Source: Sanderia malayensis (Eukaryota; Cnidaria; Scyphozoa; Semaeostomeae; Pelagiidae). Taken from it: a DNA stretch of 64,000 nucleotides. Each line of letters opens with the position of its first letter. The first letter of the stretch is position 1. Positions 1 through 64,000 of this stretch are shown here, in pieces. The position numbers and the translations under genes are program-made. The notes beneath the pieces were generated by a model. That model did not search any database. It was not told the DNA's origin and saw only the letters and a list, made by a program, of their open reading frames with translations. The DNA is taken from contig RQOL01000919.1 in the NCBI GenBank assembly GCA_013076295.1, positions 62,001 to 126,000 of the forward strand, read 5' to 3'.

Positions 1-3000
1 TTGCTTGATTATAAAGCTGACAAACGCAACACATTTACAATGTTGAACAAGCTCGTCTTCTGTGGGAGGAATTTGGTGGGGCTCGGGAACTTTTCCTTTT
101 GGTGTACAAATCTTCTTGTATCTTGCTTCCTCTACATTCGTAGTGCTTTTCATCCCATACAAAGAGCAGACAAATTCTTGAATGACACTCAGCGTTTCTG
201 GGTCAAATTCAGGTGTTTCGCCAATTTTGCCAAAAACAAACTGAAACTGCTCAAATTTCTTCAACACCTTGAATGCTTTTAATTTTCCGACGCCATGAAA
301 TGCACTGGTGTAATCACATCCAGTGAATGCATGCAGTGCAGGCAATGCATTTGCAACGGACGAGCCAATATTATTGTGAATTTCTTTGATGTGAAGTATG
401 CGGGTTCTGGATTTTGATCCAATCTGAACATAGAGGTTGGCATTGAATTGATTGGAGTAGTAAATTGCATAAACTGCAACATCGCTGTCAACAGTGACGA
501 TGCAAATTTGATCCTTCCCCATGGTTTCAGCATGTTTGCAACAAAGAATCAACTTGGTGTCGGCCTCTTCTTGAGAACTAAATAGCTCACTTTCTTCCGA
601 AATCACTACATTGCCGTCAATTACTTGAATCAGATAGCACAAGTCTTTGAACGTAACATATATTTTACGTGTCAAGCTTGCTCCTAAACTTCTCAGTGCT
701 ACTCCAATCCACCATCAAAAATTTGACCAAGTCAATTTTATTTTTGGGGTCATTCAGATATCTTTTAAACTGCTTAGGTGTTTTCTGGCTTCTTCTTTCT
801 TGTTTGATCTGAATTGTCCCACTTGTAGTTCTTCTGCGACGTTCAATTTCTTTTATCGAATGCTCCAAGTACTGATCAGTAACGAAGTATACTGTGTCGG
901 AATTCCCTTTCATGACACGATTAAATATTTGATCTGAAACGTCCCCAAAAGTATCCAGCGGAATTGAAGCAACTTGCTGCAGCAAAGCCATTCCATCAAA
1001 TATAAAGACGGTTTCCGGTGGTACAACTTCCAAGAGAGGGACGTCTGCTTCAAGTGCATCGAGCAATTTCGACTTGACAGTTTTCACCAAACCTCCATCG
1101 GGTAATGCCAGGGACCATGGCACAGGGCCAAGAGAATATGTTCAGAGCTCTTTCATTGTCACGGTGTTTCTTTTTTCAGCAATGATGAGAAGTTTTGCAA
1201 ATAGGCCACGCTCCACATTCATAGTCGTTATTTTTTCTTTCAATTTGCATACCTAAAAACAAATTAAATTGTCTTGAAAAATTCATCTTCCTTGTACAAC
1301 GACTGTTAAATGAGGAAAAGAAATGCATTTTTCTTTTTTCCTCTACACTCCTCGCCCTTTCATTATTTTTTCCTTCGCAACGAAGAAAAAACCTACAAAG
1401 ACGCTGCAAAAGAGCGTGAATGATTTCGTATCTGATATCTTTTACATACCTTTTTGGCCTTCATGGATGCGAAAGTCTTCAGTTTCAATCTTGCGATTGG
1501 GTCGTAAAATGGTCGTGCGCTGGTTGCAACTCTTTCATTGATAAAATCCATCATGGCAGACTCTCCCTTTTCATGAGCACGGATGAAGTCATTTTGAACC
1601 TCCTGTGGAGCGACCAATCCCGACGACAAGTTGGTTATGTGTTCACTGATTGTAAAGGGTGATCCCCACGATTTGACGACTTCATATGTTCGAGCAACGG
1701 ATTCCTCGTCGAACTTCATCCTGGCTGCTCCAATGTCTTTGGTCAGTGATGCCTCATCTCCAATGGACAGCATGGATTCCAACTTGTAAACAGCATTTGC
1801 TGCGCAATGACTTGTCAGCATCCATCGCTGTACGGTACCGACACTTGTGCTATAGCCAGTTATTCCACCGTGACATTTTTGCCCACGGTTAATGGTCTGC
1901 TCGATACATTGGTCCGAAGGAATCACATTGAAGCATCCAGGCTGTCTTCTTACTGCAAAGTTTCCCAAGCAGCATATTTGGAAAAATAGTAGAGTTGTTA
2001 TTTTCAGGGAATTCACAGTTACGTTACGATAGCATTGTTCAATTTTCACGGATAATGCTGCGAAGAAAATTTTGCACCCTTAAATTAAACTTAATAGTGA
2101 GTTATTTATAGCAGTTGAGTTGATATTTATATCCGTCAGCAACTTTAAAAGGAGTAATTAGTTTATAAGCTTCAGCTTACCGAAACTCTTCATACACTAC
2201 AGGGTGTGTTTCAGGAAGAGACTGCATTTCAGCCCAGTAGTATGTTAAGAAGCGGGAATAGTTAGGACGATCGTAAGCGAATAGCCAAGGAAGCATCCGT
2301 TGAGTAGAAAGCATATGAAGCTCCCAGTCACCGGTTCTGACAGATCTGATGAAGCCAAAGAGTAAGTTTAGCATTTCCATAAATGACTGCCAGAAAGATG
2401 CTCTTCGTACTTTAAAAAGAGTTTCTTGAACCAGTCGCTGTTGGCCAAAAGACTGTCAAAATTTTCCTTGGTAATATCGTGCAGAGCGGTTGAAAATGAA
2501 GTCATGGATGTGAGCGTTTCGACAGTTCCTTGATTTTCACTACCTTCCAGCCAGTTAGCGAAGCTTTCTCTCTTCAAACGGTTCAGTGCATCGAAGACGT
2601 ACTTTAAAACCCTCAAAGAGTTGTTGTAATGCTTTCCATTAAGGGCTTCCTCAACAGATGATTGGCCTTCAAAGGAATGAAAACAATAAGTTTTTTGGAA
2701 AGGGATATATATTAAATGCAAAATGAAATGAAATGAAATGAAAAAAATAATGGTTTGATCGAAGATTCATCTTCGTTAACAATGGTTATTATGCTCATTA
2801 ATGTAAATACGGTATTTCTTGTTTCTCACCTAGCAAGTCTGCTTCCACTATTATATCCCGTAGCCCTGCGTCGCCAAAGCGTTTGCCGATGATAGCCAAA
2901 AATGTGCAAGTCGTGTGAAAAGCACCCAATCGTAAGACAACGAAATCCTTCAAACTCTGGTGCCTTGGCATTTGTAGAAGTTCGAAAGCTTTAGCATATA

Positions 3001-5561
3001 CTGCTTGGTCTAAAACAATATCGGTTTCCTGTAACCCCAAAAGCTCTGCCTTTATCTTTGATTGCTGAAGAAGCTCGAGCACTATTTCTAGTTTTGTTGG
3101 CAATGCATCAATGGCGGGCAAGTATGGAATCCTGTGAAATGTGGGTATCTCTTCAGATATGAGTGCGTTAAATCCTGTCCAATTCGGAATCGAGTAATGA
3201 AGCTCTTGGGCTGCAGCTTGCTGCTTCAGCAAAGACCACAGAAAATCTGTATATTTGGAAATTATTTCGCATTCTTGTATCGGCTGCATTTGATAAGGAA
3301 TGCTATCAGGATTTACCCGCTTGTTATTGCAAACTGGATCAAGGTCCGTTTGAAGTGCTCTGTAAGATCTTGCCTTTTTAGTAACGGGAGAAACAGGCTG
3401 ATGGACTATTTCATCTTCTGGTTGAGCAAGCTGGACCATGATACCATTTGTGCAATGCATGTTGATACCTGTCAGAGTTTCTGGGTTGATGTCATTATTA
3501 TCCCAGACAAAAGTCAAGAAACGTTCGGGCTGAATAACGGCTGGTACAAATGTTTTCAATGCTTTATATTTTGTTTGCTGTACTGCAAGTGTCGTTTCAA
3601 GATATCTCACTTCATCATAGGATATGCAGTGACCCAATTTGTTCAACCAATTCACAATCTCCTTTGATCCTGTTTTTCGCTTCACGCACAATGAAAGCAG
3701 AACGTGTTTATCCGTGCGATCTCTTCCATTTTTTACACAATAGATTATATCCTTTCCTATAGACTCGATTCTTTTCTTTTTTCTTCCAGTTATATTTCCA
3801 CCTTCCGATAAAAGTGCTTTCAGGAATGTTACAAGGTTAAAAGGAAGTTCAGTTTCTGAACTGAGGAGGTCGTCCTCGCTTGGGGGCCATTGTTGTAATG
3901 TATCATTACTTTTCTTGATTTCATCTCTCAAAAATTTTGCGACCTTTTTAATTTTCTCTGTTGAATCATTGTCATTTTTTTTAGAAATAGCTGCTTTTTT
4001 CAATGCAGGTTGACTTACTTCAATTACTTGACCTTTTGGAACCTCATTACTGAAAATAAACAAGCTTCCACGTCTTGGTAACCAGAATTCTATTTTTGTT
4101 CCGAGAGATTTTGCAATTTTACTTGATAGAGTTCTACTATCTGTTATGATTGATGTCTTAGATGTACTTGGCTCTTCAGATTGAAACATTTCGTCCTTAC
4201 TTAAAATTTCGTTCATGTTTATCACTTTTCCACTGTCGATTACTTGTTCTTTGATATACTGGAGCAAAGATTGGAAAGAGTTATTCTCAACAGGAGCAGA
4301 TTCTCGTTCAGCGTATGTGTAATTGCGATAACAAGTTCTGTGGTAGAAATATTCTTTGGCGACAATCACCTCCCAGTCAACTGATACTAACTCTACAAGA
4401 AGAGACGAATTATCCTTGTGTTTTATGGCTGCCTCTTTCAGGCTTTTTGCAGCATTTTCCGTTTCGCATTTCTCTAAACGTTCGTAGCCACTCCCGTTTT
4501 TCGCCGTTTTTCTTTTTCTACAGATGCAACATTCATGGTCTGCTAATATTTTTCCTGTCAAATAAAGAAAGTTACAATTACTATCAAGGAATGAAATTGA
4601 ACGCAAATAACAATGAAGAAAAATCAATTTCGAAATGCTAAATTCAGAAGTACATACACATATTCCGACCAACAAAGACAAATATTTCTGGGGCTTGGTA
4701 AAAGACGCTAAGAAGAGGCCCGAAATGACATTTGAGTCATTTAATATTGTTTCATGGCGATTATATGGTACATTAAGCTAGAAGATACTTTGACTTCTAC
4801 CAGGGGTTAATTTAATTGAGTGGCGGTGTCTTACCAATTCGATCTCGTTTTCTGAACGACAATCTTTTCATTTGAAACCGAGCTTTTCAGTGCTCCTTCT
4901 TTTCCTCCTCTTTACGTGCATTTTCTGCTTTTTCCAAGATTTGCAAGGACTTCTTATGCGTAAATTTTGAGTAGCATTTCGGGTGATATCCATACTGTAG
5001 ATCTGGAACTTCTTCTTTGCTGAATTCTGTTGCGATCGTAGAAAGCAATTCATTTTTCCGAATCAAACTAGGAAAAAACACTAAATTATAGCGAAGAATA
5101 AGGCTACAGCCTCAGAGAAACATGACATGGCATCATAGTACTGTAGAACCCTACAATTTCAATTGTTATATATAAAATATTCGAAATCAAACTTCGCAAA
5201 ATGAGTATTGTAAAAATGTCCATATGGAACTGCCCCCCCCAATAATCCTACATTTGATTGCTCTCAAGCTATTGTTTCTTAACAATAGGCTGAGAACAAA
5301 AAACGTTTCCAAAAAACGCGTAAAAATAGAATAAACACGACCCACTTACTTTGCTTCTTTAACTCGTAACCAAGAGTTACCAGTGAAATTCCGAACATTA
5401 TTTTCAGCATCGTAAATTTTAAAATGTATGATGCAAGACGTCGTCGTTTTTTCACGTTCATGCCCGTTTTCGGTTTCTTCAGCAACACCAGTTCCTTTTC
5501 TCCGTGTTTTGCTACTTTTCTTTGGCATCAAATGTATTTTAAAATCCATTGTCTTGTTCAT
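1..5561 (-). pseudogene. Decayed multi-exon transposase with FEN1/XPG-like nuclease domain (Academ-like), 3' end off window
   Basis: Minus-strand gene read as exons at about 5350-5561, 4835-5067, 2830-4554, 2181-2666, 1450-1970 and 1252 to beyond base 1, most with GT/AG edges. The N-terminal exons carry zinc-like motifs (CIIH, YHPKCY, CCICRK, then HRTCYRNYTY). The middle exons (FVWDNND, then MLPWLFAYDR, then DQCIEQTINR) look like a transposase core with possible D/D/E residues. The last exon holds a PIN-type nuclease: FIFDG near 1000, QEEADTK near 570, TVDSDV near 490 and GCDYTSAFHGVGK near 285-335. The last resembles the FEN1 GCDY helix-hairpin region. Lesions: an in-frame TGA at 1142-1144, a one-base shift near 665, a shift near 2400, stops near 4890, and no AG acceptor for exon 5. 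Academ transposons are known to pair a transposase with an XPG nuclease; that family name is inference. It is probably a dead repeat copy, not a host gene. Confidence 0.6.
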
Positions 5562-5932
5562 TCCAAAGAAAAGCCATGTCGATAAATTTCAAAAACTTTT
5601 AAGAAATTATAGTAGATTATGTATTCACATTTGAAAAAATAAAATATTTTTTCACACCATCCTCTGAAACTAAAAAAAAACTGATGGGGAACACGTGGAG
5701 CTCGCGCCATCTCTTGCTAGCCTCTTGTTGAATTGTTCACCCACTTATTCAACATGGCGCCATGATTTGCAACAGGCCTATTTTGGAGGAGATAAAACAT
5801 CACTGGAAAAGGATTTAAAAGACAAATTAACACGTCCAACCGGTAAAAATCTTATATTTTTAGATCATATAATAATATTTTTTAGGTTTCATAATGCCCA
5901 CAAAGTTTGCAAGTAAAACCCTATTTTCAGGC
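5562..5932. other. Spacer with no recognised gene
   Basis: AT-rich sequence between the Academ-like gene and the Helitron A tail. I see no coding signal or clear repeat. An A/T-rich tract at 5640-5680 precedes a short GC-richer stretch. Confidence 0.4.
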
Positions 5933-6660
5933 CTATAGCTTCTTGACTAGTACCTCAATTGGATTTTTCAATAGCACTTCACTCTCAGCAAGCATACATC
6001 TGTGCCACGGCGTGAATGTATTCTTTGAATAACTGCGGTCGTTTGTTTTCAGGATTACGTTTGTACATAGCAAAAAAAGAAAGATTGCCGTTACATTAGT
6101 TAAAAGCTCGAACACCAGCGTCAAGGAGTAACCTTTGTTCGAGTTTTCCTTGTTGGTGAAAAGTGCAATTGAAATTTGGAAGTTATAACAGTAAACACTA
6201 AAGGGGCCTCTATATTAGACTAAGTTTTCATGTATTAAAAGGAGAGGGGGGGTGTTATTGAGTGCGATGTTTTGCAAAAAGTAACTATCCTTAAGGGACA
6301 ACTTGCAGTTTTCACAGAGTAAGGAAATCCACTTTCCCATAGGCAATATCGGAGAAAATGGCAACGCATAACTCTTAATAATCGGGCGCTACGCAGGATT
6401 CAGGACTGTGCCGACTGCTGTGTGTGGTGCAGTCACCCCTGGACATGTGGAGGGTGTAATGTCCAGTTGGTCTCCGCAGATCAGTGTTATCTAGAATGAA
6501 TGCATTCTAGAAGGTGCCAGTAACGGCTGTACATCACACTTATGTGCGACGTGATCTGCGTTGACACACAATACCCGTACCCTTGAATGTGTGTATGTGC
6601 GTTTTGGTAGGCAGCCCTCTGTAGAGCAACTGTGCAGATGGTCGCTCTAGGATGAAGCCT

Positions 6661-8203
6661 TTACAGGACTTCTTGGAAAACAATGTTCTTTGTTTTCCTG
6701 TGTGTTTCCTCTGGGAGGAATACTTTGAGCCCGTTAAATGATGTTGCTCTTGACATGGCCACATATAACTGACCATGTGTGAACACGGGCTCAGGTAAGT
6801 ACAAACCAACATACCTCAGGGATTGCCCCTGTGCCTTGTTGATTGTCAAGCAGTATGCAAGTCTGACTGGAAACTGTCGGTTTCATTTTGAACGGCATTT
6901 CCGTGTCCTGAGTGGAGACTGTGATCTTGGGAATCATGACCCGTTGTCCTCTGTGCTCCTTGTAATGATCTCTGCTGTGATCACGTGACGTCGGAGATGC
7001 CGAACTATGAGTCTTGTTCCGTTGCAAAGACCTTTCTTTGGATTGAGATTCCGCAGAAGAATGATCGTTGCACCAACCTAATGCAATGAATATTATTGTG
7101 ATTAATGACGCTTTTTTGCACTACCTTTGCACATAATAATTTAATGTTAATAGGATGAAAGATTGTACTCTTCCTACCTTGAGTTTAAGTCTGTGCAACG
7201 GCATTCCATTGGGTGAGTTGGTTGAGAAATTCAATGGGGTAGGCCTCTTCCTCATCTGGATCGTCTGTGACAACACTGTCTGTGCTGTAATAAGTTCTTT
7301 CGGCTGTTTGAAGTCTGTCCAGAAAATCGTTTACTTGATGTGATAAGTCATTCTTTGGAGTCAGACAACAGCGTTCAGACATTGTTACAGGATCCATCAT
7401 TAGGTGTGAATCTGGTGTGTTCGGCCTGGGAAAAATGAAGTTCAGCATGTCTTCTTTAGACGAAGTGCATATCTGTTGTGGCAGAATTACGTTGTCCAGT
7501 GCATCGTGTGCTTCTTGCTTGTTGCCAAGTCTGAGAAGCCATTCTGAGAATTCACGGTATGAATCATCTTGAACGGCTCTCATGTTGGTGTGTAAACGAT
7601 GCTGCTGAAACTTTGTCCATAGATCAATGATCTGGTGTGATTTTAGAGTCTCTGCTACAATTCTTTCCCTTCCTGCTTTCGTGACGACAGGTAGAACTTG
7701 TCTGAAGTCACCACCAAGTAGCATGAACTTGCCACCAAATGGTCTGTCGACATGTGTAATGTCTCGAAGCAGTCGGTCGACTGCTTGTAATGCAAGTGCG
7801 GGAATCATGGAAGCTTCATCCCATATGAAAGAGGTAGTTTCGCGCAATACCTGTGCTCTCCTGCTCTGTCTCTTGACATTACACGTTGATTCAGCTTGAA
7901 GTGGTATAGGAATTTGAAAGGTAGAATGTGAAGTTCTACCATTTATGAGCAGTGTTGCAGCAATTCCTGACCACGCCATGCACTGAACTTTATGTCCATT
8001 GGCTTGCAGATTGTGAACCAACGTGTTGTAAAGGAAAGTTTTCCCGGTTCCAGCCGGCCCGTCAACAAAGTGACAGTTCTGTTCGGATTGCGCGTTGATA
8101 GCATCAGTGATTCCCGTGTATATGGCTCGCTGTTCAGGGTTCAATGCGGCCAGCATTCGTTCTCCTTCCTCTCTGGCATTGCCAACATCCATGTCATCTT
8201 CCT
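6661..8203 (-). pseudogene. Helitron A PIF1-like DNA helicase domain, broken
   Basis: This is the C-terminal SF1B helicase of the Helitron Rep-Hel protein, which unwinds the strand displaced during rolling-circle transposition. The exon starting at 8203 shows the Walker A motif GPAGTGKT, the Walker B region IWDEASM, GGDFRQVLPVV and HTNMRAV. After the break comes [18 protein letters not shown] and VAMSRATS (motif VI), ending in QEVL at 6661. Compared with Helitron B, a one-base deletion near 7210 changes frame at the position of PNGMPLHRL. Two more frame changes surround RVMIPKI (about 6960-6880). It continues upstream across a short intron to the segment at 8360-8697. The gene is clearly dead but recognisable throughout. 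Confidence 0.85.
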
Positions 8204-8359
8204 CTGTAATAATAAGTGAAATATATTGCAATAAAATTGGAAAGAAAGCTAGGAGAATCAATGTGCAAAAATACGTAAATGCCCTTGTCTGCACGATCTT
8301 AGGATACATTATTATATTCTTACTAATACAGTACATATTTGAAAATAACACATTAGTAC
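8204..8359 (-). other. Conserved Helitron intron (copy A)
   Basis: On the minus strand the coding sequence for VIPER ends at a GTACTA donor (GT at 8358-8359) and resumes after ...TTACAG (AG at 8204-8205) with EEDDMDV. Helitron B has an intron at the same codon (28679-28760) with unrelated internal sequence. This supports a real, inherited intron and not a random gap. Confidence 0.7.
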
Positions 8360-8697
8360 CTCGTTCAGGAATGACATAGTCGGCTGGAAGTTGAGGAAGG
8401 TGAGCACAATTAGTGATCGATTGACAAGATACTCTCCAATTTTCGTCAATGTCATGTAGACATTGATACCTGTGTCAGTCTTCAAAAGCTATGGCCATAT
8501 CTGGATGATTGACTTGATCACATCGAACAAAGTCTTCACTCAATGCCTCTTTGAACATGTTGAAGAGTGCTGCGATATCTGAAGGTGTTTGAAAAAACAG
8601 TAATGTTGCAAACAACTGTCTCAGTTGTATTGGCATGTTAAAAAAGACTGCCTCCTCCAAACAGCGTATGATTTCAGCATCATCTTCCAATAGACCT
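8360..8697 (-). pseudogene. Helitron A linker between replicase and helicase (5' part displaced by insertion)
   Basis: Encodes LLEDDAEIIRCLEEAVFFNM and onward, including a stretch matching RQLFATLLFFQTPSDI. This Helitron linker domain corresponds to 28320-28678 in Helitron B. An in-frame TGA at 8475-8477 replaces an Arg codon present in copy B. The reading frame breaks at 8697 because an element was inserted at a TA. The other half of the same codon context lies at 13231, and joining the two flanks at the TA restores the frame exactly. Confidence 0.8.
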
Positions 8698-8942
8698 ACA
8701 ATCCTTCACAAAATACATTGAGACTCGCAAAAATACAAGATAGCAGTACGTTTTTTGGCAAACGTTTGCATGAAAAATGATTCCCCAGCACTCCCTTCCC
8801 CTGACTATGCAATGTTGTCATTATTGTGGAAAGAAAACCTCATCATATCCTCAAAGAAGCTGAGAAACAACACCTAACCAACATTGATTGTTTGGGGGAG
8901 GGGAAAGACAAAGGCAGTCTCACAATTTATGTGGACGATTGT
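8698..8942 (+). repeat. Left direct terminal repeat of the Rep-bearing element
   Basis: 245 bp, begins ACAATCCTTCACAAAATAC and ends GTGGACGATTGT. It differs from the right copy by about one indel in a C run (8810 region) and one C/T change. Its outer end abuts the TA target site; its inner end continues into CTGAAATTTGG. Confidence 0.9.
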
Positions 8943-9577
8943 CTGAAATTTGGAAAAACATTTGAAAAGGGTATGTAGCATTTGCAGTCTTGCAATTTCA
9001 CATTACTTGTTGTAAAAAAAAAGCATTGCATGGGTGACACGTTTTTGGGGTAATGAGAAAGCAACTTCCAAAAAGGCAATGACAAAAAGGGTAGCTGGGG
9101 TAAATGAGAAAAAGGGTACCTATTTCACACAAGATTTAGTTTTTCACCGAAAATGAATATGTTTCTAAAGAAACAACATGATTCATCAGTTTTTACGTTA
9201 GGCCAAACGCGTAAACAAAGGTTTTCTAGTGTCTTCAGTCATGTTTATTTCGACATTTTGACCGAGTATACTTGCAGTTGGGACAATAGCTAATTTCACA
9301 ATTTTACGCATACAATAATTGTACTTACCAAACGATATGACAACGAAGAAGACACAAGGAAAACGGAGACGTCGCTGTTGCAAAATTCAACTTCTGAAGT
9401 ATTGCCTGGAATTGGATTATAAGTATCATGTGGCTATTGATACCCCACAGATTTGCAGGAAGTAATGGGAGTGTTGTGAGATTTTATATCACATATCACT
9501 GGTGAATGAGTTGGCTGCAAATTGGCGCGTTCTATTCATTTTTTCAAATCAACAATAAGCACACGTTCTATTTGATA
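8943..9577. other. Leader between left repeat and Rep start
   Basis: Non-coding. It contains a repeated motif of the type GGGGTAATGAGAAA / GGGGTAAATGAGAAA followed by AAAGGGTA (9048-9120), which may be short iterons. A minus-strand reading frame at 9198-9383 shows no recognisable protein. Confidence 0.4.
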
Positions 9578-10853
9578 ATGTCTGAATCTGATTTGCAAAC
9601 GTCTCGTAGTGGAAAGAGGCAGTACCTGGTGACCTATTCCCAGGCTGATTACCACAAATTTGCAACAAGGGAAAGTTTCGGTATGATGTTGGAAAAGGAG
9701 TTTAATAGTGGGAACAGCAAAGTAAAAGTGTCCCATTGGGCCTGTTGTAAAGAGATGCACGAAGCTGGTGGGTTTCACTATCACTGCTGTTTGAAGCTGA
9801 CAGGGGTGAAAAAGTGGTTGAGTGTCAAGAGAGACATCACGAAGAATCACAACATTGTTGTCAATTTTTCTGACAGTCACAGTCATTACATCTATGCGTA
9901 TCGATATGTGTGCAAGTCAGATACAGAAGTTGCACACAGTCCAGGTCATCCCGATTTGTCTGAAGTGGGATCTCCACGCACAAAAGCTTCCACCGCTGCG
10001 CTTCGTGAAGGCAGCAGAAAGCGCAGATCTGCATCACCAAATTCGCAGAAATGCACAAGCAGCAAAATCAAGAGGCGCCTTAGCAATCTTGAAGTTTGTG
10101 ATTATGTTGTCGAAAACAACATTCACAATCTACAGGAGCTATTTGCAAAAGCAGATTCGCGTAAGCAAGAAGGTGAATGCGATTTGGCGATTTTCTTGTT
10201 TTCCCGTGCTCAGAAAACATTAGATGAGCTTATCAGCAAGTCTTGGCTTTTAAAGACTGCATCAAGTGGTTTAGCTCTCCGCCAAGTTAGCAGAATTATA
10301 AGGTGCGAGATGCTGCAAAAATGGCTGCTTTCATGAATGTCATGGGAGCTGGATGGAGTGCGCCCTGGAGGTTTTAACCTTGAATGGAATAGATCCAGCT
10401 GTGTTTGCCAAATACATTCGCGATCTTTTGGTATTGGGGAGAGGAAAATTCCGTAACCTCATGATATATGGCCGGTCAAATTGCGCCAAAACATTCATGT
10501 TGAAGCCCCTAAAGAATATATTTGGAGAAGGCCTTTTTGACAACCCAGCAAATGACAAATATGCCTGGGTGGGTGCTGACAAAGCAGAGGTGATATTGTT
10601 GCAAGACTTCCGATTCAGCAAGGAGGTCATTACGTGGAAAGACTTGCTACTGCTTCTTGAAGGTGAGACAGTGAAGCTGCCAGCTCCAAAGAATCACTTC
10701 ACATCAGATGTAGTCATTCAGTCTGATGTCCCTATATTCGCAACAGGAAAGTCTCCCATTGTTTACCGAGGACCCTTCAATGCGGAAGACGAGCGTGAAA
10801 CAGACATGATGAACAGTCGGTGGAGGTTGGTGGCATTTCAAGCATGTTTTTGA
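9578..10853 (+). pseudogene. Rep protein, HUH endonuclease plus SF3 helicase (CRESS-like), frameshifted
   Basis: Paralogue of the intact Rep at 52412. The start at 9578 is chosen because MSESDLQ precedes motif I; an upstream in-frame extension has no support. Seen in order: motif I YLVTYSQA, motif II GFHYHCCLKL (HUH pair His-Tyr-His), motif III YAYRYVCK with the catalytic Tyr, then after a variable linker the SF3 helicase with Walker A GRSNCAKT, Walker B EVILLQDF and motif C VPIFATGK. The reading frame breaks twice. The first frame ends at 10336, a short stretch around 10297-10352 is in a second frame, and the helicase from 10353 to 10853 is in a third. The Walker A glycine before Lys is Ala here. 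Such Reps nick and join DNA for rolling-circle replication of small circular genomes; this copy should be inactive. Confidence 0.8.
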
Positions 10854-10998
10854 GGAGGAAAATCAGAAAAGAATAGCACCATGTGGTGCTTGTTTTGCAA
10901 AACTTGTTCTGTCATAAGAAAACTGACTTTAAAACATTATGGGACTGAAAGTTTGCAGAATGTAATGTTCTGCATTTAATGTTTCTTGCATTGTCTCC

Positions 10999-11233
10999 AA
11001 CGCGTTACCAACGTGTTACGACGAGTTACCATACGAGTTACCATTTTCTATATAGGCTTCACACCAGAGATTGACGTGTTACCACGAGTTACCATCGTTT
11101 TTAAAAGAACTTATCTCTTCCTTATTTTTATGGACTCTGTGGTAACTCGTGGTAACACGTCAACCACGGTCTGAAGCCTATATAGATAATGGTAACTCGT
11201 ATGGTAACTCGTCGGTAACACGTCGGTAACACG
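10999..11233. repeat. Foldback with iteron-like GTTACC repeats, 145 bp past the Rep gene
   Basis: Two arms of about 95 bp are inverted copies (roughly 90% by eye) around a loop of about 45 bp that contains TTTTTAAAAGAACTTATC. Each arm carries tandem units of 11-12 bp built on GTTACC/GTTACG with ACG or ACGAG spacers, plus CTATATAGGCTTCA. It could be an independent foldback MITE. Its position right after rep and its tandem binding-site look also fit a replication origin or Rep-binding region. No CRESS nonanucleotide of the TAGTATTAC type was found. Confidence 0.7.
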
Positions 11234-11317
11234 CAGGAATAAAGAAAATATGCCTCACCTATAAATTATTCATCGTCATGACACCTTAATACTTAATTCG
11301 CTGGCCTTTTGCCTTCT

Positions 11318-12392
11318 TTACCATATCAATACGTTTATCCATAGATGCAATTGTTTTATCAATAATTTCGGGGAATAACTCAGTAGTGTCTGTTTAGCTC
11401 TTTCACAAAATTGCGAGTACGTCTCGTGCGTTATTCTGTTGCTAAATGCATCTTCTCGCAGTTTTGACTTAACGTTGTGGAAAACATTTTCGATCGGATT
11501 GAGGTCAGGACTGCGAGCTGGGATCGTAAACTTTCTTGCCCCGACATCACACATGGCTTGTTGTGCCTTTCGGCTGTTCTGGGAAGGGTCACCATCTTGC
11601 AAGAAAAGTTTGCCTTTTACGTTGCAGCTACGCTCAAAAAGTGAAGGGAACTGTTCTCTAATAAAGTCAGCAACTTTTGCCATTCAACTGCCCTTCGTAT
11701 TGTTCAGCTAAAACCACACCCCTTTTATAGGCAATTGCAACTAAAAAATTTGCCGTTCTACCACCACTCCCTGCGTGGGAACCCTTTGCAGTTTGATTGT
11801 AACTGAGACCATCGGAAGGTTTACGCCACGACATTGTTCTTGGTGCCAAAGACTGATCGTGGGGATTTACTTTGTGCGTAAAACCAACTCCATCTAAATA
11901 GAACGCTACATGATCCGTCCAAACGGACGGTGTCAATGACCTGCGAACCTTTTTAGCAAATTCATATCTAACTTTGAGATCTTTTCGACTCAAAACTCCC
12001 TTCTTCCTTGAATGGGAATACTTAAATCCAGCTTTTCTCAACACGCGCCTCACTGTTTCATCCGAAATATTTGGTGACACACCAGCAAACACTTTCAGTC
12101 TCTTTGTTGTGAAATACCCATAGTCTCTTCGCAAAATTTCAACCTGTCGCAGAATATTACGTTTGTCTCGAACAGTAAGTTTCGGGGGGCGACCTTTGTT
12201 ATTTTTTCTTTTGTCAACAGTTGTGTCCTCGATTGGTCGTTTCATATGTCTACAAATTGTTGCTTTGGAATATTTTCCATATTTTTTGACACCTGAAATT
12301 TCCCTCCATGTTTTATTTTGATCTTGGTGAAGATAGCGCCAGTGAATTGAAACAGCCAGTGGAACTCGGTTAAGTTTGCACTTGGGCTTCAT
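11318..12392 (-). pseudogene. Tc1/mariner-like transposase with one frameshift
   Basis: The minus-strand reading frame starts with MKPKCKLNRV at 12392. It has an N-terminal helix-turn-helix region with KNNKGRPPKLTVRDKRNI (the GRP linker typical of Tc1 transposases) and the first catalytic Asp in VAFYLDGVGF. The frame shifts by one near 11680 (around GQLNG / AKVADF). It then continues with LFLQDGDPSQNS (second Asp) and SPDLNPIENVFH (final acidic residue). It encodes a DDE cut-and-paste enzyme that would duplicate TA on insertion, matching the TA flanks of the larger element. No TIRs of its own were found on either side, so it may be a passenger or the element's own transposase. Confidence 0.8.
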
Positions 12393-12986
12393 GTTCCTAT
12401 GTACGATTCTGTAACATTTAAGAAAGCCCTATACTAATAATATGTTCACACTTGTTGCTAAGTGCAATATGCACATTAAGGAAGTAGCAAACCGTTCAAT
12501 TGATTATCTAAAATTCAGGTGCATAATTGAGGTCCTGAAAGCATGTGTTTTTTCTCTTGTTTCTCAAGGTCAATGACAAAAGATAATACAAAAATATTGG
12601 AAACCACAGGGATTGGTAAGTAACTCTTATATTGGGCTTCACTATGTGTTTTGATAAAAATTGTAGACGCCACAGTAATTGATTTGTATATGCCATTCCA
12701 ACTAAGCAGTATGAAAGTAATTTCAGTTCCTCGTTCCCAAGGATTAGTCACCATTGAGCAACTTTTAAGCTTTGGTGCATGCAACAAAATCTTCACATTC
12801 CGCTTATACCCCAAAATTCCCCCCCAAAACGTCCCAGGACTCCCTATAAACAATTAAATTTCAATATTCCGAACTATAACATCAGTTAGTCACTCTGTAA
12901 TACTATCCCATTGACAAGGCATGACTAAAATGGCAAATAACGAGGATGCAACTTGAAAAAAATTCTAAGTGTAAAAAATTTGTGGG
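12393..12986. other. Non-coding interior of the Rep-bearing element
   Basis: AT-rich, with no coding signal I can support and no terminal repeat matching the left side of the Tc1-like gene. A C run occurs near 12814-12822. Confidence 0.4.
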
Positions 12987-13230
12987 ACAATCCTTCACAA
13001 AATACATTGAGACTCGCAAAAATACAAGATAGCAGTACGTTTTTTGGCAAACGTTTGCACGAAAAATGATTCCCCAGCACTCCCTTCCCTGACTATGCAA
13101 TGTTGTCATTATTGTGGAAAGAAAACCTCATCATATCCTCAAAGAAGCTGAGAAACAACACCTAACCAACATTGATTGTTTGGGGGAGGGGAAAGACAAA
13201 GGCAGTCTCACAATTTATGTGGACGATTGT
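12987..13230 (+). repeat. Right direct terminal repeat of the Rep-bearing element
   Basis: 244 bp, nearly identical to 8698-8942. It is preceded by TTTGTGGG on its inner side and followed by the TA target duplicate and the resumed Helitron A reading frame. Confidence 0.9.
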
Positions 13231-14093
13231 AGAGTTAAAGCTGACTCTTTGAAGGAATTGCATAGGTTTCCATCTACCGTGTGAAGATATTCAAAGGACG
13301 TGGCATCTCGTTTATGGAGAAGCAATAGTCTCAGTGCGAATCTTTGCTCACATGGTTGTGGGTGAACTTGATATATTCTACCTATAACAGGCATTGTTCT
13401 CCGCTGTCTTGCTTTCCCTGTTTTGGTGTGCTCAATGAAAACATAGTGTCCAGGAATCTCGTGATAGAGATATTGGCCTGCAGCGGGGTCTTATGCATTA
13501 AATTCAAACCAAGGCGTTAGTGTGGTTTTTTCATTGATGATTTGTAATTGTTCGACCCGGCCATTATCCTGAAAGTATACGATCTGCCGATCAGGTAGAT
13601 GAACATGCAGACGTTTGATAGTGTGACTTTTCTCGTGCATGGAAAATTGGAATATTCTGTGAACAGCTTCGTGTGGTCCAATATACCGAGCGTTGATGTA
13701 TTGGCATACTTCATCGTGCTCAATATCTTGAGGTACTTGCTGCTGCTGTCCTTCAAGAAATTCCATATGTGCCATGTCTTGTCCTTTATGAATATATTTG
13801 AAAATATATTTCACGGACTTCACAGTCCTACATATTTTGAGATTAATGTGACACTGATATTTGAGTAGAAGATGGCGATTATGTGTCACAACCCATGTAT
13901 CATCTAGAAGTCGATTTTCCAGACTGACTGGGTGACGACAGCGTCGTCTGTAGAGAGGATAACCATTCGCATTGACTTGTGTTTCGGCAGTGCGATCTTT
14001 CGGAAATCGTTTCTTGCATTTGTTATTCTCCATGCAAACACATCCGGGGTTGATATCACCGCATGGTCCATGTGTCATGTGCTTCAGTACCAA
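13231..14093 (-). pseudogene. Helitron A replicase, tyrosine-motif and post-HUH region
   Basis: Reads LKHMTHGPCG, a CxC...CKKRF finger-like stretch, LDDTWVVTHNRHLLLKYQCH, and VKYIFKYIHKG, the two-tyrosine motif used to cleave and rejoin DNA in Helitrons. It ends in the linker TVDGNLCNSFKESALTL that abuts the insertion at 13231. A TAA at 13491-13493 interrupts the frame where Helitron B has CAA (Gln); the frame is otherwise open through it. Both tyrosines are still present in this copy. Confidence 0.85.
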
Positions 14094-14236
14094 CTTGTGA
14101 TATTTTGTATCCTGTGGATCTGGAATTTCAGCTGATATAAGTCGAAGGTTTCGAAGAAAAATACAACATATAAGTTCTTCACATCAAAATGCATTGTTTT
14201 TACTAAGCAATGCAACTGATGATTATATTTCGTACT

Positions 14237-14714
14237 CTATATATAAATTATTGTTATAGATGTTACCTCTTCGGGTGTTCGTGGTCTATCAGCCTCAGAG
14301 AGGAACAGAATCATGTGAGCATGTGGTAATCCTCTCTTCTGAAATTCGATGACATATACATGTGCAATAGTGTGTCCCAGGATGTGCTTGTGAAGGACAT
14401 CTTCCAGTAGTTCTTGTAGTTTCAGTTCGTGTGACAATGTCAGGCCGGTCATTTGCCTTCTGGTGTGGTAGAATGTTTTCTGAAATCTCCTTACATTTGG
14501 GATTGGCCGTCATGGTTAGGAAGATGTCAGGCTTGCCATACTTTCTTACGATGGTCATTGCATCTTGAAAGTTTTGGTACAAATTTTGTTGACTGCCTGA
14601 AAAAGATGAGGGAAGTATGACAACACGACCGACATCAATATGAAGGGGTTCGTTGGGATTGTTTGCCCTGGCCATTTGATTTTCGATTTCAGCCCTTCTG
14701 TTCGGGTGATCCAT
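14237..14714 (-). pseudogene. Helitron A HUH (Helitron_like_N) domain, frameshifted
   Basis: Contains FQDAMTIVRKYGKPDIFLTM and TANPKCKEI, typical of Helitron N-terminal domains, then the catalytic HUH element in KRGLPHAHMILFL (near 14310-14340). Both metal-binding histidines are intact, unlike Helitron B. Between RPDIVTR and ELKLQELLED this copy lacks 8 bases that Helitron B retains (about 14440), which throws the two halves out of frame. The domain would coordinate a metal ion and present the 5' end for rolling-circle cleavage. Confidence 0.85.
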
Positions 14715-14818
14715 CAGGCCTCAATAACTGTCAGCACGTAATTGCCATTGATTGTGCAAAATCCAGTTGAGCAAGCTATACCTACATACGTGTAAAAGTA
14801 AGCCAGTGTAAAAGTGCA

Positions 14819-15211
14819 TCACATTTGTCGGGGTAGTTGAATGGGATCGAGAGTTATTAATCCTCCCAAGCAACATTTGTTGAATTGCCTTCTTGAGTTG
14901 AGTTCTTCTCGGAAGTACTTCGCTTCACAGTGAATACATGTCCTGGTCATTTTCCCAAGATGATGAGGCATTGGGGAGAATTGAGGAATTTCAACAATAG
15001 GTTGATTTACTTCCCTTGCTTGATGTTCGATGGGTTGAGGGACATCATCTTGGTGTTGTGGTGGGATTTTGTCTTGCATTTCAACTTCTTCTGGTTGTAC
15101 CGCTATTTCATTCTCTTCATTCTCATTTTGAACGTTGGCTTGCAATTGCATAGCAGCAGGCAATATTTGTGAATCCTGAAATGCATTGTAATCTAAGTCA
15201 ATATAATTCAA
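14819..15211 (-). pseudogene. Helitron A N-terminal CxxC finger exon
   Basis: Gln/Glu-rich leader, then HHLGKMTRTCIHCEAKYFREE and KCCLGG: a zinc finger that precedes the HUH domain in metazoan Helitrons. The equivalent in Helitron B is at 26200-26350 with the same order. The open frame ends at 14819. The next conserved Helitron segment is not in frame, so this is an exon or fragment of the decayed replicase. Confidence 0.75.
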
Positions 15212-16245
15212 TCATGTGTTTTGAAATGCATAAAACGGAAACTTGTGAAGATATGTCTATTTAGAGATCAAAATAATTTCCTGACATGGTCCTAAGGAGA
15301 ATGACCGGTGTATTTTAAGCCAATTGTGATGGTAGTCTGTTTTACCTGATTATCATGTGGAATTGGAATGTGTTGTTGCACATTGATTTCATCAGGTTGT
15401 GCCGGCCTTTTAATTTCATTATTTCGATTTTGAATATGTGTTTGGGGTTGCATCTCCATTGGCCGTATCTGTTGGTAATGAAAATTAAATGAAGTTAGTT
15501 ATTGTAAGTTATTCTCTCTCTCTCTAGGTGCACATCATGGGAGTGGGTGGTTATGGCCTTCTACTTTCTTCGATCTTTTGCCGCAAGTAGTTATTAGTTA
15601 TTAAAAATTTTGATGTTATTACTGTGTAATTATGTAAATTGATATAAATATACATGAAAACTTAAAATACATGTCTGAAATAGGGAAATTGCATGAGGCA
15701 TTTGGGTTATGGAAAATGGAGTTGCCTAACTGTAGTTAACTTGTGTTAAGAATTTTATTTTACCTCATTGTCATTTTGAGCTTGACTTACATTAAGCATT
15801 TCCACATCTGCCGTTTGTATTGCTGCCTGACATTCATGATTACGATTCAGAAGGGGTTGCTGCAACTGCATAACCATCGGCAGTACCTGCAGATGGAAAA
15901 ATATTGATAATTTGATTGATATAATAACTGGTTTGGTTTTCATTGTCGCTAATTTTAAATAGTTGTATGATATATAGTTATCTTATTTTGAAAAGATTTG
16001 CACAAATTATTGAGTTGTGTACCTGAAGTTGAGAGTGCTGCAGGATATTGTAAGGCATTGTTTATTGGTTCTGGAACTGCTATAAGTCCATAGTGGGGAA
16101 GCATTGCAGGTAGTTGCCATTGCACATACAATGCTTTCATCGGTGGATGATCAACTGGGAGTGGTTGATATTCTGGGGCTGGCTGCTCCCTGTACCGTAT
16201 TATCAGGTGGTAAATCAACCGGATGGGGCCGTTAGTTATTTGCAC
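15212..16245 (-). pseudogene. Helitron A leader fragments
   Basis: Short minus-strand frames (15755-15943, 15955-16245 and stretches near 15360-15470) repeat a Gln/Pro-rich theme such as LQPQ, QLQQPLLNRNHE and PAPEYQPLPVDHPP. This resembles the APEYQPFPAQYP leader in Helitron B at 25940. They look like duplicated leader exons with intervening AT-rich sequence. Exon edges are not certain. Confidence 0.5.
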
Positions 16246-17300
16246 AACTTCGGCGATTTATTTTCCGTAATTTATCCCAACCCCCAAGTGCCGGTGATGC
16301 TTTTTCTGGCTTTTTTTGGCATTTTGCAAGAGGTGATACAAAAGAAAAGAAAAAAATGTGTTTTATATGCAACCCAATTTAAGTGAACATGTTAAAATTT
16401 GAAATAAGAGTGTTTTTTGTGAGCAACTGGATGGGGATGTCGTTTTGTGGTGAGCTGCAAGATAAAATAAATAATTTAAAACATAATTGTAAGAAATGTT
16501 TGGAAATACTTTTGATTGTTGAATTAAATTATTTGTTATTTTAAAGTTTGCAAGTAAAAATATTGAAACACTTCTTAATATATATATTCTATGATGTCAC
16601 GTGATGGTGGTGAAACTCTGCCTAAAACAATAGATTTGACCCAAAACAATAGGTGGAACTTGCATGGAAAATCTCCGTTTCTGGAGTAGGCAAAAGTTAT
16701 CTATTTTTGGAAGCCTATTTTAAAAGAATTTATGATTTATTCCATTAATTATTCCACTAATTGTGCTATCACGAAAAAACGACCCGGTTCGCCTTTTCCT
16801 GCAATTCGATTGGCTCTTTTCGAGCGACCAACGCGGTAGTCGATCAAATTTCGTTTTTCGTCCTCGGCTTGCAGGCGACCCATACGAATTTTTGGTCATT
16901 TTTCTTTATTCGCCCTCGGTTGCAGCAGGTACTTTTGGAGAAGACGCATGTTTTTGTTTTGCACACAAAAAGGGGCCTTTCAAAGTGTTATACGAGCTGA
17001 ATTTTCTTTATAAAGAGCTGCTAATTGTTTCAAAGACCCTGGAGAGTTGCAGGAAACAATTGGGAACACAGGTGATAGCTTTGTTTAGTATTTTGAGTTG
17101 AAATAGATTTAGTTTTTGTAGTAGGGGTTGCTTCGGCATGCTTGCAATGCGTAGGCCCAATGAAAACAAAGTCAAAGGTATGAATTTTTATAGTATGTTT
17201 TTATAGTATAGTATGTTACATACTACTCTGATGAGTGTCAGACAAAAAGCTTTAGTATTTACTATGTTTCGCTATGTTTCCGATTTTAAAAGCAATTTTG
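16246..17300. other. No supported gene
   Basis: AT-rich 16246-16750, then a somewhat GC-richer patch (16770-16960) with two overlapping short frames and no recognisable motif. No boundary of Helitron A could be fixed here. Confidence 0.4.
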
Positions 17301-17319
17301 AAGTTCTGTACCGATCAAA

Positions 17320-18020
17320 GACTGTTATAGTAGGTATAGTAGGTATAGTATGTTTTTATAGTAGGTATAGTAGGTATAGTATGTTTGTATAGTAGATATA
17401 GTATGCTTTTATAGTAGGTATAGCAGGTATGGTAGGTATAGTAGGTATAGTAGGTATAGTATGTTGTTATAGTAGGTATAGCAGGTATAGTAGGTATAGT
17501 AGGCATAGTATGTTTTATAGTAGGTATAGTAGGTATAGTATATTTTTATAGTAGGTATAGTATGTTTGTAAAGTAGGTATAGTAGGTATAGTATGTTTTT
17601 ATAATAGGTAGTAGGCATAGTATGTTTTTATAGTAGGTATGATATGGATAGTATGTTTTTATAGTAGATATAGTAGGTATAGTAGCTATAATATGTTTTG
17701 ATGGTAGGTATAGTATGTTGGTATAGTATGTAGGTATAGTAGGCAGGTATAGTAGGTATAGTATGTTGGTATAGTATGTTGGTATAGTATGTAGGTATAG
17801 TAGGTATAGTATGTTGGCATAGTATGTGGGTATAGTATGTTGGTATAGTATCTAGGTGTGTATGCATGTATGTATGTATGTATGTAGGTATGTATGTAGG
17901 TAGGTATATATTTATGTATGTAGGTATAGTAATTTACAGTGTGCATAGTAATGTATGGTATAGTATGGTATATATATTAATGTATAGTGATGTATAGTAG
18001 TATATGGTAATGTATAACAT
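17320..18020 (+). repeat. GTATAGTAG-type minisatellite with GTATGTATGTAG microsatellite
   Basis: About 700 bp of variable tandem units built from GGTATAGTA, with interspersed TATGTTTTTATAGTA and TATGTTGGTATAGTA higher-order variants. It passes into a GTATGTATGTAG run at 17858-17930. The open frames across it (Tyr/Thr/Ile/Pro repeats) are by-products of the repeat and not genes. Confidence 0.95.
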
Positions 18021-18271
18021 AATGAAATATATAAAATGGTAGAGTAGTTATGTACCTTGTAGAAAAACTGCCACTTTCAAAACAGTGATTGACAAAATAT
18101 TGTCTATATCATATTATCAATATTAATTCATAATATTTTATATATCTTTGTTTACATAATAAAGAAAGACAATCAAATAACAATCCATCAAAGAATAAAT
18201 AATATACAATAAAGTCTTTGTAGACACCCAGCAGAAACAAATACAAGATCTGTCAATGGGCGGATGAGCTT

Positions 18272-19093
18272 TTGAGCCAACGGCCATCCATACCTGGAGA
18301 GGAGATAGGCACCACCAGGTTCTATCCTTGCCTACCGAAACACAATGAAATGGCACACCAAACCCAATTCAAACCGAATCGGTCGAGGCCCGGGTTAACA
18401 ACGGCCGCGCTATCTCTTGGATCACCATGGAGGGCTAGTAGAAAATATGCTACTGGTGAGAGCACCACCAAGAAGAAAATCACAAAAGAAAATCTTGTCA
18501 TAGGAACATGGAACGTTAGATCTCTTAGTCAAAGTGGGAAAGTGGAACTTCTCGCTATGAAAATGGACCGCATGTCTTGGAATATTCTCGGCATCTCTGA
18601 AATGAGATGGAAAGACATTGGTGAAAGCTTTACTGACGATGGACACAAAGTCTGGTTCTGTGGAAACAAAAACAAGAATATAAATGGAGTAGGATTCATG
18701 GTTAATAAGAACACAAAGAAAGCTATCATGGAATGTTCTCCTGTGAACGAAAGAATAGTGGCAATTAGAATTGCAGGAACACCTTTCAACATCAGCGTAG
18801 TGCAAGTATATGCACCCACGTCTGACTGCGATGATGGGACTTTGGAGGAGTTCTATGACGATCTTGAAGAACTCCTCAGAAAAATCCCGAAGAAGGATGT
18901 GTTAATTGTACAACGAGATTGGAACACAAAAATTGGTCCTGATGCTTATCAAAACTGGAAAGGAACTGTTGGCAAATTTGGTCTTGGTGAGACAAACGAA
19001 AGAGGAGAAAAACTGTTAGAATTCGCAAGAAGAAATAACCTGATAGCTACAAATACCCTGTTTCTTCCATTCTTCACTACCAAAATAGCCTAG
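18272..19093 (+). pseudogene. LINE (RTE-like) endonuclease fragment, craniofacial-development-protein-2-like
   Basis: An AP-type endonuclease of a non-LTR retrotransposon, the enzyme that nicks target DNA for target-primed reverse transcription. Motifs: VIGTWNVRSLSQ (catalytic Asn region), GISEMRWKD (catalytic Glu), GVGFMVNK, VQVYAPTSD and VLIVQRDWNTKIG, which corresponds to the usual GDFN motif but has RDWN. It stops shortly after RRNNLIATNTLF, losing the C-terminal catalytic His block and all reverse transcriptase. This is a 3'-truncated relic; such fragments are often annotated as craniofacial development protein 2-like genes. The 5' part (RPSIPGEEIGTTRFYPCLP) appears to belong to the same element. 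Confidence 0.8.
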
Positions 19094-20218
19094 AAAATAA
19101 GATGGAGGATCTTATATGCGGGTTTTTACTGTTTCTAGATAGTTTGTAAATAGTTTGTAGTTAAGTAGTTATGTTGTTCGATAGTTTGTAGTTAAGTTAT
19201 GTACTTTGATAGTTTGTAGTTCTGTTGTTTTGTAGCTGAGTGGCCCTGATCATGTATGAATTATTCATACTAATAACAATTTACCTTTTTTCGGCCTAGC
19301 AATCAATCTCACAAATTTCTCATATTTATGCATGGTCAATGCTTTTTCCTGTTGAAATAGTTCCAAATTCAGTTCATCTTAATATTCAGTTCCATTCATA
19401 TATTATTCTTTTAATTTTAAAACCCACATATTAATTAGAGACTTACCACACAAAAAAACCAAGTAGGGACATCCTTTCCTTTTCTGTTCAGCTATCAACA
19501 CCTACAAGCAACAATAAAATTAAGGGAAACCATTAACCAAACACACAGTTTCAATTATTCAGAATACTTTCCAGGTTACAGCAATGCCAACTCATTGCTT
19601 ATAGCAGTATGAGTTAGCCCACCAGAACACAGAAGGAGAGCAGATTACCATTATTCCTATGCAACTGCTCTGAATTTGCGTTTTTGTCTTATTTCATTCA
19701 CAAAAAATAGAGTAACAAACTTACCCAGGCCTGCCATGCATATTGACTATTTTTAATGAAAGGATGCATATTCTCTTCCAGTATGTCGAAATTCTATAAT
19801 TGATAGATAACAATTAAAGTTGAACACACCATTACTCATTATAGTTTGCTTAATAGTGTTTGATTGAAAAGATTGACAAAGATCAAATTATATTATTACC
19901 ATTTATCTTATTCCTCCGATTTCATCGGCTCTCTTCATTGTCAACACTTTCTATGGAGGCCGAGGCTTCTTTTTCTTTACAGTGTAATAATAATAATTTC
20001 GCAAGTAAAATTCTGGCACGTGAGAGATCGTTACAATGTTTCCTTTGTTTCATTTGTCTTTCTTCTTTTCCTTTGTCTTCTTCTTGCAGGGACAGACGAG
20101 ACGTGCAAACGTGCCTGCCCCATAGTGTCAACGAGGCTTACATTCCACTCCAGACGCTATCGGCCACTTTTTTCAACTTGATGCATCAGAACCCTGTGAT
20201 CTTCATCAACTTGCCCAA
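19094..20218. other. Spacer with short GATAGTTTGTAGTTAAG tandem repeat
   Basis: 19130-19240 holds four or five imperfect copies of a unit of about 30 bp around GATAGTTTGTAGTTAAG. The rest, up to the ISL2EU element, is AT-rich with no coding signal I can support. Confidence 0.5.
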
Positions 20219-20220
20219 TA

Positions 20221-20485
20221 GGCCGATCCCTTTATTACGTCACGCGCGTAGATGCGCGCAATGCATTGTGGTAGTTGTATTTAAGCGTCTCTGTTGTTTT
20301 GAAAGTTCTCTGTTGTGGTCGTATGGAAGATTCGTCTAGATTCGTATTCGCTTGTCTATTTTGGTTGAATTAAAGTTGCAAACGATGGAAAATTTACGCT
20401 TATTTAATGAACAGCCTATTCCTAGTTTTATTCAAAACTCTTGCCCGGGAAATAGTGCTTTGGAAGTAGGCAACGACGAAGATTT
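20221..20485 (+). repeat. ISL2EU left TIR (contains promoter and first codons of the transposase)
   Basis: 265 bp, ending in GACGAAGATTT. It includes a CRE-like TTACGTCA, a palindromic GCGCGTAGATGCGCGC, a TATTTAAG sequence that may act as a TATA-like element about 100 bp upstream of the ATG, and the start codon at 20385. It also covers the first 33 or so codons of the transposase. Confidence 0.9.
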
Positions 20486-22040
20486 AGTTGCAAAAAGCGA
20501 TGTTGGAAATGGGAAGCTCACCTCTCCTGATGAAAGACAGAAGGTCGTCGGTGGTATAACCTGCTGTGTCCCAGAGTGTTTCAGGAACAGTTTGAGAGAT
20601 CCTGAACTTTCTTTTTACGTAATTCCCAATGGCGTGAGTAAAAGTAAACAAGAACTTCGGAAGAAATGGCTACACATGATATCTCGAAAGGATTTTTACC
20701 CAGGGCCTGGACATCGAGTGTGCTCAGAGCATTTTGTTGGGGGTAAAAAAACGTACATGAACAACGTTCCAGTCATTGTTCCCAAAAATAAAAACAAAAA
20801 GGAAAACAAAGAGAGGAAAACAGTGAAATCTAGAAACCGGACATTCGAATTAAAAAGTAGGCCCACTTCAAGCAAAATTCAAGATCAAAACGAGGAAGTC
20901 GCTGTTGAGGCCTACGACAATAACGTTGTTGGAGAGCAAGAAGAGAAGGAGAATGTCGAGAATGTCGAGAATATCAGAACCAATGAAGACAGCCTGGAAG
21001 AAAAGATTGCCAGGCTTGAATTAGAAAATTATACCCTGAAAGAAAAAAATCAACAGCTCATCCAGGAAAAAATCAGCTTAGAGGCCACTCAACATATAGA
21101 AATCTCAGTAGATATAGTAAAGAAAGATGAAAAGCTTTTCAAATTCTATACCGGGTTGCCAGACTATGAAACGTTCAAAATAATATTCGAGTCATTTGGT
21201 GAAGCAGTAAACAATTTGATTTATAAAGATTCGAACACAAATGAAAAGAAAATCAATTCACCGTCGTACATAAAAAGAGGCCCAAAAAGAACACTGAATC
21301 CGGAACAAGAATTTTTTCTTGTACTTGTGCGACTTAGGCTTGGTCTTCTGGAATATGACATTGCATATAGAGCAGGTATATCTATTAGTCAATTTTAAAG
21401 GATTTGGATTACCTGGCTTGACTTTCTACACAGCAAATTTAGAACATTCCCAATATGGCCTTCAAAAGCTACTGTTCCAAAAACTATACCAAGTTGTTTT
21501 CGAGAAACCTACCCAAGTACACGAGTTATTATCGATTGCACAGAAATTTATATGGAAAAGCCATCATCAGTGAGATCCCAAAGCTCAACCTATTCGAGTT
21601 ACAAACACCATAATACTGCCAAAGGACTAATTGGCATTACTCCTGCAGGTGCAGTATCTTTTGTGTCAGATCTCTATACAGGTAGAACAAGTGAACAAAA
21701 GGCAACTCAAAATAACCAGATATTTACGTTGCTTGAAAATGGAGATTCGGTCATGGCTGACAAAGGATTTGACATTGGGGAAGACCTGCCACAAGGTGTT
21801 CGTCTCAATATACCTCCATTTTTAAGAGGAAAGGACTATTTATCTATTCAAGAAGAGGCACAGACAAGACAAATTGCTGCTGTTAGGATTCATGTGGAGA
21901 GGGCAATATCAAGAATAAAAACTTACAGAATACTAAAAACTGTTTTACCAATTTCCATGGCTGCTAATCTTAACAAAATTTGGGTTGTATGTTCATATCT
22001 CACCAACTTTTTACCACTTTTAATTAACGATAATAAGTAG
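20385..22040 (+). pseudogene. THAP-domain DDE transposase (DDE_Tnp_4 type) with one in-frame stop
   Basis: The single frame from ATG 20385 to 22040 (551 codons) is interrupted only by TAA at 21396-21398 (codon 338), likely from a Ser codon by one change. Residues 58 to about 140 form a THAP zinc finger (CCVPEC ... VCSEHF, the C2CH pattern) for DNA binding. A coiled coil follows (LEENYTLKE-like heptads near residue 220), then a helix-turn-helix region (RGPKRTLNPEQEFFLVLVRL). The catalytic core shows Asp in VIIDCTEI, Asp in SVMADKGFDI and Glu in RIHVERAISRIK, the DDE triad. The annotated start is the ATG inside the TIR; the frame extends further upstream without an ATG. It converges on the YqaJ gene with about 300 bp between stops. 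Confidence 0.85.
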
Positions 22041-22335
22041 ATAAATTTATTGAATTTAGAGGAACCTGCACATACACATTTTTATATCAAGTTTGAGTGT
22101 CGCCTGGTGCTAAAAGTTTCTTTTTGGCATGGAAATTTTAGTGTTTGGTTCAAGAAGTTTTGGGACTGAAAATTATCAATTGTTTTTAAGTGGAGCATTT
22201 TGGATGGATATAAACGTAGATCATCGCAAAATCATGGATATAAACGTAGATCATTGCAGGTTCTTGTAAATCTCATTGTTTCTCATGTACGGTACTGTGT
22301 TATATACTGTCTCATTGTTTGTTATAAATTTTGAA

Positions 22336-24051
22336 TCAAAGTTTTGGTAAAATATATGTTACATAAAATGAAGTTAACTCGGGAAGCATTTTTGATCTCC
22401 ATAAATTGTCATCTTTATATATTCGTTCAACATGCAATTCCTTGTTCGTAAATACAACAAAGTCAATCCAATCAAGTCCAAGAATATTCAAAACGCCCTG
22501 GCATTGATAATAGTACATTTGGTGCTTCTTAAGTTTGCAACCACCATCTTCATTTCGCAAGAAAAATTTGGTGTCATTGCATGCTTCCTGAAAAGTCATG
22601 TCTTTCTTTGAGGAAGGGCATTTGACTTCAACACAGCCAACAGGGGTGTCATCTTTCATTACAATACCATCAGGACTGCACCCTAGCCAAGGCCATTGTG
22701 GACTGGCAACAAAGCCACATTTTTTCACCGACAAATCTTGTAAAGAATGCTCATATTCCTCAATGGCCACATCTTCGTGTTCGATTCCCCATTTCAAAGA
22801 GGAGGGCATGGATTTGTTCGAATAATTTGCTCTACTTGTTATGCTATTTACAATTGATGTTGGCGAAATATTTTTCCTTCTGTTTAAGACTTTTCCAAAA
22901 TCTGAAGCAGTAATGCGCTTTGATCTCTCTATGTACCAAGCTGATTCGGTATTTTGCTTGATGGTTGCACAGCAAACGTTGAATGATGATTCTCCAGAAA
23001 TGTCAACTTTATTAGTAACATTTTCTAGTATCTCATCATCGGCAATCAATAATTTCATGTCATCCTGGTCAGACGGAAGGTGAGTGTTGTACAGTGATAG
23101 AAGATGTGGAAATGAATTTGATTCTTCAATACCTTGCTTCTCAGCAACTGCAGTAACAGCAGCTTTGGAGCTTGATGTCTCAAAAAGTTTGCATGGCTGA
23201 AATTCATTTGATTCCAATGCCTCACAAAACAAGGATGCCTTCCCTGCCAATCTCAGTTTCTCGGTAAGAGATTGCAACTCATTGCTTGTGGTCTCCCGAG
23301 CAAATGGTGGAGTTGCACAAAAATCCATATTTCCTTGGACCAACGGTCTCTTTCGTTTCTTGCCTTCTTCAGACTTTTCAAAAACAAGACTTGAAAATTT
23401 GAAAGCATTATCTTCTGTTCTATTTGCACCTGATGGAACATGCCATTTCTGGCCTACTTGAGTACACGTCAAATCCCTGGGAATCCCCTTCATGTCCATG
23501 TTGACATAATCAAGGATGGTGTAAAGAAGCGCTGCCACGTGCTTGCAAAAGCCTCCTTGGCCCGCCTTGCAGTTACATTTTGCATAAACAACGTTTCCAT
23601 TGGCTTGCTCCAGGTGCACATACACGTTATATTGCACATTTTTCATTGATGCATGCACTTTGCTCTTGACAAGGAACAGCAAGCTGCCCCCCTTGACGTT
23701 AGGTTTTACAGAAACAGCTCGAACGTACCCTTCCTTCCAGAGTCTATATCCATGTTTTTTGTTTCGGAAAGCTCTTGGTGCAGGACCATCCTTGGGCATA
23801 GTAACTGAATCCATTATCAGTTTATTGTCAAGTTTTTCACTGGTAAAGTTTGGCAGCTGACTCAAACATCGCATCCAGCCATCCTTTTCTGTTTCCACCA
23901 CTTTCACTTCCACTTCGGGCCTATCATCCGAACTTGGCAATTTCTTGTTAAAATCTTTGTCGTTGCCTACTTCCAAAGCACTATTTCCCGGGCAAGAGTT
24001 TTGAATAAAACTAGGAATAGGCTGTTCATTAAATAAGCGTAAATTTTCCAT
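22336..24051 (-). CDS. SWIM zinc finger / YqaJ-type PD-(D/E)XK nuclease carried by the ISL2EU transposon
   Basis: Intact 571-residue frame starting at ATG 24051. The first 31 residues are identical to the N-terminus of the transposase because both start inside the TIR. Residues of about 160-185 form a SWIM finger (CNCKAGQGGFCKHVAALLY). The C-terminal half is a YqaJ/lambda-exonuclease-like fold with RITASDFGKVL, then GCSPDG (catalytic Asp) and CVEVKCPS (the ExK), then KHQMYYYQCQ. Family knowledge says YqaJ proteins are viral-type recombination exonucleases. Here it probably helps process transposon DNA ends or repair, an inference from its fixed pairing with the transposase. No stops or shifts are seen. 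Confidence 0.85.
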   Translation of the reverse strand: MENLRLFNEQPIPSFIQNSCPGNSALEVGNDKDFNKKLPSSDDRPEVEVKVVETEKDGWMRCLSQLPNFTSEKLDNKLIMDSVTMPKDGPAPRAFRNKKHGYRLWKEGYVRAVSVKPNVKGGSLLFLVKSKVHASMKNVQYNVYVHLEQANGNVVYAKCNCKAGQGGFCKHVAALLYTILDYVNMDMKGIPRDLTCTQVGQKWHVPSGANRTEDNAFKFSSLVFEKSEEGKKRKRPLVQGNMDFCATPPFARETTSNELQSLTEKLRLAGKASLFCEALESNEFQPCKLFETSSSKAAVTAVAEKQGIEESNSFPHLLSLYNTHLPSDQDDMKLLIADDEILENVTNKVDISGESSFNVCCATIKQNTESAWYIERSKRITASDFGKVLNRRKNISPTSIVNSITSRANYSNKSMPSSLKWGIEHEDVAIEEYEHSLQDLSVKKCGFVASPQWPWLGCSPDGIVMKDDTPVGCVEVKCPSSKKDMTFQEACNDTKFFLRNEDGGCKLKKHQMYYYQCQGVLNILGLDWIDFVVFTNKELHVERIYKDDNLWRSKMLPELTSFYVTYILPKL

Positions 24052-24215
24052 CGTTTGCAACTTTAATTCAACCAAAATAGACAAGCGAATACGAATCTAG
24101 ACGAATCTTCCATACGACCACAACAGAGAACTTTCAAAACAACAGAGACGCTTAAATACAACTACCACAATGCATTGCGCGCATCTACGCGCATGACGTA
24201 ATAAAGGGATCGGCC
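23951..24215 (-). repeat. ISL2EU right TIR (contains promoter and first codons of the nuclease)
   Basis: Inverted copy of 20221-20485 with about two mismatches (CGTCAT for CGTCAC, and GACAAAG for GACGAAG). It supplies the promoter region, start codon (24049-24051) and N-terminus of the YqaJ gene. Confidence 0.9.
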
Positions 24216-24217
24216 TA

Positions 24218-25751
24218 TTGAACAATAATATATTGTTTAAAAAGTATTAGTATTGTTAAACCAACAGTAAATATACAGCAAAATGAACATAACATAACAT
24301 TTTAAAGTTTATAATGTTTCTTTCTTATCTCCTATCTCTTTGAGCCCAACCAGTCTGTCACATGCTAATCTTCTCCTTCCCACCTTTAAAAGTCAGAAGG
24401 ACGAAGGGGAAATCCCTTTCCACGAGAATTTTCCCTCCTTTTTTATCATGTGACGCGCATAAACCAGTCACGGATGCGATGTAGTACAATAGAAATCCCG
24501 CCTCTAAATTTAGACTTTGTCTATTTTTAACTGGCCAAATTTTCTAAAGGCTATTATTATCTCATCTTATTTATCGCTGAGTAAGTATACCTACTTTCAA
24601 CATGTTTTAATTACTACAAGCTAGCCAGATAAACTTCTTTATCAAAATTTTAAATTTACAACTATTTTCATTTCTCTTTTGTCTCTACCCATAGATTTGA
24701 AAGACACAAGGCTAGGCGTGGTAAGAAACTTATTATTTCACTACAGTTTTCCTACCTCGCTGATCTATTTACCTCTTTAATTGTGTTTTTTTTTCTAAAT
24801 AACGGCCCGCCTAAATCTATTTTAAATCAACGGACACTTCTCTTTCACAAACTCATTTAGACAATAGACTTATATTTTTGTTTTTTTATTTCTCTCTTTC
24901 CAAATGAGCCTCTGTACAACAAACTATTTCCTAAATTTAGTGTTTCCTTCTTGGATAGTAAGTATAGTAACAACAATTTCTCAAATCGTGTTTCAACAAA
25001 TTATTAAAAACTGCTGCACTCAATTCAACCGGTCCATTTTTATTTACTCAGGCATTCTGAGCTTTGCCCATTATTCATTTCCTTTTACTACTTATATTTT
25101 AACCATGAATTTACTCTATTCCATTTTAGTGACTGTTTACCTAACAGAAACGACAACAACCTGTACTTAAAACTTAAAACCTGGACTTAAAACCTTGAAA
25201 TCTAAAAGGTCAAGACAGTTAAATGAAAAACTTTTACATTTTTTAAAATTTGAAAACATTCTCTTTTAAATGAGAGAGAATTTGCGTGGCTTTGAGTAAA
25301 AGAAATTATAATTATTCGCGTTTTAATTACTCAACTTCGATAAATTTTTCTGAACATTATTTAAGGGACTTCTTCGCAGTTTTCTTTTAATATTATTATA
25401 AAACAATATGATATAGTTTAAATTATGTTTCCGTTTGAAAATTTATGAAATTTGGAGTATATTTATGCTAAAGAATTTCGCTATTGAAACCCGTTTGGTA
25501 TTTTTATATTGTTATGTAAATTTTCTGGCTCAGGCCTAGGGCCACTTCTAGACGCCATTTTTTATCCGGTGGTGCAATACTTTTGCTCACTAAGTGTATA
25601 TGATATTTATTTCTTTGTGTTTCAGCTTTACACAAGGCTATAATTATCACCATTGTTGTTGCTATTAACACCATTGTCAACAAGCAATAACATTTACAAT
25701 AATTTTGCCTAATTGTATATCTCATACTTCATATTTCTCTTTCATACCACA
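24218..25751. other. AT-rich spacer, no supported gene
   Basis: Low-GC, pyrimidine-rich stretches (24880-25170). One open frame at 24904-25170 has no recognisable features. The 5' terminus of Helitron B should be near 25500-25740 but no confident TC start was found. Confidence 0.4.
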
Positions 25752-26408
25752 ATGTGCACCATGCCGCACAAGGCCAAGAGAAGTATAACCGGCACCAGGC
25801 GTAGAAATCAAGTGCGGGAGAATATGCAGCATCACAGACACATCCATCAACAGCTTCATCCTCAACAGACGGGAAATGCGGATAATCCACTTGCAGCAGT
25901 CAACGATCTTCATTAACTGCAGCTCGAAAACCGTCAGCTAGAAGCCCCTGAATATCAGCCATTTCCAGCACAGTATCCCCTTCCACAGATACAGCTGACG
26001 GAGATGGACATGGAACCAGAGCTTCCCATTCAGAACCAAGAGCTTCCCATTCAGAACCAAGAGCTTCAAGCAGCAGAACAGCCTGCAGACAATGAGATGC
26101 ACGACACAGTTCCAGTACCTGATGAAAATCAGATACCAGAACCAGTTGAACATCAGCAAATGCAAGTTGACAACCCTGTCCCCGAGAACAATGAAGCTGA
26201 AAACCTCATCCCCTTCTCCCCATTACCACACAACTTGAATAAAATGACCGGAACATGCATTCATTGTGGCGCAAAGTACTTCAAAGAAGAACTTAACTCC
26301 CGAAAACAATACAACAAGTGTTGCATGGGAGGTTTAATCACTCTGGATCTAATTCAACCACCTCCAAACAGTGTCATGCATTTATACAATAGTGATACTG
26401 CCGAATAA
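25752..26408 (+). pseudogene. Helitron B leader and CxxC finger
   Basis: One frame from ATG 25752 to 26408, broken only by TAA at 25914-25916. It is Gln/Glu/Pro-rich, with a near-perfect tandem duplication encoding ELPIQNQ twice (26022-26055). It ends with NKMTGTCIHCGAKYFKEELN and KCCMGG, the Helitron N-terminal finger. It corresponds to 14819-16245 of Helitron A. Confidence 0.75.
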
Positions 26409-26428
26409 AAATATTTCTTAAAGCACTT

Positions 26429-27300
26429 CCGCCAATACAACTCACTAATGACCATTGGAAGGCTAATATTGTACGTCATGCCAGAGCTGGACCACCAGTT
26501 ATCATAACTCACGGAAAAGCATATCACATGACAGGTAATTGAAACAATATGATTCCAGTCATTATCATTAAAACTTATTATTCGTTTATGCTGGCTACAG
26601 TTGAATTTCTATTTCCCTGACTTATGCGCTCGATCATTGACAGGTGTAACAGAAACAGAAAGATCCAGAAAATACGCAGAACTCTACATCATGGATATGC
26701 AACAAGCATTGCAGGAACGGCAAAACACTGCAAGAGAACAACGTCTTCATTTGGACATCGTTGCACTTCTCCAGAATGAATTAATGGCGGTCAATTGATT
26801 TGCACAACATTATCGAAGTATGGGTGAAATATTGGAGGAGCAGCGGCAGCAAGCTATCGCAAACAATCAGCCTGTTCCAACATTCAAAATGATCATAACA
26901 GGTCGCCCACAACAGGATCGCAGATACGATAATCCAACTGCCAGAGAAATTGCGGCTATATATACTGTACAAAATGGAGGTGCACCAAATCCTGATGACA
27001 GAGAATTGCAGATACAAACCAGAATTGCAGATAGAAAAAAACATTCATCCGTATCAGAAGGCCCATGATCGACCAGACATTGTCACAAGAGTATTTCAAC
27101 TCAAGCTCCAAGAACTACTCGAAGACATACTACACAACAATATTCTTGGACATGTCACTGCACATGTGTATGTCATAGAATTTCAAAAGAGAGGACTACC
27201 ACATGCACGTATGATCCTGTTGCTTTCTCAAGCTGACAAACCACGAACACCACAACATGTAATATTTACATACTCAGATATAGAGATTGTAATAATTCTT
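26429..27300 (+). pseudogene. Helitron B HUH domain with a lost histidine
   Basis: Broken pieces in several frames: FLKHFRQYNSLMT near 26430, ARAGPPVIITHGKAYHMTG, RKYAELYIMDMQQALQER (26670-26720), a stretch with the FKMIITGRPQQDRRYDNPTA region, then LKLQELLEDILHNNILGH. The HUH site reads KRGLPHARMILLL, with Arg (CGT, 27208-27210) where Helitron A has the second His. Without that ligand the metal site should fail, so the replicase would be inactive even apart from the frame breaks. Confidence 0.8.
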
Positions 27301-27380
27301 ACTCATATACATAATTATATTTATAACATCAAGAAATGCAGAGTATGTCATGATTGACATGTGCTACAACTATTCTGTAG

Positions 27381-28678
27381 GTGATCTCAATAACAGTAGC
27401 TAATTATCATGTACATTGTCAGGTTGATCAACTCATATCAGCAGAGATACCGGATCCACAGGATGCAAAATATCACAGGTTGGTCCTAAAGCACATGACA
27501 TATGGACCCTGTGGAGTTTTAAATCCTCATTGTGGGTGCATGGAAAATAACAAATGCAAAAAGCACTTTTCGAAAGAACAAGTTGCTGAAACTCAAATCA
27601 ATGTCAATGGCTACCCTCTCTATAGACGGTGCTGTCTTCATTCAGTCAATGTACATGATTGCGTTTTGGATGATACCTGGGTAGTGCCACACAACAGACA
27701 CCTACTCATCAAATATCAGTGTCATATCAACGTGGAAATATGCAGCACTGTAAAAAATGTCAAGTACATTTTCAAATATATCCACAAAGGATATGATATG
27801 GCACATGTTGAAATTCTTGAAGAAAATCAACAACAAGTACCTCAAGATATTGAACACGAGGAGGTGCGCCAATACATCAACGCAAGATATATTGGACCAC
27901 ATGAATCCGTCTATCGGCTTCTGCAGTTCCCCATGCACGACAAAAGCCACATAGTCAAACGGCTTTCTGTTCATCTACCATTTGAGCAACAAGTCATCTT
28001 TCATGACAATGATGACGAAGAAAGGCTCCAAAACATAGGCAACAGAACAACACTCACAGCATGGTTTCAGCTGAACCAGCAAGATCCAGCTGCATGTCAC
28101 TACCTCTATCATGAGGTACCAGAGCACTATCTCTTCCAGGAGCGTTCAAAAACATGGACACCCAGACAATGAAGAACTATGCCAATCATTGGTAGAGTAA
28201 CTCAAGTGCAGCGTAGACCTTGCGAGCAAACATTCGCATTAAGACTTTTGCTATTGCATAAACGAGGAGCTACTTCATTTGAAGATCTTCGTACAGTGGA
28301 AGGTAATCTATTTGACTCTTTCAAAGATGCAGCATTAGCTTTAGGGCTTTTAGAAGATGATGCCAAAATCGCACGCTATTTACACGGCGCAGTCATCTTT
28401 AATATGCCAGCACAACTCAGACAGTTGTTTGCCACATTGCTACTCTTTCAAACGCCTTCAGACATAAGAACACTCCTCGACACCTTCAAAGAAGCGATGA
28501 GTGAAGATTTTGTCAGACGTGATCAAGTCGACAATCCAGACATAACCTTTCAAGACAGACACATGTATCAATGTCTACTTGATATTGACAACAATTTGAA
28601 AGTGCATGGTTTGTCAATCACCAACTACTCTCCTCAGCTACCGGCCGACTTTGTCATTCCAGAAGAAAGTGATTTACA
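27381..28678 (+). pseudogene. Helitron B replicase tyrosine-motif region and linker
   Basis: One frame with a TGA at 28170-28172 where Helitron A has CGG (Arg). It reads LKHMTYGPCG, LDDTWVVPHNRHLL, VKYIFKYIHKGYD (both tyrosines kept), RPCEQTFALRLLLLHKRGAT, LEDDAKIARYLHGAVIFNM and PADFVIPEE, ending at a GT donor at 28679. It matches 13231-14093 plus 8360-8697 of Helitron A, and so shows what that copy looked like before the 4.5-kb insertion. Confidence 0.85.
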
Positions 28679-28760
28679 ACTTAACATGATGATATTTACT
28701 GTAATTACTTCCAATATATGCTTCTATTTATACCAAATTAACTATGGTTTATGTTTTCAG
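28679..28760 (+). other. Conserved Helitron intron (copy B)
   Basis: 82 bp from GTGATT to TTTTCAG, between VIPEE and EDHVDVENE. It is at the same codon position as the 8204-8359 intron of Helitron A. Read through, it would add an unconserved stretch and a frame clash. Confidence 0.7.
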
Positions 28761-30317
28761 AGGAGGATCACGTGGATGTTGAAAACGAAAGAGAGCAAGG
28801 AGAACAAATGCGCGCTGCATTGAATCCAGAAAAACAAGTGGTATACACAGCCATTATTCAAGCAATTGAGGTGCAATCAGAACAGAACTGCCACTTTCTG
28901 GACGGACCAGCCCGCACAGGGAAAACATTTCTCTACAACACGTTGGTTCGCAACCTCAATGCTTCTGGACACAAAGTTCAGTGTATGGCTTGGTCAGGAA
29001 TTGCAGCAACACTACTTATCAATGGCAGAACATCGCATTCACAATTCCAAATTCCAATATCATTGAAACTAGAATCAACCTGCAATGTCAAGAGACAGGG
29101 CCAAAGAGCACAGCTGTTGCGTGAGACAACCCTGTTCATATGGGATGAAGCTTCAATGATAACAGCATTGGCATTACAAGCAGTTGACAGACTGCTTCTG
29201 GATATCACACGAGTTGACAAGCCATTTAGTGGCAAATTCATGTTACTTGGTGGCGATTTCAGACAAGTTCTACCAGTTGTTCCCAAGTCAGGAAGAGAGC
29301 AACTTGTATCAGAGAGTTTTAAATCATATCAAATCAGTGATTTGTGGGCACAGTTTCAACAACATCGCCCGCACACAAACATGAGAGCTGTTGAAGATCA
29401 ATCGTACAGAGAATTCTCAGAATGGCTCCTAAGACTCGGTAACAAACAAGAGCCACATGATGCACTCGACAATATCACTTTGCCACACCAAATATGCTCA
29501 TCTTCGCGAGAAGAAATGCTGAACTTCATATATCCCCAGCCTAACACACCACAGTCCCACCTCATGGTGGATCCGGTAACCATGTTAGAACGTTGTTGTC
29601 TTACCCCAAAGAATGACTTTTGATAATGATGCTTTTGATAATTTGATAAGTGTGATAACAGAGGATCCAGATGAGGAGGCGGCATATCCAATTGAGTTTA
29701 TCAACAATCTAACTCCTAATGGATTGCTGTTACACCGACTTAGACTCAAGGTATAATCTTCCTATGTAATAACTACGTATACATGAAATGAAGTCCACAC
29801 TAATAGCACTTTTTTAAGCCTGATTATCCTTCATTATCGCAGTACTATAATGCAATACACATTGTTATTTGCAACTCTCTTTGTTTAAGGTTGGTGCAAC
29901 AATCATTCTTCTGAGGAATCTAAATCCAAAGAAAGGTCTTTGCAATTATTGTCCACCACAAGATTTATTGTACACCATCTCTGACGTAACGTCATCATAG
30001 CAGAGATCATCACGAGGGAACACAGAGACCAGTAGGTCATGATTCCCAGAATAACATTGTCAACACAAGACACTGAAATGCCGTTCAACATCAAGTGACA
30101 AGAATTTCCAGCCAGACTAGCATACTGCCTTACTATCAACAAGGCACAGGGACAATCTCTCAGGTATGTTGGTTTGTATTTACCTGAGCCCGTGTTCACA
30201 CATGGTCAGTTATATGTGGCCATGTCCAGAGCAACATCATTTGACGGGCTTAAAGTATTCCTCCCAGAGGAAACACACATGAAGACAAAAAATATTGTCT
30301 TCCAAGAAGTCCTGTAA
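28761..30317 (+). pseudogene. Helitron B PIF1-like helicase, broken
   Basis: Walker A is GPARTGKT (Gly to Arg in the loop compared with GPAGTGKT in copy A). Then come FIWDEASM, GGDFRQVLPVV and HTNMRAVEDQSYREFSEWLL. The first frame stops at 29623 after CCLTPKNDF, where about 50 bases present in Helitron A are missing. Homology resumes at ITEDPDEEAAYPIEF (29650) and VGATIILLRNLNPKKG (29893). It ends [30 protein letters not shown] and QEVL at 30317. The Walker A change, the deletion and frame breaks all point to a dead helicase. Confidence 0.85.
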
Positions 30318-32380
30318 ATGTCTTCACAAACTTCTGAGCATAAATCACGTTGCTCTCAAAGGCGTCTACCAAAATATACTTACACCAAACACGAGGGCTC
30401 AGATTGTGGTTCTACCGGATCGGCTTTGTTGCACTTTATAGTGTGATGAACATTCATTCCTGGTTTGCCATGCCACTCCAGTTAATAAGATCCACCAAGA
30501 ACGATCCAGACACTTTCACAACACTCCAGTGTCTGGGGGTGTTTATCAACAACAACACGATCTGGGTCCTGCGTAGTGCCTGTATCAAAAGAGATATGCT
30601 TTGCCATTCCCTCAGATATTGCCTATGGGAGTATGGCTTTCCTTTTCTCTGTGAAAACTGCAATCTGTCTATTGAAAATAGTTTTTTCGGATCAGAAAAT
30701 GCATACAACAATAAGATTATCCCTCTCTCACGCCAATAACTAATGGTAACTAATGTACTTATGAAATTTAATTCTTGAATATGTAGTATTATATATTCCA
30801 AATTAAAATTGCAGTTTTCATGAACACCAAGGAAACCTCGAACAAAGGTTACCCCTTGAAGTTGGTGTTCGAGCCTTAAACTAATGTAACCGGCAATCTT
30901 CTTTTTTACTATGACCAAACTTAATGGTGAGAACGCACGAAGCATCGAGAGAACAGACATCTGTCGTTGATTTGTGCCACACGAGTGTGAATTTGATATT
31001 GAACAATGCTGTCAACATCGCTGGACACTCCACATGATGAATGAAGACATTAATACAATCTACATACGGGACCAATTATCTCTCATTCATCTTCACCATC
31101 CATTGATAACTGTCAAGACTAATAATTAACTGGTTACTATTTTTTACTAATGTAACTTTTTTACATATATAAAAAAATTGCAGGATTAATCTACTTTCTG
31201 TTAGTATCTAATAACTTTCAGCAATGTTAATTTTTAATGAGATGCATTTCTGTAGTTTATCTTAACCAATAATAGAAGTTTATCTCACATTGAAACGAGG
31301 CCATTGTATCACATTGAAAAGACTTTGGCCTCAATTCCATCAATGGCACCGCTAACTTTTGAAATGCCATGAAACAGCTTAACTTTGGCATCACAAAAAA
31401 TTATCAAGAGGACAATTTTATGTTTGAAAACTATCTCCAGATTTACAGAGAGCATTTTCAATGTGTCTTACAGGTAGGTGAATACATTTAGATCTTATAT
31501 TTAACCATTTGCAATGCAATCACCAGCTTAATAATTGTTAGGCCATCCAAACTTCACTGATTGCCCCGACACACAACACAACAGTTTCTTCGGTTAGGCC
31601 ATGCAAACCTCAACAATTGTTTTACAATTTTACAGTTTCGCTGATTCAAAAATAAATTTCTGGTGCCCTGACTATATGTGCCTACGAGTGCCAGCTTGGA
31701 CTCAAAATAATTCTTCCAGTACTTGCCACTTTATGGATAAAAAATGCTGAAGTGCTGAACCAAAACTGTCAATGTCACTAATGTTTGCTATTCACACCAT
31801 GCAATTTTCAAATGACTTAAGCAAGCATTTACTACAACATATATGAAAAGTAAATGGAATCCTTAAAAAACTCATGGAAAGAGAATTCTGCCTAGGTAAG
31901 TTTCAATCACATTTTCATTTCACTAGCCTTTTGTGACAGGCTATTGCCTCATAATAATTAACTGAAATGGGAAACTGCTAAAATGACAATGTATTACCTA
32001 CATCATTTTGATTCAAATGAAATTCTTGCCCAATATCAAACCTCATCTGTTATGACCTATGTATATTGGTAAAATTTAAGTTAACTTCGATTTACATTAA
32101 TTAGCTTTTCACTGACCTTACACCAAAAGTATTGTGCTTTCAGAGGTCTATTGCCAATATATGATCCATGTTAGCCTGCCCACCAATACGAGGCTACATT
32201 TCTCAAAACGAGGCTAATCTGTCAATCTCTATTTATACACCCCCGAAAGTGTGCTGTACTATTGGAAGCATAAGCGAAAGCAAATAGAACACACGCATGC
32301 GTACCAACCAGTTAACTAATCTCAACAACATATTATCAGGCGAGCGCAGCAAACCAATCAATTAGACGGGGCATGAGCGC
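30318..32380. other. Helitron B 3' non-coding tail and AT-rich sequence
   Basis: 30330-31075 is similar in nucleotide sequence to the reverse complement of 5933-6540 of Helitron A, including GATATTGCCTATGGGA and CGAACAAAGGTTAC. It may be a 3' UTR or a decayed extra gene; no domain is recognisable. 31100-32160 is AT-rich without signals. Confidence 0.5.
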
Positions 32381-32584
32381 AAGCGAATGCAGCTCGCGCC
32401 ATACAATCACCCGTTGTTGATAAAACACTCTTAGGCGAGCAGAGCGAGCCAATCTAATAGATGGGCATGAGCGTGCGAAGCGAATGCGCGGGATCGAATG
32501 CAGCGCGCGAAGCGCGCCAACCAGATTAAGCTTTTTTTACTTGACAGGTTGGGGCGAACGAGCGAAGCGAGTGATGACCCCTAG
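32330..32584 (+). repeat. GC-rich Helitron-like 3' terminal region ending CTAG
   Basis: Repeats of GAGCGAAGCGAGTG/GCGAGCGCAGC/GAGCGCAAGCGAATGC type make a strongly self-complementary CpG-rich block in an AT-rich setting. It ends in GACCCCTAG followed by T. This is the usual form of a Helitron 3' end. Confidence 0.55.
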
Positions 32585-33700
32585 TTATCTTATAACCTAA
32601 ATCACTCTTTCTATTGTGTTCTTTAACAACTAAAAGGAAAAGTTGTGATAATGTATAAAATGGAAAAGTTAATCATCCATTTCATGTTCGCAAAGAAAAA
32701 TCTATAAACTTACATTATCTATAAACTAACATGTATAAACTATCATGTTTGTAAAGGCTAGATTTTATTTGCATGGTGCAGTAAGTTTCCTTTGTATTCA
32801 TAAGAAATTGTTGCAATTGTTACTGCCACTTTAAATATAGTAGCTAAGCTTCAGATTTGGGATATGAATGTTCATTACAGGGTGAGGCATTTAAAAATTG
32901 CGTGCCTCGTTGTTGTTATTATTATTATTATTATGATTCATTGGACGGAGAGGCAATTGAAAACAACAACAGCAAGAGCATGTAGTTGGAACCGAAGAAG
33001 AGAAAAAAAACGTTTTTCGTTGACGATGGAGAGAAGAGTTGTTGTGGAGGGGAATCTTTAGGCATAAAAAGAAATAATTTGGTGGACTTTATTATGCATG
33101 ATATCTAGAAATATATCATTTCCCACCATGGCGTTGTGGGGATTTTGATGGCGACGGTGTATTGGACGGAGGTTGTTGAGCACAACAACAGCAAAAACAT
33201 ATTCCATCACGGACACATGGAGAATGAAGTACTACATTGATTTTGTGTCAGCTGTTATATTTTCAGAAATATCGCGGTTGGTAAAAATACCAATAATAGG
33301 AGTAGACCATGGAAGGTTAACCAAAGGTAAGAAGGTAATCATGGTGGTTGTTTGATGGGGTGAATACAGAGGTGGAGGTAATGAATGATTTGCAGTTACA
33401 ATAAATTACTTACATTTACAGACTTCCAGGCCACATGAAAAGAAATGAGCCAACATGCTATAAACTATATTACATGATTTCTTCTTGTTTTTTCAGGTGC
33501 CCAGACATAAAGTGAATGTTTGTGGTCATTCCTTGTGAACATTACTATAGTCAGGTGAGTTCATTTTAAGATTTGTTAATGTTCATATGAAGATCATTTG
33601 TTCACAAAGAACGACAGTGTCTGTTTTGCAGTGATCTTTTTTGAAGAATTACAAAAGCTAGAAATAGAAACATTACATCTTAACATTAACATGCTTACTA
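32585..33700. other. No supported gene
   Basis: AT-rich sequence with a short TTATTATTATTATTA run near 32917. Two similar passages, each with ATTGGACGGAGA/G and CAACAACAGCAA (32938-32975 and 33161-33197), suggest a degenerate local duplication. Short open frames here show no motif. Confidence 0.4.
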
Positions 33701-33759
33701 TAGATACTATACGCAAATATATACATCAGTATATACCCTATATACTACATATAAATACT

Positions 33760-33945
33760 ATGCATACCTACATGCATACCCTATATACATACCCTATATA
33801 AATAGTATAAATACATACATACATACCCTACATACATACATACATACATACATACCCTACATACAAACCCTACATACATACATACATACATACATACATA
33901 ACCTACATACATACCCTACAATACATACATACATACATACTATGA
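33760..33945 (+). repeat. CATA microsatellite
   Basis: Runs of CATACATACATA broken by CCCTACATACA variants, about 190 bp. Confidence 0.9.
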
Positions 33946-36900
33946 CTTTTCTAATACACTTAAAGGTGGGAGGTCGAATGTCCCCCCCCCTGGCAAGCCT
34001 TGAAAAGAAATTAGTTGCCTTGAAAAACCTAATCAATCCTGGAAGATTTAAGCTCAATCTGTAATAAAAATTATATCAAACTGTAGCTAAGTAAACAGCG
34101 AATCCGATAAAATTATTAACATTTCTTAACAGTGTTGCTCTGAGTTTTAAGAGAGTATTTACTGCAGCCAAACACAAAAGCCGTGAAAAAATAAATTCAT
34201 CAGGCTACTTTACAGACCCTAAAACTCCCCTAACTTGGTCAAAATTTGTCCATTTTAACTCAAACTACACCAACATGGAGCTAATACATTGGCAAATGAG
34301 TATCGAAAGTACGTGGGTGCATTTGAAATGCTTTTAGCAAATTTAATTGAGTATTTTTGGAGCTCAAGACCTGATTTTCTTGATAAAAAATAGCCGTGAA
34401 ATCAAACCCCTGTAAAAAATAGCATTTAAAACACGATTCACCAACTTTCAAATTCAGTTAGCGTGGTCAATTTTTGTCCTACATACTCCAAAAAAATATC
34501 AACATGAAGCTAATAGCTTGTAGAAAATTTCGTGTTCTCCAGCAAAACCCAAACTCGGCTAAACGTGTCCGAAAACAGAAGAAAATCAACAAAACCAAAA
34601 AAAACAACCCCAGATAACATTAGTTCTTGTATTAATAAATAGTTATGGAAAATTTAACTCGACAAAATCGGCCCAGAACGATCCAAAAAAATCAAAATTG
34701 TCCTCGTGTTTTTGTTAGGCTCTCAGCTGAACAGAAAAACAAAACAAAACAAAACTCTTGCTACTTTCCGCCAAAAACAATTGAATAAAGTAAATATCTT
34801 GTCCCAATTGTCCACAGATTGTCTCCACAGGTCCTGAGAACAATTGACATGTCTTTACAATTGATTTCCGACACGTATTCATGCTTAAACACGAGCAACT
34901 TGCTGCCCGTTCAACGAAAAAACACTTGCTTCTCCCTGCTTGTTTTGCATCTCATTAACTCCGTCCGCCAAACTTTCTAGAAAGTCGGAAAAAAAATGGG
35001 CCATAACTCCCAAACCGCTGGGGTTAGAAACTAGCCAAATAGTTTGCTTTCATCAGCGCAATGATGAAAGTAAACTTATATCATAGCACCCTTATTCGCT
35101 CCCAAAAAAAAGCCTTGGAGCGGCAATGCCCGCTCCTTTGTTTGCATTGTTTGGTCCAACGTCGATTGTTCAAGAAACAATGGGGCATTGTTGAGCGCCG
35201 GCGGGTCGCGTGTCGACGTAGATTATATATTTGAGACTAGCCAAAAAATATATATTCAAGTAAAAAAAGCTTATGGTGGCTGGCGCGCTTAGCACACTGC
35301 ATTCGCTCCCGCTCATGCCCATACACACATACATACATACATACCGACATGACCTACATTATGGGGACTAGTATACGTCACAGACATTATGGGGACCATG
35401 GTTTTTCTGATATATTTTGATAGTGAGGTCATGCTTTTCGAAATTTATCAGTGCATTGTTTTAAGTGATACTAAACAGCATCTACTGTGACAAAATATAT
35501 TCGTGCAATTTTTTTTAAATTTTGTGAGGACACGGTATTTGTTGCATACATTACAGTTCTCACCTACATTATGGGGACACTGTAATTTACAATGTATTTG
35601 CCACCAACATTTTGGGGACAGTTATTGTTGTACTGTTATCTACTTTGAAAAAAGGAACAAAATATAAAATATATTGTTTATTAGTGACTAGAGTTAATGA
35701 TTGTACTTTCTTAACTAGGGTTTGTTTTTTCTAGAACCTGCTTTTATCTGATGGTGATTAGTTATTTATTTAGTGCTTCATATCGGAAGGAACTCCCTGT
35801 CTCAAATTTAAGAGCACTTGAAGATTGATCCACCTAACAATATTAATTTGAAATGCTTGTGAGTGAGATCCATGCAACTGTACCCACCCTTTCAACATAT
35901 AAGCTACATTAAATAACGTATACCTAACAAGTTAATCAATCCTTTCTTACTCTTACATTCTTCTTAGTAAGATCAATACCCGGTGGGGGCATAAAGCTGA
36001 TGCAAGGATGTGCCGCTAATGTAGGGGCAAGGTACATTCATCCCAATGAACCTGAGGAACCTGAGAAACAACGGTTCTTCGGAATATGGTTCACTGTTTT
36101 TCACCAAAGCATATGCCGCGAAACCCAAAGCGATGAATCTGAGGAACCTTTTGTCTAAAAACCAAATAATTCCCAGGCGATATTGACCATTTGAAATGTT
36201 GTGGATCTTTAATTTAACAACAATTGCTTCTGAAACCGACATTCCTTGAATAGATAATTATATGCACAACAGGCAAATGAATTTTTCCTCCTCAGACTTT
36301 GGTTCTTTGTCTTTCATCAAACACCCTATTTTCCTATGTAAAGGTGAAAAACGAATAAGACGAGGAACCTTTTCGGAAAACTTGTAAATGGTATTCTACG
36401 TTTCATAAATTACCCCGTCTTTCTATGTGAAACCTTTTAGGAAAACTTGTGAATTGTTTTCCAAATGTTACTGCTTTGCCTAAAGTCAATGTGATGGTCA
36501 GAAAAGGCTACTTTACGCATTTTTGATACGTAGTCTGCCCTGCCAATAGCTTTAAGCAGTAGTTGTGTTCTGGCCTAGATTTCCCCCAAGTTCTAATAAA
36601 CAGTGGCATGGAGGGCAAGGGCGGAGGGCAAGAGCGGAATGGCGAAATATCCCCATTTGGAGCTGAACAGCCGTTTTGCCGGATAATTGCTGAGTTTTTC
36701 GGAAAATAATGCTATTTCAAGTATCTAACTTTGCATTGCATTGTTCAGTGAAGGACAGGGGCTTTTAAAGCACTGAAATGCACACTTTTTGCAAAGATTA
36801 TATCAAAGAAACAATCCAGCAAGATTCGTCCCAAGTTCTAAAGCAAAATTTAAGAACATTGAGGCTGAGAAAAATTAATCATTCTTATAAAAAAAGAGTG

Positions 36901-37058
36901 TATGCAAAAGTCCTCTCTAACTTCTACATTTTTCAAAAACGTTGGTAAACAATAACCGTCTTAAGAATATTTCTATTCATCATAGTCTTTTGAATTTATA
37001 AGAATATTCCGAGGCTCAAGAATGCAATGAGTTATATATGCTCAGACTCAACAAGATG
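33946..37058. other. Non-coding, repeat-derived sequence, no supported gene
   Basis: No convincing coding frame. 35350-35630 has four spaced copies of a motif like ACCTACATTATGGGGAC, and CATACATACATACATAC occurs at 35325. 36000-36240 has repeated AACCTGAGGAACCTGAG-type sequence. The last six bases (AAGATG, 37053-37058) are the target duplication of the IS3EU element. Confidence 0.45.
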
Positions 37059-37378
37059 TATCCCCCGCCATAGTGGACAAAAGTGTGATTGTGTCTTATA
37101 TAAAATCTACATTTAAACTATAAGATGTAATCCTCGTATATAAAATCTATGTTTCAATTACAAGATGTAATCCTCATATATAAAGTCTAAATCGAAACTA
37201 CAAGATATAATTCTCATATATAAAGTCTATGTTTCAACTACAAGATGTAATTCTCATATATAAAGTCTATGTTTCAACTATAAGCTGTAATTTCCATATA
37301 TAAAGTGACTGCGCAAGATGACTGCGCAGTAACAAAATCTATTGTGGTTGCACAACAACAAAATTTTTGGCGCCAAAT
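37059..37378 (+). repeat. IS3EU left TIR with five 40-bp tandem units
   Basis: About 320 bp. After the 55-bp terminus come five tandem units of 40 bp of the form TATATAAAGTCTATGTTTCA + ACTACAAGATGTAATTCTCA, then GACTGCGCAGTAAC and TTTTTGGCGCCAAA. Tandem subterminal units are likely transposase binding sites. The TIR also holds the transposase promoter region just before the ATG at 37399. Confidence 0.9.
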
Positions 37379-37398
37379 GAACATGAACAGGTCTGAAA

Positions 37399-39021
37399 AT
37401 GAACAGGTCAAGTCAGGACATTGAAACTTTTCTTGCTGAGTTGCCTTCGCAGATTATTCTTGCAAAGCGCCATCTGTTCAACGAGAACCTGAATGTATTG
37501 GAGCATTGGTGTATGCGCCTGGAGCACTGGCTAAATGTTCTCAATGTCTTGCGTCAAAGATTTCGAGAGGTTCAAGCACCTCATGCTCTCTTCACGAATA
37601 TTTGTATGGTTTATGAAGAAATTACCCAATTGCACAGAGATTTTGAAACGGCTGTACAAGAAAACGGTTATTCAAATGCAGTTTCTACATTTCAATTACC
37701 TCCATATGGCAATGACGGACGGCAGTCGAACACTACACCCACGGGAACGGGCAGGCCAAGAAAAAATGTTACGGTACAGGAAATTGAAAATCTGTATGGC
37801 TTACACCGAAGCTGGAAAGTGGTTGCATCCTTGATGGGAGTTTCTGAAAAAACTTTAAATCGCAGAAGACATGAAGCTGGGCATCAAAGTGGGGGAAGAT
37901 CGGGGCCCAGACAAACATATTCCGATATTTCCAATGAAAATTTGTGTGCAGTAGTCAGAACTGTTTTAAATGTTGTACCAAATGCAGGGGAGTCTTACGT
38001 CATCGGTGCATGTCGCAGTAGAGGAATACATGTGCAGAGACGACGAATAAGAGAAGCAATAAAAGCTGTAGATCCTATAAGCAGAGCTCTTAGGCGTACA
38101 GTCAGCATTTTGAGGAGGGTGTACTGTGTTTCAGGCCCAAATGCTTTGTGGTGAGCATAAAGTTTTAATTGTTTTTAATGTGCCTACCAAGGATCATCGG
38201 TACCTATGCTAAAATAAAGTAATACGATAATTTTTGATAAAATATATTTTCTATTCACAGGCATAAAGATGGGCACCATAAATTGATTCGATGGAGAATA
38301 GTAATTCATGGGGGTATAGATGGCTTTAGTCGATTGATCGTCTATTTAAAAGCTTCCACAAACAATAAAGCCTGCACTGTTTTGAAGCTTTTTGAAGAGG
38401 CAGTTCACAAACATGGTTTACCGTCGAGAGTCAGAGCAGATTTTGGCGTGGAGAATGTTGATGTTGCTCGCTACATGCTAAACCACCCAGAAAGGGGGAT
38501 AAACCGAGGCAGCATGATAACGGGTTTGTCAGTACATAACCAGAGGATTGAACGTTTATGGGGTGAAGTAAAGAGGGCAGTTGTAAGCCACTATCAAAAC
38601 ATTTTCTATTTTATGGAAAATGAAAGATTGTTGGACCCTCTGAATGAGATTCATCTATATTGTCTGCATTATGTTTTTTTACCTCGTGTCAATTTTGCCT
38701 TGGAAGAGCTAACCAACGATTGGAATTTTCACCCTCTGTCTTCAGAGCAATACAGATCACCTGAACAACTTGTTATCAACTGCTCAAGCAAATATTCCTG
38801 GTAGCAATCAATCATTTGCTGATTTTGGCATAGAAGAGGAAGGTCCAGTTCCAGAGATTGAATCTGATAATGATGTAGTGATTCCGCAAATAAGTGTCAA
38901 CTTGGAAGAAGATGTGCTCGCACTATTGATAGAACAAGTGGACCCCCTTGCTGATGACGGAAACCAGGGAATCAATAAGTTCATTGAATCAATCCAGGTT
39001 CTAGAGGGAGCTGTTCTTTGA
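37399..39021 (+). pseudogene. IS3EU integrase-like DDE transposase, two exons, late frameshift
   Basis: Exon 1 is 37399-38150 and exon 2 starts at 38261, with a 110-bp GT-AG intron (38151-38260) that restores [14 protein letters not shown]. Residues of about 115-170 form a helix-turn-helix (TVQEIENLYGLHRSWKVVAS). The catalytic triad is Asp in [10 protein letters not shown], Asp in [13 protein letters not shown] and Glu in [12 protein letters not shown], as in retroviral integrases. The frame ends at 38804 at INCSSKYSW. The C-terminal stretch from [10 protein letters not shown] to 39021 continues in another frame, so one base seems gained or lost near 38785, after the core. It binds and cuts the element ends. 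The core looks intact, so residual activity cannot be excluded. Confidence 0.85.
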
Positions 39022-39549
39022 TAAAGAGACATTTGTACTACATTACAACATTATGCTGCCAATGCATAGAAAACAGTACCAAACATCGTTAGCAAGTTGT
39101 ATTAAAGCTAGTTTTGAGTGACAACTCTTGACATATCGTTTTTGCTTTTGTTTGATTTCCACTAATTCTGACGCTTAATGGTTTTGTTTGACAAAAAAAA
39201 GACAACTTGAAAATGCTATCAGAAGGAATTTTCCTTGCCAATTAAATTCTTCAAGCATGAGGTTTTACGAAAATGTGTTTACAAAGTGAAAATCAGGCTT
39301 TGCAACCTGAACAATAGAAAAGCATAAGCAACATGTCATGAATTACCTAACAAATCGAAAAAGTTCTTATAAGTGGTTCTCTACTGTACATCTTTTCGTA
39401 ATTTGAACAAAAAATGAAAATATAACGTCATCTTAAACCTGAAACAAAACACAATAACATAAGTCAAAGAATGCCTCATACACAACTGCTCCGAAATAAA
39501 AACAGGGCAGTTTGCACGTTGCCTAATATGTTAAAAAACTAAAATTGCT

Positions 39550-42129
39550 TCAATAGTTTCCAAAACCGCTTGATGCAAACTCCAATGCTGTGTCCATGTA
39601 TCGAACAAAGCTGTTGTAGCTCGTGTGCACTGTTGGCAAACATAAGGTGTCTAAACATGCAATAGCCTCTGGCAGCACTTTTGCTTCATCATCTTCTAAG
39701 TACTTCAGATTGATTTCAAATGGGTTTAAGGGTGATGTTGCTGCGTGCCCCGTGCAGAATTTCAACAACTCCACCAAACGACCTTTCGCGAAATCTGCAC
39801 TTTCTTCTGAACCTTTTTCTTTTACATATTTGAAAAACCACTGGTGTGCTTGCTTTTTCACTGGATCAACCTGCTCTGTTTGTGCACTGGGAGCAATTTT
39901 AGCAACAAATGAATCTGAGTCAAGAACTCTTTCGGCAGGAATGAAGCGTGTACAGCAAAGATCAGGGTGTTTGATGATCATGTCCAAGACATCAAGCGCC
40001 TTTAAACCATCTCGAATAGAAAGGACTTGAGGCAATCGCTGGTAAATTACCTCATGTACAATAAGCTGATGGATAAGGGTGTGCTTTGACCCTATGTTGA
40101 TCACCTTCCCGGCAGGCCATGGCGATTGATTAACAATCTCTAATTTCACATCATTATCTAGGATATCATCTATCTCTTTGTCCGTCATGGCAGCATCTAA
40201 ATCAGAAATGAGGCTTAACATGTTCTCGTTTGCAGCATTCCGGGGTACATCGTCAATTGTAACTTTTTCTAGAACTGTGCTTGGATCACCAGAAATTAGA
40301 ACATCAAACAACCATTTAGGAAATGGGATAAAGCATGGGCACTTCAACATTATTGCATGGCTCATCATGCTGCCAGCCAACTTGAACAAGGCCAGGTTGT
40401 CACAGCCTTTGCGAGGTATTCTTAAATTTTCTTCCCCTTCAAACAACCTCCAATTCACCTCCTTAAAAAGCAATTGAAAATACTCTGCACGAAGAGCTCC
40501 ACCATCAACCCCTAATTCACCAGGTCCCTCAAATTCTACCTGAAGATTCTTTTGCAGTCTCTGGGGATTCACTTGTGCTGTCTTATAGAAAGTAAGTCCA
40601 GATTTCCAAATCTCATCTCTGTTAACCACTAATCTCAGATCTTCATCCACTTTCATGGTTTGCTCAACTTTCTTATTTACCAAAGCAGCAATGCTACTGC
40701 AAGTTTTTTTTCCAGATTAACAAGCAAAAGCTTGTTGCCTGCCAACTCAATATCTTCATGGTTATCCATCAATGCTTTCACAATATCTTCCTTAGAAAAG
40801 TTGCTGTTCACCATTTCTGATAATTTTTCCACCTTTTCCACGAAAGACATCTCCTTTGAAGTTGATGGTTTTGCAGTGTCACCAAATGCGGGTGGAAAAT
40901 CATCTTCCAGGTGCGTTTTCAAGTGGTGGGTCTCTGATTCCTGAAGAAAGAAAAGTTCTGATTCCTGAATATGGAAAACACATGTCTACAAAAAATATGT
41001 TACATAGCTCTCTCAAAATCATGTGATACATAACAGCAATATACAGACCTGCTCTTTCAGATCAATGACTTCCTCATCTAAAGCTTCAACCAATATATGT
41101 TTATCATGTGGTTTGAGCCACATAATCTTTTGAGCGAAAAGTCGACTAACACAAGCACCATTCAACGTTTGTCCTGCCTGCAACCAGGGTTCTTGAATGG
41201 ATGATCCAATACCCAAGAGTACCTTCAATCTACAACAAAGAAAATTGTTCACTCTATGGCAATAAGGAAAACTAAAAGAAAAGTGGAACAGTATTTTAAG
41301 AGAAAAGTGGAACAGTAGACTGTAGCAAAGATTGCAATTTGCAAATTTCTATATTCAAAATTTCTACATGCAGAAAATAAAGTTTCCAACCTGGTGTTCC
41401 ACATCCAAGCAACCCCCCCCCCCAGCAAGCTCTATAAAAAGTAGAAAAATGATAACAAATAAGAATGAGTGGATTATATACATACCTGCTTTTGCCAGGT
41501 ACATGATTGGCATCATTTACCAGCTTGTCTTTGAACAATCCTACCAGGAAGTCCATCAGTGTATCTTCGCTCCACCCCTTATCTATCTCTACGTCATTCC
41601 TAACATAGCCCCTTTCCATGAGTGCTGCTCTTCTACTCCCTCTGATAATGGTCGTTTCGTCAGGATCTGGAATAAGCACAACCTCTTTTACAATAAATCT
41701 TTGCTTCTCCGCTGCCCTAACCTTGCTGCTGTTATTAGAATGCAATGAGCCAGTTGCATTTCTAGATGTTGTCGATGCTAAGGGTTGTGATCGTCTGTAA
41801 GGTGCAGGTCTAGGCCTGTGATGATTGACACCACGGGCAAATCGAGGAGGATTTCTCAACTGAGAAGACGAGCCCCCTCTGCGAAAAATGCTTGAGAGTT
41901 CTTCTTGTGCATCACCATGACGAGCTTGAGTTTGTAATGGGCCTAGCTGGGGGCGAAGCTCGTTGTTTCCATTGTTGTTGTTATTAATGATACTGCTTCC
42001 TACTGGGGCATTCCTGTTTCCTGAGGTGGTATCTGAACTTCCACCAACTGCTGCATGAAGGCATTGGCGAAATTCTGGGTGGTTTATGATGCCATGAACC
42101 AAATCCTCGATTTCTCGGGTGCCAGCCAT
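39550..42129 (-). pseudogene. IS3EU-borne HECT-like (G2E3-like) protein, cysteine-less, frameshifted
   Basis: Three exons: 42129-41486, 41229-41049 and 40940-39550, with GT-AG edges. Exon 1 encodes a low-complexity N-terminus (MAGTREIEDLVHGIINHPEF, Asn run, Arg-rich). Exon 3 carries a CUE/UBA-like segment (SKEDIVKALMDNHEDIELAG) and then the HECT domain (EGPGELGVDGGALRAEYFQL to the end). At the site of the catalytic HECT cysteine (usual form TCFN) this protein has HTSYNSF, Ser codon AGC at 39619-39621. Exon 3 is split by an A8 run (40704-40711 as T8 on plus), where nine A would keep frame. HECT proteins transfer ubiquitin through that Cys, so ligase activity is not expected. Its role in the transposon is unknown. 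It converges on the transposase with about 530 bp between stops. Confidence 0.8.
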
Positions 42130-42190
42130 CCTTTTCAGTTGCTTCTTGTGTAACGTGTAACATCACACACACAGAACATGGTCTCATTAT

Positions 42191-42482
42191 TTTGGCGCGA
42201 AAAATTTTCTTCTTGTGCAGTCATATAGCGCAATCACAATAGATTTTGTTACTGCGCAGTCATTTTGTGCAGTCACTTTATACATAAAAATTATAACTTA
42301 TAGTTGAAACATAGACTTTATATAAGAGAATTACATCTTATAGTTGAAACATAGACTTTATATATGACAATTACATCTTGTAGTTTCAATTTAGACTTTA
42401 TATATGAGGATTACATCTTATAGTTTAAATGTAGACTTTATATAAGACACAATCACACTTTTGTCCATTATGGCAGGGGATA
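42191..42482 (-). repeat. IS3EU right TIR with about four 40-bp units
   Basis: Inverted counterpart of the left TIR (TTTGGCGCG, CACAATAGATTTTGTTACTGCGCAGTC, then 40-bp units). It has about one unit fewer and more divergence than the left, so the arrays have changed copy number since insertion or before it. Confidence 0.88.
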
Positions 42483-42488
42483 AAGATG

Positions 42489-43920
42489 TAAGGTTTTCTT
42501 ATCAAATAAAGTGTAATTAGCTGTAATGTAAGCAAGCAGGGCCGTCCATAGACTGACCGTCTCCCTGGCTAGCGACAATCTCAAGAGCCCAAATTCCCCG
42601 AAATGAAAGATTAAATTGAATAAACAAGCATAGCTTGAATTTTACGGGCCTTTCACAACCCCAGTCCCCTGACAATTACCCTTCTCAGCGGACAATGGTG
42701 CTGACTTAGTAACTACACAATAAAACAACAACTCTTTCAAAAAGAGACTGGACTCTGGTAACCAGGGGTGTAGTCCTAGAATTTTTAGAAAGTTGGCTAA
42801 CAAATTGAGAGTATGGTCACATAGAAAATGATGGGGGCTCACTCTTAACTCTAATACCTTTGCCCTGAGGGAACTCCTCAAATTTTTAGCTATCAAGGGG
42901 GCTTCGCCCGATGCGCCTCTCTGAGTCCTCCAGGACAACAACCCTGTGTGGTAGCAGCCCTCAAAGTTGCTTAAATAATGTAGATCCTGATCCCCCAAAA
43001 TTGCCGAGCACTTGCTTAAGTTTTGTACTAACATGTAAGAAAACCTTAAAAGCACCAAATACGATTCTTTTAACAATGAAATCTCGCATAATCAACAAGG
43101 TCTGGCACTTTTAGCATAATTTATAGTTACTCAACTACCGAGTTGCTTAAATTGTTTTCATCGAGCCCTTGAGTTGCTTATTGTTTCGCTCATTCCAGCC
43201 TTGGTGCTTAATTGACCTGTTGCCTTTTTTTTACAAAAATGGAGCTTTTGTTGATTCATTACTTTCCAAAAATAGCTAAAGGAAGACCGCTAAGACTAAA
43301 TGGATAGAAAAAAGAAAGGGAGCGTAGACATTTCCTGTAACTTTCCTTTCCAAAATGATAATGATCTTCAATAAGTAGGGGGGGGGCATTGGGCTTTGAC
43401 GGGTTGCGGATTTTGCAAATTTTGCCACCATCGGGTTTCGGGTTTCTCTCTGAAGAATAGGTGGGTTTCTGTGTTGGAAAGTTTAATCCGTTCACGGGTC
43501 CTGCTATTTTTTATCCCAGTTTCCGGGGATTCTTGTTCGAGTTTTCGGGTTTCACACTTTATGCTTCATTGACATGGATGAAACTTACGTAATGATGATC
43601 GTGCGGGTTTTCGAGTTTGCTCAAATTTTCGTCCGGGCTTCCATGCTCTAGTACCCCCAAAGTCCCCCTAAGCACAGGAGCGTCGAGGCGGGGGGTAAAA
43701 TGTCCGGGGCCCGCAAAAATATTTGCCAATAAAAAATTTTTACACCATCTTAAAGTGCCGCGACTGCTGCGTTTTCCTTCAAAAGTTAACACACCTTTGC
43801 GTAGGTCTATATTTTTTCTATAGAAAATGCTGTTGGGGCTACAAACCATATGAGAACGGAACTGACTCATTTCCGACTCGTAGAAGATGAAAGCAATAGC
43901 AGTTTGCACAGTATGCGGAT
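42489..43920. other. No supported gene
   Basis: Mixed AT-rich sequence with C and G runs (43379-43388 G run). Several open frames (42642-43076, 43259-43495, 43559-43927) have no motifs and look fortuitous. Confidence 0.4.
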
Positions 43921-43923
43921 GCC

Positions 43924-44256
43924 TCATAATGAAAACGAGGTAATTTCAATGCAGCACATGGTGAAAATGGCGCCTAAAACGGGGTAGATGCTTTTCAGGT
44001 TGCACCAAAACCGATCTGCTGCTGCTCGTACAACACCACTTTTTCGTTTTATGATGAATATACCAGCGAGCAGATACCGAGAATCGAGCTTCACGAATAA
44101 AACGACGAGAATGCTTTGATCATTTTGGAAAAGCTTTCGAACTAATTTCATTTGTATTCCTTGCATTCAATATCCAAAGTAGAATAACCCATAGGTCCCA
44201 CAAATTGATTTGTTTTAGATATTGTGTATTTTAATTATGTGGATACCGTCAGTCCT
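43924..44256 (-). repeat. Part of a dispersed repeat, target of the LTR element
   Basis: 43970-44150 is an inverted match to 60300-60490 (for example GAATATACCAGCGAGCAG here against CTCGCTGGTATATTCGTCG there). The other part of the same repeat is at 48100-48350. The two parts are separated by the LTR retrotransposon and some extra flank. The last four bases, TCCT (44253-44256), are the target duplication. Confidence 0.7.
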
Positions 44257-44488
44257 TGTAATGGTGGTCGAGCTACCATTACGTAATTGAACTCAGAAAT
44301 AAAACTCGAATATATGTGCGAATATATGTAACTGATAATACGAGAATAAGAATGAATAAGAATGAATTAAATACAATTGACAAAGCTATTTATACTATAC
44401 ATGATTGACACTGATTGACATGAACACGTGATCACAATAATTACATGAATACGAGGCTACACTATAGCGAGAATGTAATCCTGTTACA
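44257..44488 (-). repeat. 3' LTR
   Basis: 232 bp, nearly identical to the 5' LTR; differs at the outermost end (TGTAATGG here against TGCAATGG). Contains an ATATATGTGCGAATATATG repeat and a TACTATAC motif. Confidence 0.92.
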
Positions 44489-44790
44489 GCCTACCCTTTC
44501 TACTGAAAAAAAATGACGAAGTTATTTTTTTTTTGCTAAAAATACGATACACGATAATAAATTGGTAAAATACGATATAAGATTATAAATTGGCTATTGG
44601 GTACGATATGTATTAAAATAAAATTTTTGTTTTTTTTTGTGTGTGTTAGTGTTAGGTAATAGCAGCAAAAGCGAGTAAATTAAGTCAAGGGAGAAGAGTG
44701 TTTAGAGAACAAGTCAGAGTTTAGTGACATGACATAAGTTGGAGCTCTGCGGGGTGCTAACGATAAGGAGTTCGATAAACTGGGGGAGCG

Positions 44791-46413
44791 TCACCTGGTA
44801 TCAAGATTGTGATGAAAGCCATGCACGGTGGATAAAGGAGTAGGCAAATGAAAGGCTTGCGAGCAGCGTTTGATTAATTGTTTGAATACATCAAGAACGT
44901 GTGGCGGAACATGTGCGTAAATCGGTGTGTCGAGCTCTAAGGCCTGAAAGAGAAGTTGTAAATATTCTGGGGATGTATAAGGAAGAGGTTTATCCGGTGT
45001 TGCAGGAAAGGATTGATCATGTTTGTCTAGGCCAGAGTTATTTTGGTCTAAAAATGGAGACAAAATATCAGAGGATTGGGTGACAGTGACGTCTGTTGGC
45101 AATGAAACAAGGGAATTAAAAGATATTGAATCGGTTGGAGCGGAAGGGGAGGGAAGGTGACGATGCCATGACTCAGAGAGATGATGGGCTGTATGCGTTG
45201 CGGCCTCTTCGAAAGCGGAGATATCACTTTGTTCTTGCGTACGAATTTGCCCAAGGGACACATTGTGAGGTAAGTGAGCTGACCCTTTGACCGAATGAAT
45301 TATCACGTTAGTGAAATAAACACGTTCAAACGTTGAATTTTGGCAAGTATCGCCTGCAGAAACTAAATATGCCGAGCACACATGTTCTTGTGGGGGGAGA
45401 GGGCGACTAGGGCGGCACTTGGAATACGAAAACTGGGCGGGGAAAGGATAATGTGAGGGCCCCAAACATGTGGTTTGTCGGATTGACACGAAATCGATAG
45501 GACCACTCAGGGTTTGTAGGCCAGGGGAGAAAACAGTGCCTTCAAGCCACGAAGTGTCTGACAATAGAGGCGTGTTTATCAGAGAGCTGGCTACGAAAAG
45601 GCACACAGGGATGATGTTAAACCCGCGAGATAAAGTAATGCTGTTTTGATCAGAAACCTCTGAAAATTGCGAAGGCAAAGGGGTCAATAAACAGGTGACA
45701 TTGACCACAGAACCCTGGGGAGGACGAGTGGTCGCCGGGCCGTGGGTGGGAAAGGCGGCTAGAGGATTAGAATCGTGACATGTGATTGAAAAGTTCATAT
45801 CGGGTGGGGCGAAAAATACTTTCAGGGCTTTGGACTGAATGTGTGCGTCTGTCATACGCAAATGATTTTGACCAAATAAAATAGGCCACGATAACTGAGG
45901 CACAACAAGCATGGTAAATGTGGTCAGACGGCCATTTTCCCAAACGATAGGGACTTGCATAGTGCCAACTGCCCGTAGGTTGGACGATGGGCCTGCGACC
46001 GAAACAGGGACACGTTGGGTGAGTTTTACAAATTGCAGGTCAGGCCTAGATTTCGCAACAATTTCGGCATGATTTTGACTGACCAGAGAAACAGGACAAC
46101 AACTGTCTAGGGGAAGTGGTAGGGAAACACCCGCAGAAACGATTTTTGTCCACAAAATATTGCGATTACGAAGGTCAAGTGCTGAAACTGACGAAACAGG
46201 GTTAGAAGGCGTGACTGCTGGCATACCGTAAATGTGATCGGGCGAAGAACTGGGCCTAGCGGGGGCAGATGGAGGTGGTTGAGGAGAGGTTGGAAGAGAT
46301 TTTTCTACTTCAGCAAGAATAGTAGTTGTTAGATCGTGTTTTAAACTACTCATGCAGTCCGAGACGATAGCTTTAACCGAATCTAAGGTGACACAATCAG
46401 TGGAATCTGCCAC
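44791..46413 (-). CDS. Retropepsin-like protease segment of the LTR element
   Basis: Long open frame after gag. Pro/Ser-rich linker (SPQPPPSAPARPSSS), then a protease-like domain with VSLPLPLDSCCPVSLVSQ as the active-site region. The usual D-S/T-G is replaced by DSCC, so activity is uncertain. It continues with TMLVVPQLSWPILFGQNHL, the flap and C-terminal ILFG motif of retroviral-type proteases. The end, VHGFHHNLDTR, is the sequence that leads into reverse transcriptase in Gypsy elements, and then it stops: the pol deletion begins here. On its 5' side the frame is open up to the zinc knuckle near 46690. Confidence 0.75.
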   Translation of the reverse strand: MADSTDCVTLDSVKAIVSDCMSSLKHDLTTTILAEVEKSLPTSPQPPPSAPARPSSSPDHIYGMPAVTPSNPVSSVSALDLRNRNILWTKIVSAGVSLPLPLDSCCPVSLVSQNHAEIVAKSRPDLQFVKLTQRVPVSVAGPSSNLRAVGTMQVPIVWENGRLTTFTMLVVPQLSWPILFGQNHLRMTDAHIQSKALKVFFAPPDMNFSITCHDSNPLAAFPTHGPATTRPPQGSVVNVTCLLTPLPSQFSEVSDQNSITLSRGFNIIPVCLFVASSLINTPLLSDTSWLEGTVFSPGLQTLSGPIDFVSIRQTTCLGPSHYPFPAQFSYSKCRPSRPLPPQEHVCSAYLVSAGDTCQNSTFERVYFTNVIIHSVKGSAHLPHNVSLGQIRTQEQSDISAFEEAATHTAHHLSESWHRHLPSPSAPTDSISFNSLVSLPTDVTVTQSSDILSPFLDQNNSGLDKHDQSFPATPDKPLPYTSPEYLQLLFQALELDTPIYAHVPPHVLDVFKQLIKRCSQAFHLPTPLSTVHGFHHNLDTR

Positions 46414-47594
46414 GTGCGCAGAAACAGCAGATGAAATAGGAGCACGTGAAAAACGATTATTAGATGAGCGATAAGGACGAGGAGCATTATTTGAAGTAGA
46501 ATTGTTAGACGAATAGGGTGAACCAGAAAATGTACGACGAGTTTGATTACCAGGGTGGGGATTAGTAGTGTTACGATCATGAAAAGCACGAACCTCGTGA
46601 TTAAGGGCTTTACAATTAAATTTGAAGCAGACAGAGCATTTATGTATATAACCATTCCTACAGGATTTAGAGTCAAGCTCACATCGACTGGGCGAAAAAG
46701 ATTAAAGTTTTTACAAATTTCAGTTTTTAATTTCATACCTTGGTGAGTGTTGGCATCAGTCTTCGGTGTACGGCGTGGAGGAGCAGTGGGTGGAGCGGTG
46801 TAAAGGACGTCGGTGTGGGGAAGCTTCGTTGGGGCAGATGACATCATCGATTCGTGTCGCTTTGCACATTCGACTGCGGCCAGAAGATCGGTAAATGGCT
46901 GTTCTCGAGTGATGAGATATTTACCAATATCGGGAAGCAGCTTTATGGAGAAGGTGTGAATCAGCTCAACTTGCGAACCATCTGGAGAACAGTGAATTCC
47001 CGGCACGAGTTTCTGTAACGAATGCGGCGTCTCCATGAATCGATGAGCGAAGTTCGAGACTGATTCGTCTGGATTTTGGTGCAATGAGTAGTACGTGGCT
47101 AAAAGGTTGCGAATCTGTTGTTCTCTGGGAATGCCACGCTGAAGTCGTAGTAGCTGGAGACATTCGTCGTACAGGGACAAGAATTCATCGCTCGAGGTTT
47201 TGTGAGAGATGCGGGAAGCATTTGAAAGCTCAAAAGAGCAAATAATGTCAAAGGCACGGGAGTCTTTCTGACATTGTTGCTTCAAGTACGGCAACCAAAA
47301 CTTGGCATGGGTGTTGGATGAGGATAATACCTGTGATAGCTGTTCACAAAAGCGGTCGATTTGAAGTTCACCACCGGTAAATTCTGGAAGTGTGAGCGGA
47401 GGAAGACGTAATGCAGCTTGCGATTGCTGATCACCACGAGAGCGAACTGAAGCGGAGAGTTCGTTAACGGCGTGCGAGAGGTCTGAAATTTGTTGCTGTG
47501 TCGTTCCTGTGACTTCGCGGGAAGCATGATGTTGATCACGAATGGCACCAGCGAGTCCATTGATCAGGCCAAGAAGTTCCTCTGGAGAAGCCAT
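46414..47594 (-). pseudogene. Gag of the LTR element with a one-base frameshift before the zinc knuckle
   Basis: Starts at ATG 47594, 50 bp inside the 5' LTR. A retrotransposon gag domain (LPEFTGGELQIDRFCEQLSQ, FWLPYLKQQ, LRLQRGIPREQQIRNLLATY, ESVSNFAHRFMETP, LLPDIGKYLI) binds RNA and forms particles. After KTEICKNFNLFRP the frame shifts by one base near 46690. The second frame gives SRCELDSKSCRNGYIHKC and CSVCFKFNC, a zinc-knuckle-like Cys/His cluster, and runs on into the protease frame. Without the shift gag, knuckle and protease would be a single reading frame, so it looks like one indel. Confidence 0.8.
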
Positions 47595-47644
47595 GACGAA
47601 GAACGAAAAATTGAAGAACGAAAACCGGATTCTAACACCACTTC

Positions 47645-47876
47645 TGCAATGGTGGTCGAGCTACCATTACGTAATTGAACTCAGAAATAAAACTCGAATA
47701 TATGTGCGAATATATGTAACTGATAATACGAGAATAAGAATGAATAAGAATGAATTAAATACAATTGACAAAGCTATTTATACTATACATGATTGACACT
47801 GATTGACATGAACACGTGATCACAATAATTACATGAATACGAGGCTACACTATAGCGAGAATGTAATCCTGTTACA
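47645..47876 (-). repeat. 5' LTR
   Basis: 232-bp LTR at the gag side; followed on the minus strand by the primer-binding site near 47625-47644. Its outer edge meets TCCT (47877-47880). Confidence 0.92.
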
Positions 47877-48350
47877 TCCTCGAATGCCCCCCCCCTGGAA
47901 TAAGCTTCCTCCAGAAATAAATAAACCCCCCGGGTGCTAATTCGAGGGTTTACCGTACACAGATTCTGAATTCTTTTAATTGAAATTTCAACACGAAGTT
48001 TGACTTTTGGTAATATTGACAAATGTGGTGTTGACAAGTGTCTCAGAATGGTGCCACTTTATTGCTTGGCTGGGCTGGGCTATCAAATGATGCCTTGGGG
48101 TTTTTTTGTCGATGTTATTGATTTTTCTATAACGTCATCAATCATATGAATTAACAGAAGCTGAATACAGTTATGAGATTTAGTCATTAAATATTTTTAT
48201 GCACAAAATGAGAATAGAATAAATGATTCAAAATCTTATTTCCTCTCAAAGGTATTGTGTATTGAATACAAATCAACTTCCAGTTTACCAACGGTATTCA
48301 GATATTTAAAGTGAAACAATATCTTTTCAATCGCCCGAAGATGGTAGCAC
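47877..48350. repeat. Other part of the interrupted repeat
   Basis: 48100-48350 matches the reverse complement of 60028-60255 (GATTGATGACGTC..., ATTTTGTGCATAAAAATATTTATAATGAC..., AACTGGAAGTTGA). 47881-48090 has no counterpart there. A C8 run lies at 47888-47896. Confidence 0.65.
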
Positions 48351-50724
48351 ATTGTATGCAGAATATTATCAAATTCAAGTTCATGTAATTTAGCAACATT
48401 CAAATAGTTTAGAAAAACGGATTAAGAACAAAATATGGTTACAACAAACATTTCTAGATATAACAGTTGCAGAAAACATCAATAATGCTAAAAGCATTAT
48501 CATGAAAATCTACTGGCATGTCAATTTATTCAGCAAGAGAACAAATTTCTCTCCGCTATTCATATCTGCTCTGCCCTGCTAAATCAACTCCGATGAAAAC
48601 AATACTCTTTGAAAAATACGTGTGGATTTATGAATCTGAAAAAATCGAATCCAACAAAGCAAGAGCTTGTGAAACCTTGCTTCCACTGAGTGCAAAAAAT
48701 GGAGATGTTTGTTTGGAAATTCTTGCACTTCCAAAATACCAAAGCCAAAAGTTTGCCACGTGAAAAATATCTATGTCAAAATCCACAAGTTTGAAATGAA
48801 ATGTCTTGATGAAAAGCAAACCTGTATGATAACACCATGCATATGCACTCAGACAGAAGGCAAAACACAAGACAATAAAACCATTTTTATAAAGAACTTA
48901 ATTTTAATATAAAAACAAAAACTTTCATTTTAAAACAACTTTATCTTGAAATTGAACTTAATTTTAATATAAAAACAAAAACTTTCATTTTAAAACAATT
49001 TTATCCTGAAATTGAAATAGAAATAGGATTATTGGAATATAACTATAATGCAACAAGAACAATTTCGACAGAGACAGTTTGTGAAACAAGAAATATTTGT
49101 TGACAAATAAAATAAGATAATCACCGCGTCTTGTGCGTTTTTTTTGGAACAACCTCACCATGAGGTAAACCGCTGAAAAGGAATGAGCTTGCGTGTAAGG
49201 CGTAAAAATTTCAATATTTCGGCATCAATTAGATTCCAAAATAGACGGACACTACTTACAGTTCCCTGCCGAACTGCTCAATTTCAATGATTCTCCTCAA
49301 TTCGAGGAGAAGGTGATATAACCGCTTGCCTCGAACCTTTTAAAACAAAAATCAATTGTCTAGTATACAAACAGACAAGTTCAAGTTCCAAAGACCGAAA
49401 CGGTCAGAAAATAAATTCATGATTTTTACTCACATGGATAACATAAATTTGATCATCATCATCGTCATTTTCTAAGGAAATACAAAATGGTTTGGCATGA
49501 TTTTCTATACGTTTAGGTTGCAGAGTTTAAGCGTGGAAATATACATATTTCCTTCAATACTTCATCAAAAATTGTAAATTTTAATATGCACTTTATCTAT
49601 GTTTTCATACTAATTTTTAATTTAAGATTCTTCTTTCTTTTTACATTGTAAATAGGACTTAGACTGTAAAGCGCAACCGAGTATTATTTTGTATTGTGGC
49701 GCTATATAAATTTTGCATTATTATTACTTTTTATTAAAATTGCCTAATTTCTATGTGGCTATTACAGCGAACAGCATAGAGCCCTTGCAAAGAATTTGTA
49801 CATGACTTCAATTGAATAAAATAGTTTACCTGTATCCTCCATTGCTCGTTTGTTGCTGCAAAGCAAGAGAGAGAAATTGAAGAGAAATAATTACAATCAT
49901 GAGACACAGATAGACATAAAATACACATAATAAATTTTGTTTTAATCATAACACAAGAAACTATGCAAAGTTCATCATATACCTGCTGTTTATGTTTTTC
50001 TTGTCCATCATGAATGAAACTCAATCTGATAAAACGACTTGCTGTGTCTGTGACTGAGTGACAAGATTCTGTGACTGAATTCTGTGACTGAGAATTGAGA
50101 AAGCACATGCGCAAAATACATTCTATTTAAATCATGGCTTGCGGAAGTGGTATGGTAATGAATGTAAACGGAAGTGTCCATGACAGGGGTCACATTGTCT
50201 TTGCGTTGAAAAGACAAATGATAAATGTCCGAAGAGTTCTCCATGGCAGAAGCAGAATACAATACGTGATCATTTTAGACCCTTTTTCCTGAGTTTCACA
50301 AAGTCACATTTAAAATATTAAAAGCAGTTGAAATATTATCTTATCGCATGTAAACATAATTTTTTTGATATCACATATGATGGGTGCCATATAATTTACA
50401 TAGCAAGGCATTGAGCTGAATTACTTGCAGTTTGCATCAATTTTTCTTTTGAATTACATCAAACGAAGACACACATTAAAAGTCATAAATATAATAATAT
50501 ATAAGAACTACATCTACTTCTATTTTTTCTACTTATTTTGTACATGTTGGCTATTTCAATGTTGTCAACGTCACTTATTATTCTGCCACGCCTGTTCCTC
50601 GAACCTCTGGTGCACAAGATGGCTGATCTGACCGTTGCAAAAGATAATTTAGAACGAACCCAGTGTGTTATAACAAATTGACAAATGTTTCTTTTTTCCG
50701 ACAATTTAATTGTTTGAAAATACT
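48351..50724. other. No supported gene
   Basis: AT-rich. A 58-bp or longer direct duplication lies at 48893-48950 and 48953-49010 (AACTTAATTTTAATATAAAAACAAAAACTTTCATT repeated, described by position). Repeated GTGACTGA units lie near 50050-50090. The open frames seen (48518-48763, 49734-50262) lack recognisable motifs. Confidence 0.45.
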
Positions 50725-51005
50725 ACAATAGGGGACAAAAGTCCATGGGACACCTGAAAATTTCACCCCATAATGCTTTGCTTCTGCACACTTTGTTCTC
50801 TGTGAGCAGAATGCGACCCCCCACTCCCCCCAAAACAATGTTGTCTTGTGCACCAGTCCTTTCTTGTCGTCGGGCCAAAAGAATTTCGGCGATATTGAAA
50901 AACACCGCCTCTACAAACAACATTGTTATGGGGGGGAGGGGGATGAAGTATGCGTGTAAAACTTGCTAAAATCCCAGGTGTCCCACGACTTTTGTCCCCT
51001 ATTGT
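50725..51005 (+). repeat. 281-bp MITE, copy 1, TIR ACAATAGGGGACAAAAGTC
   Basis: The inverted termini ACAATAGGGGACAAAAGTC(C)ATGGGACACC and GGTGTCCCACGACTTTTGTCCCCTATTGT bound a 281-bp unit with no coding capacity. A second copy in the same orientation is at 59746-60026, about 95% identical by eye. No clear target duplication was found at either copy. Confidence 0.85.
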
Positions 51006-51010
51006 CTGGT

Positions 51011-52035
51011 ATCAAATTCTTCAAACACGTCACTTATAAAGCTGGTTTTCGTGTTTTCTGGGGTTTTCAAGGGCGCTGATCTCGATGAGCATGTCAAAAA
51101 TTTTTATATCGTACGTATGACGTCATACCACGTGATTGTCCCATTTTTGGCCCATTTGGAGCTCTAAAGTGGTCGTATTGTCCGAAACGAATTGTTTTTT
51201 TTTGTGGAAACCATTTTGGGAAAAAGAACAAGGTATTGTGAATATATTGTGAAAAAACAAGTCTGAAAATGTTATAAAAGTGTCTCAAAAAAAGCATGTT
51301 CGTGAACTTGAAGTATATGTGTAAAACCTGTTAAAATCCTGGGTGTCCCATGACTTTTGTCCCCTATCAAATTCTTGAAATACATTACTTATAAAGCTGG
51401 TTTTCGTGTTTTCTGAGGTTTTCAAGGGCACTGATCTCGATGAGCATGTCAAAAATTTTCTATATATTACGCATGACGTCAAACTAAGTGATTGCCCCCT
51501 TTTTTGCCCAAATGGCGCTATAAAGTGGTCGTGTTGTGCGAAACGAATTGTTTTTTTGTGGAAACCGTTTTGGGAAAGAGAACAAGGTATTGTGAATATA
51601 TTGTGAATATATTGTGAAAAAAAGAGTCTGAAAATGTTTTAAAAGTGTCTTAAAAACGCATGTTCGTGAACTTGAAGTAAGCGTGTAAAACCTGTTAAAA
51701 TCCTGGGTGTCCCAGGACTTTTGTCCTCTATCAAATTCTTGAAATACATCACTTATAAAGCTGGTTTTCGTGTTTTCTGAGGTTTTCAAGGGCGCTGACC
51801 TCTATGAGCATGTCAAAAATTTTCTATATATTACGCATGACGTCAAACTAAGTGATTGTCCCATTTTTGGCCCAAATGGCACTCTAAAGTGGTCGTATTG
51901 TCCGATACAAATTTTTTTTTGGATGGAAACAATTTTGGCGAAGAGAACAAGGTATTGTGAACATATTTTGAAAAAAAGGAGTCTGAAAATGTTTTAAAAG
52001 TGTCTTAAAAACACATGTTCGTTAACTTGGGACAA
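51011..52035 (+). repeat. Tandem array, three units of about 355-365 bp, each ending in the MITE right-end sequence
   Basis: Units begin ATCAAATTCTT at 51011, 51366 and 51730. Each contains GGTTTTCGTGTTTTCTGGGG / GAGG and GCATGACGTCAAACTAAGTG, plus AACAAGGTATTGTGAATATA. The first two end in GGTGTCCCA(T/G)GACTTTTGTCC(C/T)CTAT, which is the terminus of the adjacent MITE. The array stands about 380 bp upstream of the intact Rep gene. Short open frames within the units are repeat by-products. Confidence 0.85.
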
Positions 52036-52411
52036 AAAATGAAAACAATGCTACACGTGCAGCGGAGAAAAAAGTAGAGAATAGTCACATGGAAAACGAG
52101 TAAATCTTGCAAGCAAAATATTGTTTATTACCTGCATGATATAGTAATACTTGAACTATGTAATCTGATTAATTGTGGCATATCTGTCAACAGTGATTGT
52201 CCTTGAAACATGCCAGTCCTTTAAAGGTGTCTCTCAGCAAGGGGTGAAATCCTGGCAATGTCAATACCATAAGAAAACAATAGTAAAACAGCAGAAAATT
52301 TCAAATTCAAAATTATTGCGCATAACATGACCACTACAATCAATTACTGTTATCATTTTCACAACTGCATACTCACTAGCCTTTCTACATTGCTCATACA
52401 TTAGTATCATA
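52036..52411. other. 5' flank of the intact Rep gene
   Basis: AT-rich, no clear TATA box assigned. Initiation at ATG 52412 is supported by the match of the following residues to motif I of the other Rep. Confidence 0.4.
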
Positions 52412-53620
52412 ATGGCATCATCTTTAAATATTGACAATGTTAGAAGGGCTTACCTAATAACTTATAGCCAGGCAGTTAGTGAAAAATATGACAGGAGGTC
52501 ATTTTCTGAAACAGTTGTGGCCGCATTCCATGCAGTCACTACAGCCATGATATTACAGTGGGCTTGCTGCATGGAAAGTCATCAGGATGGTGGTGTCCAT
52601 TTCCACATGTGTGTCCTGCTGGACAAAATTCAGCGCTGGTCGAAAGTAAAGAAGCACCTACAAGAGACAAAGGACATTGTCGTACACTTCTCAGGACATC
52701 CTGGCTATCGCACAGCATATGAATATGTCACAAAGCTAGATAGCCAAGTTTTGAGAAGTGAAGGTCATCCTACCCTGAAGAGCAGCAGGTTGGGTAATTT
52801 GGAAGTCTCTGATATGATAATCTCCAACGGCATTGACTCCAAGTTACACTTCCTGGCACTGGCCAAGAAGAAGAAAACAGATGGTGACAGCAGGCTGTAT
52901 GAGTTTGTCTTAAAGAAAAGCGAGAAACGAATCAGTGAACTTGTGCAGTCTGTCTGGGCAATGGAAACAGCACAGCAAACGTTGGAGAGACGTTTAATGT
53001 CAAGAATTGACCTCTTGAAGATGGCCTACAATGACAAGTGTGTCTGTCAAGGTGAGTGGTTGGTTTGTGCAAAGGAAATTCTAAAAAACAACAGCATCCA
53101 GCGAAGCACATTTGCTGATGCTGTTGTTAAATTACTCGCCATGGGTCGAGGAAAAGGTTGGAATTTATATATTACTGGCCCAGTGAACTGCGGCAAAACA
53201 TTTATTCTTGACCCCCTAAGAGTGATTTACAACACTTTTGTCTCACCTGCGACATGTTTGTATGCGTGGCTAGGGGTTGAAGAGAAAGAGGTCATTTTCT
53301 TGAATGACTTTCGTTATATGCCAGCCATTTTTCCTTGGAGTGACATACTTTTATTACTAGAAGGCCATCTTGTTCATTTTGCTGCGCCTAAAACCAGTTA
53401 CGCCAAGGATATCGAGTTCTCCAACGACACTCCAGTATTTGCAACATCAAAATCTCGCATCATTTTCATCAAAGGCTCCATTATTGATGGCAAGGAGACT
53501 GAAATGATGGATGTTCGTTGGAGATACTTCGCCTTTCACCATCAGTTCAAGGCCAGTGAGCAGAAGACCGTCACTTCTTGTGGTTGTTGTTTTGCCAGAC
53601 TGCTTTTGGACATGGACTAA
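52412..53620 (+). CDS. Intact CRESS-virus-like Rep: HUH endonuclease plus SF3 helicase, 402 aa
   Basis: One uninterrupted frame. Motif I AYLITYSQA (residues 13-21) is like the FLTYPxC motif of geminivirus-type Reps. Motif II is VHFHMCVLL (His63, His65) and motif III YEYVTK has candidate nicking Tyr105 and Lys108. A linker follows, then the SF3 helicase: Walker A GPVNCGKT (256-263), Walker B EVIFLNDF (293-300), motif C TPVFATSK (340-347) and an Arg-rich DVRWRYFAF. All expected motifs are present, unlike the broken paralogue at 9578. Such proteins nick a stem-loop origin and unwind DNA in rolling-circle replication. No capsid gene is adjacent. It could be a recent viral-type integration, a Rep-bearing mobile element, or a retained host copy; lack of lesions favours recent origin or selection. 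Confidence 0.9.
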   Translation: MASSLNIDNVRRAYLITYSQAVSEKYDRRSFSETVVAAFHAVTTAMILQWACCMESHQDGGVHFHMCVLLDKIQRWSKVKKHLQETKDIVVHFSGHPGYRTAYEYVTKLDSQVLRSEGHPTLKSSRLGNLEVSDMIISNGIDSKLHFLALAKKKKTDGDSRLYEFVLKKSEKRISELVQSVWAMETAQQTLERRLMSRIDLLKMAYNDKCVCQGEWLVCAKEILKNNSIQRSTFADAVVKLLAMGRGKGWNLYITGPVNCGKTFILDPLRVIYNTFVSPATCLYAWLGVEEKEVIFLNDFRYMPAIFPWSDILLLLEGHLVHFAAPKTSYAKDIEFSNDTPVFATSKSRIIFIKGSIIDGKETEMMDVRWRYFAFHHQFKASEQKTVTSCGCCFARLLLDMD

Positions 53621-53667
53621 ACTGAAAGAAATGAACAATAGACAGCCTCGCGAGCACGCATAAATAT

Positions 53668-53689
53668 CGGTTAGACATAAGTTTAACCG
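53668..53689 (+). other. Small inverted repeat CGGTTA/TAACCG
   Basis: 6-bp stem with a 10-nt loop, 48 bp past the Rep stop, followed by GTAGTTAAT which shares CCGTAGTT with the larger hairpin at 53932. Confidence 0.35.
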
Positions 53690-53931
53690 TAGTTAATACC
53701 AACGAAGCACAGTTCGCATTGCTAGGTCGGAGCCCTAGTACTTCCGTCATACGATATCCAATTTCTCTCGCTACTCGATCGTGCTAGATCCGTTGAACAT
53801 GATTGATAAAGATAGATCACACAGTATTTTGTTCGCCGAAGTTAATGTTCCCCACCCATATCCCTCCCTTTGTCAAATCTGTTTTGTCTTTTTCTTCTCC
53901 TTTCCCTGTCTTTTCTTTCACTCTCCTCTCC

Positions 53932-53951
53932 CCGTAGTTTGTTAACTACGG
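53932..53951 (+). promoter_or_regulatory. Perfect hairpin CCGTAGTT-TGTT-AACTACGG downstream of Rep
   Basis: 8-bp perfect stem and 4-nt loop, about 310 bp past the Rep stop, with another CCGTAGTT half-site at 53687-53694. It could be an origin-like stem-loop recognised by Rep, but the loop is shorter than the usual nonanucleotide loop, so this is speculative. A 43-bp spaced duplication TGAGACAGGTGAGTATTA follows at 54053 and 54097. Confidence 0.35.
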
Positions 53952-55190
53952 TGACAGGTGCGTTGGCCGGAAAATTGTTTCCTGGGCAATCACCGTCCAT
54001 AAGGTGTGTTTTGCTCAGGCAGTTGAAGGGCTAATGCACTTACGCCCACTTCCTGAGACAGGTGAGTATTAAATATCAGTAAGTCATTTGTTTACCCTGA
54101 GACAGGTGAGTATTAATTATTGTTGTTATAATTGTATTATTTTGCTGCATTACCTTTTGTTCTAATCAGTGTCCCGCTATGTATTGTATTGGTGTCTTCG
54201 CAAGCTGGGGCAGTTTACACAACAGTTTACACTAGGAAAAGACAAATATTTCCATTCACATCTCGTAATAATTTTTGGAAATATGTATAAAAGATGTACA
54301 CAATTTATGTACATCTTTTGAAATAATAAGTGAACATACGACCTTTTGAATTGCTGAGAAATATTCAAATAACCTCCACGGTTTACACTTCCAAGAGATT
54401 AAAAGACAAGTCATGTGACTTTCTATTCAACAATTTTGTGAACTGTCCAATCTTTCCTTCATATCTCTGTGAAAGTGTTGAAAAGAAATAAATGAAAATG
54501 TGTAGATTATGTACATTAGTGATGTACATCTTTTAAGAACATCTTCATTCCTCTCTGTGAAGGAGAACACCCTGTTTTTAATTATTATGTATTGTAAATT
54601 GTAGTGTAAATCGTAGGGATGCATACTATTTGCCATGAGCCTGACTTCCTGGTATGACCCCTTGCACCACGTGTATGCAATTCCTGGATGTGTCATTTGC
54701 AGAATACAAGTCCATTGTATTCAAAATGTTGGTAGAAGCTAGAGAGTGAAAACAAACAATATTTTTCGCAATGTCGATTCAATAAAATTAGAAAAATACC
54801 TGCCATTCATGGTGTGTCACGAGTAGGAAAAATGGCTTCAAGAGCGCTTAGCTTTAGAGCAAAACAACATAAATGAACGACATGTTTATAACTCAACTCG
54901 CAAGATTACCTCGACCAAAACTAATCATTTTTTAACTCCTCTTCTAAAAGTCATTGTTAATTAAAGTGTCCAGTTCTCATGGGGCCACATTCAATAAGTT
55001 CTTGTTAATCAAATAAAACACAATAAAATGCAAAAAACAAACGCGAGAACAAACAACACAATACACATGACTGAACATTAAGTGTGACACCTCCGTTCTT
55101 CAAGAGACATCTTTGATTTCTTTCAGCATTTAACTTATGTTCAACATGTAAGTCTGTCTGAGTGTTCTATCACTCTCCAATCTCTTACTG
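53952..55190. other. No supported gene
   Basis: AT-rich. Contains two repeats of ATTATGTACAT(T)...ATGTACATCTTTT around 54295-54325 and 54505-54535. The short frames 54177-54368 and 54427-54696 lack motifs. Confidence 0.4.
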
Positions 55191-55197
55191 TATGTCT

Positions 55198-56156
55198 CTA
55201 TATCACCCTGCTCAAAAAGTCTGCTCCAACATTCTCTGATCCTCTGATCGACTCAATCCTGAATTTGTAGTTCTGAATAAACATTGCCCATCTCATAATT
55301 CTGTCATTAACGAACTTAGTCCTGTTCAGGTAAACTAATGGCTGATGATCTGTCTGTATGATGAACTCCGTTCCATAAAGGTAAAGCATAAAGTTCTTTA
55401 TTGCCCATACCATGGCAAAACACTCTTTTTCGATTGTCGAGTAAGCTACTTCTCTCTGTAATAACTTCTTGCTTGCATAACTAACTGGGAACAGTTGACC
55501 CTCATGATCTTGTAGTAACACCGCACCGATTCCTGTATTTGATGCATCAGTTCTCAACACAAATGGCTTTGAAATATCAGGTAAGCGAAGAACTGGTTTT
55601 GTCACAGTCATCTTCTTTAGTGTCTTGTATGCTTTCTCGTGTGCGTCAGTCCACTCGACCACATTTGGCAAACCTTTCTTTGTCAAATCAGATAACGGTG
55701 ATGCGATTGCTGCGTAGTTAGGGATGAAGTTCCTGTAGTATCCCGTAAGTCCAAGGAAGGACTTCACCTCCTTCTTTGTTCTAGGCCTTGGTGCATCTCT
55801 AACTTTCTTAACATTCTCTTCATGTAAACCGAGTTCACACCTCCCAATCTGATGTCCAATAAAGTCAATTGCTTCGCCTCCAAAGACACATTTTGAAGGT
55901 CTTGCAGTAATCCTCCATTTCAACATACGACTGAACAACTCTCTCAATGCTTGCACATGTTCCTCCCATGTTCTCGTATGAATCACAATGTCATCTATGT
56001 AGCTATCTACGTTGTCTAAACCTGCAAGTAATTTCCTCATTGCTCTTACTAGTGTTGCAGCTGAATTCACCATCCCGAAAGGCATCTTTAAGAATTCATA
56101 TGATCCGTCTGGAGTCAATAGATGATATACTCCTCCACCAATGGATGATATGCATG
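55198..56156 (-). pseudogene. Gypsy reverse transcriptase / RNase H fragment
   Basis: The minus-strand frame holds the C-terminal part of a Ty3/Gypsy reverse transcriptase: FLKMPFGMVNSAATLVRAMR, the catalytic YIDDIV, GHQIGRCELG, KEVKSFLGLTGYYRNFIPNY, then RNase H with FVLRTDASNTGIGAVLLQD, STIEKECFAMVWAIKNF, QTDHQPL and GADFLSRV. The N-terminal palm (motif with the first Asp) is missing because another transposon abuts at 56157. There is no gag, protease or integrase. It is unrelated in position to the LTR element at 44-48 kb, which lacks exactly this part. Confidence 0.88.
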
Positions 56157-56530
56157 TTGACGTCACAGTCCATTCGCCACCATGCTGAGTGGTAAAATGA
56201 GTGGTAAGATGGCGGCCACGAAGTAGCCTCTAAATAGGCCCCTTCAAAAATTACATAATAGACAAGGATCCCAGGTCAGATTTGCAAAAAAAATTTGTCA
56301 CTTGAGGTCAAAATAGTAGTTTTCTGTAATGAAATCAGATTTTTATCTGATAGACTTTCTCTCTTATAAAAAATTTGACCGAAAAACAGTCTGTCGGCCA
56401 AGGCTTGCGGCTTTTTAGAAAAAGAGTTAGGCCGAAGTACACAAATCCCTGTCATTGACAAGAAAGGCTGATGATGAACAAAAAAGGGCGCGCAAAACAA
56501 ATTTTGATTTTGCAGCGATATTTTTTCAAA

Positions 56531-57846
56531 ATGGTTAAGTTTCGTTCTGTTCTTGGTTGCACGAAAAATGGATTTAAGAATGAGGTCAAATTTCATCGAA
56601 TTCCCAAAGACCCTGAACGGAGGGAAAGATGGATTTTTATTGCCAAAATAAACCCAGATAGCAATATTGACCATGCTTGGGTTTGCGGAATTCACTTTGT
56701 CTCAGGTAGGCCATAACATATTTGTATTTATTCACCATTTTTTCCCTATGGATTGCTCTGATTGGGATGTGAGATTATAATTATCTGTTTTACACGTTTA
56801 TAACTAAATAGATACATATGTCTCCTTAATGTTTAGGTCAGAAAAGTGAGAACATAGTCAGAACTTAAAGGAAGACAACATATTGTATTGAGGTCAGGAG
56901 GTTTTCCAACTGAGGACTGATTTGGCATTGCTATCTTTTGAGCAATTACTCTGGAACATGACAATAATAAGCTCCTTATGAAAATTCTTGGTTTCATCGA
57001 ACCTTTCATGCATTCCCATCACAACAGAAAGCTCTCTAATTTTCAAGAACTTCTTCTTGCACTAATCTGGTTACATCTTGATTTATCAGAGCGATACTTG
57101 GCTTATCGTTTTGGAATTCACTAAAGTAGTGTTTGCAGAATTTTCTATAAGTGGATTGTTGTTTTGTTAAAATGTCTATACTGCCCTTATTCTTTGGCCT
57201 GAAAGGGAAGTTCGTCACAAGACCATGCCTACAGCATCCAGAGAGCATTTTTCAAAGTGTGCTGTGATCATTGATTAACATTATCTAATGCACAAATCTA
57301 CACTGAACTGAGGACCAAATTTCCAAAGCATGGGTGTCTTTTGGACCTCTTGCTCCAAGAGACCCATGCTTGCAAATGATAGCATGAAATGCCAATATAT
57401 TAAAAATCATTATTTTTATCTATCTCAGGCACTTGAATATTTTGAATGTTTTATTCATTCTGGTTTTTTGCTTTGAATTTTTTTGAGTTCCATAAATGCA
57501 AAACTCCTGTTAAAAACTTAACAATGCCTTGCTGCCATACTATATGACTCGAATTTATTTTCGCTGAAATCAAAATTTTCAAATATTATACACTTGGGAT
57601 GGCTTTCTAAATTTTCATGATTAATAAATGCAATATTCTACGATTATAAATGCAATATTCCACGTGCGAATCCTTGTGGAAAGAGTAATTGGACTGCTTG
57701 GAAATAAATTTACAATATTGCAGAGCATCATCCCCATCAAGTTGCTGATGAGCAAAACTACAGAAGAAGATAGCATTCTTGATGATATCTTGGTTGTATG
57801 TTCAGCTCTTTGCAACCTCTGTGAGTCTGTTGTTCCTCTGGAATGA
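56531..57846 (+). pseudogene. THAP transposase remnant
   Basis: MVKFRSVLGCTKN...FHRIPKDPERRERWI...HAWVCGIHFVSG is a THAP finger in a first exon ending at a GT near 56705, but the first zinc Cys is not seen. After a degraded middle, the end of a DDE transposase appears at 57661-57846 (VRILVERVIGLLGNKF with the Glu, then ILDDILVVCSALCNLCESVV). This corresponds to RIHVERAISRIK in the intact element. The catalytic Asp residues are not recognisable. Confidence 0.65.
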
Positions 57847-57954
57847 AACAGCAGCACTGAATTTGTCACCCTTTAAATAGCTTTTTTCAAAGCTACCCAA
57901 TAGACCAATGTGTAACCCCTTGTGTTGTCAAACAGAGTTTATGTATATGTATAT

Positions 57955-58568
57955 CTAGTGGGGCGAGTTGAGTTGACCCCACCAAGAACAAAGTTCTGAA
58001 GTACAAGAAGATGTAGACTTTTCTTTGAACTCAGAAACACTATAAATATAAAAAAAAATTGCCGCAACATGAGAGCAGACTTCCCCTTGTCCGACCAAAC
58101 AAGTATAATGTCCCCTACATACAGATCCATCATCATTAGCGACGACCCAAGCTTGATTAGGCAACTTTTGTGAAAATACTGCGAGTTTCGTACTTTGCCA
58201 AAAAAAAGATACAAGGGGGGCTGGATTCGCTTACAAATTTCCTCATAGGTTTGGCAAGTGACAACATACGGATATGCATTCATACTTTAATAAGCTTTCA
58301 AACTTGAATGGGTAAAATTGCTTGTTGAAGTAACCAGATAATTGTAAACGGCTGCGTAAGAAAATTTGGGCCATTGCTCCAGAGGAGTATCAAAATCAGA
58401 CTTTTTCAATAAATATGGGTCTGATATCTGTAAAAACTGCAACTTCTGGTCGTAAACTAATTTTAGCTCAGAGGTGAGACCAGAGTAATGTACAGAAGGC
58501 GAGTGACAAGCTCCAAAAGGGGCGCTCTCCTTCGGCGCCTTTTTTGCGGCCGCCATTTTGCCACTCAT
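57955..58568 (-). pseudogene. SWIM-domain gene remnant (YqaJ partner)
   Basis: Starts MSGKMAAAKKAPKESAPFG inside the TIR (ATG at 58568) and continues to THSSLKAY. In a shifted frame come YPYVVTCQTYEEICKRIQPP, and then AWVVANDDGS and TCLVGQGEVCSHVAAIFFYI. This is a SWIM finger whose first Cys position reads Tyr. No YqaJ nuclease domain follows, so the 3' part is deleted. Confidence 0.65.
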
Positions 58569-58621
58569 TTTACCACTCAGTCCGAAAAGAATGAGTTCTG
58601 TGACGTCAATATACTTATCAT

Positions 58622-59269
58622 CTATACAGCCCCAGCACCATGGCAAATACCCACCACATAGTAACATACCCTTCCACTTGGCAGATCCTTGCTCCCCTTC
58701 GCAGTAATTTCCAGGCCTTCACCCGGCTTCCTCCATACACTGCCTGCTGGGGACAAAGCATCCTCGTATGGATTCGACTTATGGACGAAGGATACTGCAT
58801 CCAGGTACAGCAACACATCCTCTGTCCAAAAAGCAGGGCTGGTGTCTTTCAACGCCTTCAGGGCATATGCCGCCCTCTTCTTTTTGTCTTTCAGAGTCAG
58901 CAGGCCCTTCCTTCGAGGGCGAATATACTGATAGCCGGAGTTGGTAAAGACTCAGCACAAGGTCTTTTTACTTACCTCTGTGATTTCGCACTCCTTTGCC
59001 ACATCCATCACATGGACATTAGGATTGCTTTCTCTCATAGTTTTAAACTTGCGAAGGAAGCGATCTTTGTCCCTGCGGCTTAGAATTTCCGGCCTGCCAC
59101 TCCTTTTCTTAGGGACTTTCTCTTCCAATCCCTCCTTGCAGATCCTCTCCACGCTAGACTTTGAGATCTTACACCGTCTAGCGATCTCTCGATAGGAGAG
59201 CTTCGACTCCCGCCGAAGTGAATACACGTACGCCTTCTTTCTCTCGCTGATAACCACTTGTTTCGACAT
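58622..59269 (-). pseudogene. Tc1/mariner-like transposase, truncated, one in-frame TGA
   Basis: Single frame from MSKQVVISERKK at 59269. Helix-turn-helix SKLSYREIARRCKISKSSVE, linker KRSGRPEILSRRD, then a TGA at 58949-58951 and the catalytic start FWTEDVLLYLDAVSF (first Asp). It ends after CYYVVGICHGAGAV where the ISL2EU-like element abuts. It shares the VWTDHVAFYLDGV-type layout with the 11318-12392 transposase but is clearly a different subfamily. The second Asp and final acidic residue are missing. Confidence 0.82.
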
Positions 59270-59745
59270 TATAAAGCCTCTTCAAGCAATGAAAACCACA
59301 GAAAATAAATAAAAAATTCTCAGTATCTTCTGCGATCGGAATATTTTCGAAGAAATTTGTCGAACGTCTCTCGGGGCAACAATTTGTAACCGTCGTTCTC
59401 TAATTACGTAAATGCAAAAAAACGAGGCTAAAACAAGAGTTTTAACTTTAACAATACACTACACACTAACGAAACATGGTAGGAGCGTCGTTTTTTTTTA
59501 ACTCTACCGTACAACCATAACCTTTCAATTAATTAATTTAAATTCCACCAGTTATAAACATAACAAACCATTTTAATCACCATAAAGGCAAAAACCCCAT
59601 GAAAATATGGCCATTGTGTACCTATGACGTCACTGGTACACTGGAGGAAAAACATTTTTGCAACATCGTGATCAGCACCCCGGAAAACCCCCTAAAACCC
59701 CTAAAAAGCACCTTAATATCTATTGTACCTCGATTTTCATGCCAG
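59270..59745. other. Flank with inverted homology to the 51-kb array
   Basis: 59640-59745, reverse-complemented, resembles the start of each unit in 51011-52035 (CTGG...GGTTTTC.GGGGTGCTGATC.CGATG...CAAAAAT...GACGTCA). Otherwise no gene is seen. Confidence 0.5.
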
Positions 59746-60026
59746 ACAATAGGGGACAAAAGTCCATGGGACACCTGAAAATTTCATCCCATAATGCTGT
59801 GCTTCTGCACACTTTGTTCTCTGTGAGCAGAATGCGACCCCCCACTCCCCCCAAAACAATGTTGTCTTGTGCACCAGTCCTTTCTTCTCATCGAGCCAAA
59901 AGAATTTCGGCGATATTGAAAAACACCGCCTTTACAAACAACATTGATATGGGGGGAAGGGGGATGAAGTATGCGTGTAGAACTTGCTAAAATCCTGGGT
60001 GTCCCACGACTTTTGTCCCCTATTGT
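59746..60026 (+). repeat. 281-bp MITE, copy 2
   Basis: Same length, orientation and termini as 50725-51005, with a handful of substitutions. The right edge is CCCCTATTGT followed by ACCATC. Confidence 0.85.
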
Positions 60027-60490
60027 ACCATCTTTTGGGCGATTAAAAAGATATTGTTTCACTTTACACTATCTGAATACCGTAGGTAAACTGGAAGTTG
60101 ACTTGATATTCAATACACAATACCTTTGAGAAGAAATAAAATTTTGCATGCTTCTCATTTTGTGCATAAAAATATTTATAATGACGAAATCTCATCCCTG
60201 TATGCAGTTTCCGTTAATTCATATGATTGATGACGTCTTGGAAAAATCAATAACATCAACAAAACTCAAAGCCCAAGTATGTAAAGACATCATTCGAATA
60301 GCCCAAACAAGCTTTTCCAAAACGATCACAAGACAAATATATCACAGCCAAAGCATTCTCACAGTTCTATTTGTGAAGATTGATTCTCGGCATCCGCTCG
60401 CTGGTATATTCGTCGTAAAACGAAAAAGTGGTGCACAATCAGATCGGTTTTGCTGCATCCTAAAAATCACCTACCCTAAAACGGATATCT
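60027..60490 (+). repeat. Dispersed repeat, uninterrupted copy
   Basis: Matches in inverted orientation 48350-48100 and then 44150-43970, the copy split by the LTR element. It sits directly upstream of the SET-domain gene. A short open frame crosses it (for example SRHPLAGIFVVKRKSG, found also in the other copy as a LLAGIFIIKRKSG-type read), so it may be a decayed coding exon. Confidence 0.65.
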
Positions 60491-60618
60491 AATCTACCAA
60501 CATCAACATTCCCTACTAATAACTTTGCATGCCAGTTGCTGCTTGAATCGCTATCTGGTTTGCTTTGTTTTTAAACTCGGGCCGAAACGACTTGCCAAGA
60601 GCTTTTATAAATTTTGAA

Positions 60619-63021
60619 ATGTCATCAAGTACTAGATCCAGAAGAACGTACTTAAATCCAACTGAAATAGCGAAAATGTGGATTCGGAAGCACGAAGACC
60701 AGGATGGATTGGAGAAAAGGTTCATTAGCCCATCGATCGGTGAGTATTTGCAGTATTTCCTTTCATTTCTGCCTTTTTGGCCTTGATGCGGTCATTTTTC
60801 ATTGCTAATTTAGGCCGTTTAATTTAGGCCTCTCATCCAGACTATTCGTACGGCATCCATACTGACTTTCATTTACTGCACATATTTTCTATTAGAAACT
60901 AGTTATAAGAAACACAGACTCTTGAATGGCCAAAAATTTAAGAAACTCTAGTCGGAAAAACGATTGCTAAGAAACTTCTAAAGTAGTGCTATGGTATCAT
61001 ATATATGGTATCTTAGTATCATGTTTCTATGTTTGCCTGCTTATCTTGATTTTCTGACATTCTAACTTGCAGGATGGGGCGTGATTGCAATGAAGAGCTT
61101 TGAGAAAGGAAGTTTTCTTCTACAATATATCGGGGAGACTGTTTCAAGAGAAGAAGGTGAGAACAGAGAAAAGAAATATGAAAAGAAAAAACTTGGATAC
61201 TATTTGTACTTCTTTAGTTCTAAAGGCAAGGAGCCTTGGTAAGTTTACTTTAATGAGATGAGTTATAGATTTTTCATACATGTATTATTTTTTATAAGAG
61301 ACTAAAAATTGGTACAGTACTGAAAGTTTCTTAAATTTTCTTTTGTCTTCTATTGTTAAAGAAAAAATGGAACAAACGAATCTATTGTTCTTTACGAGAA
61401 ATTCCAGTACCGAGTTTCTTATAAAAAGATATGTGTATGCACTTTCTTTCTGTGAGGGGTCCATCATGTATTGATTTTATCTTATTGTGTCGTTCTGACG
61501 TTAATGGTGGGGGAGAGGGTCAACTGCCATGGTACAACAAAATGAAATTACATAAATTTTTCTTACAAACATTGGTATGACTAATGTAAAAGGATCTTAT
61601 CAGCAGTATGGTTAACAATTGAGTTTGATGTTATAATAACTATTCAGCATGATCAAATCCAAAATCCCTGACTTTATATAGTTTTGCATCACAAACAGAG
61701 GTGGCGGCAGGTCCTCTCCAACAAAGGGGCTAGCATTTCTGACAGAGGGGCTATTTCTCTACCATAATTAAAAAATTTTCCCTAGGACAAGGAAATTATA
61801 GAATTATTTATCTTCAGACCATAAACTTCTCCAATGAGGGGGGATTTAGCCCATTGGAGTAGGAGGGTACTAAAAAGTGGAGGGGCACAAGAAAAAAGGG
61901 GAATTTGTTCAGGAATTCTCTGAAGGTGCATCCTACTGCAGGGGTTTGAAGGCATGCTCTCACAGAAAATTTTGCATTTAAAAACAGCTAATATGGCTCT
62001 TGTGGCCTCTTTTTGACCAAAATTCACGGAAAAGTCCAACATTAACAAAGAAAGCTAGGGACACTTCTTAGATATAAAAAGGGCATTAATAATTGTTTGC
62101 TGATAATTGATGGGCATGTGCCCCCAGCCCCCACGGCTCCTACGCCACAGCCAGGGACATAGGAAGCATATATCCAAACTGGGGAGGGGGGGCACGATAC
62201 TTCAAGGGCACCTGTTTCATTAAGGTAAATGTGCACTTTCTGAAATTAAAAATGGCACTTCATTGTTTTTTCCAAAATCTTGGAGGGGTTTTTGTCCCCA
62301 GTGCTCCCCCAGTTCCTGCATCTCTGGCCAAGGCTGTAGGCCCCTGTCCCCTCTGGTCATGAAAATCTCACTATTGATCGTGAAAATCATGAGGGGGCCT
62401 GATTGCCAAATGGACCTTAATTGCCAGGGAGCTTTTATAAATATTGGAAAAGGGGGCCAATTAGACAGAAGGCTTAACTGAGAGGGGGCTGGCTAAAGAG
62501 ATAATTTAAGCTTTACATCAAGGTTTTGTCAGAATTAACAACTAGACCGGACAAGCTTAAAAAGAGTCATGCCATTAAGCAAAGGAACGACTGAAATCCA
62601 AAAATTGGGACTTTTAAGTCAAAACCCTGCAATTATTTTTGTTGGCTCAAACTGTAACCAATCAATATTCATTTTCCTGATATATCTTTCCTTGGTACTT
62701 TCTGCATGAAATCCATTTCCACATCAAAACCAGCACAATTGATTTCCTACCTTGGTACAAACTTTAAGAATCACTTAAACCATGGTGAATGCTAGATATA
62801 AAATATTTTCTTTTTTTTTAAGCATTGATGCAACTCTACCAACACCTTTTCTTGGAAGACTCGTGAATGACTCAAATAAACCCAATTGTGTCATGAAACT
62901 GGTTGCAAATGACAATGTGCCACACTTGTGCTTATTTGCAATTAGAGATATCCAAGCTGGAGAAGAACTGAGATACGACTATGGTGTGTGTGATTTGCCA
63001 TGGCGCAAAAACGTAAAATGA
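60619..63021 (+). CDS. SET-domain protein lysine methyltransferase, KMT5A-like, three exons
   Basis: Exons 60619-60739, 61073-61238 and 62823-63021, with GT-AG introns and matching phases, give about 162 residues. Exon 1: MSSSTRSRRTYLNPTEIAKM, a basic lead-in. Exon 2 opens the SET domain: GWGVIAMKSFEKGSFLLQYIG (S-adenosylmethionine-binding GxG), then LGYYLYFFSS. Exon 3: CIDATLPTPFLGRLVNDSNK and LFAIRDIQAGEELRYDYG. KMT5A/SET8 monomethylates histone H4 Lys20. Here the usual NHS of the core reads NDS, so catalytic strength is uncertain. The protein is short and has no other domains. I chose ATG 60619, as an earlier in-frame ATG adds only unconserved residues. A retained gene duplicate or a transposon-carried copy are alternatives. 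Confidence 0.8.
61239..62822 (+). other. Second intron of the SET-domain gene
   Basis: 1584 bp from GTAAGT to a T-rich TTTTTTTTTAAG acceptor. 61700-62500 has scattered AGGGGGG/CCCC-type low-complexity sequence, and no nested gene is supported. Confidence 0.7.
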
Positions 63022-63281
63022 TTAAACGTGCCTTTTACGAGAACTTATAAATATATATTACACTCTGTAGCTATCATCAAATATGCAATCATTGTATGGA
63101 CATAGTGATTAAGAAACGGTGTGTTGCTAAACAATGGAATCAACCAAAATAAGCCAAAATGTACCAAATCAATATAAAACAAGCCAAAATTACCCATAAC
63201 CAGCAACAAAAAATGAGCCCAATAGACCTTCATTGTCTTTTTCTAGACATTCTAGCTCTAAGATTTTGCTCTGAGAACATT

Positions 63282-63680
63282 CTATGTTCCTTCTACTTCT
63301 CAACACTCTGTTTAAAGTCTTATATGAAAGATCACAATTTACATGTGCTATGAGGACATTTTATGTTCCTTCTACTTCTCGACACTCTGTTTAAAGTAAT
63401 TTATGAAAGATAATAATTTACATGCGCTATAAGGACATTTTATATTCCTTCTACTTCTCAACACTCTGTCTTGAGTCTTATATGAAAGGTCACAATTTAC
63501 ATGCGCTATGAGGACATTTTATATTCCTTCTATTTCTCAACACTCTGTTTAAAGTCTTATATGAAAGATCACAATTTACATGCGCTATGAGGACATTTTG
63601 TATTCCTTCTACTTCTCAAAACTCGTTTAAAGTCTTATATGAAAGATAATAATTTACATGCGCTATGAGGACATTTTATT
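63282..63680 (+). repeat. 79-bp minisatellite, about five copies
   Basis: TTCCTTCTACTTCTC recurs at 63287, 63366, 63445, 63524 and 63603, a constant 79-bp period, with GTTTAAAGTCTTATATGAAAG and CACAATTTACATGCGCTATG between. Units are about 90% alike. Confidence 0.93.
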
Positions 63681-64000
63681 CTATTGTCTTTCAGTTTTTT
63701 GCCTGTCAAAAGAACTGATTTTTTTGCTGTTCGAAATTATAATCATAAATCATTAAACTTAAACAAAATAATAATCCCGTGATATATTTCTTTCTGGAAG
63801 CTACTAAGTCGTAACTTGTATTTTCATGATATTGATTTGTAACTGAAGTGAACCTCAATAAATAAGAGATCATTATGACCTGAATCTATCTTTTTGACTA
63901 CTCTCATTGTATTTGTTTTATTCTGTTGTTTTAATGTTTTTAATCATATTTTGGCTTAATTGTCATCAACACATGTTATCTAATGTTCTACGGATGTATT
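63681..64000. other. No supported feature
   Basis: AT-rich window end; no motif or repeat recognised. Confidence 0.4.

Follow-up and report, generated by a model that had tools for sequence, protein, structure and literature searches.

Rep and Tc1-type transposase genes between mobile direct repeats in Sanderia malayensis: a probable composite-like DNA transposon

In the 64,000-nucleotide stretch of Sanderia malayensis DNA analyzed here (the window), positions 8699-13229 form an insertion, with coordinates exact to the base, between two TA dinucleotides (8697-8698 and 13230-13231), where the empty site holds a single TA. This empty site is found in an uninterrupted relative, Helitron B (27842-28664, minus strand), to which the flanks, joined with one TA after removal of the insertion, align at 72% over 841 columns with an unbroken junction. 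The insertion is bounded by plus-strand direct repeats, termed R (left, 8699-8941, 243 bp; right, 12988-13229, 242 bp), which are 99% alike and have MITE-like CAATC...GATTG ends; a core, CAATGTTG...CAACATTG, lies on the plus strand within the left copy (8699-8941). The left R is followed by TC (8942-8943) and the right R is preceded by GA (12986-12987). Between the repeats lies a plus-strand Rep gene consisting of an HUH endonuclease part (9506-10336, conserved from 9578), whose frame ends early, and an SF3 helicase part in a different frame (10353-10853). A Tc1-like transposase gene on the minus strand is likewise split over two ORFs, its C-terminal part carrying DDE_3 (11318-11683) and its N-terminal part HTH_Tnp_Tc3_2 (11667-12392), and an iteron-rich foldback with ACGAGTTACC units on both arms, a candidate replication origin, is located between the two genes (10990-11245). 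The original prediction had listed these three components between repeats of about 244 bp, together with the terminal nucleotides, inner edges (GA...TC) that differ from the outer TA, and a Helitron restored by removing the insertion, and the comparisons bear out each of these features.

The 184-Mb genome contains a large class of such elements, part of it young, and the copy at 8699-13229 is a degenerate member. A second, older element of this class, with an interrupted interior, lies at 50726-60025 (plus strand); its 279-bp R copies (50726-51004 and 59747-60025, plus strand) have TA...TA outside and GA...TC inside. A search of the same genome placed R at at least 40 scored places among 67 candidates. 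The order in the families read is R-(interior-R)n, with n = 0, 1, 2, or 6, where R is a Tc1-type end cassette of 240 to 290 bp with inverted termini, and this anatomy is common to the focal family, two diverged families (both ends read), and a fourth (one end read). Inner edges are mostly GA...TC across families and loci, and in the focal family TC follows internal R, both C815 copies excepted. At C866:489216, three R copies are found with a Rep match in just one of the two intervals. The six units of array C634 differ by 5 to 40 substitutions, and the array is therefore not letter-identical; seven columns are common to all six units and absent from four other loci. Solo R copies flanked by TA, which the original prediction had named as something to look for along with full TA-flanked elements at other sites, are present at C824 and C829:5899309. 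It had also named the opposite outcome, R and interior found only apart or Rep and Tc1 genes arriving separately; what was found favors one element.

The same dinucleotide is present on both outer sides in 16 of 17 insertions (12 TA, 2 TG, 1 CA, 1 AA), the one exception being TA/TG. The matches at C859:15953 and C859:6413134 represent the same insertion, which was counted once, and seven loci (C510, which is rearranged, C381, C45, C455, C303:5907239, C815, and L029 [C456]) do not count among the 17, since at least one outer edge could not be read. The four non-TA duplications are at odds with the ISY100 paper, which describes Tc1/mariner insertion as exclusively into TA. Since non-TA dinucleotides are duplicated as well, at both single- and two-unit insertions, this is a real target duplication, and these cases leave its route undecided. 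The counterpart of the C634 site, C479, is empty, being 100% identical over 200 bp and without R; seven less similar counterparts are also uninterrupted, and R is absent from all eight.

Some array units lack R, and part of the resulting junctions, in two families, leave GA-TG-TC. In one family, R-less junctions read GA-TG-TC in 3/8 cases and GA-TC, with no footprint, in 5/8; the single one found in the focal family is GGA-TG-TCTG. The R-less junction at L034 is a small deletion, that at L051 shows AG, and a search of a third family for such junctions found none. The ISY100 paper places the cut 2 nucleotides inward from the 5' end, which would leave TG; judged by its letters, the GA-TG-TC at part of the junctions in two families resembles a Tc1-type footprint, and junctions within clonal arrays may be non-independent events.

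While each gene is split over two ORFs in the window copy, in other copies each is a single frame, encoding a 470-amino-acid (aa) Rep and a 369-aa transposase, and the Rep and DD34E transposase genes are convergent in the families read. Rep conserves HxH, YxxK, Walker A with NCxKT or similar, and DFR, which we take to be the HUH motif, the catalytic tyrosine, and the SF3 Walker motifs; with these, Rep has the hallmarks of rolling-circle replicons. The best PDB fold match of its structure model (pTM 0.55) is AAV2 Rep68, with TM-scores near 0.4 against the full-length protein, and the parvovirus NS1 fold is also similar; Pfam Parvo_NS1 matches 4/10 Rep members, below or near cut-offs. Within-family pairs, to which dN/dS was confined (dS is saturated between families), gave 0.31 to 0.47 for Rep (five pairs) and 0.37 to 0.84 for the transposase, the latter resting on few changes. 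The transposase carries DDE_3 and HTH_Tnp_Tc3_2 in 4/4 families, matches Sleeping Beauty (E 2e-17), Tc3, and Mos1 among PDB entries, and conserves the DDE motifs, D267 and E302 being spaced by 34 residues. In five copies (L018, L019, L029, L030, and L031), Rep and the transposase are the sole ORFs of at least 200 aa, with neither a third ORF of that size nor a His-Me finger homing endonuclease among them.

That Rep and the Tc1 gene form one unit, as had been proposed for the window, is also seen across the genome, where the transposase is convergent and at most 4.5 kb distant at 97 of the 141 merged Rep loci. Another 43 have no transposase among the matches listed, which is an upper bound because only the best 150 of 298 Rep and the best 150 of 245 transposase candidates entered this count. 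The two genes are co-inherited (Mantel r of 0.72 over 18 pairs, reached by 0/10,000 permutations); the 14 contig pairs alone gave an r of 0.39 (42/10,000). Rep and transposase records were matched solely by contigs of equal size in base pairs; of the 15 sizes in common, 2193 bp was omitted because a contig of that length could not hold both genes, and where two pairings were possible, at 4093 bp, a single one was used.

The focal foldback is far beyond chance (z -17; 0/200 shuffles). An iteron foldback is present in 2/4 families, and the iterons are the most frequent 8-mers in two families, one of them the focal, and do not lead in the other two. The hairpin core of R is present in 4/4 families; in the focal family it folds no better than shuffles (z -0.46; 60/200). 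No nick site was found by 8-mer counts and by folding of the R core and the foldback.

We consider it probable that these are composite-like eukaryotic DNA transposons bounded by mobile R, in which Rep serves for copying out and the DD34E transposase for pasting in. Of these two steps, paste-in by the transposase is supported, whereas we infer the copy-out of circles or concatemers by Rep. The transposase would bring the outer ends of two R copies together, might in this way move anything from a single R or unit to a longer stretch, and would paste such R-bounded pieces into TA. Since R stands at either end, a one-R circle could arise when replication or recombination spans the two copies, and Rep, as the presumed copy-out enzyme, might amplify this circle to concatemers; the repeat unit of the tandem arrays has the topology of such a circle. 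The direct repeats may be kept because a terminally redundant form would be the one open to release and renewed cutting. Some copies at separate sites are nearly identical, which points to recent activity, and circles may therefore be detectable in living material. Among the matches listed, the longest contig measures 3.8 to 5.0 kb, about one unit, in 37/120 Rep and 24/119 transposase records (119 of 120 transposase rows tallied), and contigs below 2.5 kb are similar in number or more numerous (35/120 and 45/119). Neither a free circle nor a single-stranded form was observed, and the contigs of unit length may also be collapsed tandem arrays.

Counting against copy-out by Rep is that arrays could grow after insertion. 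Mobility might then be due to the transposase alone, with an R-interior-R monomer inserting and the array growing in place, by unequal crossing-over or by break-induced copying, perhaps provoked by Rep nicks, and with no extrachromosomal replication. We regard this as somewhat unlikely. It accounts for outer duplications, solo R, and clonal units, it agrees with the substitutions that separate the C634 units, and a precedent has been proposed for KolobokP (Kojima & Bao 2022, PMC9587614). However, it offers no reason why a complete replication initiator, helicase included, should be conserved, it needs fast growth to reach six units at a site whose counterpart is identical over 200 bp, and it would lead to an excess of unit-length contigs only if arrays collapse in assembly.

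The original prediction had preferred a different route, in which homologous recombination brings a one-R circle into a solo R that is already in place between TA dinucleotides. The outer TA and inner GA/TC would then arise automatically, resident sites of this kind exist (the two TA-flanked solo R copies), and in both the window and C859 the two R copies differ from each other (at 2 and 3 places, respectively), as much as or more than they differ from the common type. Nevertheless, we find this route improbable, as Helitron B and all eight uninterrupted counterparts of the C634 site lack R and as R copies of one locus tend to be siblings (0/20,000 and 0/5,000 shuffles in two tests). In the focal test, 21 of 32 within-locus pairs came from C634; the second drew on 11 loci chosen because their R copies lie less than 10 kb apart and compared scores against a single query, taken from C616, instead of identities between pairs, and C381_1034 and C859a were dropped from the tests. 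Also against resident-R recombination, both R copies share private variants at C787 and at C379, 9/9 R copies are identical at four differently flanked loci (C859:6113307, C807, C762, and C616), while six lone R copies of that family stand at 98 to 99% (C859:204305, C655:5632427, C155:3669214, C675:4983724, and two on C25). One lone 100% copy of R lies at a contig end (C306). Pasting of R(interior-R)n by the transposase is thus favored over recombination at a resident MITE because of the R-less empty site and the GA-TG-TC junctions. What stands of the earlier interpretation is that this is one composite mobile element and not a coincidence of two MITE insertions; its circle recombination is disfavored by C479 and the sibling copies.

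That the elements are integrated single-stranded DNA virus-like genomes (parvovirus or CRESS kin) with a Tc1 transposon as passenger is scarcely plausible: the resemblance of Rep to AAV Rep68 and parvovirus NS1 and the marginal Parvo_NS1 matches speak for it, but the five copies, having no third ORF of at least 200 aa, hold no capsid gene of that size, the target duplications are precise, Rep and transposase are co-inherited across contigs, and a passenger Tc1 is ruled out because the transposase is convergent with Rep at 97/141 loci and in four diverged families. Two independent MITE insertions are ruled out by the edges common to R-interior-R, arrays, and solo R at many loci, and an LTR retrotransposon by the interior's long ORFs, which are Rep and a Tc1-type transposase. 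No credible relatives were found in viral contigs; one match (L052) covers 31 residues on a contig whose ORFs read as tailed phage and was taken as chance.

Ordinary Tc1/mariner elements are single-gene transposons bounded by inverted repeats, and we know of none with a Rep, long direct repeats, or tandem arrays as a standard form. The present elements resemble the IS630-Tc1-mariner group and its MITEs in transposase domains, DDE spacing, and TA duplication, a 2-nucleotide trace like the Tc1-type footprint stands at part of the R-less junctions, and R alone resembles a Tc1/mariner MITE; unlike single-gene Tc1/mariner, they hold two genes between direct repeats whose own ends are inverted. The Helitron Rep is joined to a PIF1-type helicase. 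In contrast, Rep here has an SF3-type C terminus and insertion duplicates 2 bp, while Helitrons make no target duplication (PMC10741241). Replitrons are eukaryotic HUH mobile elements of 0.9 to 4 kb from green algae and land plants, with short target duplications and direct terminal repeats of 5 to 11 bp (PMC10741241); the repeats here measure 240 to 290 bp and come with a DDE transposase, which the account consulted does not mention for replitrons. A geminivirus-like transposon of Tuber melanosporum likewise combines Rep and transposase in one repeated element, with one viral-type, geminivirus-related Rep ORF and two transposase ORFs (Liu et al. 2011, PMC3198968). It has 37-bp terminal inverted repeats and no obvious target duplication, and the direct terminal repeats and arrays present here are absent from its description there (PMC3198968).

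The closest architecture is that of KolobokP, composite-like DNA transposons with long terminal direct repeats that have short inverted ends, with solo repeats and multimers, (LTDR-INT)n-LTDR, usually with target duplications, and with single-repeat excision strongly suggested; autonomous families in oyster measure 4.0 to 4.7 kb (PMC9587614). Both share an interior bounded by direct repeats, solo repeats, multimers, outer duplications, and a DDE transposase with a second nuclease, whereas, going by that description, they differ in transposase (Tc1/mariner DD34E here, by Pfam and PDB, versus Kolobok type), target duplication (2 bp, usually TA, versus 3 to 5 bp), repeat size (240 to 290 versus about 450 or 660 bp), and second enzyme (HUH-SF3 Rep, among the ORFs of at least 200 aa, versus His-Me finger endonuclease). 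The earlier view that the combination belongs to no named class was therefore nearly right: the enzymes do differ, but the architecture is KolobokP's. A literature search over titles and abstract openings, with few subscription papers and with Repbase and Dfam outside its scope, returned no Tc1-type transposase and Rep between long direct repeats; Repbase or Dfam may already catalogue such elements.

It is quite possible, though we stop short of calling it likely, that these elements form a two-engine class, in which a parvovirus-like Rep copies out one-R circles and concatemers, and any stretch running from one R to another is inserted at TA by a Tc1-type transposase. Such a plasmid-transposon hybrid with an LTR-like genome form would be, with KolobokP, the second independent origin of a mobile-direct-repeat architecture in eukaryotes. 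As this architecture also occurs with unrelated enzymes, there seems to be a reason behind it. Furthermore, a replication initiator of single-stranded DNA virus type is tied here to a cut-and-paste transposase in one heritable element, which makes extrachromosomal rolling-circle multiplication of eukaryotic DNA transposons a testable question. Among the matches listed, the octocoral Paramuricea clavata was the sole named source of relatives.

The element lies, exact to the base, where the original prediction had placed it, at 8699-13229 between two TA dinucleotides, and its removal together with one TA gives an alignment to the uninterrupted, oppositely oriented Helitron at 27842-28664 that is unbroken at the junction (72% over 841 columns). 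Its terminal direct repeats (R; 8699-8941 and 12988-13229) are 99% alike, start with CAATC and end with GATTG. ORF reading splits both the Rep and the Tc1-like transposase of the interior over two frames, so the window copy is degenerate; in other genomic copies, each gene keeps a single frame, of 470 aa for Rep and 369 aa for the transposase. The window contains another member of this class at 50726-60025; its R copies are 279 bp long (96.1% alike over 281 bp), with TA at both outer edges and GA...TC at the inner ones. Its interior aligns piecewise to L030, a stretch from a diverged family (89 to 96%), with additional sequence in between. Tandem units of about 365 bp adjoin the left R (L030:506-1591 and window 50944-52029) and include a 59-bp piece similar to the R terminus, as though a minisatellite had grown out of R.

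Elsewhere in the genome, the focal family is present as seven R and six interiors on contig C634, as two R and one interior on C787 and C859, as in the window, and as solo R at C824, C829:5899309 and C675. In other families, R copies spaced one unit apart come in twos (C616, C807, C762, C323, and C866:1318399) or threes (C859:6113307, C303:3448917, and C866:489216, the last with a Rep match in just one of its two intervals). One insertion recurs with identical flanks, in opposite orientation and at a distance, on a single 6.7-Mb contig (C859:15953-20484 and C859:6413134-6417665), as either a duplication or an assembly artefact. We tallied outer edges over 17 independent insertions with both edges readable, leaving out C510, which is rearranged, and C381, C45, C455, C303:5907239, C815, and L029 (C456), each with one or both edges unreadable. 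TA stands on both sides at 12 of the 17, a duplicated non-TA dinucleotide at four (TG at C379 and C866:1318399, AA at C323, and CA at C866:489216), and TA/TG at one, the solo R of C675. Since the same dinucleotide is found on both sides even where it is not TA, it is a true target duplication; the four non-TA cases depart from the insertion exclusively into TA described in passages of the ISY100 paper. At the inner edges, GA precedes and TC follows R in three families, against GT and TC in the fourth; focal-family exceptions are the TG that follows R in both C815 copies and an altered start in one C634 copy.

Regarding the enzymes, the transposase contains DDE_3 and HTH_Tnp_Tc3_2 domains in all four families and a DD34E catalytic spacing, and its best solved relatives are Sleeping Beauty, Tc3, and Mos1. 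Rep carries HUH-type, YxxK, and SF3 Walker motifs. At an E value of ≤0.1, Pfam assigned REP_ORF2-G2P to 8 and Parvo_NS1 to 4 of 10 Rep members, the best match of the focal Rep falling under the curated cutoff. A structure model of the database relative P0012, built from a 20-sequence alignment (mean pLDDT, 84.7; pTM, 0.55), is closest in the PDB to AAV2 Rep68 (E value of 3e-14; TM of about 0.4, the two domains not superposing as one body), followed by papillomavirus E1 helicases; against viral models, parvovirus NS1 and papillomavirus E1 rank on top. Within the focal family, dN/dS is 0.31 to 0.47 for Rep and 0.37 to 0.84 for the transposase (5 pairs each, with few changes).

Ordinary Tc1/mariner elements are single-gene elements with inverted ends; the transposase here belongs to that superfamily, but the form does not. 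The closer counterpart is KolobokP, for which passages of Kojima and Bao 2022 (PMC9587614) describe long terminal direct repeats with inverted ends of their own, solo repeats, multimers usually with outer duplications, strongly suggested single-repeat excision, and a DDE transposase accompanied by a second nuclease. This design is the same as ours, whereas superfamily, duplication length, repeat length, and second enzyme differ; thus, the element works like KolobokP without being a member. Rep and transposase ORFs also occur together in the truffle element portrayed in passages of Liu et al. 2011 (PMC3198968), which has inverted ends and no obvious duplication. A literature search, with Repbase outside its scope, found no title or abstract opening that describes Rep plus a Tc1-type transposase between long direct repeats.

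These elements form a coherent class, which is real and partly recent. In the 184-Mb, 918-contig assembly containing the window, R occurs in at least 40 places (scored over the best 40 of 67 candidates). Rep gave at least 151 matches (150 of 298 candidates scored) and the transposase at least 150 (150 of 245 scored). Gene neighbors were counted with 150 listed matches of each, Rep matches being merged into 141 loci: among the matches listed, the transposase lies convergent and at most 4.5 kb downstream at 97 loci and on Rep's own strand at 1, and 43 loci had no partner among the transposase matches listed. Most head-to-tail Rep spacings fall between 3.7 and 5.8 kb. Three diverged families (L029, L030, and L031), whose Rep and transposase ORFs span 356 to 484 aa, show 38 to 45% protein identity to the focal family. 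In a further family (C440:154605-156869 and C628:54881-57210), the transposase lies upstream of Rep on the same strand, through either a different gene order or circular permutation.

The evidence supports a transposase that links R ends to TA and mobilizes single R, R-interior-R, or longer stretches, and R itself is mobile. Some units in arrays C466 and C36 are without R and read GCAGA-TCTTT or GCAGA-TG-TCTTT where neighboring units read GCAGA-R-TCTTT. Exact pattern searches returned eight R-less junctions in this family (three with TG, five without), one in the focal family (GGA-TG-TCTG, in rearranged C510), and none in a third family; inside clonal arrays, such junctions need not be separate events. 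The R-less junction of L034 is a small deletion, and that of L051, in the fourth family, has AG where R is missing. A cut placed 2 nt inside the 5' end, as described in the ISY100 paper, would leave TG, and this footprint suggests that R ends are cut even with GA and TC, not TA, alongside. The L051 junction (GTGT-AG-TCTC, differing from the TG footprint) is the one read in an array of four Rep units 4338 to 4341 bp apart (C829:6061029-6074685).

Rep, in turn, would start rolling-circle replication at an origin in R or in the foldback. Candidate origins are the R core, CAATGTTG...CAACATTG between C- and G-rich arms (window 8780-8915 in the focal copy), which recurs in all four families though R otherwise differs and whose hairpin exceeds shuffles in three of the four, and the foldback, of iteron type in two of the four. 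Repetition of R at the two ends would let replication or recombination release a one-R circle, concatemers of which would serve as transposase substrates. The main rival to such pasted concatemers is in-place growth of arrays, which Kojima and Bao proposed for KolobokP (PMC9587614). R copies sharing a locus tend to be siblings: in the 279-bp family, their scores against one query show a mean difference of 1.5 within loci and 12.5 when shuffled (0/20000; 11 loci), and in the focal family the number of differing places is 2.1 inside a locus and 6.7 across loci (0/5000 shuffles; 32 and 346 pairs, C634 accounting for 21 of the 32). Against this tendency, the two R of the window differ at 2 places and those of C859 at 3, at least as many as separate them from the common type. 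The six C634 units derive from one template, given that they have in common seven columns absent from all four other loci compared; they are 5 to 40 substitutions apart, plus many indels, and some of these differences may be assembly error. The flanks of this array, when joined, agree 100% with C479 along the full 200 bases, where only one TA stands and R is absent, and seven more places (89 to 98%) run uninterrupted across the junction. C479 could represent either a duplicate or the alternative haplotype. The locus of this 26-kb array therefore recently had neither interior nor R.

Beyond this genome, 385 Rep and 845 transposase relatives were found at an E value of ≤1e-3, of which the best 120 Rep records were analyzed and the best 120 transposase records listed (119 analyzed). 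Among these, the longest contig measures 3.8 to 5.0 kb in 37/120 Rep and 24/119 transposase records, compared with 9 and 13 at 2.6 to 3.8 kb, 5 and 4 at 5.0 to 6.2 kb, 35 and 45 below 2.5 kb, and 30 and 27 at 10 kb or more. This unit-length peak is consistent with circles but also with collapsed arrays. Fifteen identical longest-contig values are common to both lists among the matches listed, one being too short to carry the two genes. Over the 14 Rep-transposase pairs matched by equal contig value plus the four families of this genome, Rep distances correlate with transposase distances (r, 0.72; 0/10000); without the four families, the correlation is 0.39 (42/10000).
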